Of a stretch of DNA of 64,000 bases, positions 1 through 64,000 are shown in pieces. Within the stretch, counting starts at the first letter, position 1, and each line of letters starts with the position of its first letter. The stretch covers positions 202,938 to 266,937 of the forward strand of contig JAHLLB010000001.1 in the NCBI GenBank assembly GCA_020444425.1, read 5' to 3'. The position numbers and the translations under genes were made by a program. The DNA comes from a bacterium (GTDB lineage: Bacteria > Electryoneota > Electryoneia > Electryoneales > Electryoneaceae). The notes beneath the pieces are model-generated. The model did no database searches, was not told where the DNA came from, and was given only the letters and a program-made list of their open reading frames with translations.

Positions 1-3000
1 AATTCTCACTGCCGTCGAAGATCGATTCATTGTGTTCGATCGTATCGACCAGCTCACCACGGACGGTGTAAATGCGAATGGTGCACTTCTTCGGCAGGTG
101 GTTGAACGTGACCCGGCGCTCCCCTCGTCCGGACGAATAGGGGTTGGATGGTTCCTGCACGTTCGCTGCCAGGTATGGATTCGGATACACCTTGATCCGG
201 TCGAGATCGACTTCATCCCGGTCGACTTTAGCCGATTCCGAATCGAAGTTGAACACATCTTCGGTGGCGATCATATTGTACTGGCTGAGCATCAGAACGT
301 CTCCTCCGCGAGGCGGATAGATATGGCCCAGCCCCCGCTCCTCGTTGACCACCTCCTGGAACAGGATGGCCCAGGTCGCCACCGTATCGATGTCGCCGTC
401 ACTGTCCGCGTCGTAGAGGTCAAGCAGCGAGATCTCACTCTTGTTGTTGATCTTGCCGTCGTTGATCTCGCCACCTTCCGGCGCCGTTTTGTCCGCAAAC
501 AGGATCAGCGGCTCGTTGCCCAGGGTGAGATTCTCAACCTTGAAATAGATCGGCATCGCCGTCCAGTTGGCAAAGAATCCCCTGTGCAATTCCATCGAAG
601 TGTCCACCACCTCATTGTAGAAGGTGACGCGGTAGTCGGATGCGGTCGAATCCCCGACGAAATTGTCCACCAGGTAGCTGATCGGACTCATGGTGTACGT
701 CAGCATCGAGTCTTCATCGACAGCGTTGTACAGATCCCAGTAGGATTGGGCGGAGATAAACCGTGCGGGCCGGCGTGGAAGCAGCATGAACGCGCGCAAC
801 CCTTCGAATACCGGGGTTTCCACGACGTCAAAGAAGCTTTCGACGTTCAATAGTCCGTCACCCGCACCGTAGGTCGAATCGAGGAAGGTGTCGTACATGT
901 CGAAGACGCGTTTCGAATTGAATCGGTCTGCCAACGACCCGTCTCTGATTACGGTTTTGTAGCCGCCCTGTGCGCCGTAGCGTGTGATCGTGTACCGCTT
1001 TGCCCTCCGCAGCGAATCAGGATCACTGAAGGTGAATTCGTAATCCTTGTTGTCCAGTACCAGCGTCGGATCGACGACTTCCACGTGGATGAACGCATCC
1101 GCAGATCCCGCAATCGGTTCTGCGCTACCCTCGACCGGGGCTTTGTAGCCGTTGGCCGTCGGGCTGGGGGTCACAACGACGGTGTTCTGGTCGGTTTTTA
1201 CCGTGCCGGTTTCGTCGACGAAGATGTACTTCGAGGTTTCCGCCGGGAACACGCCGGTGGAATCGTTGCCAAAGTCGTAGGATGTGACGGCATAGTAGTA
1301 CTGTTGCCCGTTTTCGACGGTCGAATCCGTCCACACGTGCTGCAACCCGCTGTCCTCGCCGAGGTAGAACGAGACACCGATATCACCGGTAGAGAAGAAT
1401 CCGGCCTTGCCATCCTTGAGGTCGAATTGTTCAATCGGCTTGTGGAATACCTTGCGGCCGAGACCGTCTGTGATGATATAATTCTCGAGGAAACCCGGGT
1501 CAGTCGCACGGTAGATCTTGTAGCCTTCAAAGTCGAACTTGTCCTCGACCGGCTGGGACGGGTCTTCCGAGAACTCAGCCTTGTCATCCCAATACAGAGT
1601 GACGTATCCGTCTCCCGCCACGGCGGTCACCGTCGGCTTCTCCGGTGGACGGGCAAAGTTGTAGTTGCTGTCGTAGATCTGCTGCACGGTTTTCTTGTTC
1701 AGGAACACGTCCACCGAGTCTTCCCCGAAGAACAGCGCGGTGGAGAAGCGTTGCGTGTTGCCGGACGGCAACGGGAAATACCCGGAGCCATACATGAAGT
1801 CACCGTCCATTGCCCGGCCGGGGACAACGTCGATGTTACCGGGTTTCATCCGGTTCCACATGTCGTTGTCGTTGCGCAGCCTCAATTCCGAGGCGGAATC
1901 GATGTCGAAGTAATCAAACGAGGTCAGGCCGATCTGGTCTGACTCATCGATGTCGGTCTTGTCAAAGTGGGGTTCACCGTTGTCAGGCTGGCCGTTGCCT
2001 TCGCCCTGGTCCTGTGTGCCTGCCTGGCCGTCAAAGCCGACGTCATCGGTTCTCGGATCCCAGTCACCGTCGTTGTCAATCCCATCGTTGCGGGCTTCGT
2101 CGATCATCGGATCGTTCAGCCCTGCACCGGTGAAGTAGTCGATGTAGGCATATCCGACGTGGTCAAGGCGCTGATCGACAGAATCTGACGGTGGTACGTA
2201 GCGTTCGTCGATCAACCCGTTGAAGTTGTCGTCAAAGTTGTTGTAACCATCCTCGATCAGCAGGCTGTCTGCGTACAGGATGCGGGTCTGGCCGCGGAAA
2301 TCGTACTCGAGTTCACCGGACTCGGGCATCGTGACGACAGAACGTTCGTAGGTGTTGTAGTCGATCAACACCAGTTCCGATCCGGGGTTGCGGTGAATTC
2401 CGTCTTCGGACCATTCACGGAGTTGCGCTTCCGTCAGAATCGGAGCGTTGCCTGTGTAGTCGCCATCATTGTCGATCCCGTCGAACTCGTTGCCCGGGGA
2501 TTCGAGGAAGGCGTACCCGATCCAACCGACATCATGGTCGTCGTTGACCGGCACCCAACCGTTGGTTCGCGAGGGGCCATTGTTTTCATCGTAGGAATAG
2601 GTAATGTCGTTGTCCGGATCGAAGAACGCGAGGTCGTCGTCCGTATCGCTGCGACCTCCAGCCAACGTGCCGACCACCATGCCGAAGGCAACCTTGTCGT
2701 AGTTGTAGTCGCTGATGTTGGTGATTTCATACTGCCAGACGATGGCGTCTTCCGCGAGGAAGTGTGACCACTGGAACCCTCGTGCGGCGACGCGAATCCC
2801 CATCCCGCCACGGCTGGTGTCGTCCTCGGTCGGGTAGTAGATCATTTCGATCGGGTTGTTTTCCTCGTCACGCACGATCTCGCCGGTTTCCGGATCTTTC
2901 AGGTATTCCATCCGGAATTCGCGGTCGGCGTTGTCATCCATCTGCCAGTAGGATTCCTGGTCAGCGTTGGTAACATCCTTGCCGAAGTAGCCGTTCCATT

Positions 3001-3535
3001 TACCCGCCCAGCCCGGGTCATTCGTGTCCATTTCCCAGAGGATGTCGCGCGGGTCGTCGTATTGCTTGTCCGGCCAGAAGCTCGGCCACGTTTCCGGTTG
3101 GTGGCTCATCGCAACGAGGCCCGCTTCGCCCGGATCGTCCGAGGCTTGATCCGGCGGGGCGCCGAACCCCGGCAACGCTTCAAATCCCCAGTGGACACCG
3201 TTCGGACTGACATCGTCAGTCCCTCGCGGCGATCGGCAGGTGACAACGGAATGAATGATGTCGTTGGATGGGTGCGTGTACTCGACTCCGACGCAGATGG
3301 TCACGTCGCCGACGTACTCGTTGCCCGTGCCTAAGGGCCACTCACCTGAGATTTCACTCAGGTTACCGACGAGGCCGTAGTTATAGAAAATCGTCCGGAC
3401 CTTGTTGCCGCTGTGGATGTTCTCATAGCTGTAGAGACGATTGCCCTTGTATTGCGGTGGCACCTGCGCCAGGCTCACCGGCAGGATCGCCAGGACAAAC
3501 AACAGCAGCAATCCCGTCACGAGTCGTTTGTTCAT
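1..3535 (-). CDS. Large secreted/cell-surface protein, partial (C-terminus lies beyond the window start)
   Basis: Manual minus-strand translation from ATG at 3535 (MNKRLVTGLLLLFVLAILPVSLAQVPPQYKG..., a signal peptide) reads open to base 1, ending ...GELVDTIEHNESIFDGSEN. It contains repeated DG(I)DNDGD-type acidic motifs and an Fn3-like stretch (PPEKPTVTAVAGDGYVTLYWD). It is absent from the ORF track because no stop falls in the window. Confidence 0.85.
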   Translation of the reverse strand, partial: MNKRLVTGLLLLFVLAILPVSLAQVPPQYKGNRLYSYENIHSGNKVRTIFYNYGLVGNLSEISGEWPLGTGNEYVGDVTICVGVEYTHPSNDIIHSVVTCRSPRGTDDVSPNGVHWGFEALPGFGAPPDQASDDPGEAGLVAMSHQPETWPSFWPDKQYDDPRDILWEMDTNDPGWAGKWNGYFGKDVTNADQESYWQMDDNADREFRMEYLKDPETGEIVRDEENNPIEMIYYPTEDDTSRGGMGIRVAARGFQWSHFLAEDAIVWQYEITNISDYNYDKVAFGMVVGTLAGGRSDTDDDLAFFDPDNDITYSYDENNGPSRTNGWVPVNDDHDVGWIGYAFLESPGNEFDGIDNDGDYTGNAPILTEAQLREWSEDGIHRNPGSELVLIDYNTYERSVVTMPESGELEYDFRGQTRILYADSLLIEDGYNNFDDNFNGLIDERYVPPSDSVDQRLDHVGYAYIDYFTGAGLNDPMIDEARNDGIDNDGDWDPRTDDVGFDGQAGTQDQGEGNGQPDNGEPHFDKTDIDESDQIGLTSFDYFDIDSASELRLRNDNDMWNRMKPGNIDVVPGRAMDGDFMYGSGYFPLPSGNTQRFSTALFFGEDSVDVFLNKKTVQQIYDSNYNFARPPEKPTVTAVAGDGYVTLYWDDKAEFSEDPSQPVEDKFDFEGYKIYRATDPGFLENYIITDGLGRKVFHKPIEQFDLKDGKAGFFSTGDIGVSFYLGEDSGLQHVWTDSTVENGQQYYYAVTSYDFGNDSTGVFPAETSKYIFVDETGTVKTDQNTVVVTPSPTANGYKAPVEGSAEPIAGSADAFIHVEVVDPTLVLDNKDYEFTFSDPDSLRRAKRYTITRYGAQGGYKTVIRDGSLADRFNSKRVFDMYDTFLDSTYGAGDGLLNVESFFDVVETPVFEGLRAFMLLPRRPARFISAQSYWDLYNAVDEDSMLTYTMSPISYLVDNFVGDSTASDYRVTFYNEVVDTSMELHRGFFANWTAMPIYFKVENLTLGNEPLILFADKTAPEGGEINDGKINNKSEISLLDLYDADSDGDIDTVATWAILFQEVVNEERGLGHIYPPRGGDVLMLSQYNMIATEDVFNFDSESAKVDRDEVDLDRIKVYPNPYLAANVQEPSNPYSSGRGERRVTFNHLPKKCTIRIYTVRGELVDTIEHNESIFDGSEN

Positions 3536-3597
3536 CAATGTTATCCTCAGCTGAATCCGAGGGATTCCCATGTCTGATCCGTTCACGGTTAACCCCC

Positions 3598-6447
3598 TCA
3601 GAAGGAAAACTTGAAGCCAATTCGCACTTCACGCGGCCGGCTGTAGTACTGCGGCCGGTTGTACACTTCGTCCAGCGTATTGATGGACGGCTCTTCGGAC
3701 GGCAGGTTCTGGTAGTATTCCTGCGTGTACGTCGCCCGTCCGGTGTCGGTGAACACGTCGTTTTCGTTCAAGCGGTCGAACACGTTGCGTACCATCAGTT
3801 CGACACTGGCCGTGATGCCGGTTCCCTCGAACCACGGCAGGTAGTAGAACGCGTTCAGGTCGACATTGAAGTAGTCCGGCTTGCGGGCGTCGTTTTCGAA
3901 GGAGATTTCGACGTCCGCTTCTGTAGCCAGGTTTCTTGAGGTGTACGGCAGGCCCGAACCGTAGTAGGCGATCAGTGACGCACCCCAGATCCTTGGCTGG
4001 AAGTAGTTGAACGTCATGTTGATCGTGTGACGGCGGTCCCAGTCCAGCGGCAGCAGTTGCTTGATCGGTTCCTGGTCGCTTTTCTGCGCATTGAAGGCGT
4101 CCTGCGGGTCGGACGCGTTGCCTTCCGCGATCTGGTAGGTGTAGTTCAACTGCCCGGAGAAGCCGTTGGCGTAGCGTTTATCCAGCGACAGCACGATCCC
4201 CTTGACCTCGCCGAAGTCACGGTTGGTGTACTGGATGTACTTGGTGCCGGCGTCGTAGGTACTGATGATCCGGTCGGAGCTGACCAGGTTTCGGATATCG
4301 CGCTGGTACAGGCTCAGGCCCATCGACATGTCGTCGGTGATTCCCTGCTGCAGGCCGAACTCGTAGGAGATCGTCTTCTCTGCTTCGAGATCCGGATTGC
4401 CCATCAACGTACCGGTAGAGGAATTCGGATCCAGCTCCCATTCGGGGTTGGTGTACAGGTACTCGTAGCGGGGACGCTGGAAGAAGTGACCATACGCGAA
4501 GTGCAGCACGCCGGTCGGGCTGATCGGGTAGGCAACACCCAGTCGTGGTGACACCTGGTATTTCGCTGTTGCGTCATCCCACCAGTACGTGTGACGCGTC
4601 TTCAGCGGGTCATTGGCGTGACTTTCCAACAGCGGCGAATAGATGTTCGGATCGGCCGGATCTGCGAGGATCCTGGCGTCCGGATCGAAGTAGTCGAGAC
4701 GGACACCCGCGTTCACGATGAAGTTCTTGAACTCGATCTTGTCCTGGACATACACCGCCCCCTCGAACGGGTTGTTGAAATACTCATCGTGATCGAGGGT
4801 TGACGGGTCGCGGATGAAGAACTCGGAAGACGTTTCATCCTTGGGATCGAGACTGGCAAGGGTAAACTGCTTGTAGTGGATGGTGTTGAAGTTTGCGCTT
4901 ACACCGGCGACCACATAGTGTACACGGTTAGCTTGCCAGTTCAGCTTGATGGTGCCGTTGTGCGTGTCGGTAAAGCGGCGGAAGTGTTCATTGTTGGTTC
5001 CGCCCATCTTCAGTGTCACACCGGGGCTGAGGTCAGAGAAGAACGAACTGACATAGCGTTCGTCGTACGGATCTTCAAACGTATAGTGGTAGTATTCCTT
5101 GAAGGTGTTTGAATACCCGGTTTCGATGAACGCCGCCTGGCTCAGCGCCCATGTGGCGCGCAGCATGTTGGTCCGGCCACGGGAGAACCGTTGCAGAATA
5201 CCTTCCGGAACGTACCGCCAGTCGTTGTCGTAGTCCTTGTAGTTCCGGTCGTCCCACAGGCTGGAGTAGTTCAGCTTGATGTTGTCGGTCAGCTGGTAGG
5301 TCAGCTTTCCATACAGGTAGAGGTTCCGGTCGGGGTTCATTTCCACCGCGTCCCCGTCGCCGAAAATCGGGATCACGCCGACCGCGTCGTACACTTCCTG
5401 CGCACGGAGGGTATCGTAGTCTTCGGGAAAGGCATCCGGGAATTCACGGAAGACTTCGCCGATATCGAGGTCGGGGCGCACGACTGTCCCGTTGTCGGTT
5501 ACCGCGTAGTGCTCCAGCCCCCAGCGCCGCTGGCCGTAATACCAGCCGGAGTTATCATCCATGCGGCCGTTGAGGAAGAAGGTCAGCTTGTCGTTGGTGT
5601 ACGGCACCGGCCCGGACAAACTTCCTTCGTAGTCCTGGATCGCCATCGGACTGATATCGTCGATGTTGTAGAACACATCGTCATGGGTCGAGAGGTAGTC
5701 ACCATAGCGCGTGATCACCTGCCCGCCGTAGTCGCTGCCACCTTCCCGGGTGATCAGGTTGACCACACCGGACATCGCCTGTCCGTATTCGGCGTTGAAC
5801 GTACCGGAGATGACCTGCAACTCCTGCACCGCGCCCTGGTTCAACGTGGTCGCCTGGGAGTTGTCGTACGCGTCCTGCACCGGGATACCATCGACCAGGT
5901 ACACTACTTCGCCTGAACGTCCCCCACGGAAGTGTCCATCGACCACACCGGCCTGCAGGTTAACCGCTTCCTGCACTCGCGTGATCGGCATCGCTTCCAG
6001 GTCTTCGGCGCCAACAGAGGCCGTCGAGAACGTCCGGTCCATCTCGATAATCGGCTTCTCTGCCACGATCGTCACTTCTTCGCCCATGAAGGCGGACGGG
6101 TCCAGCTCGACGTCCAGCGTCGTCGTCTTGTCCACGTTCACCTCGACGCCGGTGATCGTCTTCGTCGCATACCCCAGCGACGAGACCACGATCGAATAGG
6201 AATCCGGCATCAGGTTGATGATGTAGTACTGGCCGTCCAGGTCGGTCGCCGCACCACGGGGCGTACCATCTACCAGCACGTTCGCCGCCGCGATCGGTTC
6301 ACCGGTCGACGCATCCCGCACCACACCCATGATCTTACCAGTCGTACCGGCAAGAACGGAGACAGGCAGCAGAAAGACGGCGAACAGGAGTGTGGAAAAG
6401 ACCAGGTACAACGGAACAGAACAGGATCGAAGGTTCATGAGCGTCAC
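3598..6447 (-). CDS. TonB-dependent receptor with carboxypeptidase-regulatory-like N-terminal domain
   Basis: ORF 949 aa: signal peptide, GKIMGVVRDASTGEPIAAANVLVDGTPRGAATDLDGQYYI (CarboxypepD_reg), plug domain (VYLVDGIPVQDAYDNSQATTLN), C-terminal ...REVRIGFKFSF. Confidence 0.9.
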   Translation of the reverse strand: MTLMNLRSCSVPLYLVFSTLLFAVFLLPVSVLAGTTGKIMGVVRDASTGEPIAAANVLVDGTPRGAATDLDGQYYIINLMPDSYSIVVSSLGYATKTITGVEVNVDKTTTLDVELDPSAFMGEEVTIVAEKPIIEMDRTFSTASVGAEDLEAMPITRVQEAVNLQAGVVDGHFRGGRSGEVVYLVDGIPVQDAYDNSQATTLNQGAVQELQVISGTFNAEYGQAMSGVVNLITREGGSDYGGQVITRYGDYLSTHDDVFYNIDDISPMAIQDYEGSLSGPVPYTNDKLTFFLNGRMDDNSGWYYGQRRWGLEHYAVTDNGTVVRPDLDIGEVFREFPDAFPEDYDTLRAQEVYDAVGVIPIFGDGDAVEMNPDRNLYLYGKLTYQLTDNIKLNYSSLWDDRNYKDYDNDWRYVPEGILQRFSRGRTNMLRATWALSQAAFIETGYSNTFKEYYHYTFEDPYDERYVSSFFSDLSPGVTLKMGGTNNEHFRRFTDTHNGTIKLNWQANRVHYVVAGVSANFNTIHYKQFTLASLDPKDETSSEFFIRDPSTLDHDEYFNNPFEGAVYVQDKIEFKNFIVNAGVRLDYFDPDARILADPADPNIYSPLLESHANDPLKTRHTYWWDDATAKYQVSPRLGVAYPISPTGVLHFAYGHFFQRPRYEYLYTNPEWELDPNSSTGTLMGNPDLEAEKTISYEFGLQQGITDDMSMGLSLYQRDIRNLVSSDRIISTYDAGTKYIQYTNRDFGEVKGIVLSLDKRYANGFSGQLNYTYQIAEGNASDPQDAFNAQKSDQEPIKQLLPLDWDRRHTINMTFNYFQPRIWGASLIAYYGSGLPYTSRNLATEADVEISFENDARKPDYFNVDLNAFYYLPWFEGTGITASVELMVRNVFDRLNENDVFTDTGRATYTQEYYQNLPSEEPSINTLDEVYNRPQYYSRPREVRIGFKFSF

Positions 6448-7030
6448 CTTGGATAATCCGTCTACAACCGCATCTCAGCCCTGCAGATCGTACGATTCCT
6501 CACTGCACACAACAGTCCCGCCGGGATACGACTTATCCCGCGCGATCTTTCAGGGTGCTGGTTGACGTAATCGGCTTGGGCACGGTGGCAGGCCGTGGTG
6601 TCACTGATCGTGCTTGTACGTGCCCGGGATACCGCCGGTCCCGCGATCGGCGGAGTGGTGTTCGTTGAGGGTGAATGGCGGACGTGATGGTCTTGTAAAC
6701 CCGCGCTATGATACCCGGCCGTCTCCAACGTACCTCTTGCACACGCCCTGTCTTCACCCAAAACGGCCAAGTCGTATAAAAGTATTGTGTTCTTTTGGTC
6801 CTACGCAACGCTTGGCTCGCTTTTTCACGTGGAAATGGGTCTCTTTTTGAGTAAAATGGGAGCAAACCGCTGTGAAGACTCCGTCATATACGAAAAACAC
6901 GAAGTGACTTCACCATGCAAAACGTACGTTCCACCAGATTTGTCGCTTGGATGAAGAAACAGACAGAAGGTAACTGATGTTATTGTCTTACTGAGCCCGC
7001 CGCATCCAGCCGTTTTTAGTCGTCCTTACG

Positions 7031-7066
7031 AAAAAGCGCTCCTCCGAAATCTGGAGGAGCGCTTTA
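7031..7066 (-). terminator. Rho-independent terminator for the 7091..8830 gene
   Basis: Minus strand AAAGCGCTCCTCC-AGATTTC-GGAGGAGCGCTTTTT: 13-bp stem followed by a U-tract. Confidence 0.85.
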
Positions 7067-7090
7067 CCGTGTGCGTAACAATCAGGTGCG

Positions 7091-8830
7091 TCAGTTCTTC
7101 GCGCTGGTGGTCCAGTCGGCGATCCAGTTGAAACCGTCGCCCATGCCACCGATGTACTGCGCCTGATCGAACCATGCATCCATGGTGGTCGGATCCATCG
7201 CGTTGCCGGCGTCCAGCAGGATCGAACCGGCATTCGGGGTGAAGTTCGGCGCGTCCGTGTTCGCGGCATCCATCAGATCCGGATCGGTGCCGAACCAGTT
7301 GTTGGTCATCATGTCGCTGATGAAGTCTTCTTCGTCAATGCTGTCATCATCGTCCGACCAGTCGAGGCCGTCCTTGTCGATGGCGTTGTTAAAGAAGACG
7401 GTGTAGTCAACAACGAGGTCACCGTTCTCGGCGTTGTCCCACGTTGCGTCCTGGTCGATATCGATACCGAATTCGCCGAAGTTCATCACGACGGCGTTGT
7501 AGATGTAGGCGCCGGTACCTTCACGCAACAGCATGCCAAGGTCGGATTCGCCGTTCCCATTGCCCGCACCGATCAGGGTAAGGTTTGAGATCATCGGCAT
7601 CGACATCGGCGTGGCGGCGTTGTCGTCCGCGTTGCCGTCTGCTTCGATGCCCTGGTCTGCGTCGTCGGCGTACTGCTGGCAGATCCAGTACTGGCCCATG
7701 CCACGCCAGCCGTCGGTCCAGTCAAACTGGTCGTCCGCGCAGCCAGTGATGAATACATGCTTCGCGCTGGCGGTGCCGCCGAAGAACTCGATACCGTCGT
7801 CCTTGTTCATGTGAACCTGGACGTAGTCGATTTCTGTGCCGCTGCCGACGCCCTGCAACGCGAGACCGTTCAGCTCGTTGTCCGGGCTGATTTCACGGCC
7901 GGCGAACTCGATGCGCACATACTTGACGATGCCGGAATCGTCGGCGTCGTTCGTGCCACCATATACGCCGGTGTCGCCTTCGCCGTAGGCCTCGGCCCCG
8001 GAGTTCAGCGTCGCTTCACCGTTGATGATCACGCCACCCCAGTCACCACGTCCACGGCTGCCTTCCGCCTTGTCGGAGGTGAATACGATCGGGGCATTGG
8101 CGGTGCCTTCGGCCTCAATGCGGCCGCTGCGGCGGATGACCAGCATACCTTCCGTGGCGGACTCACCGTAGATGGTCACATTCGGCGGGATGCTGAGCGT
8201 AACTTCCGTCGCGTTCGGGTCGTCGCTGCCGACGAACACACCACCACGCAGGAGGTAGGTGTTTCCGGAGATCAGGGTCATATCGGTCGAGATCACACCT
8301 TCCAGGATTTGGTCCACGGACTTCGCTTCGGCGAACGGGGTGAAGGAACGCACCTCGGACCAACCGGTTTCGCTGCCGTCATCCCAGACGGTCGCGACAC
8401 GCCAGTAGTAGGTGTTGCCCACGACCCACTTGTTGACCTGCGGCTCGTAGTAGTCGTACAACAACACTTCGTCTTCGTCGCCATCGTCGTCGACGTCATC
8501 TTCGTCAACGAAGCTCATCTGGTAGAAGTCCTCGACCAGGGTGGTGACGCCGAAACCGTTGTCCGGGGCGATCTGGACACGGTAGCCGTCCGCCATGTCA
8601 ACCGGCTCCCAATCGAGCGTGAAAGAAACGCCCATGTCGGACAGGTCTTTCAGGTCGATGTCCGCGCCGTCTGCCGGGGCAATCAGTTCCGGAGCGTCTT
8701 CGTCGACCGTCGGTCCGACGGGACCATCATCATCATCATCGTCGCTGCAGCCAGCGAACGCGAAAATCATCAGGCCGAGTGCCAGGATGGCGGTCAGCCA
8801 GCTCATGCGGGTAAATGTCCCACGAAACAT
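7091..8830 (-). CDS. Beta-helix-type surface lipoprotein
   Basis: ORF to 8878; likely start MFRGTFTRMSWLTAILALGLMIFAFAGCSDDDDDDGPVGPTVDED (lipobox LMIFAFAGC then an Asp run). Fn3-like segment, then beta-helix-like repeats (VTIYGESATEGMLVIRRSGRIEAEGTANAPIVFTSDKAEGSRGRGDWGGVIINGEATLN). Confidence 0.8.
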   Translation of the reverse strand: MFRGTFTRMSWLTAILALGLMIFAFAGCSDDDDDDGPVGPTVDEDAPELIAPADGADIDLKDLSDMGVSFTLDWEPVDMADGYRVQIAPDNGFGVTTLVEDFYQMSFVDEDDVDDDGDEDEVLLYDYYEPQVNKWVVGNTYYWRVATVWDDGSETGWSEVRSFTPFAEAKSVDQILEGVISTDMTLISGNTYLLRGGVFVGSDDPNATEVTLSIPPNVTIYGESATEGMLVIRRSGRIEAEGTANAPIVFTSDKAEGSRGRGDWGGVIINGEATLNSGAEAYGEGDTGVYGGTNDADDSGIVKYVRIEFAGREISPDNELNGLALQGVGSGTEIDYVQVHMNKDDGIEFFGGTASAKHVFITGCADDQFDWTDGWRGMGQYWICQQYADDADQGIEADGNADDNAATPMSMPMISNLTLIGAGNGNGESDLGMLLREGTGAYIYNAVVMNFGEFGIDIDQDATWDNAENGDLVVDYTVFFNNAIDKDGLDWSDDDDSIDEEDFISDMMTNNWFGTDPDLMDAANTDAPNFTPNAGSILLDAGNAMDPTTMDAWFDQAQYIGGMGDGFNWIADWTTSAKN

Positions 8831-8944
8831 CGTCTTTCTCCTCTTCAGTCTCTTTAGATCCGTGCGTACGGATCCCATATCCGTTCAAGACGAACTGTCG
8901 TTGACTAGTGTTAGTTTGTTGTGAACTCTGGGTTCAGTTCTCGC

Positions 8945-11752
8945 TTAGCGTGTGTAGGTTACGCCCACTGACCAGGTGCGTCCGCGCTTGTACGTTTCGG
9001 TGATTTCACCACCCTGGGTGAATTCGTAATCGCTGTCCAGCATGTTCTTTGCAGCGAACTTCACCGCGAACTGCCGTCCAAGCGGTTGACGCGCGGTCAG
9101 GTCGACGTCGTGCCGGGAGGACTCCTTCACATCAGGCAGCCCGTTCGCGCCGGCGTTCGCAATGCGTTCGCCGAACGTGTTGTAGAACAGGTTGAGTTGT
9201 GTGCCATAATCCGGATGGATGTAGCTCAAGCCGAAGTTGGCCAGGTAGGGGGACTGGCCGACCAACGGACGGTTGGCCGAGGTCTGGATCTGACCGGCAC
9301 CGGAACCGACTTCGACTTCCGATTCGATCAGTGACAGGTTCGAGGTCACAGTCAGCGTGCGCAACTGATCATGCAGGATACCGAGGTTCTGCCGAATCTC
9401 GAACTCGACACCGTAGTTGGTCGCGCCAATGGCGTTGACATACGATTTGCGCGGCTGCGCGGTGTTCTCGATGATCATCTCGATCGGACTGTCGAAATCC
9501 TTGACGAACGCACTCACCGCGATCAGGTCGGCGACACCGTGGACCATCTCCCAGCGCAGGTCGTAGTTGCGAATCAGGGCCCGGTCAAGATCCGGATTAC
9601 CGACGACCGAATAATCGCCGATGAAATCGGTGAATTCGAACTCGGACAGCTCGCGGAAGTCCGGGCGGGACACTGTCTGGCTCGCCGCGAAGCGCAGGTT
9701 CATCCGCTGGCGCAGCGTGTAACGCATGCTGATCGCCGGCAGGACGTCACCGGTCGTCAGGTCGGACTTCGTCGGCGGGTTGTTCGAAATATAGGGGGTG
9801 AACGATTCGACCTTCTGTTCCGAATGCTCGTAGCGTGCGCCACCGGTAACAAACAGACGGCTGGTCACCGGCATCTCCGCCATCAGGTAGCCAGCGTAGA
9901 GTTGCTGCTTAGCGGTGTAACTGTCGGTGGGACGGGTGTACTCGGCAAGACGCCAACCACCGGCGTTGATGTTTTCCTCGGCGAACAGCACTTCCGGTTC
10001 CTGTGAGAGGAAGTCGGAATTGTTGAAGTTTACGTTCTCCGACGCCGCCTGCGTCATCTCGAACTCGTAGCGGTGATAGTCCGAAATGCGGTCCTTGTAC
10101 ATGCCGGACCCACCGGTCTTCAGCTCGAGGGAGCTGGTCCGGCCCAGCGGCTTGAACGTCCAGTCCAGGCCACCGCTGTACGTATCATCGCGCAGATCGT
10201 TGAAGATGCGGCTGCCGGAATAGGTTTCGTCGGCAAATTCAAAGATGCCGCCGCCGGTGTCTTCGTATTGGGTTTCGCGCGTGTCCGGTTCGTAGCGGGT
10301 GCCACGGCTGTACGTCGCCTGCCAGTTGAAGGTGGACGACATCAGATCCGGGGCTGCGATGTTGCCGAAGAGCTGGTTGGTCAACGTTTGCTCAGCAACA
10401 AACCGCAATCGGGTGGAACGGATATCCGTGCCACGGTCATCATTATACCCACCGAAGGTGCGAACCTCATCGCTCACGTCACGGCTGTAGAGCATGTTGA
10501 AGTTGATGCTGTTCAGGTCGCTGAGGTACCAGCGCATTGCAGCCATCGACCCGAGGCCGACCGACTGGGTGTAGCTTTTGTACGCGTAATCGTGCCACAA
10601 TTTGACAGTGCCCGGTGTGTTGCCGCCGGTGAAGATGTTCTTGTCACCGTCAATGAAGCTGCTGCCCTTGGAATACAGACCCGAGACCATGAACCCGAAC
10701 GGCTTGCCGGCGAGCTGGGTCTGGTTGCCGATGGACACGGAGTAGTTCATGTTCGGCATCGCCTGCATATCGGTGGGCGACCAGTTGTTGTCGAACGACT
10801 TGCCGAATTCGGCGACTTCGTTCGGATCGTACCCGCCTTCGCTGAACTGTCCCGACTCGGTGATTTTCTGAGCGGCATTGGCGACAATGTCCGGCAACGC
10901 GCGGCTACCATCGTCAAAGCCGATCCAATCCAGATTTCCACCCTGGTACGACTTGAAATCGTTGAACGTCGTCGCGGTGTTGTAGCTGAACGAACTCGAA
11001 CCGGTCACCTGCAGGTTTTTCGGCAGCGAAAGCGTGCTCATGTTGACCACGCCGCCCGCGAACTCGCCGTTCTGATCCGGCAGGAACGATTTGCTGATCG
11101 TGACCTGATCCATCAGGTTGGACGGGAACAATTCGAGCGACACCGCGCTGCGGTTCGGTTCGGTGCCGGAAATGGCGGCGTTGTTCAGCGTGACCTTGGA
11201 ATAGCGCACACCCAGACCACGCACGATCGGATCGCCCTTATCAACGGAAACACCCGTTGCACGGCGGACGACATTCGCGACATCCGGGTCCGGCAGCTTT
11301 TTCAGAACCTCTTTTGAAACGGCGTCGGTGATTGACGCTTCCTGCAGCCGTTCTTCCAACTCCCGTTCCTGGCTGCCCTGCTCGGAACCGGCGGTAAAGG
11401 TTACCGTTTCCAGCGTAACACTCGACGCGGTCAACGCCACCTCGAGGTTGTACGCGTGTTCATCGCTGACGTCTATCTGCGGTACGACCTTCATGTCGTA
11501 GCCGAGCATCGTGATCTTCGCGGAATATTGACCGGGGGCGACGTTGAAGATGACGAACATGCCATCCAGATCGGTCGCCGCGCCGCGCGCCGTGCCTTCC
11601 AGCACGATGTTCGCGCCGGTCAAGGGTTGACCCGTTTCCACATCGGTGATGACACCACGGACTGTGCCCGCGACTGCGGCGTTTCCAGCAACCAGCACCA
11701 GCAACGCCACCATCAGCAAACCAGCGAAACGCTTCAACTCGGTATATCGCAT
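8945..11752 (-). CDS. TonB-dependent receptor with carboxypeptidase-regulatory-like N-terminal domain
   Basis: ORF to 11794; likely start MRYTELKRFAGLLMVALLVLVAGNAAVAGTVRGVITDVETGQPLTGANIVLEG. Plug motifs (VRGLGVRYSKVTLNNAAISGTEPNRSAVSLELFPSNLMDQVTISKSFLPDQNGEFAGGVVNM); ends with a TonB beta-barrel signature ...RGRTWSVGVTYTR. Confidence 0.9.
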   Translation of the reverse strand: MRYTELKRFAGLLMVALLVLVAGNAAVAGTVRGVITDVETGQPLTGANIVLEGTARGAATDLDGMFVIFNVAPGQYSAKITMLGYDMKVVPQIDVSDEHAYNLEVALTASSVTLETVTFTAGSEQGSQERELEERLQEASITDAVSKEVLKKLPDPDVANVVRRATGVSVDKGDPIVRGLGVRYSKVTLNNAAISGTEPNRSAVSLELFPSNLMDQVTISKSFLPDQNGEFAGGVVNMSTLSLPKNLQVTGSSSFSYNTATTFNDFKSYQGGNLDWIGFDDGSRALPDIVANAAQKITESGQFSEGGYDPNEVAEFGKSFDNNWSPTDMQAMPNMNYSVSIGNQTQLAGKPFGFMVSGLYSKGSSFIDGDKNIFTGGNTPGTVKLWHDYAYKSYTQSVGLGSMAAMRWYLSDLNSINFNMLYSRDVSDEVRTFGGYNDDRGTDIRSTRLRFVAEQTLTNQLFGNIAAPDLMSSTFNWQATYSRGTRYEPDTRETQYEDTGGGIFEFADETYSGSRIFNDLRDDTYSGGLDWTFKPLGRTSSLELKTGGSGMYKDRISDYHRYEFEMTQAASENVNFNNSDFLSQEPEVLFAEENINAGGWRLAEYTRPTDSYTAKQQLYAGYLMAEMPVTSRLFVTGGARYEHSEQKVESFTPYISNNPPTKSDLTTGDVLPAISMRYTLRQRMNLRFAASQTVSRPDFRELSEFEFTDFIGDYSVVGNPDLDRALIRNYDLRWEMVHGVADLIAVSAFVKDFDSPIEMIIENTAQPRKSYVNAIGATNYGVEFEIRQNLGILHDQLRTLTVTSNLSLIESEVEVGSGAGQIQTSANRPLVGQSPYLANFGLSYIHPDYGTQLNLFYNTFGERIANAGANGLPDVKESSRHDVDLTARQPLGRQFAVKFAAKNMLDSDYEFTQGGEITETYKRGRTWSVGVTYTR

Positions 11753-11989
11753 ATCTGTTTCCCAACCTTCATGTCGGTTCAAAAACGTTTTCAACGATCA
11801 GGCAAACGAAACTCTAATCGTTTCGTAATCTTTTCGTATCCAAAATCAAATGATTTCGGATGAAGGGTTAGTAAGTATCGTTCTCAGCCTTTAAACACTG
11901 TCAGAACGCGTGTACTTGCTTGGGCTGAAAACCACGCTGTCGCTTGAAAAATCCATCGTTTGAGTGGGTAGTTAGCGGGCGATTGATAC

Positions 11990-12022
11990 GATTCGGTTGG
12001 GAAGTTGTTAGAGTTTGGTTAA
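11990..12022 (-). promoter_or_regulatory. Candidate response-regulator binding site: three 11-bp-period direct repeats upstream of the TonB receptor
   Basis: Plus strand GATTCGGTTGG|GAAGTTGTTAG|AGTTTGGTTAA (minus: TTAACC..CTAACA..CCAACC, exact 11-bp period). Confidence 0.4.
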
Positions 12023-12214
12023 CACCTCCTGACGACCTAACCTATTGTTATTAAACACTCTATTGACGAGACCTCCAGAGACCTCAGCCTTTTCAGTCGC
12101 CAATCAAGAGAAGTGAACTCACAATTCAGCTGGCTGGCTGCGAGCACGGGAAGGGTGTGAATTGTTAGCGCAAGTGCGTTTGGTGAGTGCTTGAATCTGC
12201 CGATTGGGATCTGC

Positions 12215-14029
12215 TCAGAGGGATTCGAGCAAATCCAGCTGGTTAATGAGGTGTTCCGACTTCGGGATCTCGAGGGTGAAGGTTGTCCCGACGCCGATTT
12301 CACTTTCGAGGCTGACTGTACCGCCATGGGCGAGGGCGATGTGTTTCACGATCGCCAACCCGAGTCCGGTGCCACCTTCAGCGCGGCTGCGGCCCTTGTC
12401 GACTCGGTAGAAGCGTTCGAACACGCGTGGCAGGTGCTCCTGGGCGATGCCGACGCCTTCATCCGCGACCTGGAGCAGAATGCGTTTTTTCTTTTCAATG
12501 ACTCTTACGAGTACAGTGGTGCCGTTGTCGCTGTATTTAATCGCGTTGGTCAGTAGATTGATCAACGCCTGTTCGATCAACGGCGGGTTGACCACGGCGT
12601 GCACACCCTTCTGACCTTCTTTGACGATAGTCATCTGATGCGACTTCGCGACCTGATCAATGGAGGTAAGGGCGCTGTTCATAACATCGTCGAGGTTGGC
12701 TTCTACCAGTTCGATGCCCAATCCTTCAGCGTCACGTTCAATGCGGGCGAGGCTGAGCAGGTCCTCGATGATCCGTTCGAGGCGTTCGCTCTGGCGTAGC
12801 ACGATTTGCAGGAACTGGCGGGCTGCGTCGGGGTCTTCGCAAACCGTTTCCTCGAGTGTCTCGATGTAGCCAATGATCGAGGTGACCGGTGTGCGCAGTT
12901 CGTGGGACACATTGGCGACGAAATCCCGTCGTGCTTTTTCCAGCCGGCGCAAGCGGGTGACATCGTTGAGCACCACCACCGCGCCCATGATACGCCCGTC
13001 CTCATCCATTAGCGGCCGGCCATGGATCTGGATGTAGCGTGGATCGAGATCGCCCAGCAGCAGTTCGTCCTCGACTTCGTCCTCGGTTTGCAGCGATTTG
13101 CCGATGAAGTTGCGCAGGTCGGAATGTTCGATCACATCGCGCACTGTGCGGCCGCGAACCTTTGACCGTTTCAGGGAGAACATCCGCGCGGCGGCTTTGT
13201 TGATCGAGATCAGCAGCCCCTCGGCGTCCACCGCGAGCACGCCGTCCGAAATGGACGCGAAGACAGCGTCCTGCTCATTGCGTGTCCGTTCAATCACCCG
13301 GATGCGGTCGTCCAGTTGAATCAGCATCAGGTTGATCGCTTCGGCGAGCGCGGCAACCTCCTCCCCACCTTCCTCGGGCAACCGTCCCTCACGATCACCA
13401 GCCGCCACCCGGCGCGCGTACAGCTTCATCTGCTCCAGAGGTTGCGAGATGCGGCGGGCGTTGATCCAGCTGATTCCCGCGGCGGCGAGTGCGACGATCA
13501 ACGACCCGATACCAATCGTGATCAGCAGGACGCGGATGGTGTCGTTGACCGATTTCAACGATTTCGAGGTGCGGATGATCGCGAACACCGTGTCATTGTG
13601 GAATAAGGGCACCGCGACATACATCATATCGGTTTGCAGGGTGGCGGAAAACCTGCGGCTGCTGCCGGTTTCGCCACGCAGGGCGGTTTTTACCTCCGGA
13701 CGATTGTTGTGCAGGTCCATCTCGAGCGGATCGTGCTCAGAATCCGCCAGCACGACACCATCGGGATGGATGATGGTGATGCGCGTGTCGGACCGGTGGC
13801 CGAGTGTGCGCACGACATCATTCAGCGTGTCCGGTTGGCTCTTCTCGATCAGGGTCAGGATTTCCGGCTCGATCAGGCGTGCACGGGCCGCGAGGTTGTC
13901 CTCGGTTTCCGACATGAAGAACGAGTGCAGCATGCTGGCGGTGAAGATGGTCACCACCAGGATGGAGATCAGCGTAATCAGCAGGTAGGATGGAAATAAC
14001 TGCCAGACAATGCGGCGTCGCTTCATCAC
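12215..14029 (-). CDS. phoR: PhoR-like sensor histidine kinase
   Basis: 604 aa: two TM segments, HAMP, PAS, HisKA (FVANVSHELRTPVTSIIGYIETL), HATPase (VADEGVGIAQEHLPRVFERFYRVDKGRSRAEGGTGLGLAIVKHI). Confidence 0.88.
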   Translation of the reverse strand: MMKRRRIVWQLFPSYLLITLISILVVTIFTASMLHSFFMSETEDNLAARARLIEPEILTLIEKSQPDTLNDVVRTLGHRSDTRITIIHPDGVVLADSEHDPLEMDLHNNRPEVKTALRGETGSSRRFSATLQTDMMYVAVPLFHNDTVFAIIRTSKSLKSVNDTIRVLLITIGIGSLIVALAAAGISWINARRISQPLEQMKLYARRVAAGDREGRLPEEGGEEVAALAEAINLMLIQLDDRIRVIERTRNEQDAVFASISDGVLAVDAEGLLISINKAAARMFSLKRSKVRGRTVRDVIEHSDLRNFIGKSLQTEDEVEDELLLGDLDPRYIQIHGRPLMDEDGRIMGAVVVLNDVTRLRRLEKARRDFVANVSHELRTPVTSIIGYIETLEETVCEDPDAARQFLQIVLRQSERLERIIEDLLSLARIERDAEGLGIELVEANLDDVMNSALTSIDQVAKSHQMTIVKEGQKGVHAVVNPPLIEQALINLLTNAIKYSDNGTTVLVRVIEKKKRILLQVADEGVGIAQEHLPRVFERFYRVDKGRSRAEGGTGLGLAIVKHIALAHGGTVSLESEIGVGTTFTLEIPKSEHLINQLDLLESL

Positions 14030-14032
14030 TTG

Positions 14033-14722
14033 CTATTCCCGGAAACGGTAGCCGACGCCACGAACAGTCTCAATCAAATCAGCGGCGGATTTCAGTTTTT
14101 TGCGCAGACCGACGATCTGCACGTCCACGCTGCGATCCGACACCGGATGATCCTCGCCACGGACGGCGTCCACAATCTGGTAGCGCGTGAACACCCAGCC
14201 AGGTCGTTTCGCGAGCAGATGCAGGATCTTGAACTCGGTGTAGGTCAGGTCAATCACTTCGCCATCGACCGCGACTTCGTGCCGTCCCGGGTGAATCTTC
14301 AACCCTTCGCGCTCGATGATCGCCTCCTCGTTGGAGGTCTCTTCCCCCACACCGCGACGCAACACAGCTTTAACGCGTGCAATCAGCACACGCGGGCGGA
14401 ACGGCTTGGTGATGTAATCGTCGGCGCCAAGTTCGAGGCCGGTGACAATGTCCGGCTCCTCACCCTTGGCGGTGAGGATGATGACACGGATGTTTCTCAA
14501 TTCTGGATCATTGCGCACGGACTTGCAAACTTCCAGCCCATCCATGCCGGGCAGCATCAGGTCGAGGATCAGTAGGTCCGGCTGGCGATCAGCGCAGATG
14601 CGGAGCCCTTCTTCGCCGGTCGGGACATCGCTGACCGTATACCCTTCCCGTTCGAGGTTGTATTTGATCAACCCGCGGATGTCGTCTTCGTCCTCAACGA
14701 TGAGGATATGATCCTTCGGCAT
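14033..14722 (-). CDS. phoB: PhoB/OmpR-family response regulator
   Basis: 229 aa: receiver (HILIVEDEDDIRGLIKYNLEREGY, LLILDLMLPGMDG) and winged-helix C-domain (DLTYTEFKILHLLAKRPGWVFTRYQIVDAV...VGYRFRE). Confidence 0.9.
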   Translation of the reverse strand: MPKDHILIVEDEDDIRGLIKYNLEREGYTVSDVPTGEEGLRICADRQPDLLILDLMLPGMDGLEVCKSVRNDPELRNIRVIILTAKGEEPDIVTGLELGADDYITKPFRPRVLIARVKAVLRRGVGEETSNEEAIIEREGLKIHPGRHEVAVDGEVIDLTYTEFKILHLLAKRPGWVFTRYQIVDAVRGEDHPVSDRSVDVQIVGLRKKLKSAADLIETVRGVGYRFRE

Positions 14723-14893
14723 GGTTGCTCCGTGGTACGGTACGCCTGTTCACGTGTTAAAAACCAGTGCGAGTCGGAATCTAGCTAACAAGTGTACTCG
14801 AATCCAATCGTCCGGTTTTTTCCTTCTGGATGGGAGTATATTCTACCGCTGGTGCGGCATTCCTTCCAACCGTTGTCGGGTGGAAAGAGTCCA

Positions 14894-14926
14894 CGCATTG
14901 TTGAGAACATGTTAGGGCCACATTAA
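14894..14926 (-). promoter_or_regulatory. Candidate response-regulator binding site: three 11-bp-period repeats upstream of phoB
   Basis: Plus strand CGCATTGTTGA|GAACATGTTAG|GGCCACATTAA; same spacing and a related core to 11990..12022. Confidence 0.35.
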
Positions 14927-14972
14927 CCTCTTGTACGTTCTCAGTTCGGGTAAACCCTACGGATTGCAGGCC

Positions 14973-15662
14973 ATGGATCGCGAGACAACCCTGAAAGTGC
15001 TGGATTATCTGAACGGCTACATCACCGAAAACAAGCGGCGGAAGTTTGAGCAGGTGCTGGACCAGCGCACGCGTCACATCACCGTCGTGCTCGAGGACAT
15101 CTACCAGCCGCACAACGCGTCGGCCGTCATCCGCAGCCTGGACTGTTTCGGCATCCAGGACCTGCACATCATTGAGAACAAGAACCGGTTCACGTTGAAC
15201 CCGAATGTCTCGGCGGGTGCGTCCAAGTGGACCACCATGCACCGTTACAACAAGCGGGACACGAACAACACGCCGGCGTGCGTCGAAACGTTAAAGGAAC
15301 GCGGCTATCGCATCTACGCGACCACGCCGCATGTGGACGATGTCGATTTGCCGGACTTGTCGATCGAGGAACCGCTCGCGTTGGTTTTTGGCACCGAGGA
15401 AACCGGCGTAACGCAGGAGCTGCTCGAGGTGGTAGACGGCTTCGTGCGCATCCCGATGTTCGGCTTCACCGAGAGCTTCAACATCTCGGTGTCGGTTGCG
15501 TTGTCGTTGTACGACCTGACCACCCGCCTGCACCGTAGCGAGGTGGACTGGGGCTTGAGCGACGACGAGAAGCTCGAGCTACGTCTGACCTGGGCACGGA
15601 AGGTGCTGGCCCGTCACAAGGGCCTGGAACAACGCTTCCTCGAAGAACAAGGGCTGGTGTAA
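14973..15662 (+). CDS. trmH: TrmH/SpoU-family tRNA/rRNA 2'-O-methyltransferase
   Basis: Start ATG at 14973 (MDRETTLKVLDYL). SpoU motifs: NASAVIRSLDCFGIQDLHII, LALVFGTEETGVTQELL, IPMFGFTESFNISVSVALSLYDL. Confidence 0.88.
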   Translation: MDRETTLKVLDYLNGYITENKRRKFEQVLDQRTRHITVVLEDIYQPHNASAVIRSLDCFGIQDLHIIENKNRFTLNPNVSAGASKWTTMHRYNKRDTNNTPACVETLKERGYRIYATTPHVDDVDLPDLSIEEPLALVFGTEETGVTQELLEVVDGFVRIPMFGFTESFNISVSVALSLYDLTTRLHRSEVDWGLSDDEKLELRLTWARKVLARHKGLEQRFLEEQGLV

Positions 15663-15663
15663 C

Positions 15664-15691
15664 GCGGGCTGCGGGCTGCGGACTGCGGTAG
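15664..15691. repeat. Heptamer tandem array (GCGGGCT GCGGGCT GCGGACT GCGGTAG)
   Basis: Period 7, starting 2 bp after the trmH stop codon. Confidence 0.8.
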
Positions 15692-16092
15692 AAGATAGTG
15701 CCCGTGTCAAAAAAACTTGCCGACGCGGACGTGAGGGGACATCTGTGGCACTGGCTGACGGTGGAGGTCGTGAGTTGCCAGATCGTTCCAGCAGGGATTC
15801 CCATCGCACAGAACAGCGTGTGCCACAGTTGTCCCCGATTTGCTAACAATCCGGGGACAAGTGAACGGTTTGACCGTCCGATCAACGAATCGTGACCCGG
15901 TAGCGATCCCGCCCGTCACATCGATACACCGGTCCCGATCCGTTCACATGTCCCCTCCCGGTTTGGTTTACCTGCGGATAAGCCCTGCTGGCGGAGCCAT
16001 CAGGGGCACGTTGGACGGACCTCATTCACCGGACGGATCCCACCATACCAACGGACAACCCGCGATAGCCGCCGATACACACCGGCGAACGA

Positions 16093-16761
16093 TCACGGGC
16101 ACCAACACTTCGCTCCTGCCCGTGGTGCAAGAAACGACAACGCGGACGTGAATCCCTGAAGGGGACATCTGGCGGCACTTGGTGACGGTCGTTCGGTGAG
16201 TCTTCCCAAGATCGTCATCCATCGGAGATTCGATGTGAGGCTCGGCTTGTGCCGACAGGTGTCCCCGGCACCTGCGGATGACCCGCGATAGCCGCCGAAA
16301 CACACCGGCGGTCAATCACGGGCACCAACACTTCGCTCCTGCCCGTGGTGCAAAAAACGACAACGCGGACGTGAATCCCTGAAGGGGACGTCTGGCGGCA
16401 GTCGGTGACGGTCGTTCGGTGAGTCATAACATGATCGTCATCCATCGAAGATTCGATGTGAGGCTGGTCTTGTGCCGACAGGTGTCCCCGGAACCTGCAG
16501 ATAAGCCGAGATAGCCGCCGAAACACACCGGCGGTCAATCACGGGCACCAACACTTCGCTCCTGCCCGTGGTGCAAGAAATGACAACACGGATGTGAATC
16601 CCTGAAGGGGACATCTGGCGGCACTCGGTCACGGTCGTCCGGTGAGTCATAACATGATCGTCATCCATCGGAGATTCGATGTGAGGCTGGTCTTGTGCCG
16701 ACAGTTGTCCCCCGAACCTGCGGATGAGCCGCGATAGCCGCCGAAACCGACCGGCGGTAAA
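16093..16761. repeat. 223-bp-period tandem repeat, three copies plus partial flanks
   Basis: The landmark 'atcacRGGCA' recurs at exact 223-bp steps (tcac at 16093, 16316, 16539, 16762). Each unit contains CACGGGCA...TGCCCGTG, CCGCCG...CGGCGG and GGGGACATCTGGCGGCA. Confidence 0.9.
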
Positions 16762-16796
16762 TCACAGGCAGCTGTCGTTGAAACGGCTTTTCATCC

Positions 16797-16864
16797 CGGA
16801 CTGAAGTCCGAGGACGTGGGTACGGTGAAACCTTGTATCTCAACCAATCCCGGGCTGAAGCCCG
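16797..16864. repeat. Paired palindromic modules (B' at 16797..16810, A' at 16851..16864)
   Basis: CGGACTGAAGTCCG and CGGGCTGAAGCCCG, centre-to-centre 54 bp. Confidence 0.9.
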
Positions 16865-16930
16865 AGGGCATGCCGGTCCTGCTCCGAGCGGCGCTGGATT
16901 ATTGATCCAAAACCAGAATCTCAAGCCCCT

Positions 16931-16951
16931 GAACTGAGGACTCAGGACTGA
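16931..16951. repeat. Heptamer tandem array (GAACTGA GGACTCA GGACTGA)
   Basis: Period 7, ending 2 bp from the stop end of the minus-strand CDS at 16954. Confidence 0.6.
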
Positions 16952-16953
16952 CG

Positions 16954-18528
16954 TTATTTGAGATACACCACCTTCCGAGACGCCTGCTGACCTCCGCCAC
17001 TCATCCGCAACAGGTACACCCCCGACGCCAGCCCGTCCGGCGCGGTCCAGGAGATCGTCTGATGTCCGGATCGTTGACCGAGTGAGATCGTGTTGACACG
17101 TTGTCCCGTGATCGTGTACACGGCCATCTCAACGGAGGATGGTGTAGGCAAAGTGAAGGCAATCGTCACGGTCGAATTGAACGGATTCGGGTAGGCACGA
17201 ATGATTCCAAAATCGTGAGGATTAGGCGACAGTCTCCGGTTGTCCCAAACCGCGCTGCCCTGGTCGTAATAGTGCATGCCGATGTCGGCGATGGTGCTGT
17301 CCGGGTCGTGCGGATTGTCGGGATCGCCGGCGTCAATGGCGGGCGAAGTGGAAAGCAGATGGAATAGATCCTCGGATTCTGGGTCGAACTCAGGGTCCAT
17401 GAATAAGTTGAAATGAGGATCGCAGGAATCGCCGTTGACGTTGACCATCGTGATTTCTTCGAAATGAATGACTGGTGATCGCGGTTCCTCGGTCAGCATG
17501 TTTTCACAATTGTTGTAAAAGATGTTATAGTAGGGTATTGTACCATTACCATAGGAATAAATCGCTGCATCACCGATATTATTAGAAATTATGCAATTAC
17601 GTATTTGCGAAGCATCGAAGTAGAATACAGAACCATGCTGACCGGCTGTGTTATTCACCAACACACAGTTTTCTACACTAGTTGTTCCGTATAATGGCCT
17701 GTAGAAGACGCCACCATCGTATGTTGCTGAGTTGTTCTCAAACAGGGAATAGGTGGCGGAGAAGTGACCTTGCGCATAAACAGCCCCTCCATTTGCTGCA
17801 GTATTATTCGTGAAACGACAACTATCTGCTACTACACCAGCGCTTCCATTGTAAACCGCTGAATTCTGATTCGAGTCAAATACTGTCTTGTCACAATAAA
17901 CAGTTGAACCGACCACCGCTAGTCCACGTCCCGCGTTATTCGCGATTACAGACTCACGAAGTTTGAGGGTGACAAAGTAACCGTAATAACCATCGCCGTC
18001 ATTGTTTGTCAGATCGGAATAGAATACAGTGTCATAAAATGCCGATTGGCAATAGATCCCGCCGCCTTCTTCCGTGTCATCTGAATTGTAGGATACTCGG
18101 CTGTGTGTCAGCTTCAGAATACTGGAGTAGCAATAAATCCCGTTGTCGTCACTTCCGGTCACAACCGTGTGATCCAGACCGATGTACGAATAGTCCAGTA
18201 CGTCGATACCGCTCCACGCTTGATCTTCATCGTACCGCGTGAAGTAGACGCTGTCGTCTTCAGCTCCGTTTGCGACCAGCGTGCCGTTCACCAGGCAGCG
18301 TGTGCCCGGATAGAACCGCAGGTGCACACCGGCGGACAAGGACCACTGGTGGCCGTCGGCAACCGATACGTCGCCGATCACGTCGTACACGCCAGCGGCC
18401 AATGTCCCCGACTGCGGGCCGGAGAGTTCCTGCTGGGCGTGGAGGGTGAGAGGGATGCAGGCAAGGATGGTTGCGCAGAGAATCAACCCTGGTAATGTGT
18501 GAGGCCGTTTGTGGGAATACGTGGTCAT
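16954..18528 (-). CDS. Secreted beta-helix protein with C-terminal sorting domain (T9SS/FlgD-like)
   Basis: Likely start MTTYSHKRPHTLPGLILCATILACIPLTLHAQQ; right-handed beta-helix repeats; C-terminus IIRAYPNPFNSTVTIAFTLPTPSSVEMAVYTITGQRV...GVYLLRMSGGGQQASRKVVYLK. Confidence 0.82.
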   Translation of the reverse strand: MTTYSHKRPHTLPGLILCATILACIPLTLHAQQELSGPQSGTLAAGVYDVIGDVSVADGHQWSLSAGVHLRFYPGTRCLVNGTLVANGAEDDSVYFTRYDEDQAWSGIDVLDYSYIGLDHTVVTGSDDNGIYCYSSILKLTHSRVSYNSDDTEEGGGIYCQSAFYDTVFYSDLTNNDGDGYYGYFVTLKLRESVIANNAGRGLAVVGSTVYCDKTVFDSNQNSAVYNGSAGVVADSCRFTNNTAANGGAVYAQGHFSATYSLFENNSATYDGGVFYRPLYGTTSVENCVLVNNTAGQHGSVFYFDASQIRNCIISNNIGDAAIYSYGNGTIPYYNIFYNNCENMLTEEPRSPVIHFEEITMVNVNGDSCDPHFNLFMDPEFDPESEDLFHLLSTSPAIDAGDPDNPHDPDSTIADIGMHYYDQGSAVWDNRRLSPNPHDFGIIRAYPNPFNSTVTIAFTLPTPSSVEMAVYTITGQRVNTISLGQRSGHQTISWTAPDGLASGVYLLRMSGGGQQASRKVVYLK

Positions 18529-18790
18529 AGGTCCCCCGCTGGTTGCTGTAACTTTGCATCCGGAGGGTTCGCATGCAAGTGGTCCTTGTGGATCGTTTAA
18601 TGCGGGGCATGGACGGGTTTGTGGTTTGCAGTCCTCCACAACCGCGAATCCGGTATTATCTTGTGGGATCGGTGGTGTCCGGGTTGACGATCAGCGCAGC
18701 CTCGGAGCCCGGAGCCCGTCCCTGAGCGACCGATTGGAGTGACCGAGCGTCCTGTGGTTGAAAGCAACACACGTGTGGTGCAAGAAACAG

Positions 18791-19309
18791 ATGAAAACGT
18801 TTGAAGAGTTGCTGAAACCTGTGTACCCCGAACTCGTGCGGTATTCGCGTGCGATGGCTGGCTCGAGTGCGGATGGTGACGACCTGTTGCAGGACGCTCT
18901 GCTGAACGCGTGGCGGAAGGTTCACACGTTGCGTGACCCGGACGGCTTCAAGTTCTGGATGTTGAAGATCATCAAGAACGCGAACATCAGCCGCGAACGG
19001 TCACGAAAGTTCAAGAGCTGGATTGGGCTGGAGGCGATCCAACGAATTCCGGCTTCAGAACCGATGTCTTATGAGGACAAGGATCTGGTGCGGACCGCGT
19101 TGGCGAAGGTGCCGAAGGACCAGCGTGAAGCGGTCATCTTGTACGAGATCCTCGGGATGTCGGTGAAGGAGATCGCGAAGCAACAGAAAGCGAGTGAGTC
19201 GGCGGTGAAGAACCGGCTGTCGCGTGGACGCAAGCGTCTGCGGGTCGAGGTGTCAGCACTCACAACATTGGAGAAGGGTCATGGACAAGCGTTTGCCGAA
19301 AGCTGTTGA
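18791..19309 (+). CDS. ECF-type RNA polymerase sigma factor
   Basis: MKTFEELLKPVYPELVRYSRAMAGSSADGDDLLQDALLNAWRKVHTLRDPDGFKFWMLKIIKNA (sigma2) plus VPKDQREAVILYEILGMSVKEIAKQQKASESAVKNRLSRGRKRLR (sigma4). Confidence 0.9.
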   Translation: MKTFEELLKPVYPELVRYSRAMAGSSADGDDLLQDALLNAWRKVHTLRDPDGFKFWMLKIIKNANISRERSRKFKSWIGLEAIQRIPASEPMSYEDKDLVRTALAKVPKDQREAVILYEILGMSVKEIAKQQKASESAVKNRLSRGRKRLRVEVSALTTLEKGHGQAFAESC

Positions 19310-20045
19310 GCATGGGCTGCACGAGCTGTCCGAGGAACAACCGGACGACTTCCAGCTCGAACGTTCCCTGGCCCGAGTGCGTCAACACCACTCCCACAGG
19401 AGAACCCGATTCATGAACAAGACTTGGATTCCGGTCGCGGTTGTCGCGGTGATTTTCGCCGCCCTGTTGCTGATCCCGGCGACGTACACGGTCACAGTTG
19501 GTTCGATTGTCGAGATTTCCATCCCGAGTTCGGATGCCTCGCTGGCGCAAACCATCGCCGATGCGACTAGCGACCTGCCCGGCGTGCAAAGCGCCAACAT
19601 GATGATGACCCCGGACGGTCTGACCTTGCGTTTCGCCAGTTCGGAGACAAACCAGTCTGCGGTCAAGCACACCATTCTCGATGCGACTGAATCCATGCTT
19701 GCCGGCATGGACTACGATGTCAGCACCGAAGCGGTGACGGTTGAACGTGGTGGCAACGCCCTCGCGGCGATCACCGGCGGAACGATCCGGATCAATGTGG
19801 ACGGCATGAGCGATAACGAAATCGAAGCCGCGATTGCGTCCGCGATTGTCGGCCAGGGCATGACACCGACGATGGTCGATGTACAGACCTCGGCGGATGG
19901 CACCCAGCGTGAGATCCAGATCGAGATGGAAGGCGATATCCCGGAAGGTGAAGAACGAACCTTCCAGTTCGAATTCCAGGGAGAAGGCGAAGGGGCCGAT
20001 GTCCAGGCTCAGCGCCAGATCGAATGGCACGAAGAGACGGAATAA
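19281..20045 (+). CDS. Single-pass membrane protein, putative anti-sigma factor or sigma-coupled signalling partner
   Basis: Likely ATG at 19281 inside the 3' end of the sigma gene (29-bp overlap). One TM (TWIPVAVVAVIFAALLLIPATYTV) and an extracytoplasmic acidic domain. No family recognised. Confidence 0.65.
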   Translation: MDKRLPKAVEHGLHELSEEQPDDFQLERSLARVRQHHSHRRTRFMNKTWIPVAVVAVIFAALLLIPATYTVTVGSIVEISIPSSDASLAQTIADATSDLPGVQSANMMMTPDGLTLRFASSETNQSAVKHTILDATESMLAGMDYDVSTEAVTVERGGNALAAITGGTIRINVDGMSDNEIEAAIASAIVGQGMTPTMVDVQTSADGTQREIQIEMEGDIPEGEERTFQFEFQGEGEGADVQAQRQIEWHEETE

Positions 20046-20074
20046 CCCACACCGTCAACGTGTCATGGAACCGG

Positions 20075-20106
20075 AAAAGGCCACTGCTATCGCGGTGGTC
20101 TTTTCT
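20075..20106 (+). terminator. Rho-independent terminator after the sigma/partner operon
   Basis: AAAAGGCCACTGC-TATC-GCGGTGGTCTTTTC hairpin with T-tract. Confidence 0.75.
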
Positions 20107-20354
20107 TGTGGACAACGGGGACATGTGGCCGGAGTGAGGAGATGTGTTCGGTGAGAAACGTTGATCATTGACGAAGCTGGATTTGATGCGTTTCAAGTCA
20201 AGCCGGACACGTGTCCCCCTCCCTGCCAATGATTCCGGGGATACCTGCCGGCACGCACGCCTCTCTCACGGAATCCACGGTCTCAAGCTACAGACCCTCT
20301 CACACCGACGATCCATTGTCCAGTGCCGCAGATGTCCCCATGCCGTAATGCCTG

Positions 20355-22013
20355 CTACTTCTTCCACGACACCCGCGCGGCGATGGGCATCCGCCGCCCC
20401 GCCCCGAACGCCTTCTGGCTGACACGCAACCCGGGCGCCGCCTGCCAGCGCTTGTACTCGTTGATCTGCACCGTGCGTACCACCCACTCCACGATCTCGC
20501 GGTCGAATCCGCGTGAGACGATTTCCTCCGGCCCCGCGCCTTCCTCGAGGAACGCTGCGAGGATACCGTCGAGGATGTCGTACTCCGGCAGGGAATCCTG
20601 ATCCTTCTGATCCGGTGCCAGTTCGGCGGAGGGCGCCTTGGTGATGATGATGTCCGGAATGATCTCACGGTCACGGTTGTACCAGCGCGCGAGACGGTAG
20701 ACATTCGTCTTCAGCAGGTCGCTGATCACCGCGAGGCCGCCGTCCATGTCACCGTACAGCGTGCAGTATCCCACCGCCAGCTCGCTCTTGTTGCCGGTGG
20801 TCAGCAATAAGGCGCCGGTCTTGTTCGAGAATGCCATCAAGAGCGTGCCACGGATACGCGCCTGCAGGTTTTCCTCGGTCACATTCGGTGCCATTCCGGC
20901 GAACGGTTCGGCCAGCGCATCGTTGAACGAGTTGAAAATGGGCGCGATGGGAACGGTGTCGCAGCGAATCCCGAGGTTTTTCGCCAGCTGGATCGAATCG
21001 TCAACCGATCCGGCGGACGAGATGTGCGAAGGCATGGTTACGCCGCGCACGTTTTCCGCACCCAGCGCGTCCACGGCGATGCACGCGGTCAGCGCGCTGT
21101 CGATCCCGCCGGAAAGGCCGATGACGGCGTGCTTGAATCCGCACTTGCGCATGTAGTCCTTCAATCCGAGCACCAGAGCACGCCGCAACGACTCGAGTTC
21201 GGGCAGATCCTCGGCGACTTCCGGAGCGTTCGTGGCGGAGGTATTGACCACACGGACGTCTGATTCGAACGCCGGCAGCAGCTCGATCAACCGCCCCTCA
21301 CGGTCGCAGAGGTTGGATCGACCGTCGAAGATGAGTTCATCGTTCGCCCCGACCTGGCACACGGAGAGGAACGGCACACCGTGCTTGCGAGCGTGGAAAC
21401 CGTTCCGCTCGAAGCGATTGACTTCCTTGTGCATGTTGTAGGGTGAGGCGGTGATGTTGATTAACAGTGTCGCGCCTTGCTCCGCTAGATCCTGAATCGG
21501 GTTGTCGGCGTAGATCAGAGTCTGCTCGAACTCGGGATCATTCCACGCGTCCTCACAGATGCCAACCCCCAGCTTCTCACCGGCAAACTCAACGACGTGG
21601 TAGTTGTCTTCCCCGCCGGAATCGAAGTAGCGGAGTTCGTCGAAAACGTCATACGTCGGCAACAACCACTTGTGCTGCTCGAGCAGGATCTCGCCATTCT
21701 GGATCAACAGGGCCGCGTTGGCCAATCCCTTGCCGCGCGAGTTGCCGTTCCGCCGTGGCGCACCAAACAAGAGGCCGAGCTGCGGGTAGCGTCGTGACAA
21801 CTCGAGCATCTCCTCTACCCCGCTCTCGACGAGGTCGAGGAACCAGCGGAATGTGACCAGGTCGCGTGGTGGATAGCCGGACAATACCAGCTCCGGGTAG
21901 ACGACGAGGTCAACATTCGAGGTGTCGAGAGTGGTGAGGGCGTCGGCCATGCGGCGGACGTTGCCATGCACGTCTCCGACAACAGGATTGATCTGCGCGA
22001 CTGCGATACGCAT
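20355..22013 (-). CDS. nadE: Glutamine-dependent NAD+ synthetase
   Basis: MRIAVAQINPVVGDVHGN nitrilase-type N-domain and synthetase domain (AVIGLSGGIDSALTACIAVDALG; TGNKSELAVGYCTLYGDMDGGLAVISDLLKT). Confidence 0.93.
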   Translation of the reverse strand: MRIAVAQINPVVGDVHGNVRRMADALTTLDTSNVDLVVYPELVLSGYPPRDLVTFRWFLDLVESGVEEMLELSRRYPQLGLLFGAPRRNGNSRGKGLANAALLIQNGEILLEQHKWLLPTYDVFDELRYFDSGGEDNYHVVEFAGEKLGVGICEDAWNDPEFEQTLIYADNPIQDLAEQGATLLINITASPYNMHKEVNRFERNGFHARKHGVPFLSVCQVGANDELIFDGRSNLCDREGRLIELLPAFESDVRVVNTSATNAPEVAEDLPELESLRRALVLGLKDYMRKCGFKHAVIGLSGGIDSALTACIAVDALGAENVRGVTMPSHISSAGSVDDSIQLAKNLGIRCDTVPIAPIFNSFNDALAEPFAGMAPNVTEENLQARIRGTLLMAFSNKTGALLLTTGNKSELAVGYCTLYGDMDGGLAVISDLLKTNVYRLARWYNRDREIIPDIIITKAPSAELAPDQKDQDSLPEYDILDGILAAFLEEGAGPEEIVSRGFDREIVEWVVRTVQINEYKRWQAAPGLRVSQKAFGAGRRMPIAARVSWKK

Positions 22014-22558
22014 CGGGGTGAGGTCTCCGCAAACTGTGTTCGGACGTTGGGAAAGTACGCGTGGCTGCGTCACAACTCAGCCTCGGACAAGGTTCCGGAG
22101 AGCAGGCAGAATGTCAAGAGGCAGCTCGGGGAAGGTGCTCCGGGTTGACGCTCGGTTCAGCACGTTGAGGCGACCGGAATGCTCCCCTACCACTCGCGAA
22201 GACGGTGACAGAGCGGACAACAAGAAGTCGGGTTCGTTCGTCAATAGCGAGACCGAGAGCCGTTTTTCCAGTCCCTCTCTTGTGGATTTGGGCGCTGGCA
22301 TTGGCACGAATTCAGCTCGTATGTTGTTTTCGTTGAACCTGAACCGAATTCTCAGCGTATTCGCTTACGTTAGAGATTGCGAATGATGCTGACAGCGGAT
22401 CGTTGTTGAGATTACAGTTCTGGTTGTGCGGGCTGTCCGCAGACTTCTCAGCGCATTATCTTCTGCGGATATCATGGGATTCAGCCGTGGCAGGCTGAAG
22501 GGAGATGACCAGGCGGGTCGACAGTACGGCACCCGTCTGCAACGGGAGAAGGGGACGC

Positions 22559-24016
22559 ATGCGACTCGAGACTGGTCGGTTGCTGCTGCTGTTAATCCTC
22601 GTAGGACTTGCCTCAACTGCTTTTGCGGACATTCCCATCAACGAACGGGTCAGTATTGACGGGAACCTGCGTTTCCGCGGCTTCATCGACGATCGTGACT
22701 TCGATTCGGTGAACACCGATCCCGCGTATTATGCCACCATGCGGACCATGATCGGGTTCAAGATCCAGGCGACGGACGATGTGTTGTTCCGTGCCAAGAT
22801 CCGCGACTCCCGTTATGTCGGCGTGCCGTACACGAATACCGTCCCAGGTGGTGCGGACGCGACCACAGTCAACACTCAATCCTCGAGTCAGCTTGAACTG
22901 CAGGAAGGGTATCTGTTTGCCAATGATATCCTCGGCACCCGTCTCGACCTCCAGATCGGCCGGTTTGAGATGGAGTACGGCCGCGGGCGACTGCTCGGCG
23001 CGTCCGGGTGGAACGTTGCAGGACCGCGCGCGTACGACGGTTTCCGCTTCATGTGGCACAAACCCGGTTTCCAACTGGATGTGTTCGCCTCGATCATCCG
23101 GGACTATTCGTTTGGCACGATTTGGCCGAACTACCGACCCCCAAACGGCTGGGTCGGTGGGATCTACCAGTACTCGGAAAATGCTGGCTACAACGAACAG
23201 AAACGCTACCTCGCCGGTGTTGCCGCCAGCTTCATGGACGGCGCGCTGCAACCGTTATTGTTGATCGACTACGACACGTTCGACAACACCTATACCTACG
23301 AGTCCGGTGACTGGGTGCCGGGCACCATCGCAGCGCAGAAAGAACAGGAATTCTGGATTACTCCGGCGCTGTACACCAACTTCACGTTCAGTGAAGACGG
23401 CGGCAGCCGCTGGGAACTGGAAGGTGATTTTGCGGCACAGATGGGCGCGACCAACGACAACGGTGCCTATCCGGACAGTTACAGCCTGCTGAGTTTTCTC
23501 GCGGCGCTGGAAGTCCGTGTACATGGAAACGATAACAGCGAACCGTTCGTCGGAATCGGCGCGGACTACACCGGTGTCGGCGAAGGGGATGGCGACCCGC
23601 AGGACGTATACGTGTTCTACCAGGATTATTACACGCAGCACGCGTTCCGTGGTGCGATGGATTATTTCTGGAACGTGAACAACGGCCTCATCGACGGGTT
23701 CATCACTTTTGGCGCCACGCCAACCGATTGGCTGTGCCTCAAGGCGGACATCCACAACTTCAGCTTCGCGACCTCGCAGGGACGTGTCCGTCCCAACGGC
23801 AAGGTGGAAAACCTGAAGCAGCTGGGGCAGGAACTGGACCTGCTGGCGGGCTTCAAGATCAAGAAGGGGTTCCGTCTCGACGCCGGTTACAACATGTTCT
23901 TCCCGACGCAAGAGTTTGCGATGCGTCTGAACCAGACGGTGTACACGCCGGGCGTGCCGAACCAGTCGGACGCGTTCAGCTACTATGCGTACCTCGTGTT
24001 CACAACGATGTTCTAA
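22559..24016 (+). CDS. Outer-membrane beta-barrel porin (alginate-export-like)
   Basis: Likely start MRLETGRLLLLLILVGLASTAFAD (signal peptide); alternating aromatic/polar strands, LQIGRFEMEYGRGRLLGASGWNVAGPRAYDGFRF; ends ...YYAYLVFTTMF. Confidence 0.7.
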   Translation: MRLETGRLLLLLILVGLASTAFADIPINERVSIDGNLRFRGFIDDRDFDSVNTDPAYYATMRTMIGFKIQATDDVLFRAKIRDSRYVGVPYTNTVPGGADATTVNTQSSSQLELQEGYLFANDILGTRLDLQIGRFEMEYGRGRLLGASGWNVAGPRAYDGFRFMWHKPGFQLDVFASIIRDYSFGTIWPNYRPPNGWVGGIYQYSENAGYNEQKRYLAGVAASFMDGALQPLLLIDYDTFDNTYTYESGDWVPGTIAAQKEQEFWITPALYTNFTFSEDGGSRWELEGDFAAQMGATNDNGAYPDSYSLLSFLAALEVRVHGNDNSEPFVGIGADYTGVGEGDGDPQDVYVFYQDYYTQHAFRGAMDYFWNVNNGLIDGFITFGATPTDWLCLKADIHNFSFATSQGRVRPNGKVENLKQLGQELDLLAGFKIKKGFRLDAGYNMFFPTQEFAMRLNQTVYTPGVPNQSDAFSYYAYLVFTTMF

Positions 24017-24021
24017 CGGCG

Positions 24022-24105
24022 GGCTTTAGGCTTTAGGCTTTAGGCTATGGGCTATGGGCTATGGGCTATGGGCTGTGGGTCATAGGTTATAGGCTATAGC
24101 CTATG
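24022..24105. repeat. Heptamer tandem array, 12 contiguous units
   Basis: GGCTTTA x3, GGCTATG x4, GGCTGTG, GGTCATA, GGTTATA, GGCTATA, GCCTATG; begins 6 bp after the porin stop. Confidence 0.95.
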
Positions 24106-24220
24106 AGCTCTGTAAGATATGTGGCCGTGTCTGTTTACAGACGCGGCCCTGTTGCTCTGGGACACCTGGATCGAAACAATCTTGCCCGTGTTGGCTTCGA
24201 CAACGCGGGTTTGTTGCTCA

Positions 24221-24274
24221 GCGGGTTGCGAACTGCGGGTTGCGAGCTGCGAGCTGCGAGCTGCGAGCTGCGGG
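24221..24274. repeat. Heptamer tandem array, 7.7 units
   Basis: GCGGGTT GCGAACT GCGGGTT (GCGAGCT)x4 GCGGG. Confidence 0.95.
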
Positions 24275-24320
24275 AAGGAAAACATATGTCACAGACTTAA
24301 GTCCGTGGTACTTTGTTTGG

Positions 24321-24466
24321 TGTCATCCTGAACGCAGTGAAGGATCTCCAATATATCTACACTTGAAAGTCACGTCATTCTGAACGAAGTGAAGAAGATC
24401 GGGTTTGATTAACCGTTATCGAAGCTGGATCTTCTTCATTCCACTTCGTTCCATTCAGAATGACAC
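24321..24466. repeat. GTCATTCTGAACGAAGTGAAGAAGATC-type dispersed element, one direct and one inverted pair
   Basis: tgtcatcctgaacgcagtgaaggatct (24321), gtcattctgaacgaagtgaagaagatc (24374), inverse gatcttcttcattccacttcgttccattcagaatgaca (24428..24465). Confidence 0.85.
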
Positions 24467-24580
24467 ACATTTACAGTCAAACAGGTACCGATCGCTGGCT
24501 TGCATTCACCACCAACCACCTACCGACCACCAACCAACCAACCACCTACCGACCACCGACAACCGACCACAGACAACCGG

Positions 24581-25822
24581 CTACCGTCCGCCGAGATCCG
24601 GCTTACGGCTCAGCCCAAGTGTGTAGCCAAGGAACAGCCCCATCGCAATCATGATCTCGCCGTCCAGCAGGTAGCACTGGGTCAACCCGGCGATCACCAA
24701 CCCGCCGAAGCCGAGCACTCCCCCCTGTGCCAGCAGGGACGGCAGGTCGCCGTGATCCGGCGTCAGCCAGAACAGGCGTACGCCGAGCACAACCACACTT
24801 CCGACCACCAGCAGCATCAGGATCAAGCCCGGATAACCGCTGACCGACAGCAACCAGAGTGGGTCGCTGTGCGGGTGTGCGAGGGAGACGAAATCGTGGT
24901 TGGGATCAACGCGTTGCTCTGCCTGTGTCCGCCACTGCCCCGGCCCGACACCGGTAACCGGGTTCTCCTGTCCCATCTCCAGCGACGCCTGCCACATCAG
25001 CACCCGGTCCTGCTCGCTGTGGGTGGACAGATTCGCGGCGTCCAGGATGCGGGTACGGAAACCATCGGAAAATGTGAACAGCCCGGCGATCAGCACCACT
25101 CCGGCGATCAGCGAAATGATCGCGACCTTCTTGTTGCGGGTAAGCAGGAACAGGACCAGCATCCCCGCAAGTCCCATCCACGGGCCACGCCGGAACGCGA
25201 GCACGACCGACAACAGGATGATCACCATCCCGGCCCACGCCCAGAACGCCTGCGCCTTGCGTTGTTTCACCGCCCACGGCAGCAACGCGAGGAAGAACAG
25301 CATCTGCATCCCGGCGAAGGTCAACGCCATGTTGAGCAGGCCGACCGGCAGGTAGAACGGGACGACCTCGTCGGGCATCGTCTCGATGAACTGGCCGTAG
25401 AGGAAATCGGTGCCGGTGAAGTATTGCACGATCCCGTTCAGGGCGCTGAACACACCTGCAATCATCAACGCCGGAATCAGCCAACGGATCGCGCCGTGTT
25501 GCTGAACAAGGTGGTAGGCGGCGTAGAATCCGAGCAATGCGACGAGAAACTTGGTCTGTAGAAAGTTCAGGCTGTCCATTGGATCCGGTGAGGCGATGGC
25601 AGCGATCACCAGCCACAGCAGCAGCGCGGCGATCAGGTAGTGCGTCGGAGTGAGCTTGCTGCGTGGTGTCCACCCGTTGAACAAGCCGATCACAGCGACG
25701 AGGAAGCCGATGCCGGCGAACACCTGCGCAAGGAAAATCCCGGTGACAATCGAGAACGCGAACGCCGCCAGCCATGCGGCGGTGAGCCAGGGTGTTTTCG
25801 CGGAGTGTGCTTTGGCAGTCAT
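24581..25822 (-). CDS. O-antigen ligase family membrane protein
   Basis: Multi-TM protein with Wzy_C-like region (FRRGPWMGLAGMLVLFLLTRNKK ... ENPVTGVGPGQWRTQAEQRV...HPHSDPLWLLSVSGYPGLILMLL). Start uncertain (MTAKAHSAKTP). Confidence 0.85.
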   Translation of the reverse strand: MTAKAHSAKTPWLTAAWLAAFAFSIVTGIFLAQVFAGIGFLVAVIGLFNGWTPRSKLTPTHYLIAALLLWLVIAAIASPDPMDSLNFLQTKFLVALLGFYAAYHLVQQHGAIRWLIPALMIAGVFSALNGIVQYFTGTDFLYGQFIETMPDEVVPFYLPVGLLNMALTFAGMQMLFFLALLPWAVKQRKAQAFWAWAGMVIILLSVVLAFRRGPWMGLAGMLVLFLLTRNKKVAIISLIAGVVLIAGLFTFSDGFRTRILDAANLSTHSEQDRVLMWQASLEMGQENPVTGVGPGQWRTQAEQRVDPNHDFVSLAHPHSDPLWLLSVSGYPGLILMLLVVGSVVVLGVRLFWLTPDHGDLPSLLAQGGVLGFGGLVIAGLTQCYLLDGEIMIAMGLFLGYTLGLSRKPDLGGR

Positions 25823-25886
25823 AGGTCGCTCGGACGGTTTCAACAGTTGCGCGCCAATATAGCACCTAAGACACACCTATTGCCCT

Positions 25887-26077
25887 CGGGCTTTAGCCCG
25901 GGATAACCCGTCGTCCAAGCATCCACCGCACCCATGCCCTCGGACTTCAGTCCGGGACAGCCTACCGTCCAAGAAAAATGACTTATAAGTCGTTCAATCT
26001 TCTCCAACCCCGGACTGAAGTCCGAGGACGTAAATACTCGGTCACATACAGTTCATTCGATCCCGGGCTAAAGCCCG
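25887..26077. repeat. Symmetric palindrome array A-B-B'-A' between divergent genes
   Basis: CGGGCTTTAGCCCG (25887..25900), CGGACTTCAGTCCG (25941..25954), CGGACTGAAGTCCG (26011..26024), CGGGCTAAAGCCCG (26064..26077), with central palindrome GACTTATAAGTC (25980..25991). Confidence 0.95.
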
Positions 26078-26243
26078 AGGGCATGTCGTGCCAACCTTTT
26101 CGACAATAGATGTGTGTGACTCAATAGCAGGCAGGTATGTCGACCAATCGTCCGGCTCCGGTGCGTGTGTGACCGGCACGCGTTGCCGTGATCCGCTCTC
26201 GCCCGTACCTTGTCGCGAAATCGTCTCACAGATCGCGTGAACC

Positions 26244-27419
26244 ATGGCCGACAACCGTTGCCGCATCCTCATTTTCACCCAGAACGACTGGTTCTTCCAC
26301 CTGCACTTTCTCGCGTTGGGGCAGGCGTTGGCGGACACCGGCGCGGAGGTGTCGCTGGCGTGCCTGGTGGACGAACACGGCGAACGGCTGGAAGCGGCGG
26401 GTTTGCGTGTGCTCGCACTCAGCAGCCTCGATGTGCGCAGCCTCGGGCTGAAAGCACAGGCGAAAACGGTGGTCGAGCTGGTGCGGCTGATCCGGCGCGA
26501 ACAGCCGGATATGGTGCTGACCATCTCGCCGAAACCGGCGGTATTGGGCTCATTTGCGGCAAAACTGGCGGGGGTGCCGTCGATTCTGAGCCTGATGACC
26601 GGGCTCGGCTTCCTGTTCGCTGGCGAAAACGAGCGATTACAGACACTGCGGCGGGTAGTCCTCGGCGCGTTGAAGTGGGCGCATACTGGCGCCGGCAGCC
26701 GCATCCTGTTTCAGAATTCCATGGATCGGGAGTTGTTGATCAAGTCGGGCGTGATCCCGGGAAGCAAGGCGCCGCTGGTCGGCGGAGTCGGCACGGACCT
26801 TGACAAATTCAAACCGGGCCCGCGCAAGAATGAGGTTCCGGTGATTGTCTTCGGCGCACGAATGATCCGTGACAAGGGCGTGCTCGATTTGGTCGAGGCG
26901 GCGCACATCCTGCATGAGCAAGGGTTGAGATTCCGAGTCCTGCTCTGTGGCGATCCCGACCCCGGCAACCCGAACTCGTTGACGACGGACGAGCTGGTCG
27001 AGATCCACGAGGAACGGTTCGTTGACTGGCTCGGGCATGTCAGCGATATCGAGCGAATCCTCGCCGGCGCGGACATTGCCTGCCTCCCCACCTACTACCG
27101 CGAGGGAATGCCGAAATTCCTGCTCGACAGCGCGGCGGCGGGGCTACCGTTGGTGACGACAAACGCGCCCGGCTGCACGGACGTCGTGACCCACGGCGAG
27201 AACGGCCTGATTGTGCCGCAACGCAGCCCGGTGGCGTTGGCGGATGCGCTGCGGCAACTGATCGTGGATCGTGATCGGCGTCAGGCGATGGGCCGTGCCA
27301 GCCGCAAGCGCGCGGAAGCGGAATTTTCGGCGGACGCATTCGTCGAACGCGTCTTCGCTGTGTTCGACGACGCGGCGGTCGCCGCGGGCCGTCCCGGCTG
27401 CGTCTTCTCCACCCGGTAG
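26244..27419 (+). CDS. GT-B fold glycosyltransferase (family 4-like)
   Basis: 391 aa: RCRILIFTQNDWFFHLHFLALGQALADTGAEVSLAC...; DIACLPTYYREGMPKFLLDSAAAGLPLVTTNAPGCTDVVTHGENGLIVP. Confidence 0.88.
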   Translation: MADNRCRILIFTQNDWFFHLHFLALGQALADTGAEVSLACLVDEHGERLEAAGLRVLALSSLDVRSLGLKAQAKTVVELVRLIRREQPDMVLTISPKPAVLGSFAAKLAGVPSILSLMTGLGFLFAGENERLQTLRRVVLGALKWAHTGAGSRILFQNSMDRELLIKSGVIPGSKAPLVGGVGTDLDKFKPGPRKNEVPVIVFGARMIRDKGVLDLVEAAHILHEQGLRFRVLLCGDPDPGNPNSLTTDELVEIHEERFVDWLGHVSDIERILAGADIACLPTYYREGMPKFLLDSAAAGLPLVTTNAPGCTDVVTHGENGLIVPQRSPVALADALRQLIVDRDRRQAMGRASRKRAEAEFSADAFVERVFAVFDDAAVAAGRPGCVFSTR

Positions 27420-27532
27420 ATCTCCTTCCACTCTCGCTGACCGGAGTTGACTCTCAAAGTTCAAGTAACCGCTCAAGGTTGAAACCTGCGATCCCGATAG
27501 AGGAAATGAGGTTGTCTCTGTTCGGGAGTATC

Positions 27533-28528
27533 ATGCGCAGGTTGGTTGTTCCACTCATCGTGCTGCTGCTGGCGTCAACGGTGCTGGCAAAAACGGACAT
27601 CGTGATCGATCCGGATTACGATCCGCGCATCCCCCTGCGTGTGGTGGTCCTCCCCGCGCTGAAGGAACGCAGCCTGAAGCGGGTGAACGAGCGCACCGTC
27701 TCCGCGATGCTTAGCACCGAACTGTTGAAGCTGTACGAGGTGACCGATTTGCTTCGTTTCGAGGCAGCGCTGAGCGCTCAACGCTTGAGCCTGGACAACG
27801 CATTCACCGCCAACTCTCGGGAAACAATTCGCGACGTGACCGGTGTCGACGCGGTGATCAATGTTGAGGTGTACCGCTGGGAGGAAGGCACCGGCGGGAT
27901 TCCGTTCCTCGGACGCAAGAGCGGCACCATCGCCATGCGGATCAACATGCTCGATCCGTATACCGGCCGCGCGTACTGGAGTGTTAACCGTCTCGAAGAC
28001 GTGAAACCGGGGACGGTGTTCCTCGACCGCACCACCGAACTGTTTCGAGACCTGGTCGATGAACTGGGTGACGAATTGACCGACATCGCCGAAGAGTTGA
28101 GCGAGGCGGACTCGTACGCCGAACTCGCAGCGACGCGGGAACCGTGGCAGCGGATGGAAGGCTACAGCCGTCGCACCTATGACGGCCAGGACGGTGTCGA
28201 GCGTGGCTTCATGCCGTACATGACGCCGGAAGCGGCCTACATCGAAGCCTACCGCGGCTACGGCTACCAGCCGGACACCGACAAGCAGGCGTACGAGGCA
28301 CCAATCTCACCGGACACGCGCTACGAGGACATTGAGGGTGAACAGGTGCCGGTATTGCCGGACATGGGATATGAGGCGGAGTTGTACGACCGGGCGTTCC
28401 ACGCCGCGCTGGATTCGTTGATCCAGTGGTCGAAACGGGATTCGTTGGGACAAGTGATCGTGCCGCCGAACCTGCCGCCGTTTGAATTGCAGGAGATGCC
28501 CGAGGACTCGGTGGGGGTGGAAAACTAG
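27533..28528 (+). CDS. Exported protein, possibly with a CsgG/TolB-like N-domain
   Basis: Likely start MRRLVVPLIVLLLASTVLAKTDIVIDPDYDPRIPLRVVVLPALKERSLKRVNERTVSAMLSTELLK. Family not confidently identified. Confidence 0.6.
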   Translation: MRRLVVPLIVLLLASTVLAKTDIVIDPDYDPRIPLRVVVLPALKERSLKRVNERTVSAMLSTELLKLYEVTDLLRFEAALSAQRLSLDNAFTANSRETIRDVTGVDAVINVEVYRWEEGTGGIPFLGRKSGTIAMRINMLDPYTGRAYWSVNRLEDVKPGTVFLDRTTELFRDLVDELGDELTDIAEELSEADSYAELAATREPWQRMEGYSRRTYDGQDGVERGFMPYMTPEAAYIEAYRGYGYQPDTDKQAYEAPISPDTRYEDIEGEQVPVLPDMGYEAELYDRAFHAALDSLIQWSKRDSLGQVIVPPNLPPFELQEMPEDSVGVEN

Positions 28529-28956
28529 TCCTGCTGTTTCGGTTCAGAACTGGATGACGATTCCGGGTGAGAGCTGCCGCTTTCGCCCGTTTTCGTTGGC
28601 GAAGTCTTGTACGGCGCGGGATCGTCGGGCCTGCGTTGTGGCTCGATGGCGTCCGGGTACGGAAGCTCGGGCGGGACATATTTTCCCTCGGCGTCCGGCT
28701 GGGGTTCGCGGGAAGCGGTGGGGGCGTCAGGTTTGCGCGGTCCACGGATCGGGTTGCCCTTCATCATGGACGCGGCATCCTTCATTTCCTCTTCGATGCC
28801 GATGCGGTTGATTTCACGGCGGACCTCATTCAGCGAGCGGCGCATCGTCGAGGACCATTTCCCCATCATGCGCGCCACACGTGGTAATTCCTTTCCGCCG
28901 AACAACAGCAGCACGACGAACAGGATCAGCAGGACTTCACCGCCACCGGGAAACAC
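28525..28956 (-). CDS. tatA: Sec-independent translocase TatA/TatB-like protein with long tail
   Basis: MFPGGGEVLLILFVVLLLFGGKELPRVARMMGKWSSTMRRSLNEVRREINR; TM, FGGKELP hinge, amphipathic helix. Confidence 0.85.
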   Translation of the reverse strand: MFPGGGEVLLILFVVLLLFGGKELPRVARMMGKWSSTMRRSLNEVRREINRIGIEEEMKDAASMMKGNPIRGPRKPDAPTASREPQPDAEGKYVPPELPYPDAIEPQRRPDDPAPYKTSPTKTGESGSSHPESSSSSEPKQQD

Positions 28957-28959
28957 GGA

Positions 28960-30045
28960 TTATGCCTTCCGTTCCGGGTTATCATCAACGTTTCCGGCTG
29001 GGCCGGACCCGTCACCATCGGTTTCATCATCGCCGGTCTCATCGGGTTCGAATCCTTCGGGCGGATCGAGTTCCCCGCGTTCCTTCATCCGGCGAATGCG
29101 TTCATCCCTAATATCCTCAACCGTGAGCCCGCGCGCCTCTTTCTTCGCCGGTTGCGGCTCGGAGGAAACAGCGTCTGACTCGCGCGGAACCGTATTGACA
29201 TCATCCTCGAGGTCGGAATAGTCTTCTTCGGGTTGTTTTTTGTCTGAATCCGAGCCTGCTCCATCCCCTTCCCCATCGCCGTTGCCGTCATCCGCCATGA
29301 ATTCGGCGTGTTTCTTCTCGTACTGTTTCCGCGCGACGATGGCGAGCAGGATGCTGGCCTCGTACAGGATGACCATCGGCAGCGTAAGCACCGCCTGGGT
29401 GAACACGTCCGGCGGCGTGATCAATGCCGCCAGCAGCAGGAAGGCGACGATCATATGCCGACGGTATTTCCGCAGGAACGCCGGTGTGACAACGCCGAAG
29501 CGTGCGAGGAAGTAGATCAGCAGCGGCAGTTCGAAGACGACGCCGAACGCGAGCAATAGCCTCAGCACGAAGTCGACGTATTTCCCCAGCGACCACGCGT
29601 TCTGAATCTCCTGTGTGCCAAAGCTGAGGAAGAAGCGGGTGGCGTACGGCAGCACATACAGCGAAAATGCCGCCCCGGTGATGAACAACAGGCTGGAGAA
29701 GAACACGACCGGGAGGACCAACTTGCGCTCGTGCTCGAACAATCCGGGCGCGACGAACGCCCAGACCTGGTAAAACACCCACGGCGCGGCGGCAACCAAC
29801 CCGGCAACAAGCGCGATCTTGAGCCGAACAATGAAGCCTTCCGCGGGTGCAAGTAGTGCTAGGCTGGCGGAGGTCTCGTTCTCGAACGGAATCAGCAGCC
29901 AGCCCTGGAAAATCGGGGCAAAGTAGTAACAAACGGAAGCAGCGAGAAAAATCCCGACCAACGCCCGCCACAGGGACGACCGCAGTTCATCGAGATGATC
30001 GAAGAACGTCATCTCGGCGGGAGTTTTTTTCTCGCGTTTGCTCAT
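28960..30045 (-). CDS. tatC: Sec-independent translocase TatC with acidic C-terminal extension
   Basis: [21 protein letters not shown] ... [49 protein letters not shown]; extra tail of about 110 aa, acidic. Confidence 0.93.
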
Positions 30046-30737
30046 GCGTTCACGAATTGATCAATAACCGACTCGAAGATCGCCCGGCCGTCATCGTGGA
30101 CAATCAACGCGTCGCAGCGGCGTTCCGGGTGCGGCATCATGCCGAGCACGTTCCCGCCTTCGTTGATGATCCCTGCGATGTTGTTCACCGACCCGTTCGG
30201 GTTGGACTCCGCATCCACATCCCCGCTCAACGAACAGTAGCGGAACAGCACACCGTTGCGGTCTTCCAGCCGTTTCAGCTCATCCTCGGCGAGGAAATAC
30301 GATCCTTCATGGTGCGCGATCGGGATGCGCAGTACCTGCTGCGGTGTACACGCGTTGGTGAAGCGGGTGTCGGTGCGTTCGACACGGACCGGCTGATCCT
30401 GGCAGATGAACCGCAGGCTGTGGTTCTGCCGTAACGCTCCCGGCAGCAGTCCGGACTCGGTCAGCATCTGGAAGCCGTTGCAGATCCCGATCACGATTCC
30501 GCCCTTGTTCGCAAAGGCGATGACTTCGTTCATCACCGGGCTGAAGCGTGCGATGGCACCGGAACGGAGATAATCGCCGTAGGAGAATCCGCCCGGCAGC
30601 AGGATGCCGTCAACGTCGCCGAGTTCGGTTTCCTTGTGCCAGATAAAGCGCACGTCCTGGCCGAAAACGCGGCCCAGCACGTCGTATGCGTCCCGGTCAC
30701 AATTGGAACCGGGAAAGACGATCACACCCCACTTCAT
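30042..30737 (-). CDS. purQ: Phosphoribosylformylglycinamidine synthase, glutaminase subunit
   Basis: [52 protein letters not shown]. Confidence 0.95.
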
Positions 30738-30985
30738 GCGATCTCCTCGGCAACGTGCACCTTGAAGCCCTCGACGTTCTCGTTTGCCAGCAACGTGTCC
30801 GCCATTTCTTCGGCGCGTTTGATTGCGGTGGCTGCGTCCGTCTCGTTGACATCGAGCACGATGCGTTTGCCGACGCGCACTCCGTTCACTTCGTCATAGC
30901 CGAGCTGGTGCAGAGCCTGCATCACGGCTTTGCCCTGCGGATCGAGGATGCCCTCTTTCGGCATGACTTCGACAATTACTCTCAT
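30734..30985 (-). CDS. purS: Phosphoribosylformylglycinamidine synthase subunit PurS
   Basis: [46 protein letters not shown]; 83 aa, 4-bp overlap with purQ. Confidence 0.95.
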
Positions 30986-30989
30986 GGTA

Positions 30990-31676
30990 TCACTCTCCGG
31001 GACGGTCTGAGTCCTCTTGCAGACGATGGAATTTGTGCATCAGGGATGGCCCGAGGAAGGCGTACACGACCATCAATGACAGCGCCGCGAGACCGGGCGA
31101 CAGGAAGAACAGGACAATGTGCACACCCCAGATCAGGTATGTCAGTGGCCGGGACAGCAGCCCCAGCGACGGGTGCGTCAGTTTGCCGTATGGCAGTTTG
31201 CACACGGCCAACGATGAGAACGCAGCGGCAGTTACCGGCGGCAGCCACGCGAGGTATTTGTGCTTCTGCGCCAAGGCACAGGAACCGGTCACCGCGATCG
31301 CAGTCGCCGGGGACGGCATGCCGGTGAACCAGCCCGGTCCTCCGCCACCTGTAGCGAAGCGGAACAGGCGGAACAGAATCGACCCCGGGTACAGCCAGCT
31401 GACGAAACGGTAAGATTTCGCCTTGTTCAGGGATAGCAGCATGAACGCCGGCACGAGGCCGAAGCTGGTCATGTCGGCGGTGGAATCGAGCTCACTGCCG
31501 CGCCGTCCGACGGTGCCACTTTTGCGTGCCGCCCAACCGTCGAGGACATCCAGGATACCGGCGACGACCATCGCGACCACGGCCGCGCCGGACTTTTTCC
31601 GGCGAAACAGCAGCAAACTGATCAAGCCGGAGCCGACATTGCCGAGGGTGAACCAGGTCGCTGTGTTGCGATTCAC
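30990..31676 (-). CDS. pssA: CDP-diacylglycerol-serine O-phosphatidyltransferase
   Basis: CDP-alcohol phosphotransferase motif ILDVLDGWAARKSGTVGRRGSELDSTADMTSFGLVPAFML. Confidence 0.9.
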   Translation of the reverse strand: MNRNTATWFTLGNVGSGLISLLLFRRKKSGAAVVAMVVAGILDVLDGWAARKSGTVGRRGSELDSTADMTSFGLVPAFMLLSLNKAKSYRFVSWLYPGSILFRLFRFATGGGGPGWFTGMPSPATAIAVTGSCALAQKHKYLAWLPPVTAAAFSSLAVCKLPYGKLTHPSLGLLSRPLTYLIWGVHIVLFFLSPGLAALSLMVVYAFLGPSLMHKFHRLQEDSDRPGE

Positions 31677-32341
31677 TGTGAACCACCCCCGTCTGGTACT
31701 GACATTGGTGCATCCCGGCCTCCACCTTCCGCGACAAGAGTGACGCCGGCGTGCACCTCGTCTCCTTTCGTGACCAGCACCTTCATGCCTGGTGGAAGGA
31801 TGATCTCGCTCCGTGACCCGAAGCGGACGAACCCGATCCGTTGTCCGGCCAGCAGTTCGTCTCCGATGTTGACAGGGACCACGACCCGCCGCGCGACCGC
31901 GCCAGTCATTGCGGAAAACTGCAGTGGACCGTACATGGTCATCATATCGACAGTGACGCGCTGGTTTGAGTCGATCGATTCCGGGGTGTTGGCTGGAAGG
32001 AACGTGCCGGGAACAAACTCATAACCCGTGACAACACCGGACGCTGGCGCGCGTAAGGCGTGAACATCAAGCAGCGAGATATACACGTTGATCCTGATGC
32101 GCCCGTCCGCTAGGGGTCGGACTTCATCAATCACCCCGTCTGACACAGCGACGACTGCCTGTGGATCGGGTTGTGGCCGAGCGGGGTCTCGGAAGAAAAA
32201 GAGCATGATCATCCACAGCAACAAAAAGAGCCCGGCAGGTAGAAACAGCCAGGCTTTCTTGCGCCAGATCCCGATAAACACGCTGCCGAGGAACAGCAGC
32301 ATCGGGAGGATGACAAACCAGAATCCTTCCGCGGCAATCAT
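31673..32341 (-). CDS. psd: Phosphatidylserine decarboxylase proenzyme (short type)
   Basis: FFFRDPARPQPDPQAVVAVSDGVIDEV; GQRIGFVRFGSRSEIILPPGMKVLVTKGDEVHAGVTLVAE (cleavage GS motif); overlaps pssA. Confidence 0.92.
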   Translation of the reverse strand: MIAAEGFWFVILPMLLFLGSVFIGIWRKKAWLFLPAGLFLLLWMIMLFFFRDPARPQPDPQAVVAVSDGVIDEVRPLADGRIRINVYISLLDVHALRAPASGVVTGYEFVPGTFLPANTPESIDSNQRVTVDMMTMYGPLQFSAMTGAVARRVVVPVNIGDELLAGQRIGFVRFGSRSEIILPPGMKVLVTKGDEVHAGVTLVAEGGGRDAPMSVPDGGGSQ

Positions 32342-32351
32342 CGTTGTTGAC

Positions 32352-33059
32352 CTACGCTGAGACGATCCGTTCCAGCAATTCCTGGTAGACCTTGTCCACC
32401 CGGCCCATGTCGTAGCGGAACCGGTCCTTGTCCATCTTCTTGTTGGTCTTGCGGTCCCAGATGCGGCAGGTGTCCGGGCTGACCTCGTCCGCGATCAGGA
32501 TGTTTCGATCATGCTTGCCGAACTCGAGCTTGAAGTCGACGAGCATCAGGCTGCGGCGGTCGAAGAACGATTTCAGGATCGCGTTCACCTTGGATGCGAT
32601 GCGGCTGATCATCTTCATTTCTTCCGGAGTCGCGTGACCCATCGCGTACGCGTGGTGCTCATTGATCATCGGGTCGCCGAGCCGGTCGCTCTTGAGGCGG
32701 TATTCGATGATCGGGTACTTGAGCGTGCTGCCCTCTTCGAGATCATAGGTTTTCGCAAGGCTGGCGGTGGCGACATTGCGCACCACGACCTCGATCGGAA
32801 TCATCTCGAGACGGCGCACCAGCATTTCGTTGTCGCTCAGCTTGCGCGTGAAATGCGTGCCAACGTGGTAATTTTCAAGGTACTGGAAGAGGTACGTGGA
32901 TACCGAGTTGCAGAGCGCACCCTTCCCGTCAAAGCGGCCGCGTTTCGTGCCATGGAAGGCGGTGAGCTCATCCTTGAACACCATGATGAGCTGATTGACG
33001 TCTTCGGTGATGAAAAGCTGCTTGGCCTTACCTTCGTAGAGAAGATCCTTCCGTTCCAA
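32352..33059 (-). CDS. purC: Phosphoribosylaminoimidazole-succinocarboxamide synthase
   Basis: MERKDLLYEGKAKQLFIT...; LVDFKLEFGKHDRNILIADEVSPDTCRIWD. Confidence 0.95.
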   Translation of the reverse strand: MERKDLLYEGKAKQLFITEDVNQLIMVFKDELTAFHGTKRGRFDGKGALCNSVSTYLFQYLENYHVGTHFTRKLSDNEMLVRRLEMIPIEVVVRNVATASLAKTYDLEEGSTLKYPIIEYRLKSDRLGDPMINEHHAYAMGHATPEEMKMISRIASKVNAILKSFFDRRSLMLVDFKLEFGKHDRNILIADEVSPDTCRIWDRKTNKKMDKDRFRYDMGRVDKVYQELLERIVSA

Positions 33060-33094
33060 CGTGTATCCTCCCGTAAGGAACTTCGAAACCGGGT

Positions 33095-34393
33095 TTATTC
33101 GGCGAACCCGATCCGCTGATAGATGGTGTTGGTGTGGCGCAGGGCGTGGCGCACGTCGAATGCCTGTTCGACCTGTTCCCTGCCAATACGTTCCACCAGC
33201 TCGCTGTTGGCGAGCGCGGCCTCCTTGACCGATGCGCCGCGATCGACGGCGTCATGCGCGATGCGCTGCACCAGTGCGTACCCCTCCTCCCGGGTCAGCC
33301 CGGAACGCACCAATGCGAGCAACAAACCTTCGGAAAAAACAGCGCCGCGAGTCAGGTCGAGCACTTCCTGCACTCGTACCTCATCAACGACGAGGTTCTT
33401 CACCAGCCGTGTGGTCAGGTTGAGCAGATAATCCAACGCGATGGTCGAATCCGGCAGGATCACCCGTTCCACGGAACTGTGCGAGATGTCTCGTTCATGC
33501 CACAGCGCGATATCATCGAACGCGGTGTGCATGTTGGCACGCAGCAGCCGTGCCATCCCGCAGATCTTTTCCGCATTGATCGGGTTCCGCTTGTGCGGCA
33601 TCGCGGAAGAACCCTTCTGCCCCTTGGCGAATCCTTCACGCGCTTCCCTGACCTCGGTCCGTTGCAAATGCCGTACTTCGAGCGCAATGGATTCTAAGAT
33701 GGAGCCAATTAACGAAATAGCCGCGAGGAAGTCTGCATGACGGTCTCTCGAGACGATCTGCGAGGAGATCGGAGCAGCGGTCAAACCCAGCTCCGCCATG
33801 ACTTCCAGTTCCATATCGGGGTCGAGATGGACATACATCCCGACCGCCCCGGACAATTTCCCGGTGCAAACCCAGTCATACCCTGACGCGAGCCGTTGCC
33901 TCGCCCGTTCGAGCTGCTCATGGAATCGAGCCCAGCGTAACCCGAACGATACCGGTTCGGCGTGAACGCCGTGCGTGCGTCCAATGGACGGCAGATCCTT
34001 GTACTCCAGCGCCTTTTCGCGCAATGCCTCGAGCAGTGGATCAACGCCGTCGAGCAGGATTTTGCCCGCCGCCTTCAGCTGCAACGCCAGCGCGGTATCG
34101 AGCATGTCGGACGAGGTCATGCCAAGGTGCACCCAGCGTGATGCCGGGCCGACGTGTTCTGCGACCGATGTCAGGAATGCGATCACGTCGTGGTGCGTCG
34201 TGCGTTCGATTTCGTCAATGCGGGCGATGTCGTAGCCGGCCTTGGCGTGAATCGTGTCGCGATCTTCCTGCGGAATGATGCCGCGTTTGGTCCACGCGTT
34301 GACCACGGCCAACTCGACCTGTAACCACGAATCGTACTTGCCTTTGTCCGTCCAGATCGCACCGATTTCCGGGCGAGTGTACCGATCAATCAT
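33095..34393 (-). CDS. purB: Adenylosuccinate lyase
   Basis: MIDRYTRPEIGAIWTDKGKYDSWL; signature GSSAMPHKRNPI. Confidence 0.96.
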   Translation of the reverse strand: MIDRYTRPEIGAIWTDKGKYDSWLQVELAVVNAWTKRGIIPQEDRDTIHAKAGYDIARIDEIERTTHHDVIAFLTSVAEHVGPASRWVHLGMTSSDMLDTALALQLKAAGKILLDGVDPLLEALREKALEYKDLPSIGRTHGVHAEPVSFGLRWARFHEQLERARQRLASGYDWVCTGKLSGAVGMYVHLDPDMELEVMAELGLTAAPISSQIVSRDRHADFLAAISLIGSILESIALEVRHLQRTEVREAREGFAKGQKGSSAMPHKRNPINAEKICGMARLLRANMHTAFDDIALWHERDISHSSVERVILPDSTIALDYLLNLTTRLVKNLVVDEVRVQEVLDLTRGAVFSEGLLLALVRSGLTREEGYALVQRIAHDAVDRGASVKEAALANSELVERIGREQVEQAFDVRHALRHTNTIYQRIGFAE

Positions 34394-35631
34394 GACTGAG
34401 GAACCTCCACCAACTGCATGTGTACTACCTCGGAATCGCCGTCCCGGAAAATCTCAAAGTCCAGGACGTCACCCACGCGCAGGTCATGGTTTTTGAAGTA
34501 CCGGTCCAGCGACCGGATGCTGGCGATCTTCACGCCGTTCACCGCCATAATGATATCACCGGGTAACATCCCGGCATCGTCCGCCGGACCGTCTGGCTCA
34601 ATGCTCATAACGATGACACCCGCGAGCGACGGGTAGCGCAAACTATTCGCCACCGGCCAGTTAAGGTTGTCAATCACCATTCCGGTCCAGACTGCGTCAT
34701 CGATTTCCGCTCGTGCCCGGAGGTTATCGACAACGTGCAGGACGGTTGGCGCCGGGATCGCGAAACCAATACCGATGGAACCCGTTGATCCGTCTCCGCC
34801 GGTGAAGATAAACGTGTTCACCCCGATGACCACACTTTCGGTGTTGATCAATGGCCCGCCGGAATTGCCCGGGTTAATCGCGGCGTCGGTCTGGATCATG
34901 TCGGTGTACTGGCGGCCATCTTCCTGGCGGTTGAACGTGCGCCCCAGTGCGGACACGACGCCGACAGACACACTCGGCTGGTCGTTCACCTTGAACAGCC
35001 CGAACGGGTTGCCGATCGACATCACCCACTCGCCAACAAGCAGATCTTCCTCGTCCGCCACCCGCAGCCACGGCAGATCCTTGCCGTTGACCTTCAGCAA
35101 TGCGATATCGGTGTCGTAATCCGTGCCCAGCACTTCGGCGACGAAGGTGCGGCCGTCGTTTAATGCGACGATGATCGAGTCGGCATCATTGACCACGTGT
35201 TCGTTGGTGACGACGTAGCCGTCCGGCGCGATAATGAAGCCGGAGCCGTAGTTCTCGATCTGCCGCTCATAAATCCGCTGCGGAAAGAAGCGGAAGAAGC
35301 GCTGGTAGAACGGATCGTCCGCCATCGGACTGCGTTGCCGTACGGTCCGTGTCTTGGTAACGGTAATTCCGACCACCGCCGGGGACGCCTTGCGTATCGC
35401 TTCGGTGATTTCGGTCCGGCGGCCGACCTCGTGAACCTCCGGCAGCTCCTGCGAGACATGTTCATCGCGGAGCGTATCCGGAAGCTCGATCTGCTGCGAG
35501 ATTTCCTCGACGGCAGACGGTCCTCGTTCCCATCGGGTGCGCTCGATTTCCATCCCCGTCCACAACAAGCCGACGGCGAATGCACCGAACACAAACCCGA
35601 AGAGAAACCAGCGCCAGACTTTACTCTTCAA
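34390..35631 (-). CDS. HtrA/Deg-type serine protease with PDZ domain
   Basis: Trypsin-like motifs TNEHVVNDAD, DTDIALLKV, TDAAINPGNSGGPLIN; PDZ (GVIVMSIEPDGPADDAGMLPGDIIMAVNGVKI). Confidence 0.92.
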   Translation of the reverse strand: MKSKVWRWFLFGFVFGAFAVGLLWTGMEIERTRWERGPSAVEEISQQIELPDTLRDEHVSQELPEVHEVGRRTEITEAIRKASPAVVGITVTKTRTVRQRSPMADDPFYQRFFRFFPQRIYERQIENYGSGFIIAPDGYVVTNEHVVNDADSIIVALNDGRTFVAEVLGTDYDTDIALLKVNGKDLPWLRVADEEDLLVGEWVMSIGNPFGLFKVNDQPSVSVGVVSALGRTFNRQEDGRQYTDMIQTDAAINPGNSGGPLINTESVVIGVNTFIFTGGDGSTGSIGIGFAIPAPTVLHVVDNLRARAEIDDAVWTGMVIDNLNWPVANSLRYPSLAGVIVMSIEPDGPADDAGMLPGDIIMAVNGVKIASIRSLDRYFKNHDLRVGDVLDFEIFRDGDSEVVHMQLVEVPQS

Positions 35632-35635
35632 CCGT

Positions 35636-36286
35636 TTACCCCTTCTGCGGAGTCTTCTTCGCGTCCGCGAGGAATTTTTGCAGACCGATATCGGTCAACG
35701 GATGCTTCATCAACTGCTTGATCACGCCGAACGGCACAGTGGCAACGTCCGCCCCCATGCGGGCAGATTCAACCAGGTGGATCGGGTTACGCACGCTGGC
35801 GACGAGAACTTCCGTCTCGAACATGTAGTTCGAATAGATCTGCACGATCGTGTCAATCAGCTCCATTCCGTCCTGGCTGATGTCGTCCAGCCGTCCGACA
35901 AACGGGCTGATGTATGCCGCGCCCGCCTTGGCGGCAAGCATCGCCTGCATCGGCGAGAAACACAGCGTGTTGTTCACCTTGATGCCCTGATCGGAAAGCG
36001 TCTTGGTCGCTTTAAGGCCGTCCAGGATCAACGGGATCTTGATCACGACGTTATCGCCATACTTCATCAGCTCTTCGGCTTCACGGATCATCCCGTCGTA
36101 ATCGGTCGCGAGCACTTCCAGCGACACCGGACCGTCAACCATCTCGACGATTTCCTGCGCGACCTCCTCAAAGGTACGGCCGGTCTTGGCGACGAGGGAC
36201 GGGTTGGTGGTGACGCCGTCCAGCACGCCCATGTCCTTCGCTTCCTGAATCTCTCGAATGTCCGCCGAATCGATGAACAGCTTCAT
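35636..36286 (-). CDS. Transaldolase/fructose-6-phosphate aldolase family
   Basis: Likely start [96 protein letters not shown]. Confidence 0.94.
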
Positions 36287-36366
36287 CTGCTTCCTCAAGG
36301 CTAAGGTGGATCTGTCAGGTTCAAGTCTTTCCCGCCATTCGGCGTCAGAAAGAGCTAAAATACGCA

Positions 36367-37155
36367 TCAGGGTTGAGCAAGATAGCCGTTCCACAGAGAG
36401 GCCGGGGGTTGATCGAGACGGTCATCGTCGTCATACACAACCCGCAGCAGGGCCAATCCCTGCGGTGGCGCCGGGGGCGGCACCCGCCCCTCCGCCTCGT
36501 TCAACGCGGCATTCAGTGGTTCAGGCTCTGCTGTCCCGCTCGCCAGCGCGACAATCGCGCCGGTCAAGGTTCGTACCAGCCGCCGGATGAACCGGTCGGC
36601 CTCGATGATCATCACCCAGCCGAAGGCGTCTTCCCGCCATTCGATGCGGCGCACATCGCAGACGGTGCTCTCATCGGCTTCCGGGCTGGTCGCATACGCA
36701 CGGAAATCGTGTTCGCCAAGAAACAGGGCGGACGCCTCGTCCAGCTTCGCCGGGTCGAATCGTGTGTCAATCGCCCAACCGTACCGTCTCAGGTACAGGT
36801 CCGGCGTGCGCAGCAGGCGGTACGCATAGGTCCGGCCCCGTGCGTCGAACCGGGCGTGGAAATCGTCTGCGACTGTCCGTGCCCGCCAGACGTGCACATC
36901 GTCCGGCAGCAGCGAATTCATCGCCTTGACGATGACCGCGTCCTCACGCTCGACTGGCGCGTCGTAATGAATCACCTGCATCACAGCGTGTACACCCGCG
37001 TCCGTACGGCCGGAGGCATAGGTACGCGTTTCAATCCCACCATGGAGCTGCGTCAGCGCCGTCTCGACCTCGCCCTGGATGGTGCGACCGGTCGGCTGAA
37101 TCTGCCAGCCGAGGAAGTCGGTGCCATCGTAGGAAAGGTTGAGCCGAACGCGCAT
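36367..37155 (-). CDS. truA: tRNA pseudouridine(38-40) synthase
   Basis: [53 protein letters not shown]. Confidence 0.95.
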
Positions 37156-37210
37156 TGGGCAGGGTGCTCCAGTTACCGCAGGTCAGAGGGAAGATAACCG
37201 CAATCTCGAG

Positions 37211-38029
37211 TCAGGCAAGTGCCGCGAGCACCCCCCACAGCGCCAGCGGCAGCAGCGACGCCAGTGTGATCGCAGTGTCCGCACCGCGCCAGTCGGAGAG
37301 CCCGTACCGTGTTCGCACCGCACGCGGGTCATACCCGCGCAGAACCAGCGTCTCTGCCAGATCATCCGCCCGGCGGAGTGCATTTGCCAACAGCGGGATG
37401 AACAGCGGAATCCACGCCTTCACGCGCGATAGAATGCCCTTGCCCGGATCCCAGCCCCGTGCGCGAAGTGCCTTGCGCAAGGTGAGCGCCTCCTCGTACA
37501 ACGTCGGCACGAAGCGTAGCGTCATCCCGAGCAGCAGGGAAAATGATCCGACCGGAACGTTCAATCTCGCCAGCGGAGACAACAGCACGTCCATCGCGCG
37601 GATCGCTTCCAAAGCCGTGACCGCCAGCGACAGCGTCACACCGAGCAGCACCAGCGCGGATAGCCGTCCCGCGAGCAACCCGCCGTTGATCAACCCTTCT
37701 CGTGTGAGATTCCACTCGAGTCCGGGGACTGTCCACAAGATGTGGCCGGGTGTGGTGAACGCGTGCAGCAGCAGCGTCAAGCCCAGCATCCACGCGACCG
37801 CGACCAGCCCCAGCGCCAGCCGGGCGAGCGGTGGTCTGCCAGCGTAGACGTAGCCGCCAATAAACACCGCGACCAGCGTCAGACCCCACCCCAGCGGCAG
37901 CATCACCGTCTGGACGATGAGCAGCAGACCCACGAGCAAACGGGCTCGCGGGTCGAAACGTTTCAGCGGAGCGGTCGCGTTGTCCAGCGCGACAGCCTCC
38001 CCGGCCGATGTGGCGGTGACCTCACTCAC
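37211..38029 (-). CDS. ecfT: Energy-coupling factor transporter transmembrane protein EcfT
   Basis: Probable GTG start at 38029 overlapping the upstream stop. LKRFDPRARLLVGLLLIVQTVML ...; RARGWDPGKGILSRVKAWIPLFIPLLANALRRADDLAETLVLRGYDP (EcfT signature). Confidence 0.88.
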   Translation of the reverse strand: MSEVTATSAGEAVALDNATAPLKRFDPRARLLVGLLLIVQTVMLPLGWGLTLVAVFIGGYVYAGRPPLARLALGLVAVAWMLGLTLLLHAFTTPGHILWTVPGLEWNLTREGLINGGLLAGRLSALVLLGVTLSLAVTALEAIRAMDVLLSPLARLNVPVGSFSLLLGMTLRFVPTLYEEALTLRKALRARGWDPGKGILSRVKAWIPLFIPLLANALRRADDLAETLVLRGYDPRAVRTRYGLSDWRGADTAITLASLLPLALWGVLAALA

Positions 38030-40364
38030 GGACAACGGCAACCTTTCCGGTTTTGCTCGAACCGTCCGGTCCGGTGACGACGACATAGTAGACGCCGCTG
38101 CCGACAAACTCGCCGTCCTCGTTGCGACCGTCCCAGCCTTCTGCGGACGCCTCGGTGAAGTCAATGGTGCGCACCAGGCGTCCCGATAGTGTGAAGAACC
38201 GGATGTCAGCATCCGCCACCAGGCTTGCACTGCCGAAACGCAGCCGGTCAGACGATTTCCCGACCAGGAACGGTTGCGGTGCGACCTCAATATCGCCCAA
38301 CTCATCCGCAAAATCACGGTAGGGTGTGGTGACGACGGACAGCCCGATATTTGTACCGACGTACATCTTACCCGTTCTGGAATCAATCGTCAGCGCGGTG
38401 ATCTGGTTGTCCACCAGCCCGCTCGGGTAGGCGCCTTCCTCGGTGGTGTAGTGCTCAATCCAGGTAAAGCGGTCACGTCCGAGCACGCCGATCCCGAAGT
38501 CGGTTCCGACCCAGATCTGGTCCAGCGGATCGATCTCCAGTGCGGTGATCGACTCACCCAGCGCACCGTAGACACGCGTGAAAACGACGTTATCGGCGGG
38601 CAAATTCGTGTCGATGTAGAAGAGCCCTTCCGGTGTGCCCAGCCACAGCAGCCCGTCTGCGCTCATCTTCATGTCGTTGACATGATCGTAATCTGCACCA
38701 TCACCCGTGGAGTAATACTTGAACTCGTCATCCTCGGTGTATTCCGGGGTGCCGTTCGGGTTGAACATGATCAAGGGATAATCCGCTTCGGCACGCAGGG
38801 AGGCGATCCACAACCGGCCCTGGCTGTCCATTTCCATCACGCTGACATCGGTGGAATACATCCCTTGCTGCGGTCCGAAGCGCACCCAGTCGTTCATGTC
38901 CCAGCTGTCCGGACCTTGAAAGAACCATCGTTCCGGGATGTAGACCAGCGTGCTGTCGTTGAAGGCTGCCATATTCCCCGCCCACAACCCACCGCTGGGG
39001 TCTTTTTCAAAGCCGTTGACGACGACGTAGTTGTTCGGCGGCATACCCACTGGGGAGAATTCCGACGTGGTCGCGTCCAACACGATCAGGGTGTCGGTCC
39101 CTTCCACGGACGGGCGAATGTAGTAAACACCGTTACCCCACGTCCCGATCCACGTTCCGCCATAGGCGTCGAAGTCAATCGCCGTCATTGCAGTGGATTG
39201 GCCCCATGCGCCTTGCGGGTTGTTCGCTTCGGCGTAGGGGTACCATGTACCATCTGACAGACGATAAACGCCGCCGATTCGCGAACTACGCGCTGCCAAC
39301 CAGACATCGCCGTTCGGTGAGGTGTCAAGGCGCAGGACTTGATCGCCGCCGGGGGAATTCGGCAGGTAGTAGGTGTAGTTGTCACCATCCCAGCTGACAA
39401 TGCCGCCGAAGTACTCGAGGTTGGTGTCGATCGCGCCCCAGACGAGATCATCCTGCACAGCCAGCGCCCAGAACTTGGCAGTGTAGTTTTCATTGACCAG
39501 CCCGAAATCGCTGTTGCCCGGGCCTTTGCTGAACAAACCGCCGCCCCGTCCGGCATAAAGGGTGCCATCAGACATCGCGGTCAGATCATAAATGCCGCGG
39601 GTGCTGGTGAATGCGTCGAACGAACTGCCATTCCACTTGAACATGTCGCCTAAGTAGTAAGCGAAATACAGCTCGCCCTGAATGACCTTGAGGAATTGGA
39701 CCCCATCGGTCTCAATCCCGGGCAGGATGTCCTGGTTGCCGAAGATGTCCCAGACGTTCACATCGAGCAGATTCGCATCCAGATCCGCCCGGGCGATGCC
39801 GCGGCTGCTGGCGACAAATACGTCTCCATCCAGGATTGCGATGTCGGTGATCTCGGTCGGACGTGACCAACTGGCGAATCCGCGGTAGGTTTCCAGCACC
39901 ACCCACAGGTCTTCATTTTCGAAACGCTCGAGACGGGACAGCCCCTGGCTGGTGCCGACAAAGATGCGACCGTTCGAGATGTGGATGTCGTTGATGCCTT
40001 CGACCGACTGGTCATTGTAGAAATCGCGCAGCGTAAACACGACATCCTTGTCAACCGGGTCCAGAATGTCGATGCCGCCGTTGGTATGCCCAATCCACAA
40101 ATAGCCAGTGCTGGAATCATACTCGATGTCGGTGAGGAAGTTGGAAAACAGGCCGTCGTCAATGTTCAGCACCTCGAGCGCCTGAGTTTCCGGGTCGACG
40201 TGCAGTAGCCCGCCTTCGGACGAGGCCCAGATGTCATCATTGGCAACGAGGATGTGTTCCGGCCGCCAGCCAGAGGTGATCGTTTCCCAGTGTTCTGCGT
40301 GGGCAGAGCTCACCAGCAACAGCAGCATGGTGATAAGGACGATGAGAGAGAGATGAGATTTCAT
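38022..40364 (-). CDS. Secreted beta-propeller protein with C-terminal FlgD-like sorting domain
   Basis: Likely start MKSHLSLIVLITMLLLLVSSAHAEHWETITSGWRPEHILVANDDIWASSEGGLLHVD; propeller blades (DPLDQIWVGTDFGIGVLGRD); C-terminus IRFFTLSGRLVRTIDFTEASAEGWDGRNEDGEFVGSGVYYVVVTGPDG. Confidence 0.85.
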   Translation of the reverse strand: MKSHLSLIVLITMLLLLVSSAHAEHWETITSGWRPEHILVANDDIWASSEGGLLHVDPETQALEVLNIDDGLFSNFLTDIEYDSSTGYLWIGHTNGGIDILDPVDKDVVFTLRDFYNDQSVEGINDIHISNGRIFVGTSQGLSRLERFENEDLWVVLETYRGFASWSRPTEITDIAILDGDVFVASSRGIARADLDANLLDVNVWDIFGNQDILPGIETDGVQFLKVIQGELYFAYYLGDMFKWNGSSFDAFTSTRGIYDLTAMSDGTLYAGRGGGLFSKGPGNSDFGLVNENYTAKFWALAVQDDLVWGAIDTNLEYFGGIVSWDGDNYTYYLPNSPGGDQVLRLDTSPNGDVWLAARSSRIGGVYRLSDGTWYPYAEANNPQGAWGQSTAMTAIDFDAYGGTWIGTWGNGVYYIRPSVEGTDTLIVLDATTSEFSPVGMPPNNYVVVNGFEKDPSGGLWAGNMAAFNDSTLVYIPERWFFQGPDSWDMNDWVRFGPQQGMYSTDVSVMEMDSQGRLWIASLRAEADYPLIMFNPNGTPEYTEDDEFKYYSTGDGADYDHVNDMKMSADGLLWLGTPEGLFYIDTNLPADNVVFTRVYGALGESITALEIDPLDQIWVGTDFGIGVLGRDRFTWIEHYTTEEGAYPSGLVDNQITALTIDSRTGKMYVGTNIGLSVVTTPYRDFADELGDIEVAPQPFLVGKSSDRLRFGSASLVADADIRFFTLSGRLVRTIDFTEASAEGWDGRNEDGEFVGSGVYYVVVTGPDGSSKTGKVAVVRE

Positions 40365-40434
40365 GCCGCGCAAGCTCCTCGCTGATCGTTCAACGTGAGT
40401 GTTCTGAGGATGCACCGGGCGGCCGTGGTATGCC

Positions 40435-40914
40435 TTACAACTTCGCCAATTTGCCGTACAGGTTCGCCATTTCGACGGCGGTCTGTGCGGCGTTGAAACC
40501 ACGGTTGCCGGCCTTGGTGCCCGCGCGTTCGATCGCCTGTTCGATGGTTTCGGCGGTCAAGATACCGAAGATCACCGGAATCTGGCCTTCCATCGCGGTC
40601 TGCGCCAGCCCCTTCGTCACCTCAGCAGCAACGAGATCGTAGTGCGATGTCGCACCGCGAATCAACGCGCCAATGCCAATGACGGCGTCCACCTTGCCAC
40701 TCTTCGCAAGACGGCGGGCGACTCCCGGAATCTCGAAGGATCCCGGCACCCAGGCGACAGTCACGTCGTCCTCGGACCCACCCATGCGGCGAATGGCGTC
40801 CAACGCACCATCCAGCAGCTTGTTGGTGATGAACTCGTTGAATCGGCTGACCACGATGCCGAAGCGTAAGCCCTTGGCATCCAGTACACCCTCTATCACC
40901 TGCGGCATGAACAT
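40435..40914 (-). CDS. ribH: 6,7-dimethyl-8-ribityllumazine synthase
   Basis: [63 protein letters not shown]. Confidence 0.96.
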
Positions 40915-41077
40915 TCTCCGTGATGTTCCCGAACTCCGCCGGAGCGGAACGGTATCCTGGTTAACTTACACGTCTGAGCCCGCCATCCCAAACGGTTTGA
41001 CGGAGCCATCCACCCTCTACCCTGCCTCTCTCTTGCAGTCGTCTCACGTGTCACAAGTGCTTCTTCACAAATGCCCT

Positions 41078-41291
41078 CGGGCTTTAGCCCGGGATTTGCT
41101 GGAACTCACAAACTTCACCGCACTCGACGACCTCGGACTTCAGTCCGGGATGATCCTTTTCTCAAACTACCACCGAACCTCATGCCCTCGGGCTTTAGCC
41201 CGGGATTTGCTGGAACTCACAAACTTCACCGCACTCGACGACCTCGGACTTCAGTCCGGGATGATCCGCGTTTGCAAGCAAACACGGGCAC
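41078..41291. repeat. Tandem 111-bp duplication of the A-B palindrome pair plus adjacent GGGATGATCCGCG hairpin
   Basis: A at 41078 and 41189 (CGGGCTTTAGCCCG); B at 41134 and 41245 (CGGACTTCAGTCCG). Identical spacer tttgctggaactcacaaacttcaccgcactcgacgac in both copies. Confidence 0.95.
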
Positions 41292-41309
41292 GACAGGTTA
41301 TTGGGCACG

Positions 41310-42518
41310 TCAGGTTGTTTTAGCGATCCGGTTTTGTCCGTTGTGCCCAAGCGAACTGCTCAGCACCAGCAACACCGCCGCCGGAAGCAGGATCGGCAGC
41401 AAGTACTTCTCCCAGTTCTGGTACGACAGCGGCAGCACAATGACATAACTGACAATCAACAGCAGCAGCCGTGAACCGGCACTGGTGAACCCTGCCCGAG
41501 ATGCGTCCCAGTGAGACCATATCAGGTTGAACACAACGAGGCAACCCAACACGAACGCGACCAGCAGCACTCCCTGCACGATGAGATCTGGCAGCACCGT
41601 TCTCATTGCCTTGTGGGCCAGCCCGACGGTATCAATCCCCATCTGCGCCACCGTCACCTGCGACGCCCTGACCGGAAACAGCAGGTAAAGCATGGCGGCG
41701 ACCGGGATGATCCATACGGAACGTTTCGTCACCGGGATCGTCCTCCACCCCAGCAGCAGCAACGGCGTGCTGTACACCACCAGCATCGCGATCAGCGTGG
41801 TGAACGTGTGCGGATTCCAGCGCAATGGTTCGTCCAGCGTCCATTTCGCCAGCACCGCCGGTGGACTCAATCCACCCCACTGCAGCATCAACAGCAGCAA
41901 CGGAAGCATCGGCAGAACCGCTGCGATCAGCCACCGGACTCCTTGCCGTTTCTCACCACGCCAGAAACCCAGCAGCCCAATCAAGCCAGCGGCAAGCAGG
42001 AACGATACCGCGTATTGCCGTGTCAGCATTGCCAGCGCGGCAGTCACGATGAACCACAGCGGCCTGTCATTGAGCAATGCGAGGATCATCGCGAGCACAA
42101 ACACCTGAAACAGCATGTCGGTGTAGATGAACGCGCCGGCGCCGGTGAAATACGGATTGACCACCAGCCACGCAACGACCACCAGCGCCTGCCAGGCTTG
42201 CTTCGTAAACCGTCGCAGCACGATAAAACTCAGCAGCGACGCGATCCCAGCCACTAGCATCGACAGCGGGCGCAGATTCGCCAGATCAGTGCCAAAGAGC
42301 CTGCCCCAGGCTGAGTACGCGACAAACGTCAGCGGCGGCACAACCTCGGGATAATCCCACTGCTCAACCTCACCGTGCGCAAACAGCAGAACCGTGTCGT
42401 AGAAGTGGCCCTCGTCGCCCCACGGCGGACGGTCCAGCCCACCGGTCGCGACGAGCAAGGCGCTCGCGGTCATGATCGGCAACAGGAACGCCGCCACCAT
42501 CCACAGGGTCCGAGTCAC
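41310..42518 (-). CDS. Multi-TM GT-C-type glycosyltransferase, ALG10/DIE2-like or GT39-like
   Basis: About 10 TM; PPWGDEGHFYDTVLLFAHGEVEQWDYPEVVPPLTFVAYSAWGRLFGTDLANLRPLSML (DE + PP pattern), AALAMLTRQYAVSFLL. Confidence 0.6.
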   Translation of the reverse strand: MTRTLWMVAAFLLPIMTASALLVATGGLDRPPWGDEGHFYDTVLLFAHGEVEQWDYPEVVPPLTFVAYSAWGRLFGTDLANLRPLSMLVAGIASLLSFIVLRRFTKQAWQALVVVAWLVVNPYFTGAGAFIYTDMLFQVFVLAMILALLNDRPLWFIVTAALAMLTRQYAVSFLLAAGLIGLLGFWRGEKRQGVRWLIAAVLPMLPLLLLMLQWGGLSPPAVLAKWTLDEPLRWNPHTFTTLIAMLVVYSTPLLLLGWRTIPVTKRSVWIIPVAAMLYLLFPVRASQVTVAQMGIDTVGLAHKAMRTVLPDLIVQGVLLVAFVLGCLVVFNLIWSHWDASRAGFTSAGSRLLLLIVSYVIVLPLSYQNWEKYLLPILLPAAVLLVLSSSLGHNGQNRIAKTT

Positions 42519-42553
42519 GGTTCAGCCGTTGTCACAGGATTCAAGTGAGCTGA

Positions 42554-43855
42554 CTACGCGTTTTCGATCAAATGCCCCATCTTGTCCCGCTTGGTGCGCA
42601 GGTAGCCGAGGTTCTTCTCATTCGGCTTGATATCGATCGGTACCCGGTCGACCACTTCCAGCCCATACCCCTGCAGCCCGACGATCTTCTTCGGATTGTT
42701 GGTCATCAGCCGGATTTTGCACACGCCAAGATTCGAGAGAATCTGTGCTCCGACACCGTAGGTGCGCAGGTCCGCCGCGAATCCGAGCAACACATTCGCC
42801 TCGACGGTGTCGTGCCCCTGGTCCTGCAGCTTGTAGGCGTGCAGCTTGGCTTCGAGCCCGATGCCACGCCCCTCTTGCCGCATGTAGAGGAAGACGCCTT
42901 TGCCTTCCTGTTCGATCATCTCCAGCGCGCGGTCACGTTGCTCGCCGCAGTCGCAACGCTGGCTGCCGAGCACATCACCCGTAAGGCACTCGCTGTGGAC
43001 ACGGACCAGCACCGGTTCACCCGGTTCCCACGTGCCCTTCACCAACGCGACATGTTCCTTATTGTTACCCAATTCGCGGAAGTGAACGAGATTGAACTCA
43101 CCGTGCTTGGACGGCAGCGGCACCTCGACCCGGCGTTCAACCAGGCGTTCGAAATGTCGGCGGTACTCGATCAGATCTTTGATCGTGTACATCCGAATGC
43201 CGGTCCGTTTGCTCATCTCGGTCAGTTCTGGAACGCGTGACATGCTGCCGTCGTCGTTCATGATCTCGCAGATGACAGCCAGCGAGTTGAGTCCGGCGAG
43301 ACGGGCCAGATCGGTGGATCCCTCGGTGTGTCCGGCACGGCGCAGCACGCCGCCATCCACCGCGATAATCGGGTGGATGTGGCCGGGGCGGGCGAAGTCT
43401 TCCGGACGCGAGGTCGGGTCGGCAGCCTTCAGCACAGTCGCGGCACGGTCGGGCGCGGAAATGCCGGTGGTTGTTACCCCGACGGCGTCGATGGTGATGG
43501 TGAAGTTGGTGCTGTGCAGCGCGGTGTTGTTCGACACCATCTGCTGCAGGTCGAGTTCGGCGGCACGTTTCGTATCCAGGGAGAGGCAGATCATCCCACG
43601 GCCTTCTTTCGCCATGAAGTTGATCGCTTCCGGGGTGATTTTCTCTGCCGCCATCACGAGGTCGCCCTCGTTTTCCCGGTCTTCGTCGTCCACGAGAATG
43701 ATCATGCGGCCTTCGCGCATATCCTCGATGGCTTTCTCAATCGGGTGAAAGACGGTTTCGTTGACTGAATTGGCAGCCTTGTTGTCAGCGGTGCCGTTTG
43801 TACTGGAATCGTGGCTCATGTCACGGTTCGTCTCGTTGTGAGTGTTCTCACTCAT
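42554..43855 (-). CDS. ribBA: Bifunctional 3,4-DHBP synthase / GTP cyclohydrolase II
   Basis: ILVDDEDRENEGDLVMAAEKITPEAINFMAKEGRGMICLSL; RVHSECLTGDVLGSQRCDCGEQ; GVFLYMRQEGRGIGL. True start MSENTH (43855) or MSHDSS (43819). Confidence 0.95.
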   Translation of the reverse strand: MSENTHNETNRDMSHDSSTNGTADNKAANSVNETVFHPIEKAIEDMREGRMIILVDDEDRENEGDLVMAAEKITPEAINFMAKEGRGMICLSLDTKRAAELDLQQMVSNNTALHSTNFTITIDAVGVTTTGISAPDRAATVLKAADPTSRPEDFARPGHIHPIIAVDGGVLRRAGHTEGSTDLARLAGLNSLAVICEIMNDDGSMSRVPELTEMSKRTGIRMYTIKDLIEYRRHFERLVERRVEVPLPSKHGEFNLVHFRELGNNKEHVALVKGTWEPGEPVLVRVHSECLTGDVLGSQRCDCGEQRDRALEMIEQEGKGVFLYMRQEGRGIGLEAKLHAYKLQDQGHDTVEANVLLGFAADLRTYGVGAQILSNLGVCKIRLMTNNPKKIVGLQGYGLEVVDRVPIDIKPNEKNLGYLRTKRDKMGHLIENA

Positions 43856-43969
43856 CCTGCCACTCCCATGACTGTATCGTGAATCAAGCTGTCGTTGTGA
43901 CTGTATCGTGGTAAAGCAGTTGCTGCTGTTTTGTTTGGCACGCCAAATTCGCGCCAGTTTTCTATGCTG

Positions 43970-44014
43970 TGTGCCCGTGTGCCCGTGTGTCTGTGTGTCT
44001 GTGTGTCTGTGTGC
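43970..44014. repeat. 8-bp tandem repeat (GTGCCCGT / GTGTCTGT)
   Basis: gtgtgcccgtgtgcccgtgtgtctgtgtgtctgtgtgtctgtgtg between the ribE and ribBA coding regions. Confidence 0.8.
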
Positions 44015-44114
44015 CCCGACCAGCTTGCTGGTCGGGATTATCCGCTGTTCACCGTGCCCCTGATGGCTGTGCCAGCAGGGATTATCCGCGTCCGCAAGCG
44101 GACACGGGCACAAT

Positions 44115-44753
44115 TCAGAATCCCGCCTGCCGCAGTTTGTCCATCGTCAGTCCGCCGCCGGTGTGCGGGCCGAGCATGTTGCGGACATACTTCGCGATCA
44201 GGTCCCACTCGACGTGCACCTTCTCACCCGGTTTCAACAGGTGCAGCGTGGTCTGCTGCCAGGTGTGCGGGATAATCTCCACCTCGAACGCGTCGTCCAA
44301 CCGTTTCGCGACGGTCAAGCTGACACCGTGCAACGCGACTGATCCCTTCTCCACAATGAACGGTGCGTCCGGTTCCGGCAGCTCCAGCCGCAAGCGCGTC
44401 GAACCGGCCAGGGGCTTCACGTTCAGCAATTTGATCATGCCGTCCACGTGCCCCTGCACCAGGTGGCCACCGAGCCGGTCTGTCGGCCGCATCGCCCGTT
44501 CCAGGTTGACCGGATCGCCGGGCTTGAACTCGCCGAGGCGGGTGCGGTGCAACGTTTCGCGCACAACCTCCACGGTAAACAGGTTCTTCTCCAGCGTGAC
44601 CACGGTCTGGCAGGCACCGTTCAGCGCGATGCTGTCCCCGATCTTGACACTGCTGTCGAGGATGTCATGTGCCTCGACGGTAATCGTCGCGCCCTCACCC
44701 CGGGGGCGATTTCCACGGATGACGCCGACTTCTTCAATCAGTCCGGTGAACAT
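44115..44753 (-). CDS. ribE: Riboflavin synthase alpha chain
   Basis: Start MFTGLIEEVGVIRGN; SIALNGACQTVV; HLVQGHVDG repeats. Confidence 0.95.
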   Translation of the reverse strand: MFTGLIEEVGVIRGNRPRGEGATITVEAHDILDSSVKIGDSIALNGACQTVVTLEKNLFTVEVVRETLHRTRLGEFKPGDPVNLERAMRPTDRLGGHLVQGHVDGMIKLLNVKPLAGSTRLRLELPEPDAPFIVEKGSVALHGVSLTVAKRLDDAFEVEIIPHTWQQTTLHLLKPGEKVHVEWDLIAKYVRNMLGPHTGGGLTMDKLRQAGF

Positions 44754-45874
44754 CAGCGGTTCTCCCGGTGAATGACCCGTGCGGCGACATGCAGATCGTT
44801 GCCAATCTTGCGCCACTGCATCGGCGCGAGACGGATCGCGTCATGCACCTTCAGAATGCCCAGGTCGCTGATCGCTTCGATACCGGTTCCGATGAACATC
44901 GGTGCGACCACCACCTCCACTTTGTCGACCAGATCGAGGTCGAGGAACGACGTCCAGATCCGGCTGCCACCCTCCACCAGCAACGATCCGACACCCAGCT
45001 CGCTGATGATGTTGTGAACTTCACGCAGATCGACGCGACCATTGCCATCCGGATCAGTATGAAACAGCGACACGTTTGGATTGTTCGCCCAGTCGGGCAC
45101 CGGCGCATCCTTTAGGCCGAAGACCCAGGTCGGGGCGTCCTCCGGCGTGTTGATGATTTTCGAGTCTGGATCGATGCGGAACTGGCTGTCAATCACGATC
45201 CGCACCGGATTGCGGCCCGGAACGTGGCGTACGGTCAACTGGCAATCGTCCGCGGCGACTGTACCCGATCCGACCAGTACGGCGTCGTGCATCGCGCGTA
45301 ACAGGTGGGCGTAGCGCAGGCTCTGCTTTCCGGAAATCCACTGGCTGTGGCCGGTGATGGCGGCGATGCGGCCGTCCAGGGATTGAGCGATCTTAAGCGT
45401 GACCCATGTCCGGCCGGTTGCCGCTTTCTTCAGGTACGGCTGGTTGAGCAGTGCGGCTTCGTCCGCGAGCAGGCCGACCTCGACCGCCACGCCTGCGTCC
45501 AGCAGCTGTTGAAATCCCTTGCCGGACACTTTCGGATTCGGATCTTCAATCGCGGCAACGACGCGTGCGACGCCGGACTCGAGGATGCGCCTGGTGCAGG
45601 GCGGTGTTTTACCGTAATGACAACAGGGCTCGAGGTTGACGTACAACGTCGCGCCCTGGGCCAGCTTGCTGGCTTTTTTCAGCGCATGCACCTCGGCGTG
45701 CGGACCGCCGAACCGCCGGTGGTATCCTTCCCCGACGATGACACCGTCCCTGACCACCACTGCGCCAACCATCGGGTTCGGTGCAACCCAGGCCCGGCCG
45801 CGGCGCGCAAGCACGATTGCCCGCGCCATCATCTGCTCGTCGAATGTCTTTTCTTTCAGCGTAGAATCCCTCAC
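44753..45874 (-). CDS. ribD: Bifunctional diaminohydroxyphosphoribosylaminopyrimidine deaminase / reductase
   Basis: APNPMVGAVVVRDG; GGPHAEVHAL; LEPCCHYGKTPPC. TGATG stop/start overlap with ribE. 5' start uncertain. Confidence 0.95.
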   Translation of the reverse strand: MRDSTLKEKTFDEQMMARAIVLARRGRAWVAPNPMVGAVVVRDGVIVGEGYHRRFGGPHAEVHALKKASKLAQGATLYVNLEPCCHYGKTPPCTRRILESGVARVVAAIEDPNPKVSGKGFQQLLDAGVAVEVGLLADEAALLNQPYLKKAATGRTWVTLKIAQSLDGRIAAITGHSQWISGKQSLRYAHLLRAMHDAVLVGSGTVAADDCQLTVRHVPGRNPVRIVIDSQFRIDPDSKIINTPEDAPTWVFGLKDAPVPDWANNPNVSLFHTDPDGNGRVDLREVHNIISELGVGSLLVEGGSRIWTSFLDLDLVDKVEVVVAPMFIGTGIEAISDLGILKVHDAIRLAPMQWRKIGNDLHVAARVIHRENR

Positions 45875-45879
45875 AAATA

Positions 45880-45912
45880 CAAAAGCCCCAACGGTTTGCT
45901 ACCGTCGGGGCT
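45880..45912 (-). terminator. Intrinsic terminator of the FMN riboswitch expression platform
   Basis: Minus strand AGCCCCGACGGT-AGCAA-ACCGTTGGGGCTTTTG, ending directly upstream of ribD. Confidence 0.85.
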
Positions 45913-46011
45913 GAGATGGACACAGACAGGGAGCCCGTCTCACATGGAGACGACCTCTCCACGCATCCCGAGAGATGCGTATCGTTGTGGTCCGGGGACA
46001 CGTGTCCCCTG

Positions 46012-46159
46012 TCTTCTCCCATCCGGACTTTCACCGTCGGCACCGGAATTTCACCGGTCCAGCCTGTGGAGGGTTAACGAGCCACACTGGCTCTCGGGCT
46101 CCTCCATTCAGGGTCGCGGGCTTTCACCGCCGGTCTGGAATTGCACCAGGCCCCGAAGA
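46012..46159 (-). promoter_or_regulatory. FMN riboswitch (RFN element)
   Basis: Minus strand CTTCGGGGCCTGGTGCAATTCCAGACCGGCGGTGAAAGCCCGCG...CCGGTGAAATTCCGGTGCCGACGGTGAAAGTCCGGATGGGAGAAGA matches the RFN consensus upstream of ribD. Confidence 0.95.
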
Positions 46160-46482
46160 CGTGAAAAATATAGCTGTGTTCAGGGTCACGGCGCAATCCG
46201 CCGAGAGATACCATCTTTCGTGAAACTTGAGGCTCTTGTCATTTTCTTGGATCTCAAGAGTGTATACTTACAACCGACAAGAAAAAGTGAGCATCGGGTC
46301 TTGCTTGCCGGGAGCATGTAACGTACGTTCGGTGCGGCGTGGAAGGTGCACGGCTGAGGGGGACCCCACCTTCTTGTCTCACGGGATAGCAGATTGCTTC
46401 CATTTTCGGCTCACCCGGACTTGGATGCGGACTGCGAATCTGGTTAGCTTGGCCGTGTAGGCGCTGGAGGAGCATTGTTCAG

Positions 46483-47016
46483 ATGAGTAAAGTGAGTACC
46501 GCGACTTCAGTGGAACACACATCCTCAGAGCAGGATTCGGATGTGAAGGATTCGTCTTCCAGTCAGGCCAGCAGATCCTCGAACACAGATACTGTGTCTC
46601 GTCCAGGTAGCAACGGTCATACACCGGATAAGACGTTGGACAACAATTCCGCAACGGCATACATGCAGGTTTCCGGACCACAGCAACCCGGCCAGCCAAA
46701 GTTGATTGAGAAGGCCGGTAACATCTTCGGCACGTTCGGCAAGTTCATGTACAACGCGTTCAGTTTCGCCATGTACATGGTTGGCTTGTTCGGATTCCTC
46801 TGCGGTGCGTCAGTTCCGATCGTAACGCTGTGGTTCTTCCTAAACGTGGACGTCACCATCCGTTGGTGGCACATCATCCTCGGTGTCGGTGGCAACATCG
46901 GGATCTTCATTGTCTCGATGAACATGATCCGGGATCTGTATGTGCAACCGCTGATCGAAAAGATCGAAGCGGCCCAGTCCAAGGCGATGTGGGGCGAACG
47001 GCCGTCACGCTACTGA
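46483..47016 (+). CDS. Small membrane protein, two TM helices, unknown function
   Basis: 177 aa; low-complexity Ser-rich N-terminus, then YNAFSFAMYMVGLFGFLCGASVPIVTLWFFLNVDVTIRWWHIILGVGGNIGIFIVSMNMIRDLYVQPLIEKIE; terminator follows. Confidence 0.7.
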   Translation: MSKVSTATSVEHTSSEQDSDVKDSSSSQASRSSNTDTVSRPGSNGHTPDKTLDNNSATAYMQVSGPQQPGQPKLIEKAGNIFGTFGKFMYNAFSFAMYMVGLFGFLCGASVPIVTLWFFLNVDVTIRWWHIILGVGGNIGIFIVSMNMIRDLYVQPLIEKIEAAQSKAMWGERPSRY

Positions 47017-47042
47017 GATACGCCGGTTGTGAAACGACTTCG

Positions 47043-47070
47043 ACGCCCCTGCCGGGGCGTTTTCTTTTGC
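47043..47070 (+). terminator. Rho-independent terminator
   Basis: ACGCCCC-TGCC-GGGGCGTTTTCTTTT just after the 47016 stop. Confidence 0.85.
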
Positions 47071-47306
47071 CCTCCGGGATTCGGCGGGAGCGTGTTTTGA
47101 TGTGTACATTACCGTGCAGATGAGTTACGCATAAAGTGTTCCGAAACGAACGAGCCCTGTCTGTTCTCCGGGAATCTCGATTAATAGCGAGATCGGAGTG
47201 GAATTCCGGATCTGCTGGTGCTTATGTTAGGAACACTTAACTAGCTGAGAAGCATAACGATGTCCCGAGCCCCCCAATGGCACGGGCACTGATTTCTAAC
47301 GTGGAG

Positions 47307-47675
47307 ATGCGCCCGATGAAGAACGTATTTGTGCTCTTGCTCGCGATTGTGATGACTGGTGGACTGTTGGTTGGTGCGAATGCGGTGAACGCCGGAAACG
47401 CCGTGACCAAGGCGGACAACGGTAGTTGTTGCCCGTCCACGACCACGACGATTCAGAAAATGGACAGCGGACATTGCACGGGTGAAGCGATTCAGGCTCA
47501 GAAGACTGACGCCTGCTGCCCGGGTGAAGCTGCTCCGATCACGGCTGAGAAGGAATCCAGCTGCCACGACGACCTTCAGGTCAAGACCATCTCGGGTGAA
47601 GAGTGCCCGTCTGCGGGTCACTGCCCGGATTCCGGCAAGTCCCAGACGGCAAGCCCGAGCAAAAAGTCGATCTAA
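47307..47675 (+). CDS. Small secreted Cys-rich protein
   Basis: Start MRPMKNVFVLLLAIVMTGGLLVGANAVNAG (or Met at 47316). Eight Cys including two CCP motifs and two GHC motifs (NGSCCPS, SGHCTG, DACCPG, SSCHDD, EECPSAGHCPD); strong terminator follows. Confidence 0.7.
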   Translation: MRPMKNVFVLLLAIVMTGGLLVGANAVNAGNAVTKADNGSCCPSTTTTIQKMDSGHCTGEAIQAQKTDACCPGEAAPITAEKESSCHDDLQVKTISGEECPSAGHCPDSGKSQTASPSKKSI

Positions 47676-47705
47676 CCCGATTGACGCACTGATTCTTGAG
47701 CTACC

Positions 47706-47731
47706 AAAGCCCCGCGATGCGGGGCTTTTTC
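47706..47731 (+). terminator. Rho-independent terminator
   Basis: AAGCCCCGCGATGCGGGGCTTTTT. Confidence 0.88.
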
Positions 47732-47762
47732 AGATCGTTGACAAACCCCGGATCGCCAGGGG

Positions 47763-47870
47763 TGTCATTCTGAGCGAAGCGAAGAAGGTCCAGCTTTGCT
47801 GCCAACCAATAATCCTAACCCATTGATAATCTGGATCTTCTTCACTTCTCTTCGTTCCGTTCAGAATGAC
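47763..47870. repeat. GTCATTCTGAGCGAAGCGAAGAAG-type inverted pair
   Basis: gtcattctgagcgaagcgaagaaggtc ... gatcttcttcacttctcttcgttccgttcagaatgac. Confidence 0.85.
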
Positions 47871-47928
47871 GCGACAGCCGAATTTTCCTTGAATCCCGAA
47901 CGTTGCCACTTTGTCAGCAGTCTGCAAA

Positions 47929-47953
47929 ACCCCGCGATGCGGGGCTTTTTGAG
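47929..47953 (+). terminator. Second near-identical terminator-like hairpin
   Basis: AACCCCGCGATGCGGGGCTTTTTGAG, about 223 bp after the first copy. Confidence 0.75.
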
Positions 47954-47982
47954 TCTCATGAAACTGGCCGGCAGTGCGACGT

Positions 47983-48723
47983 TCACTTGTTGAAGCTGGC
48001 GATTTCCTGTTTCGACAGCTTACGGTAGCCGGCGGGTTTGAGCGATCCCAGCTGGACGTCCCCGATCCGCACTCGCACCAGTTCCTTCACCTCGAGGTCA
48101 ATCGTATCCGCCAGGCGGCGAATGTGATTCTTGCGGCCTTCCTTGAGGATCACGCGCACATACGACCCCACCGGTTCCGCGCTTTCACAGCCAAACGTGC
48201 GGCCATCTTCCTCGAAGGTCGCGGTCGCGAGGCGTTTTGCGGACGGCGTCGGCCGGCTGCCCTTGAAGCGCACGAGGTACTCTTTCTCTTTCTCGAAGCT
48301 GGGGTGCATCACGTGGTTCGCCCAATCTCCATCGCTCGTGAGCAATAACAGGCCAGACGATGCCCGGTCGAGCCGTCCCGCAGGAAACAAACGGCGCTCA
48401 AACGGGATCACCGCCTGCAGCGTCTGCCCCTTCTCTTTCCCCTTGATGAAGGTTGAGAGCACGCCCGGCGGCTTGTGCAGTGCGAGGTAGATGTGCGCTT
48501 GTTCGCGGGGGATGATCTTGCCGTCCACTTCGATGCTCGCCTCGCCCGGATCGACCTTGCTGCCCAGTTCACGGACCGGTTTGCCATCGACGAGGACTCG
48601 CCCTTCGACCATCATCTGCTCGGCCTGGCGGCGGGACGCGACCCCTCGTTTCGAGAGCAGCGCGCTGAGCCGGATGAGGCCGTCATCGGGTTTCGATTTC
48701 GGTTTCGGTTTTTGTTTTGCCAT
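47983..48723 (-). CDS. RsuA/RluB-family pseudouridine synthase with S4 domain
   Basis: IRLSALLSKRGVASRRQAEQMMVEGRVLVDGKPV; ERRLFPAGRLDRASSGLLLLTSDGDW. Confidence 0.93.
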   Translation of the reverse strand: MAKQKPKPKSKPDDGLIRLSALLSKRGVASRRQAEQMMVEGRVLVDGKPVRELGSKVDPGEASIEVDGKIIPREQAHIYLALHKPPGVLSTFIKGKEKGQTLQAVIPFERRLFPAGRLDRASSGLLLLTSDGDWANHVMHPSFEKEKEYLVRFKGSRPTPSAKRLATATFEEDGRTFGCESAEPVGSYVRVILKEGRKNHIRRLADTIDLEVKELVRVRIGDVQLGSLKPAGYRKLSKQEIASFNK

Positions 48724-48731
48724 GCTGGAAA

Positions 48732-49520
48732 CTACTGCTCGGAGGCGAAGACTTGCTCGAGGAATTGGTCAATGGTCTCGCGGGCCTGTTCCGCGAGATC
48801 GGGATCGTACGCCGCGCCACGGACAGTCGTCGGAGCGTCCGGATCCATGAATCCGCGCTGGGCACGCCCATACACGACGAGTTCGTAATCCACCCCGCCC
48901 TCACGCATCTCGTCGATGAACTCGTGCAACTCAGATTTGCCGAGGTACGGGTCGGAGTCGGCATGCAGGACGAGGACCCGTCCTTGAATTTTGCGGCCAT
49001 CGCTGGCGGACGCCGGCTTGATCGAGGCGTTAATGGCGATGGTTCCGGCCAACCTCGCGCCGGTACGCGCGAGTTCGAGCGCGGCGGTTCCTCCGAACGC
49101 CTGTCCCATCACAGCGACCCGTTTCGCGTCCACGATCCAGTACTCTTTGGTGAAGGCGTCGAAGGAACGAAACGCGCGTTTTCGGAAGAAATCGCGGTCG
49201 GCGTACAACTCACGGGTGGCTTCCTTCGCCTGCTCGGCGTTGCGGGGACGAACGTCACGGCCAAACAGGTCGGCGACCATCACGATATAGCCCGCACCGG
49301 CATACTCACGGGCGAGCGCGATGTCCTTCGGTTGCGGACCGCGCCAGTCGTGGAAAATGATCAAGCCGGGGCGTTTGTTGTCGGCGGCATCATTGTAGAC
49401 GACGGTTGCTTCGAGCGGGACGCCGTTGTGGTCATACTCCAGCGGTTCTTCACGGATGGATGCGAAACCGGCCTGCGCGAGCAGGAGGAACAGGGTCGAA
49501 ACGATCAGCAGGTTGCGCAT
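48732..49520 (-). CDS. Dienelactone hydrolase family protein, secreted
   Basis: Signal peptide; GLIIFHDWRGPQPKDIALAREYAGAGYIVMVADLFGRDVRP; VAVMGQAFGGTAALELA; LVLHADSDPYLGKSE. Confidence 0.88.
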   Translation of the reverse strand: MRNLLIVSTLFLLLAQAGFASIREEPLEYDHNGVPLEATVVYNDAADNKRPGLIIFHDWRGPQPKDIALAREYAGAGYIVMVADLFGRDVRPRNAEQAKEATRELYADRDFFRKRAFRSFDAFTKEYWIVDAKRVAVMGQAFGGTAALELARTGARLAGTIAINASIKPASASDGRKIQGRVLVLHADSDPYLGKSELHEFIDEMREGGVDYELVVYGRAQRGFMDPDAPTTVRGAAYDPDLAEQARETIDQFLEQVFASEQ

Positions 49521-49532
49521 GATGACGGCCAG

Positions 49533-51251
49533 TTACCAGATCTTGTCGATCTCGGCGCCGGTGTAAAAGCGCTTGAGGATTTCGTCGTAGCTCATGCCAT
49601 CCGCGGCCATCGCGCCGGTGGCGGTCTGGTCGAGGCCGACGCCGTGTCCGAATCCCGCGCCAATCAGGGTGAGTTCGACCGGTTCGCCCATGTCGCCCAT
49701 CACCATGTCAACGACAAAGCAAGAGCTGTACAACGCGCTTTCGCTCAGCGCACGGCGGATGTTCAGCTCACCGTGAATGATGTGGTTGCGATGGCTGCCG
49801 AGCAGTTCGAGTTCGACGATTCGTCCGGACACGCCTCGTTTGATCGGATGCACGGCGATCAGTGTGCCAATATCAAAGCCGAGCTTGCGCTTGAGGATAT
49901 CTTCCAGTTCACGTCTGGCGTACGATACTTCCCAGCGGAAATAGCGGGCATTGCGGTCGAGAATGTCGATCCCGGTGCCGCGCGGATTGGACCACGAAAC
50001 CGGGTGTGAGCGAATCCACTTGTTGACGTCGTCTTCGTTCGTCAAATCATACGTGAACTTCTTCGGATCCTTGACCACGGGAATGCCAGTCAGATATGGC
50101 ACCGCGGGCGGGTTCCAGAATTCCTGGCTTTCGGTGTGGCCGCCGCTATTTGCGCAGAAAAACGCCTCGCAGACAAGATCGCCGGATTTCAGAACCTGGC
50201 CTGCAGTTTCTACAACGGCGCGCGTGGTAATGTCGTGATGCCGCGTGGTTCCGGAATACACCTGGAAGGCGACCGTCGCCGGGAAATCCGCCGTGTCGGA
50301 CGCCGGTCGCGTAGACAGTGTCGAAACGGTGTAGCTGCGCGCCGCAACCGCCTGCGCCTTCAACGCTTCAAGCGGGTAGCTGTGATGCATCTCGGACGGA
50401 ATCACGCCCTTGAGGTATTCGTCCAAAGGCAGCTCGTTGATCGCCATCAGGTTGCCGGTGTTGCCGATCAATACTTCGAGCGCACCCTTGTAGGTACGAT
50501 CCTCAGTGTGTTCCCAGTGGAAGCCAACCCCGACCCGGATCGAATAAACCGTGATTTCGGCGTCGCCGTCCGGTTCAATTCGGAAGCCCTGCTTGACGAT
50601 GGCGGAACGATCATACTCGGAATCATAGACCTCGACGGTGCCTTGTGCCTTGGTGATGCGGTGGCGAAGCACGTGCGGTGTCCATGTGGTGTCAATATCA
50701 TACAGCGTGTCGATCATCGGCCGGGCATCACTCTCACGTTCGAACGCGCCGAGGATGACTCGCCAGACCTGGCCGTGATGGACGAGAGTGCCGCCGATTC
50801 TGATGTCGCGTCCGAGCGGAAGCACACGAGCCTGATGGCCCTTGCTGGTCAACAATTCAGCGATTTGCCGGGCTTCATCTTCATCGGCCAGTGTGTCAAC
50901 GAGGACGCTGTAGACGTACTTGGCGGGCTCGGATTGGTCAACCTTGCTGCGCCAGAGGAGGTCGGATTCAATGCCGGAGAAGATCTTTTCACCGGCGAGG
51001 TTGAAAATGCTGAAGGATCCGGAAATGCGGAAATCGACGTGGTTGTAGCGCTCGAGCAGACGCACGCGCACCGTGGGTTCGGCCGCCGTCTCGACTGCCG
51101 CATCAAGTTGCGTGGCATTGGAGTCGTGGTCCGGGGGAGAACTACCGGGTTGCTTTTTTGTCGACGCCATACTCGTCTCCAGCGCGAGGACCGTCCATAG
51201 CATCATGCATGCGAGCAGAGTGATGATAAACCGTTTGTCAAACAATCGCAT
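49533..51251 (-). CDS. SpoIID/LytB-domain protein with SPOR-like region
   Basis: MRLFDKRFIITLLACMMLWTVLALET; LPLDEYLKGVIPSEMHHSYPLEALKAQAVAARSYTVSTL; GAGFGHGVGLDQTATGAMAADGMSYDEILKRFYTGAEI. Confidence 0.9.
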   Translation of the reverse strand: MRLFDKRFIITLLACMMLWTVLALETSMASTKKQPGSSPPDHDSNATQLDAAVETAAEPTVRVRLLERYNHVDFRISGSFSIFNLAGEKIFSGIESDLLWRSKVDQSEPAKYVYSVLVDTLADEDEARQIAELLTSKGHQARVLPLGRDIRIGGTLVHHGQVWRVILGAFERESDARPMIDTLYDIDTTWTPHVLRHRITKAQGTVEVYDSEYDRSAIVKQGFRIEPDGDAEITVYSIRVGVGFHWEHTEDRTYKGALEVLIGNTGNLMAINELPLDEYLKGVIPSEMHHSYPLEALKAQAVAARSYTVSTLSTRPASDTADFPATVAFQVYSGTTRHHDITTRAVVETAGQVLKSGDLVCEAFFCANSGGHTESQEFWNPPAVPYLTGIPVVKDPKKFTYDLTNEDDVNKWIRSHPVSWSNPRGTGIDILDRNARYFRWEVSYARRELEDILKRKLGFDIGTLIAVHPIKRGVSGRIVELELLGSHRNHIIHGELNIRRALSESALYSSCFVVDMVMGDMGEPVELTLIGAGFGHGVGLDQTATGAMAADGMSYDEILKRFYTGAEIDKIW

Positions 51252-51350
51252 GCGACCGAGGCTGTACTCTCCTGGTCTCACCGACGTGTGAACCCTCCCC
51301 CCGGATAGCCCCACACGTTGGAAAAGTGTGTATGTGGCATAAGCCACGTT

Positions 51351-52463
51351 CTACTCTTCGTTTTTGCGCGCGAGCCATCCTTTTTCGAGGAAGGCAGCGT
51401 GCAGAACGCGGACCGCTTCGTCCGCCTGATCCCGGGGCACGGCCAACCACAGCTCCGCCCCGGCGGAAACGATGCCCGCCACCGGAATGTTCGCGTCGAA
51501 CAAGGTAACCGTCACGCAACGGTGCAGACCCGGGGTGTTCTCTCGCGCTTGAACGATGGTCAGCCCGCTGTAAATGCCCTCCTCTTTCGAGGCGGAAACT
51601 TCCCAGCAGAGCCAGGTTCCATCGCTGTGAATCAGGCGTTCCAGCTTGTACGCATTTTCGGGTTCGACATCCTGACGCGTCAACTTCAACCCATCGCGCC
51701 GGGCAATGCCGACAATCGTCGGGCAACCGTAGGGGCGGTTCGTGATGATCGTCCCCACCTTGTCCGTGGTGGTCCTCCCGATACGCAAAGGTACTTGCTG
51801 CTCTCCTGCCAGTCGAGCCGCTTCGCTCTGGAGCACGCTGGAACCCCCACGCGCCATGCGTTGAGCGGTCTCATAGTCAATTTCGGACAACAATTGCGCC
51901 TGTTCGACGATATGTGGATCGGCAGTGAACATGCCGTCCACATCCTTCATCAGCTCGCAACGTTCGGCTCCGATCGCCTTCGCCAGTGCGATCGCGGTCA
52001 GGTCGCTGCCACCCCGGCCAAGGGTGGTGATTTCCTTATGGATGGACACACCCTGGAAGCCGGCGACAACAACGACCTGGTCGTTTTCCAGCGCTTCTAG
52101 CAGCCGCACCGGGCGAACATCGACAATATGCGCTTCGCCGTGGGCGGTATCTGTGATGATGCCCACTTGGCTTCCGGTGTAGCTCACCGCTTTGACACCC
52201 TCGGCGTCCAGCGCCATCGCCAGTAATGAACAGGAGATCCGCTCTCCCACGGACAGCAGCATGTCCATTTCACGTTTCGGCGGGTTCGGGTGCAACGTGT
52301 TCGCCAGTGAGATGAACTCGTCCGTTGTCGCAGCCATCGCGGAGACGACCACGACCACATCGTTGCCTTCCTTTTTCAAGTCGGCAATGTGTTTCGCGAC
52401 CAGCTTGATCTGCTCCGGCTGACGCAGACTCGAGCCACCGTATTTGCGAACGATGCGGCTCAT
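51351..52463 (-). CDS. lysC: Aspartate kinase
   Basis: IVRKYGGSSLRQPEQI; SVGERISCSLLAMAL; TTLGRGGSDLTAIALAKAIGAERCELMKDVDGMFTADP. Confidence 0.94.
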   Translation of the reverse strand: MSRIVRKYGGSSLRQPEQIKLVAKHIADLKKEGNDVVVVVSAMAATTDEFISLANTLHPNPPKREMDMLLSVGERISCSLLAMALDAEGVKAVSYTGSQVGIITDTAHGEAHIVDVRPVRLLEALENDQVVVVAGFQGVSIHKEITTLGRGGSDLTAIALAKAIGAERCELMKDVDGMFTADPHIVEQAQLLSEIDYETAQRMARGGSSVLQSEAARLAGEQQVPLRIGRTTTDKVGTIITNRPYGCPTIVGIARRDGLKLTRQDVEPENAYKLERLIHSDGTWLCWEVSASKEEGIYSGLTIVQARENTPGLHRCVTVTLFDANIPVAGIVSAGAELWLAVPRDQADEAVRVLHAAFLEKGWLARKNEE

Positions 52464-53173
52464 GCGTCCAACCCCAGCACATCCGCCATCGTGTATGCGC
52501 CGGACGTTTTGCCCTTCATGAAGCGAACGGCAGGCGCCACTCCGCGCGCGAGGGCGGAACGGGAGGTGGCACGGTGCACCAGCTCAAGCGTCTCCCCTTC
52601 CGCTGCAAAAATGACGTGATGTTCGCCAACAACCTCACCGATACGCTGCGAGGTCGTCTGCGATTCGGCTCCGACCGCGAGCAGCATCTCGTAGATCTTC
52701 TTCGCCGTGCCGGACGGTTGATCCAGCTTGTGCCGGTGGTGGACGTCGTGAATGCCGATATCGTAGTCTTTGAGCGCCTTTGCCGCACGGGTAGCGAGGT
52801 CGAAGAGAACGTTCATCCCCTGCGAGAGGTTCGGCGCGATCAGGTGGGCGTTGGTCAGGGAATTGAGTGTTGCCAGTTGGTCGTCGTTGAATCCGGTCGC
52901 ACCGATCACGATCGGGATACCGTGCTGCTGCGCGCGCAGCGCGTGCTCGACCGCCCCCTCGGCGAGGGTGACATCGACCCAGACATCGGCCTCGAATCCG
53001 GCGTCAGGCGAGTCCGCCTCGATGGTGCAGCCGGCAATGGTCTTTCCGGTGTTGGCGTCGATGTCGACGGCGTGCGCGACGACGATGTCGTCTTCTTTCG
53101 CCAGCGACGTCAGCACCTCGCTGCCCATTCGGCCCGCAGCACCAAACAGGCTGATCCGGATGGCTTCGCTCAT
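52460..53173 (-). CDS. dapB: 4-hydroxy-tetrahydrodipicolinate reductase
   Basis: IRISLFGAAGRMGSEVL; IGIHDVHHRHKLDQPSGTAKK. Confidence 0.95.
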   Translation of the reverse strand: MSEAIRISLFGAAGRMGSEVLTSLAKEDDIVVAHAVDIDANTGKTIAGCTIEADSPDAGFEADVWVDVTLAEGAVEHALRAQQHGIPIVIGATGFNDDQLATLNSLTNAHLIAPNLSQGMNVLFDLATRAAKALKDYDIGIHDVHHRHKLDQPSGTAKKIYEMLLAVGAESQTTSQRIGEVVGEHHVIFAAEGETLELVHRATSRSALARGVAPAVRFMKGKTSGAYTMADVLGLDA

Positions 53174-53182
53174 ACGTTTCCC

Positions 53183-54088
53183 TCAGAGCAGACCGAGTTT
53201 ACGCAGATCGTTCTCGACGATTTCAACGTGGGTCGGGTTGGTCAGCGGCGCCAGCGGCATGCGCACCGGCCCCGACGGCAGCCCGAGACGGGACAACACG
53301 TATTTCGCCGGCGAGGGGCTGGTTTCGATGAACAGGCTGCGTGACAATGCGGCAAAACGCTGGTGCAGCTCGAATGCGCGGCTGTGGTCGCCCTTTTCAT
53401 GCGCGTTAAACTGCTCCACGACCAGGTCCGGCACCACGTTCGATAGGACCGATACCGCGCCGTGTCCACCCACCTCCCAGATCGGCAGGTTGATGCCATC
53501 CTCGCCGGACAGAATCGGGGTCAGGTGGCCGAAGCGATGCGTCGCCTCCCACACCTGCGTCAGGTTGCCGGACGCTTCCTTCAGGGCAGCGATCTCCTGG
53601 ATTTCCAGCAGCCGCTCGTAGGCGTTCGGGGACAGGTTGAGAGCGGTGCGGCCGGGAACGTTGTATACCATCATCGGGAAGCCGGGGTTGACCTCCGCGA
53701 CGTGGCCGAAGTGCCGCAGCAAACCGTCCGCCGTCGGTTTGTTGTAGTAGGGTGTGATCACCAATCCGCCGTCCGCGCCGAGTTCCTTCGCTTTCGCGGT
53801 GCGCGATGCGCTGGCTTCGGTGTTGTTGGTACCAGTTCCGGCGATAACCCACGCCTTGCCGTCCGCAAGCTCAACGGCGATTTCAATCACCTTCACCCAT
53901 TCATCGTGCGTCAGCGCCGGTGTTTCACCAGTTGTCCCACAAGGCACGAGCCCGTGAATGCCGGCGTCGAGCTGGCGTTTAATCAACGTCCGCAAGCCCG
54001 GTTCATCCAGCGCGCCGGATTCGGTGAACGGCGTGACGATGGCCGTGAAAACGCCCTTCCACGGGGCGCGCTTCGGTGTCGCGGTCAT
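53183..54088 (-). CDS. dapA: 4-hydroxy-tetrahydrodipicolinate synthase
   Basis: GVFTAIVTPFTESGALDEPGL; GLVPCGTTGETPALTHDEW; GLVITPYYNKPTADGL; MVYNVPGRTALNLS; ALKEASGNL. Confidence 0.96.
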   Translation of the reverse strand: MTATPKRAPWKGVFTAIVTPFTESGALDEPGLRTLIKRQLDAGIHGLVPCGTTGETPALTHDEWVKVIEIAVELADGKAWVIAGTGTNNTEASASRTAKAKELGADGGLVITPYYNKPTADGLLRHFGHVAEVNPGFPMMVYNVPGRTALNLSPNAYERLLEIQEIAALKEASGNLTQVWEATHRFGHLTPILSGEDGINLPIWEVGGHGAVSVLSNVVPDLVVEQFNAHEKGDHSRAFELHQRFAALSRSLFIETSPSPAKYVLSRLGLPSGPVRMPLAPLTNPTHVEIVENDLRKLGLL

Positions 54089-54112
54089 GGTGCTCCTTCA
54101 GACCCTGAAAGG

Positions 54113-55530
<1,418 letters not shown>

Positions 55531-55630
55531 GGATGTTTCCGTTTCTTGCGAGGGTTAGTTCAACTTCCGAAGGCTATCCGATTACCAGTGGTCGAAGGTT
55601 CTCCGACTACCAATAGCTGTCAATTGGCGG

Positions 55631-55725
55631 GGTGTCATCCTGAACGAAGTGAAGGATCTCCAGATTCTCCATACGTCTGATCTTCTGGAGATTCTTCACA
55701 TCGCTTCGCAATGTTCAGAATGACA
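55631..55725. repeat. GTCATCCTGAACGAAGTGAAGGATC-type inverted pair
   Basis: ggtgtcatcctgaacgaagtgaaggatctccagatt ... gattcttcacatcgcttcgcaatgttcagaatgacac. Confidence 0.85.
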
Positions 55726-55833
55726 CTTCCAGTCGGCAATCCCGCCGGTGGGGCAAAATAGACGCCTGCCCGGGTACAGGCAAGCGATGCGCGGGTATGA
55801 TTCTCCGGATGGAAACGGCGATACGACGACGCA

Positions 55834-57009
55834 TCAGTGCCAGAGCAGATGCATTTGGCCCTCGTCATTGAAGTTCGCGTGGATCGGATCGATTTCGAGT
55901 CCCTGCGGGTCGTGCGTCAGGTAAATCTCTTTTACCAGTGCTCCGCCGCCATGCTCACTTGCCCGCCGCACGATGCCGGAAAAGCCAAGGTACCTTCCGG
56001 TGCTGTTGGACTTGATCTTGACCCGGCTGCCGATGGGGAATCGCTGCAACATCAGGCACAGCGTTTCCATGGCGTAGGTGTTGTAGACCTGCTCGTTACC
56101 GGCGGCCATCTGCTCGACGCAGGTCAGCAGGTCGCAGGAGAGTTCGGTGACCGGATCTTTGCGCAACCGTTCGAACCCGATGGCCGTGTTGACCAGTTCA
56201 GCTTGCGGCAGCATCGTCGACGGGGACAGCCGCCGTTGCGGACGCGGCGGTTGATCCGCACCCTTCAGGCCGCTGGGGAATCCCCGGCCGCTGTACCGTT
56301 CCTCCTGTTGCAGAATGATCTGGTTCTCGAGATCAGCCTCCGGGTTGCTGCCACGCACAATCATGCTCGCAAAGGTGGGGTGCTCGCGTGCGACGACCTT
56401 CTCCAGATCGGTCTGGCTGGTTTCTTCGATGGCGTAGGATTCAAACACTGTCCGGCCGATGAAGTGGATCAGCGCCGCCGAGGCGACGGCAGCCATGTCG
56501 CGGACGGGATAATTGAACTCATGGGCGAGGATCAGGCTCAGGCTGGCGCAACGGACCCCGAATTCGATCCATGGATCCGGCGGAACCTTCGGCATGGAAA
56601 TCAGCGTGGTCACCTGCTGGTGGGCTGCCTCGATCAGGATGTCCTGCAGCTTGCTCAGGGTGGTGTTGTCGAGCGTGCTGCCTTCGCGGGCCGGATGCTT
56701 GACCAAAGCGTCCGTCAACGCATTATCCGCCCAGTATTTGGTCACTGTCTCCGGTTTCGGCTGCTCACTCATGCTGAGGCTGAGATCAATATTCCGGGCG
56801 ACAATCTCCCGAATGATCATCCCGGGATAGACAGCTTCCTCCCCGAGATCCATCACCGGCACACGTCCGGCGCTCAGTTCAGCCAGGCGGCTCAGATGCT
56901 TCTTCTGCAAACGGAAACCGGCGGGCGCAATAATAAGTCCATCATTGTCAAATTGGGTGCGACCGAGAACATCACCTTCCTTCAGTTCACCGACGGCGAT
57001 CAGATGCAT
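55834..57009 (-). CDS. Degenerate HD-GYP-like protein
   Basis: 391 aa; ALIHFIGRTVFESYAIEE aligns with ALLHDIGK; REHPTFASMIVRG with the HPxxG region; QQEERYSGRGFPSGLKG with HHERxDGxGYPxGLxG. Confidence 0.6.
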   Translation of the reverse strand: MHLIAVGELKEGDVLGRTQFDNDGLIIAPAGFRLQKKHLSRLAELSAGRVPVMDLGEEAVYPGMIIREIVARNIDLSLSMSEQPKPETVTKYWADNALTDALVKHPAREGSTLDNTTLSKLQDILIEAAHQQVTTLISMPKVPPDPWIEFGVRCASLSLILAHEFNYPVRDMAAVASAALIHFIGRTVFESYAIEETSQTDLEKVVAREHPTFASMIVRGSNPEADLENQIILQQEERYSGRGFPSGLKGADQPPRPQRRLSPSTMLPQAELVNTAIGFERLRKDPVTELSCDLLTCVEQMAAGNEQVYNTYAMETLCLMLQRFPIGSRVKIKSNSTGRYLGFSGIVRRASEHGGGALVKEIYLTHDPQGLEIDPIHANFNDEGQMHLLWH

Positions 57010-57110
57010 CCCATTCCCCCATCTTCCCCGTAGACCCGAACCCTAAATAGTGTCATCCTCAGAAGGACAAAGGTAGAACGTGAAACGGCCCGGGGAAAGT
57101 GGGAGCAGGG

Positions 57111-57668
57111 TTACTCGGCGAAACCGGGAAGCTTTCGCAATCGGCTGACCGCGAGAGGGACGACGAGGGCAAAGATGAGAGTGTTGATCGCAATCTGGGT
57201 CAGACTGAAGAGGATACCGCCGATCAGGAATCCGATCAGCGTCGTCTCCGCCATCGGGGCAAACAGGTAGAAGGACAGCGACAGGATCACCTGGTACAGC
57301 AGGGTGACAAACAGTCCCATCAACGCGAACAGGGCGATGCGGAGCTGGCCGGTTGAGCGGTTGAGGGGATGACGGACGAGACCGAACAACAGGCCGTTGA
57401 TGCCCTGGCCGAGCATTTGCGCGACCCACATGGACGGAATCGCCATGCTTGATCCGAGCGGGTTCAGCGCGCCAAAGACTGCATACGCGACAACTCCGAC
57501 CGCGAATCCGAAACCGGGCCCGAGCAACAAACCGGCGACCGCAACAGTGGCGGTCACCAGTTCGACATTTGGAATCGCAAAAAAGAGGTAGCCGAACGCC
57601 ACTGCGGCAGCGGCGAGCATGGCTGCGCGGCTGACACGGCGTGCGAGCTGTGAGTCAAGGGACGGCAT
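57111..57668 (-). CDS. ECF transporter S-component-like membrane protein
   Basis: 185 aa, about 5-6 TM; AAMLAAAAVAFGYLFFAIPNVELVTATVAVAGLLLGPGFGFAVGVVAYAVFGALNPLGS. Confidence 0.75.
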   Translation of the reverse strand: MPSLDSQLARRVSRAAMLAAAAVAFGYLFFAIPNVELVTATVAVAGLLLGPGFGFAVGVVAYAVFGALNPLGSSMAIPSMWVAQMLGQGINGLLFGLVRHPLNRSTGQLRIALFALMGLFVTLLYQVILSLSFYLFAPMAETTLIGFLIGGILFSLTQIAINTLIFALVVPLAVSRLRKLPGFAE

Positions 57669-57683
57669 GGGTGCCGCCTGTGA

Positions 57684-58052
57684 TTAACCCTTGCTCTTCT
57701 GCGGAGCGGCCTTCTCGCGAATGCGCGCGGCCTTACCGACACGATCACGCAGGTAATACAGCTTCGCGCGACGGACACGGCCCTGGCGTTCGAGTTCGAT
57801 CTTCGCGATAGTCGGGCTGTTGAACGGGAAAACACGTTCCACGCCGATGCCGCTGGAGATCTTGCGAACGGTGAAGCTGCCGTGACCCAGACGGCCGCGG
57901 ATACGGATGACCGTACCACGGAAAATCTGGATACGTTCCTTGTTGCCTTCAATAACTCGCGTGTGCACGCTGACGGTGTCTCCGGGGCCGAATTCGGGAA
58001 TGTCAACAATCGCTTCCCGGCGTTCGATCTCCTGAATCAGCAGGTCCGCCAT
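57684..58052 (-). CDS. rplS: 50S ribosomal protein L19
   Basis: [65 protein letters not shown]. Confidence 0.98.
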
Positions 58053-58085
58053 GATCTCACCTTCTATGCTGTGTGTTCTTCGATA

Positions 58086-58808
58086 TCACTTGTTCTCGCC
58101 GCTGCCGTCCTGTTGACGGTCCAGCCAGCGCTGGTACAAATCCGGACGTAAACGCTTCGTCCGCACAATCCGTTGTTCCAACCGCCATTTTGCCACATTG
58201 GCGTGATGGCCGCTGGTTAAAACATCCGGCGCCGTTTCGCCATCCCACTCCGCGGGTTGCGTGTAGTGCGGATGGTCGAGCAATCCGGAACTGAAGCTGT
58301 CTCCCGCCGCGGAATCGGGATCACCGAGCACACCGGGCAGCAAACGTACGACAGAATCAACGATCACCGCCGCCGGCAGCTCTCCGCCGGTGAGGATGTA
58401 GTCGCCGATGCTCAGCTCCTCATCCACAAACCGGTCGATCGCCCGCTGGTCAACTCCCTTGTAGTGGCCGCAAAGGAACGTCAATCGTTCACGTTGCGTC
58501 AACTCCTCGGCGATGTCCTGCGTCAATACCCGTCCCTGGGGACTGGTCAGGATCACATGCGGCTTCGGTTCCGGACGTTTCTCACGCAGATCCGCCAACG
58601 CCTTCGCGATCGGTTCCGCCTTGAGCACCATCCCGGGACCACCACCGAGGGGCCGGTCATCCGTGGTCGAATGCTTGTCCGTGGCATAATCACGGAGCTG
58701 AATCAGGTCAAACTCGACCGATCCCGCCGCGACCGCCCGTTTCAGCATCGACTCGTTGAGAATCGCCCCAATGCCTTCGGGAAACAGCGTTAAGATTTCA
58801 ATGATCAT
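58086..58808 (-). CDS. trmD: tRNA (guanine-N1)-methyltransferase
   Basis: IEILTLFPEGIGAILNESMLKRAV; DDRPLGGGPGMVLKAEP; LCGHYKGVDQRAIDRFVDEELSIGDYILTGGELPA. Confidence 0.97.
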   Translation of the reverse strand: MIIEILTLFPEGIGAILNESMLKRAVAAGSVEFDLIQLRDYATDKHSTTDDRPLGGGPGMVLKAEPIAKALADLREKRPEPKPHVILTSPQGRVLTQDIAEELTQRERLTFLCGHYKGVDQRAIDRFVDEELSIGDYILTGGELPAAVIVDSVVRLLPGVLGDPDSAAGDSFSSGLLDHPHYTQPAEWDGETAPDVLTSGHHANVAKWRLEQRIVRTKRLRPDLYQRWLDRQQDGSGENK

Positions 58809-59517
58809 CGGGCGGCTCTGGCTTTTCTTCCCGCCGCTCGGGCCGTGGGATCCGGTGCCGTGAACGGGTAGAACTCCGTCCGCTGCCCCGAACCTCGGGA
58901 TCCGCTTTCTGTTTTTCTTCCGGTAGCAAACCTTCGAGCAATGTCACCCGGATTTGCTTCTTTTCGATGTCGATCTCTTCGATCACGTCCTGGATCGCCG
59001 GGATCAACACCTCGCCGTGCGGACCATCCACCTGCCACACATCGTTCGCGGGCAGGTCCATCACATCGTTGATCGTGCCGAGGTCGCCGTTCACCGTGCA
59101 GGTGACATGGCAACCAACCAGATCGTCGATGTAGTACAGATCATCCGGGAGCTCGTCCCGGTCAGCATGATCAATAAACAGGCGTCCGTTGATTAAGGGT
59201 TCAACGAACTCCCGAACCGGCGCTTCCTTGAACCTCAGGTAGACCGCGCCGGGTTCGATGCGCACACGTTTCGGTGTCAGCCAGTGGATGCGGCCGTCAA
59301 CACTCTCCAGCCACACTCCGTCGAGCTCGGCAAACCGTTCCGGCCGCCATGTCAACGGCTGCACCTTCAGATCTCCCTTCAGGCCATGTGCCTTCACCAC
59401 CTGGCCGATGGTTACCCTTCGGTCAGGCTCAGGCGGCTCCGGAACGTCGATTTCGGGAGAAGTATCTTCCGGATCGACCGGAAACCCGGGCGGGAAATCG
59501 TCACGCGTATTCATCAT
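58798..59517 (-). CDS. rimM: Ribosome maturation factor RimM
   Basis: VTIGQVVKAHGLKGDLKVQPLT; YYIDDLVGCHVTCTVNGDLGTINDVMDLPANDVWQVDGPHGEVLIPAIQDVI. Confidence 0.93.
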   Translation of the reverse strand: MMNTRDDFPPGFPVDPEDTSPEIDVPEPPEPDRRVTIGQVVKAHGLKGDLKVQPLTWRPERFAELDGVWLESVDGRIHWLTPKRVRIEPGAVYLRFKEAPVREFVEPLINGRLFIDHADRDELPDDLYYIDDLVGCHVTCTVNGDLGTINDVMDLPANDVWQVDGPHGEVLIPAIQDVIEEIDIEKKQIRVTLLEGLLPEEKQKADPEVRGSGRSSTRSRHRIPRPERREEKPEPPDDH

Positions 59518-59532
59518 TGGAATCGGACGAGC

Positions 59533-60243
59533 TTACTCGCTCTTCTTCTCGTCCTTGTCGCCGTCGGCCTTCTTCTCTTCAGCCTTGGCTTCATCCTTTT
59601 TCTCTTCAGCCTTCGGCTTTTCGGCGGCTTCCTTGGCCGGAGCTTCTTCCTTCTTCTCCTCGGCCTTGGCTTCCTTCTTCGGCTCTTCCGGCTTTTCCTC
59701 GGCCTTCTCTTCAGCCTTGGCATCAGCCTTCTCGGCAGGCTTGTCGTCCGCCTTCTCTTCAGCCTTGGCTTCTTCCTTCTTCTCTTCAGCCTTGGCTTCT
59801 TCCTTCTTCTCTTCAGCCTTCGGCTCTTCGGCGGCTTCAGCCTTTTTGTCCTTCTTCGGCTCCGGCGGTTCGATCGGTTCCGGATCCTTCGGGACGTACT
59901 TATCCTTGGCCTTCGGCTGCGGATTCTTCTTTTCCCGGTGCTGCTGCACCTGGGCTTCGATCTCCGGCTGCGCGGTTTCCTGCTTGACCAGGTCCCAACG
60001 CAACATGACGCCGTCCTTGGTGAACAAGCGCTTGACGGTGTCGCTCATCTGCGCGCCGACCTCGAGCCACTTGATCGCGGCGTCGTGGTCCACGACCAGG
60101 GTGATCGGGTTGGTGAGCGGGTCGTAATGACCGATCTTCTCGATGTACTTGCCGTCACGGCGCGTACGTTTGTCGAGGGCGACGATCCGGTAGAATGGAC
60201 GCTTTTTCCGGCCCATCCGGGTCAGTCTCAGCATGACTGCCAC
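59533..60243 (-). CDS. rpsP: 30S ribosomal protein S16 with long K/E/A-rich C-terminal extension
   Basis: MAVMLRLTRMGRKKRPFYRIVALDKRTRRDGKYIEKIGHYDPLTNP (S16 core), followed by about 140 aa of KAEEKKEEAKAEEK-type repeats. Confidence 0.95.
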   Translation of the reverse strand: MAVMLRLTRMGRKKRPFYRIVALDKRTRRDGKYIEKIGHYDPLTNPITLVVDHDAAIKWLEVGAQMSDTVKRLFTKDGVMLRWDLVKQETAQPEIEAQVQQHREKKNPQPKAKDKYVPKDPEPIEPPEPKKDKKAEAAEEPKAEEKKEEAKAEEKKEEAKAEEKADDKPAEKADAKAEEKAEEKPEEPKKEAKAEEKKEEAPAKEAAEKPKAEEKKDEAKAEEKKADGDKDEKKSE

Positions 60244-60254
60244 GTGCTTCCTCC

Positions 60255-61604
60255 TCAGCTGGGTGGGAATGGAAGATTCTTCGGGATCATACCCTTCGGC
60301 ATGCCCCGCATCTTCTTTTGGCCACCCATTTTCTTCATCATTTTTTTCATCGCGGTAAACTGGTTCAACAGGCGATTGACATCCTGCACTTTCATGCCGC
60401 TGCCCGCCGCAATCCGTTTCCGGCGGCTGCCGCGGATGATGCCCGGTTTTTGCCGTTCTTCCGGGGTCATCGACAGAATGATCGCCTCGGTGCGCTTCAG
60501 CTCGCTGCCATCCAGTTCGATGTTCTTCAGCGCCTTGTTGGCGCCGGGAATCATCTTCAACAGACCCTCAAGCGGGCCCATCTTTTTGATCTGGCGGATT
60601 TGCTTGAGAAAATCCTCCAGGTCGAACTGCTGCGACTGCATCTTCTGTGCAAGCTTCAGCGCTTCTTTCTCGTCGACAGCTTCCTGCGCCTTTTCGACGA
60701 GCGAGACCACATCCCCGAGTCCAAGAATGCGATCGGCCATCCGGTTCGGATGGAATTCTTCAAACTCATCCAGCTTCTCGCCGATACCGGCAAAACGGAT
60801 CGGCACGCCGGTGACTTCACGAATTGAAAGAGCCGCACCGCCGCGCGCATCGCCGTCCAGCTTGGTCAGGATGACACCGGTCACCCCAAGCTGGTTCGCG
60901 AACGCCTGTGCGGAATTGACGGCGTCCTGCCCGGTCATGCCATCCGCGACGAACAGAATTTCCGACGGACGCAGCTGCTTCTTGATCTCGCGCAGCTCAT
61001 CCATCAACGCTTCGTCGATGTGCAGACGGCCGGCGGTATCGACGATCAGCGTGTCGCGCCCCTTCTGACGGGCTTCGTCACGCGCGGCCATCGCCGTCTT
61101 CACCGGGTCTTTGTGTTCACGCTGTGCGTGAACCGGCACATTGACCTGTTCGCCGACGCGTTCGAGCTGATCGACCGCCGCCGGGCGCTGCAGGTCGCAG
61201 GCCGCAAGCATGGGACGCAGCCCACGCTTAGTCATGTACATGCCGAGCTTACCGGAGCTGGTCGTCTTACCCGACCCCTGCAAACCGACCATCATGACAA
61301 CAGTCGGCGTATCTTTGCTCCGGCGCAGTGGTTCGAAGGTCTGTCCGAGCAGGTGGACCAGTTCATCATGGATGATCTTGATCACCTGCTGGCCCGGTGT
61401 GACCGACTTCGTCACTTCCTGGCCGACTGCCCTCTCTTCCACCTTCTTCAGGAACGACTTGGCGACCTTGAAGTTAACGTCCGCTTCGAGCAGAATGCGC
61501 CGTACCTCGCGCAATGCTGCCTGAACGTCCTCTTCGTTCAGCCGGCCACGGCCTTTAATCGTTTGAAAAAAGCCGTCTAATTTGTCCTGAAGTTCACCAA
61601 ACAT
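60255..61604 (-). CDS. ffh: Signal recognition particle protein Ffh
   Basis: MFGELQDKLDGFFQTIKGRGRLNEEDVQAALREVRRILLEADV; VGLQGSGKTTSSGKLG; M-domain TPEERQKPGIIRGSRRKRIAAGSGMKVQDVNRLLNQF. Confidence 0.97.
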   Translation of the reverse strand: MFGELQDKLDGFFQTIKGRGRLNEEDVQAALREVRRILLEADVNFKVAKSFLKKVEERAVGQEVTKSVTPGQQVIKIIHDELVHLLGQTFEPLRRSKDTPTVVMMVGLQGSGKTTSSGKLGMYMTKRGLRPMLAACDLQRPAAVDQLERVGEQVNVPVHAQREHKDPVKTAMAARDEARQKGRDTLIVDTAGRLHIDEALMDELREIKKQLRPSEILFVADGMTGQDAVNSAQAFANQLGVTGVILTKLDGDARGGAALSIREVTGVPIRFAGIGEKLDEFEEFHPNRMADRILGLGDVVSLVEKAQEAVDEKEALKLAQKMQSQQFDLEDFLKQIRQIKKMGPLEGLLKMIPGANKALKNIELDGSELKRTEAIILSMTPEERQKPGIIRGSRRKRIAAGSGMKVQDVNRLLNQFTAMKKMMKKMGGQKKMRGMPKGMIPKNLPFPPS

Positions 61605-61616
61605 GGAAACCAGTTG

Positions 61617-61644
61617 TGAGCGGTGAGCCATGAGCTCTGAGCTC
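61617..61644. repeat. Heptamer tandem array (TGAGCGG TGAGCCA TGAGCTC TGAGCTC)
   Basis: Period 7, 12 bp upstream of the predicted ffh ATG. Confidence 0.75.
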
Positions 61645-61660
61645 AACAACTCCTTATCGT

Positions 61661-61695
61661 CTTACGTCCTGGGTCCAGAGTCTTGAGTCCTGAGC
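61661..61695. repeat. Degenerate heptamer array (CTTACGT CCTGGGT CCAGAGT CTTGAGT CCTGAGC)
   Basis: Five aligned heptamers. Confidence 0.6.
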
Positions 61696-61768
61696 AAAAC
61701 AACAACCCACAGCCTCAATTTCTCAGGATCTGTATCGTCACACCTTGGATTTTCGTCAAGGTGTTTGA

Positions 61769-61887
61769 CTCAATCTCGTTGACTCAATCTCGTTGACTCG
61801 ATCTCGTTGACTCAATCTCGTTGACTCAATCTCGTTGACTCGATCTCGTTGACTCAATCTCGTTGACTCAATCTCGTTGACTCAATC
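61769..61887. repeat. 14-bp minisatellite, 8.5 copies of CTCRATCTCGTTGA
   Basis: Units at 61769, 61783, 61797(G), 61811, 61825, 61839(G), 61853, 61867, 61881(partial); variant units exactly 42 bp apart. Confidence 0.97.
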
Positions 61888-61912
61888 ACATCTTCTCTAG
61901 TGATCATGCCCT

Positions 61913-61979
61913 CGGACTTTAGTCCGGGATCACCAACGGTGCAAGGAACCAAGGTATTCATGCCTCGGACTTCAGTCCG
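61913..61979. repeat. Paired palindromic modules
   Basis: CGGACTTTAGTCCG (61913..61926) and CGGACTTCAGTCCG (61966..61979), centre spacing 53 bp. Confidence 0.9.
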
Positions 61980-62024
61980 AGTTTTCACTGTCCTGTGCCG
62001 AAATCCGGGGGTCTTTTGTTTTTC

Positions 62025-62052
62025 AAGACTCAGGACTCAAGACTCAGGACTG
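62025..62052. repeat. Heptamer tandem array (AAGACTC AGGACTC AAGACTC AGGACTG)
   Basis: Period 7; contains the stop codon of the 62044..62529 minus-strand CDS. Confidence 0.85.
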
Positions 62053-62529
62053 ACAATACCGTTTCACCACTTCCGCGATGACATTGGTCGTCGAACGGCC
62101 CGCAACCAGCGGCACGATCTCGACCCGGCCACCGTGTGCCTCGACGACGTCCTTGCCGACGACATCTTCCGGCTTCCAGTCGCCGCCCTTGACCAGCACA
62201 TCCGGTCTGAGTGTCTCGATCAGCTCGAAGGGTGTGTCCTGTTCGAACAATGTGACACGGTCAACCGCCTTCAGGGCTCCCATCACTCGTGCACGATCAG
62301 CTTCCGGCACAACCGGCCGGTTCTCGCCTTTCAAGCGGCGAACGCTGGCGTCCGAATTTAGCCCGAGGATCAGCGCATCTCCAAAATTACGCGCAAGTTC
62401 CAAGAGCTCAACATGGCCCGCGTGCAGAATGTCAAAGCAACCGTTGGTAAACACCACGCTCTTGCCTTCGGAGCGCATTTGTTCACGCCATTGGCGCGCT
62501 TCGTCCCATGAAACCGTCACGCTATTCAT
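62044..62529 (-). CDS. rfaE2: D-glycero-beta-D-manno-heptose 1-phosphate adenylyltransferase
   Basis: [79 protein letters not shown]. Confidence 0.94.
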
Positions 62530-62701
62530 CGTGGGATCTCCGGGCTAAGCCGGGGTGCGCGCCGCCCGGCCATCACAGAAAGAAGGCCCCACGCTGGAGC
62601 CTTCATCGCTTCAAACCGTTACTATGGCGCGGGATGACTACCTCAGGCTGACCTCATGCTGTTGTGCTCCCTCAGCGTGATGAACCCCGGCCAACGGGTG
62701 T

Positions 62702-62774
62702 GGGCGATACAAGAATCGAACTTGTGACCTCTGGTATGTGAGACCAGCGCTCTAACCAACTGAGCTAATCGCCC
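62702..62774 (-). tRNA. tRNA-Val (anticodon CAC)
   Basis: GGGCGATTAGCTCAGTTGGTTAGAGCGCTGGTCTCACATACCAGAGGTCACAAGTTCGATTCTTGTATCGCCC folds as a 73-nt cloverleaf; anticodon loop CTCACAT. CCA not encoded. Confidence 0.96.
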
Positions 62775-62906
62775 GTATGCTTGATTGAAACAGGCTTCGA
62801 GCGGATTATCCTTCCACGCGCACCGGTTCCTCTTCAAGGCAACGAATGTACGACGAGAGCTCCACTTGCGCAAGACGGTGCAGCTTTCCGCGAGGCGTGG
62901 CTCTCC

Positions 62907-63902
62907 TCAGTCCTGCAGCTCTTCCAGCAGCGCCGCCGGGGTAATCGGAACCACACCGACCCGTCCGACCACATATTCCGCTGCCATGGTCGCCAACCGT
63001 GCCGCCTGCTCCGGCCCAAGCCCACTGACAAGGGCCAGCGTGATCGTGCTGATGACAGTGTCGCCCGCGCCGGAGACGTCGGAAATGCGGCGCGGTTTGG
63101 TTCCGATGTGAACCGGATCGTGTTCGTTCTCAAGGATTGTCATGCCCTGCGAACCACGGGTAATAAGCACGTGCTCGGCGTTCAAACGGCGCTTCAGTTC
63201 ACGGCAGGCGTGTTCGACGTCTTCATCCGAAACGATCTCCCGGCCCAGCGCATTGGACGCTTCCCTCAGGTTCGGCTTGAACAGGGTCGAATCGACGTAG
63301 TCAAAGAAATGGCTCGACTTCGGATCAACGGTGACAGGTACCCCCTTCTCCCGCGCCAGCGAAATGCTCTCACGGATCAGGGTTCGCGTCAACAGGCCCT
63401 TGTTGTAGTCTTGTAAGATGACTGCGTCCGCACCGCGCAACGACTGGCTCATCCGGTCCATCACTTCGTCCTGGATCGCCTGCGGCGCGAGGCCGGTCCG
63501 TTCCCGGTCCACACGCAGCAATTGCTGGTTACCGGAAATGACACGGGTCTTGACGGTCGTCGGACGATCGTCGCTGACTACCAGCCCGTTCGGGCTCGCC
63601 CCCTGGCTGCTCAGCAGCTCGGCCAGCTCGCGGCCGTTGTCATCGTTGCCGATCAACCCGATCGGGATGCAATTCGCGCCCAGGCTGGTCAGGTTGAGCA
63701 CCACGTTTCCCGCACCGCCGGGCCGCTGCTGGTCTTCACTGACCTCGACGACAGGTACCGGCGCCTCCGGGCTGATGCGTTTGACCGCACCCCAGATGTA
63801 ACGGTCAAGCATGAAGTCGCCGACAACGACGATACGTTTTCCGCGCATCGTGCGCAGCGTGGTTTGAACAAGCTCCCTATCCAAACTCATCAGAGACCTC
63901 AA
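62907..63902 (-). CDS. rfaE1: D-glycero-beta-D-manno-heptose-7-phosphate kinase (PfkB family)
   Basis: RIVVVGDFMLDRYIWGAVKRISPEAPVPVVEVSEDQQRPGGAGNVVLNLTSLGA; DVSGAGDTVISTITLAL. Confidence 0.94.
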   Translation of the reverse strand: MRSLMSLDRELVQTTLRTMRGKRIVVVGDFMLDRYIWGAVKRISPEAPVPVVEVSEDQQRPGGAGNVVLNLTSLGANCIPIGLIGNDDNGRELAELLSSQGASPNGLVVSDDRPTTVKTRVISGNQQLLRVDRERTGLAPQAIQDEVMDRMSQSLRGADAVILQDYNKGLLTRTLIRESISLAREKGVPVTVDPKSSHFFDYVDSTLFKPNLREASNALGREIVSDEDVEHACRELKRRLNAEHVLITRGSQGMTILENEHDPVHIGTKPRRISDVSGAGDTVISTITLALVSGLGPEQAARLATMAAEYVVGRVGVVPITPAALLEELQD

Positions 63903-64000
63903 AAGAATTCAGTCAGGTCAACGGCCACACCAATTAACAACGACCCGGGATTCGATTGAAACCCTAAACTCATCGCAGTGTTCTTACCTGGAAGTTTATA

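Follow-up and report, generated by a model that had tools for sequence, protein, structure and literature searches.

A symmetric palindrome array between an O-antigen ligase gene and a glycosyltransferase gene as a probable pair of facing REP doublets from a genome-specific repeat family

We analyzed a stretch of 64,000 nucleotides (hereafter the window, whose positions are used below) from a bacterial genome of 4.48 Mb in 74 contigs. Between two divergently transcribed genes of this window lie four 14-bp palindromes, here called A, B, B', and A', which form two units in opposite orientation. In the description of units, G and A stand for the two types of REP stem and the arrowheads give their orientation. 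The features of the locus are the following.

24581-25822, minus strand: left neighbour, the gene of an O-antigen ligase (Wzy_C) that probably starts at 25822 and whose longest ORF extends to 25876
25879-25958, plus strand: REP doublet unit 1 (G>A>), with tag ATTGC, CCTCGGGCTTTAGCCCGGGAT, a 33-nt spacer, and CCTCGGACTTCAGTCCGGGAC; spacing 54
25887-25900, plus strand: palindrome A, CGGGCTTTAGCCCG, first REP of unit 1
25941-25954, plus strand: palindrome B, CGGACTTCAGTCCG, second REP of unit 1
25959-26006, no strand: inter-unit gap of 48 bp, not common to other facing arrays (gaps of 6-52 bp)
25980-25991, no strand: GACTTATAAGTC palindrome in the inter-unit gap, centre 25985.5
26007-26085, minus strand: REP doublet unit 2 (A<G<), on the minus strand with tag CATGC, CCTCGGGCTTTAGCCCGGGAT, spacer, and CCTCGGACTTCAGTCCGGGGT; spacing 53
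26011-26024, minus strand: palindrome B', second REP of unit 2
26064-26077, minus strand: palindrome A', first REP of unit 2
26244-27419, plus strand: group 1 glycosyltransferase, right neighbour

The four palindromes match exactly the positions and centres given in the initial annotation, which had also reported nearly coincident midpoints of A/A' and B/B' (we too obtain 25982.0 and 25982.5) and a perfect palindrome close to them, namely GACTTATAAGTC. The arms are longer than first noted: A/A' is a perfect 24-nt inverted repeat (25881-25904 / 26060-26083) and B/B' a perfect 19-nt one (25938-25956 / 26009-26027). A and B are also related to each other, as a 39-nt direct repeat with 79% identity. 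Both flanking genes had been named correctly, but the array does not fill the space between them, as the two units and their gap (25879-26085) take up about 207 bp, while the likely gene starts, at 25822 and 26244, enclose 421 bp.

A nested cruciform had been suggested, and a nested fold is indeed predicted. Whichever strand is taken, the whole array folds into a nested hairpin (RNA: -103 and -125 kcal/mol, z of -12.0 and -10.9; DNA: z of -11.0), which is to be expected of perfect inverted repeats in general. A single unit gives two separate hairpins instead of one, each REP being a short GC hairpin, and the doublets fold barely better than their shuffles (z of about -1.2 to -1.5).

The palindromes of the array are not chance occurrences, since CGGRCTNNAGYCCG, with one mismatch allowed, matches the window 13 times, compared with 0.96 +/- 0.94 times in shuffled sequence, and the relaxed palindrome occurs 222 times in the genome against 17 times for the reversed control pattern. 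Strict oriented matches number 168 genome-wide (85 + 83). We fetched 66 stretches around REP copies, on which the array and spacing statistics rest, and scanned them with the oriented consensus CCTCGGRCTTYAGYCCGGGAT, allowing up to 4 mismatches. They contain 187 REPs, only 11 of which are isolated. The family comprises about 170-190 REP copies, mostly in units of about 80 bp at about 70 genome sites (76 arrays).

In a typical unit, two REPs point the same way at a distance of 54 (or 53) bp and enclose a spacer that is conserved in part. The spacing is 54 in 67 of the 91 doublets and 53 in a further 17. The unit is polar: its first REP is usually CGGGCTTCAGCCCG, with a G stem and the tag NTGC, and its second is usually CGGACTTCAGTCCG, with an A stem and the tag ACGN. 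NTGC accompanies 75 of 89 first REPs versus 19 of 98 downstream ones, and ACGN 72 of 98 downstream REPs versus 8 of 89 first ones. The order of the stems is not strict, as the 98 neighbouring pairs include 54 G>A>, 22 GG, 14 AA, and 8 AG. The consensus unit reads CATGC-CCTCGGGCTTCAGCCCGGGAT-(33-nt spacer, ...GTCAAGCAACCACCGCACCCACGC)-CCTCGGACTTCAGTCCGGGAT. Conservation reaches about 2 bits per site in the REPs, falls below 0.3 just beyond the 5' border, and is low past the 3' border. The 3' flank carries a weak echo of the spacer (Wilcoxon p = 0.003 versus the 5' flank), so the true mobile unit may be longer than the doublet, or some doublets may be cut-down remnants of longer arrays. Within 250 bp, REP neighbours are direct in 103 cases, facing in 8, and back-to-back in none; neighbours are mostly direct in two other REP families of the genus too. 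The window holds further units of the family.

16793-16867, minus strand: one unit, A<G<, spacing 54
41075-41262, plus strand: two tandem units, G>A>G>A>, spacings 56, 55, and 56
61910-61983, plus strand: one unit, A>A>, spacing 53

The array between the ligase and glycosyltransferase genes reads G>A> and then A<G<. Two polar doublets that face each other produce the module order A-B-B'-A', and their near-equal spacings (54 and 53) bring the midpoints within 0.5 bp of each other. The symmetry, which the initial annotation had regarded as an architecture in its own right, is therefore a by-product of this arrangement. Its exact order was found once; the orders G>A>G<G<G<, G>A>G<G<, G>G<A<, and A>A>A<A< were seen in further facing arrays, and the inner gaps of the eight facing junctions are 6, 25, 29, 34, 35, 35, 48, and 52 bp. 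Random module order and spacing elsewhere in the genome had been named as the sign of an accidental symmetry: module order does vary in composite arrays, whereas the spacing within units is very regular. The central GACTTATAAGTC is absent from every other fetched array and is probably incidental. The excess of facing over back-to-back junctions (8 to 0 within 250 bp, two-sided p = 0.008) recurs in the congeneric genome G001 (3 to 0; pooled 11 to 0, p = 0.001).

To place the arrays relative to genes, we used a simple codon-based gene caller written for the purpose. None of the 76 arrays overlaps a called gene, and the 54 arrays with both neighbours called lie between tandem (36), convergent (13), or divergent genes (5). 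The divergent ligase/glycosyltransferase pair is conserved in G001, G003, and G005, and the window array is absent from the orthologous gaps of all three. The G001 gap has a REP of the GTTTGCTTGCAAAC family instead (G001:C41:19888-19911), and that of G003 has no REP of this kind. The window array is thus very probably an insertion and not a conserved regulator, since the congeneric gap lacks it and carries a REP of another family. Whichever REP family is active in a species, its copies thus seem to insert into gaps of this kind.

These observations bear on the proposal that the array acts on both promoters, and on a reading in which a dimeric protein binds it as a symmetric operator or cruciform dedicated to coordinating the two divergent promoters. 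The position between divergent genes, the strong nested fold on either strand, and the central palindrome would all suit such an element. Action on both promoters is nevertheless unsupported, and we consider a dedicated operator very improbable, because the same units occur at about 70 unrelated sites, mostly between tandem or convergent genes, because the exact order and the central palindrome are each unique to this array among those fetched, because the conservation at orthologous promoters expected of an operator is missing in G001, G003, and G005, and because the ligase/glycosyltransferase gap contains no sigma-70-like promoter.

A role in RNA-level punctuation, with hairpins under selection for stopping or stabilising transcripts, as proposed for enterobacterial REPs, fits the intergenic location of the arrays, the prevalence of tandem or convergent neighbours, and the short GC hairpin formed by every REP. 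Against it, the array region contains no U-tract terminator, the orientation of arrays relative to genes (about 19:10, by hand count) shows no significant bias, the window array lies upstream of both its neighbours, and the doublets fold only marginally better than shuffles. This role, which can coexist with mobility of the element, seems unlikely as an explanation of the array. The lengths of the repeat and spacer (a 24-nt palindromic repeat and a 30-nt spacer) also resemble those of a CRISPR or another repeat-spacer array. This reading has a negligible probability and is refuted by spacer conservation, the spacers being homologous copies of one consensus; in addition, the arrays mostly have 2 units at about 70 sites, the repeats alternate between G and A types, and the linked gene encodes a REP-associated tyrosine transposase (RAYT).

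That gene is one of seven Y1_Tnp genes found. The initial annotation had advised a search for a RAYT (TnpA-REP) transposase gene, and one is present, bracketed by facing units like those of the window array. A second RAYT has its own REP family, TGCCCCTGATGGCTCTGCCAGCAGGG, with 105 copies, two of them in the window.

L074:1964-2503: RAYT gene, 179 aa, bracketed by REP units at 1871-1949 and 2517-2596
L090:1588-2121 (G000:C31): second RAYT gene, associated with TGCCCCTGATGGCTCTGCCAGCAGGG
15983-16008 of the window, minus strand: TGCCCCTGATGGCTCTGCCAGCAGGG copy
44055-44080 of the window, plus strand: TGCCCCTGATGGCTCTGCCAGCAGGG copy

The L074 RAYT gene lies between two units that face each other, its start 14 bp from the G>A> one and its end 13 bp from the G<G< one. 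The protein scores 84.6 bits against NF047646 (REP_Tyr_transpos), above the cut-off of 80, and its HxH and YxHxNP motifs are invariant in 17 relatives. The best named relatives of the RAYT come from Candidatus Electryonea MAGs. The search of the PDB with the single sequence gave no match, and the family profile matched E. coli TnpArep (4er8, E = 6.6e-11). With HUH and Tyr motifs in the protein and REPs of the dispersed family on both sides of the gene, the L074 RAYT and its facing units are a REPtron. The REP-like character that this advice in the annotation implied for the palindromes is thereby borne out: they are REP elements of a dispersed family with a RAYT gene in the genome.

At L090, the TGCCCCTGATGGCTCTGCCAGCAGGG REPs form direct arrays upstream of the gene, and downstream of it their direction is reversed. 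Within the same family, the nearest RAYT identified (L123 in G003, G003:C81, 44% identity) is flanked by direct GCTTGCTTGCAAGC arrays at 44-49 bp that are inverted across the gene. Repeated palindromes lie near 39 of the 77 RAYT loci examined, inverted across the gene in 36 of these 39. One locus considered as a direct-doublet relative, L125, shows alternating orientation once its flanks are included and was left out of the count.

The main REP family is specific to one genome among those searched with exact patterns, since it had no match in 84,980 named species genomes and was absent from 60 of 60 relatives. Rfam gave only sub-threshold chance matches. Very likely, the window array corresponds to two insertions of a species-specific non-autonomous REP doublet of about 80 bp, or to one insertion and an inverted second copy, between two divergent genes for surface polysaccharides. 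The family was probably spread by the REP transposase encoded elsewhere in the genome. Movement of the unit is inferred, as neither a pair of empty and filled sites nor a duplicated target turned up at base level. The RAYT, an HUH/Tyr single-strand nuclease, would recognise the hairpins in single-stranded DNA, cut beside the tags, and copy or move the unit. Any effect on the neighbouring genes, through 5'-leader hairpins or a target for gyrase or the like, would be secondary.

IS200/IS605 elements carry two subterminal hairpins that are both read on one strand and have adjacent guide tetranucleotides. By analogy with these one-direction elements, the first and second hairpins of the doublet may act as its left and right ends. 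The window family resembles IS200/IS605 and its miniature derivatives in having two hairpins on the same strand with adjacent tetranucleotides; unlike them, it has a REP-type enzyme and many arrays and gives no sign of strand-specific excision or of a target. A more tentative proposal, which we regard as possible but less probable than not, is that the two REPs of the polar direct doublet have become the ends of a minimal transposon of the single-strand type, NTGC and G stem on the left and ACGN and A stem on the right, which a RAYT moves in trans. Such an element would be intermediate between IS200/IS605 miniatures and REPINs, and its layout would be a general one among REP families of this bacterial family.

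The window family has many intergenic copies of an imperfect palindrome of 20-50 nt, as do REP elements, and lacks the known 5' tags of these, GT[AG]G or CGTC, its own being neither GTAG nor GTGG. We file it as an atypical REP rather than a canonical GTAG REP, because some RAYT classes have been described with REPs that lack the GT[AG]G consensus (PMC6006769). Like the REPINs of Pseudomonas, it consists of short dispersed intergenic REP doublets that look like the replicating unit, and its cognate RAYT has these REPs on its flanks (Bertels and Rainey 2011, PMC3116915). REPIN doublets are however inverted (93% of those of SBW25) and form one long hairpin, whereas the neighbours counted here are mostly direct and the doublet forms two hairpins, its tags differ by position, and its period is fixed at 54 bp. 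BIMEs are built from REPs together with inverted REPs (PMC8266576), and the E. coli REPtron has, as here, an HUH-Tyr transposase gene (TnpAREP) bracketed by REPs (PMC8266576, PMC6006769), but BIMEs alternate the two orientations with GTAG, in contrast to NTGC/ACGN in the window family. GTAG- and CGTC-tagged REPs and TIRtrons share with it heterodimers, tagged palindromes, an intergenic bias, and, in some dimers, conserved spacers, yet their dimers are sorted as head-to-head or tail-to-tail (Di Nocera 2013, PMC3733652), whereas ours are head-to-tail. Literature searches limited to open papers yielded no description of a direct polar doublet with NTGC/ACGN tags. As REPINs and BIMEs pair their REPs in inverted orientation and the known tags differ, the direct polar doublet and its tags mark a variant of a known mobile-repeat class.

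What looked like a designed regulatory palindrome can thus very probably be traced to the insertion of mobile repeats, and the genome adds a REP/RAYT pair with direct, polar doublets and non-GTAG tags. Should the doublet truly be the moving unit, RAYT-driven spread can do without inverted pairing, a point relevant to the field's still open question of REP replication.

Many contigs of the genome (G000; e.g., C2, C3, C5, C7, C9, C28, C29, and also C37, C46, C52, C54, C56, C63, and C72) start or end at most a few hundred bases away from a REP array, and the REP copy number is therefore probably underestimated. At L050:1545-1913, five near-identical direct G-type REPs stand at exact 53-bp steps, and after them come an A REP and a facing pair, so that tandem growth was probably recent there. 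The unit at 16793-16867 of the window and that at L081:1513-1587 share near-identical sequence over about 30 nt on each side, which makes duplication of a longer segment probable. The L123 RAYT is followed by six direct copies of the GCTTGCAAGC palindrome at exact 49-bp steps, and the ligase/glycosyltransferase gap of G001 (L151, G001:C41) contains about seven 19-bp tandem repeats, ACACGTCATCCTGATTAAT. A third palindrome family, GCCCGTGTTTGCTTGCAAACGCGG, for which no RAYT of its own was identified, is present at 41270-41283 of the window and has 26 copies in the genome; together with a GCTTGC variant, it has 80 copies in the congeneric G001.
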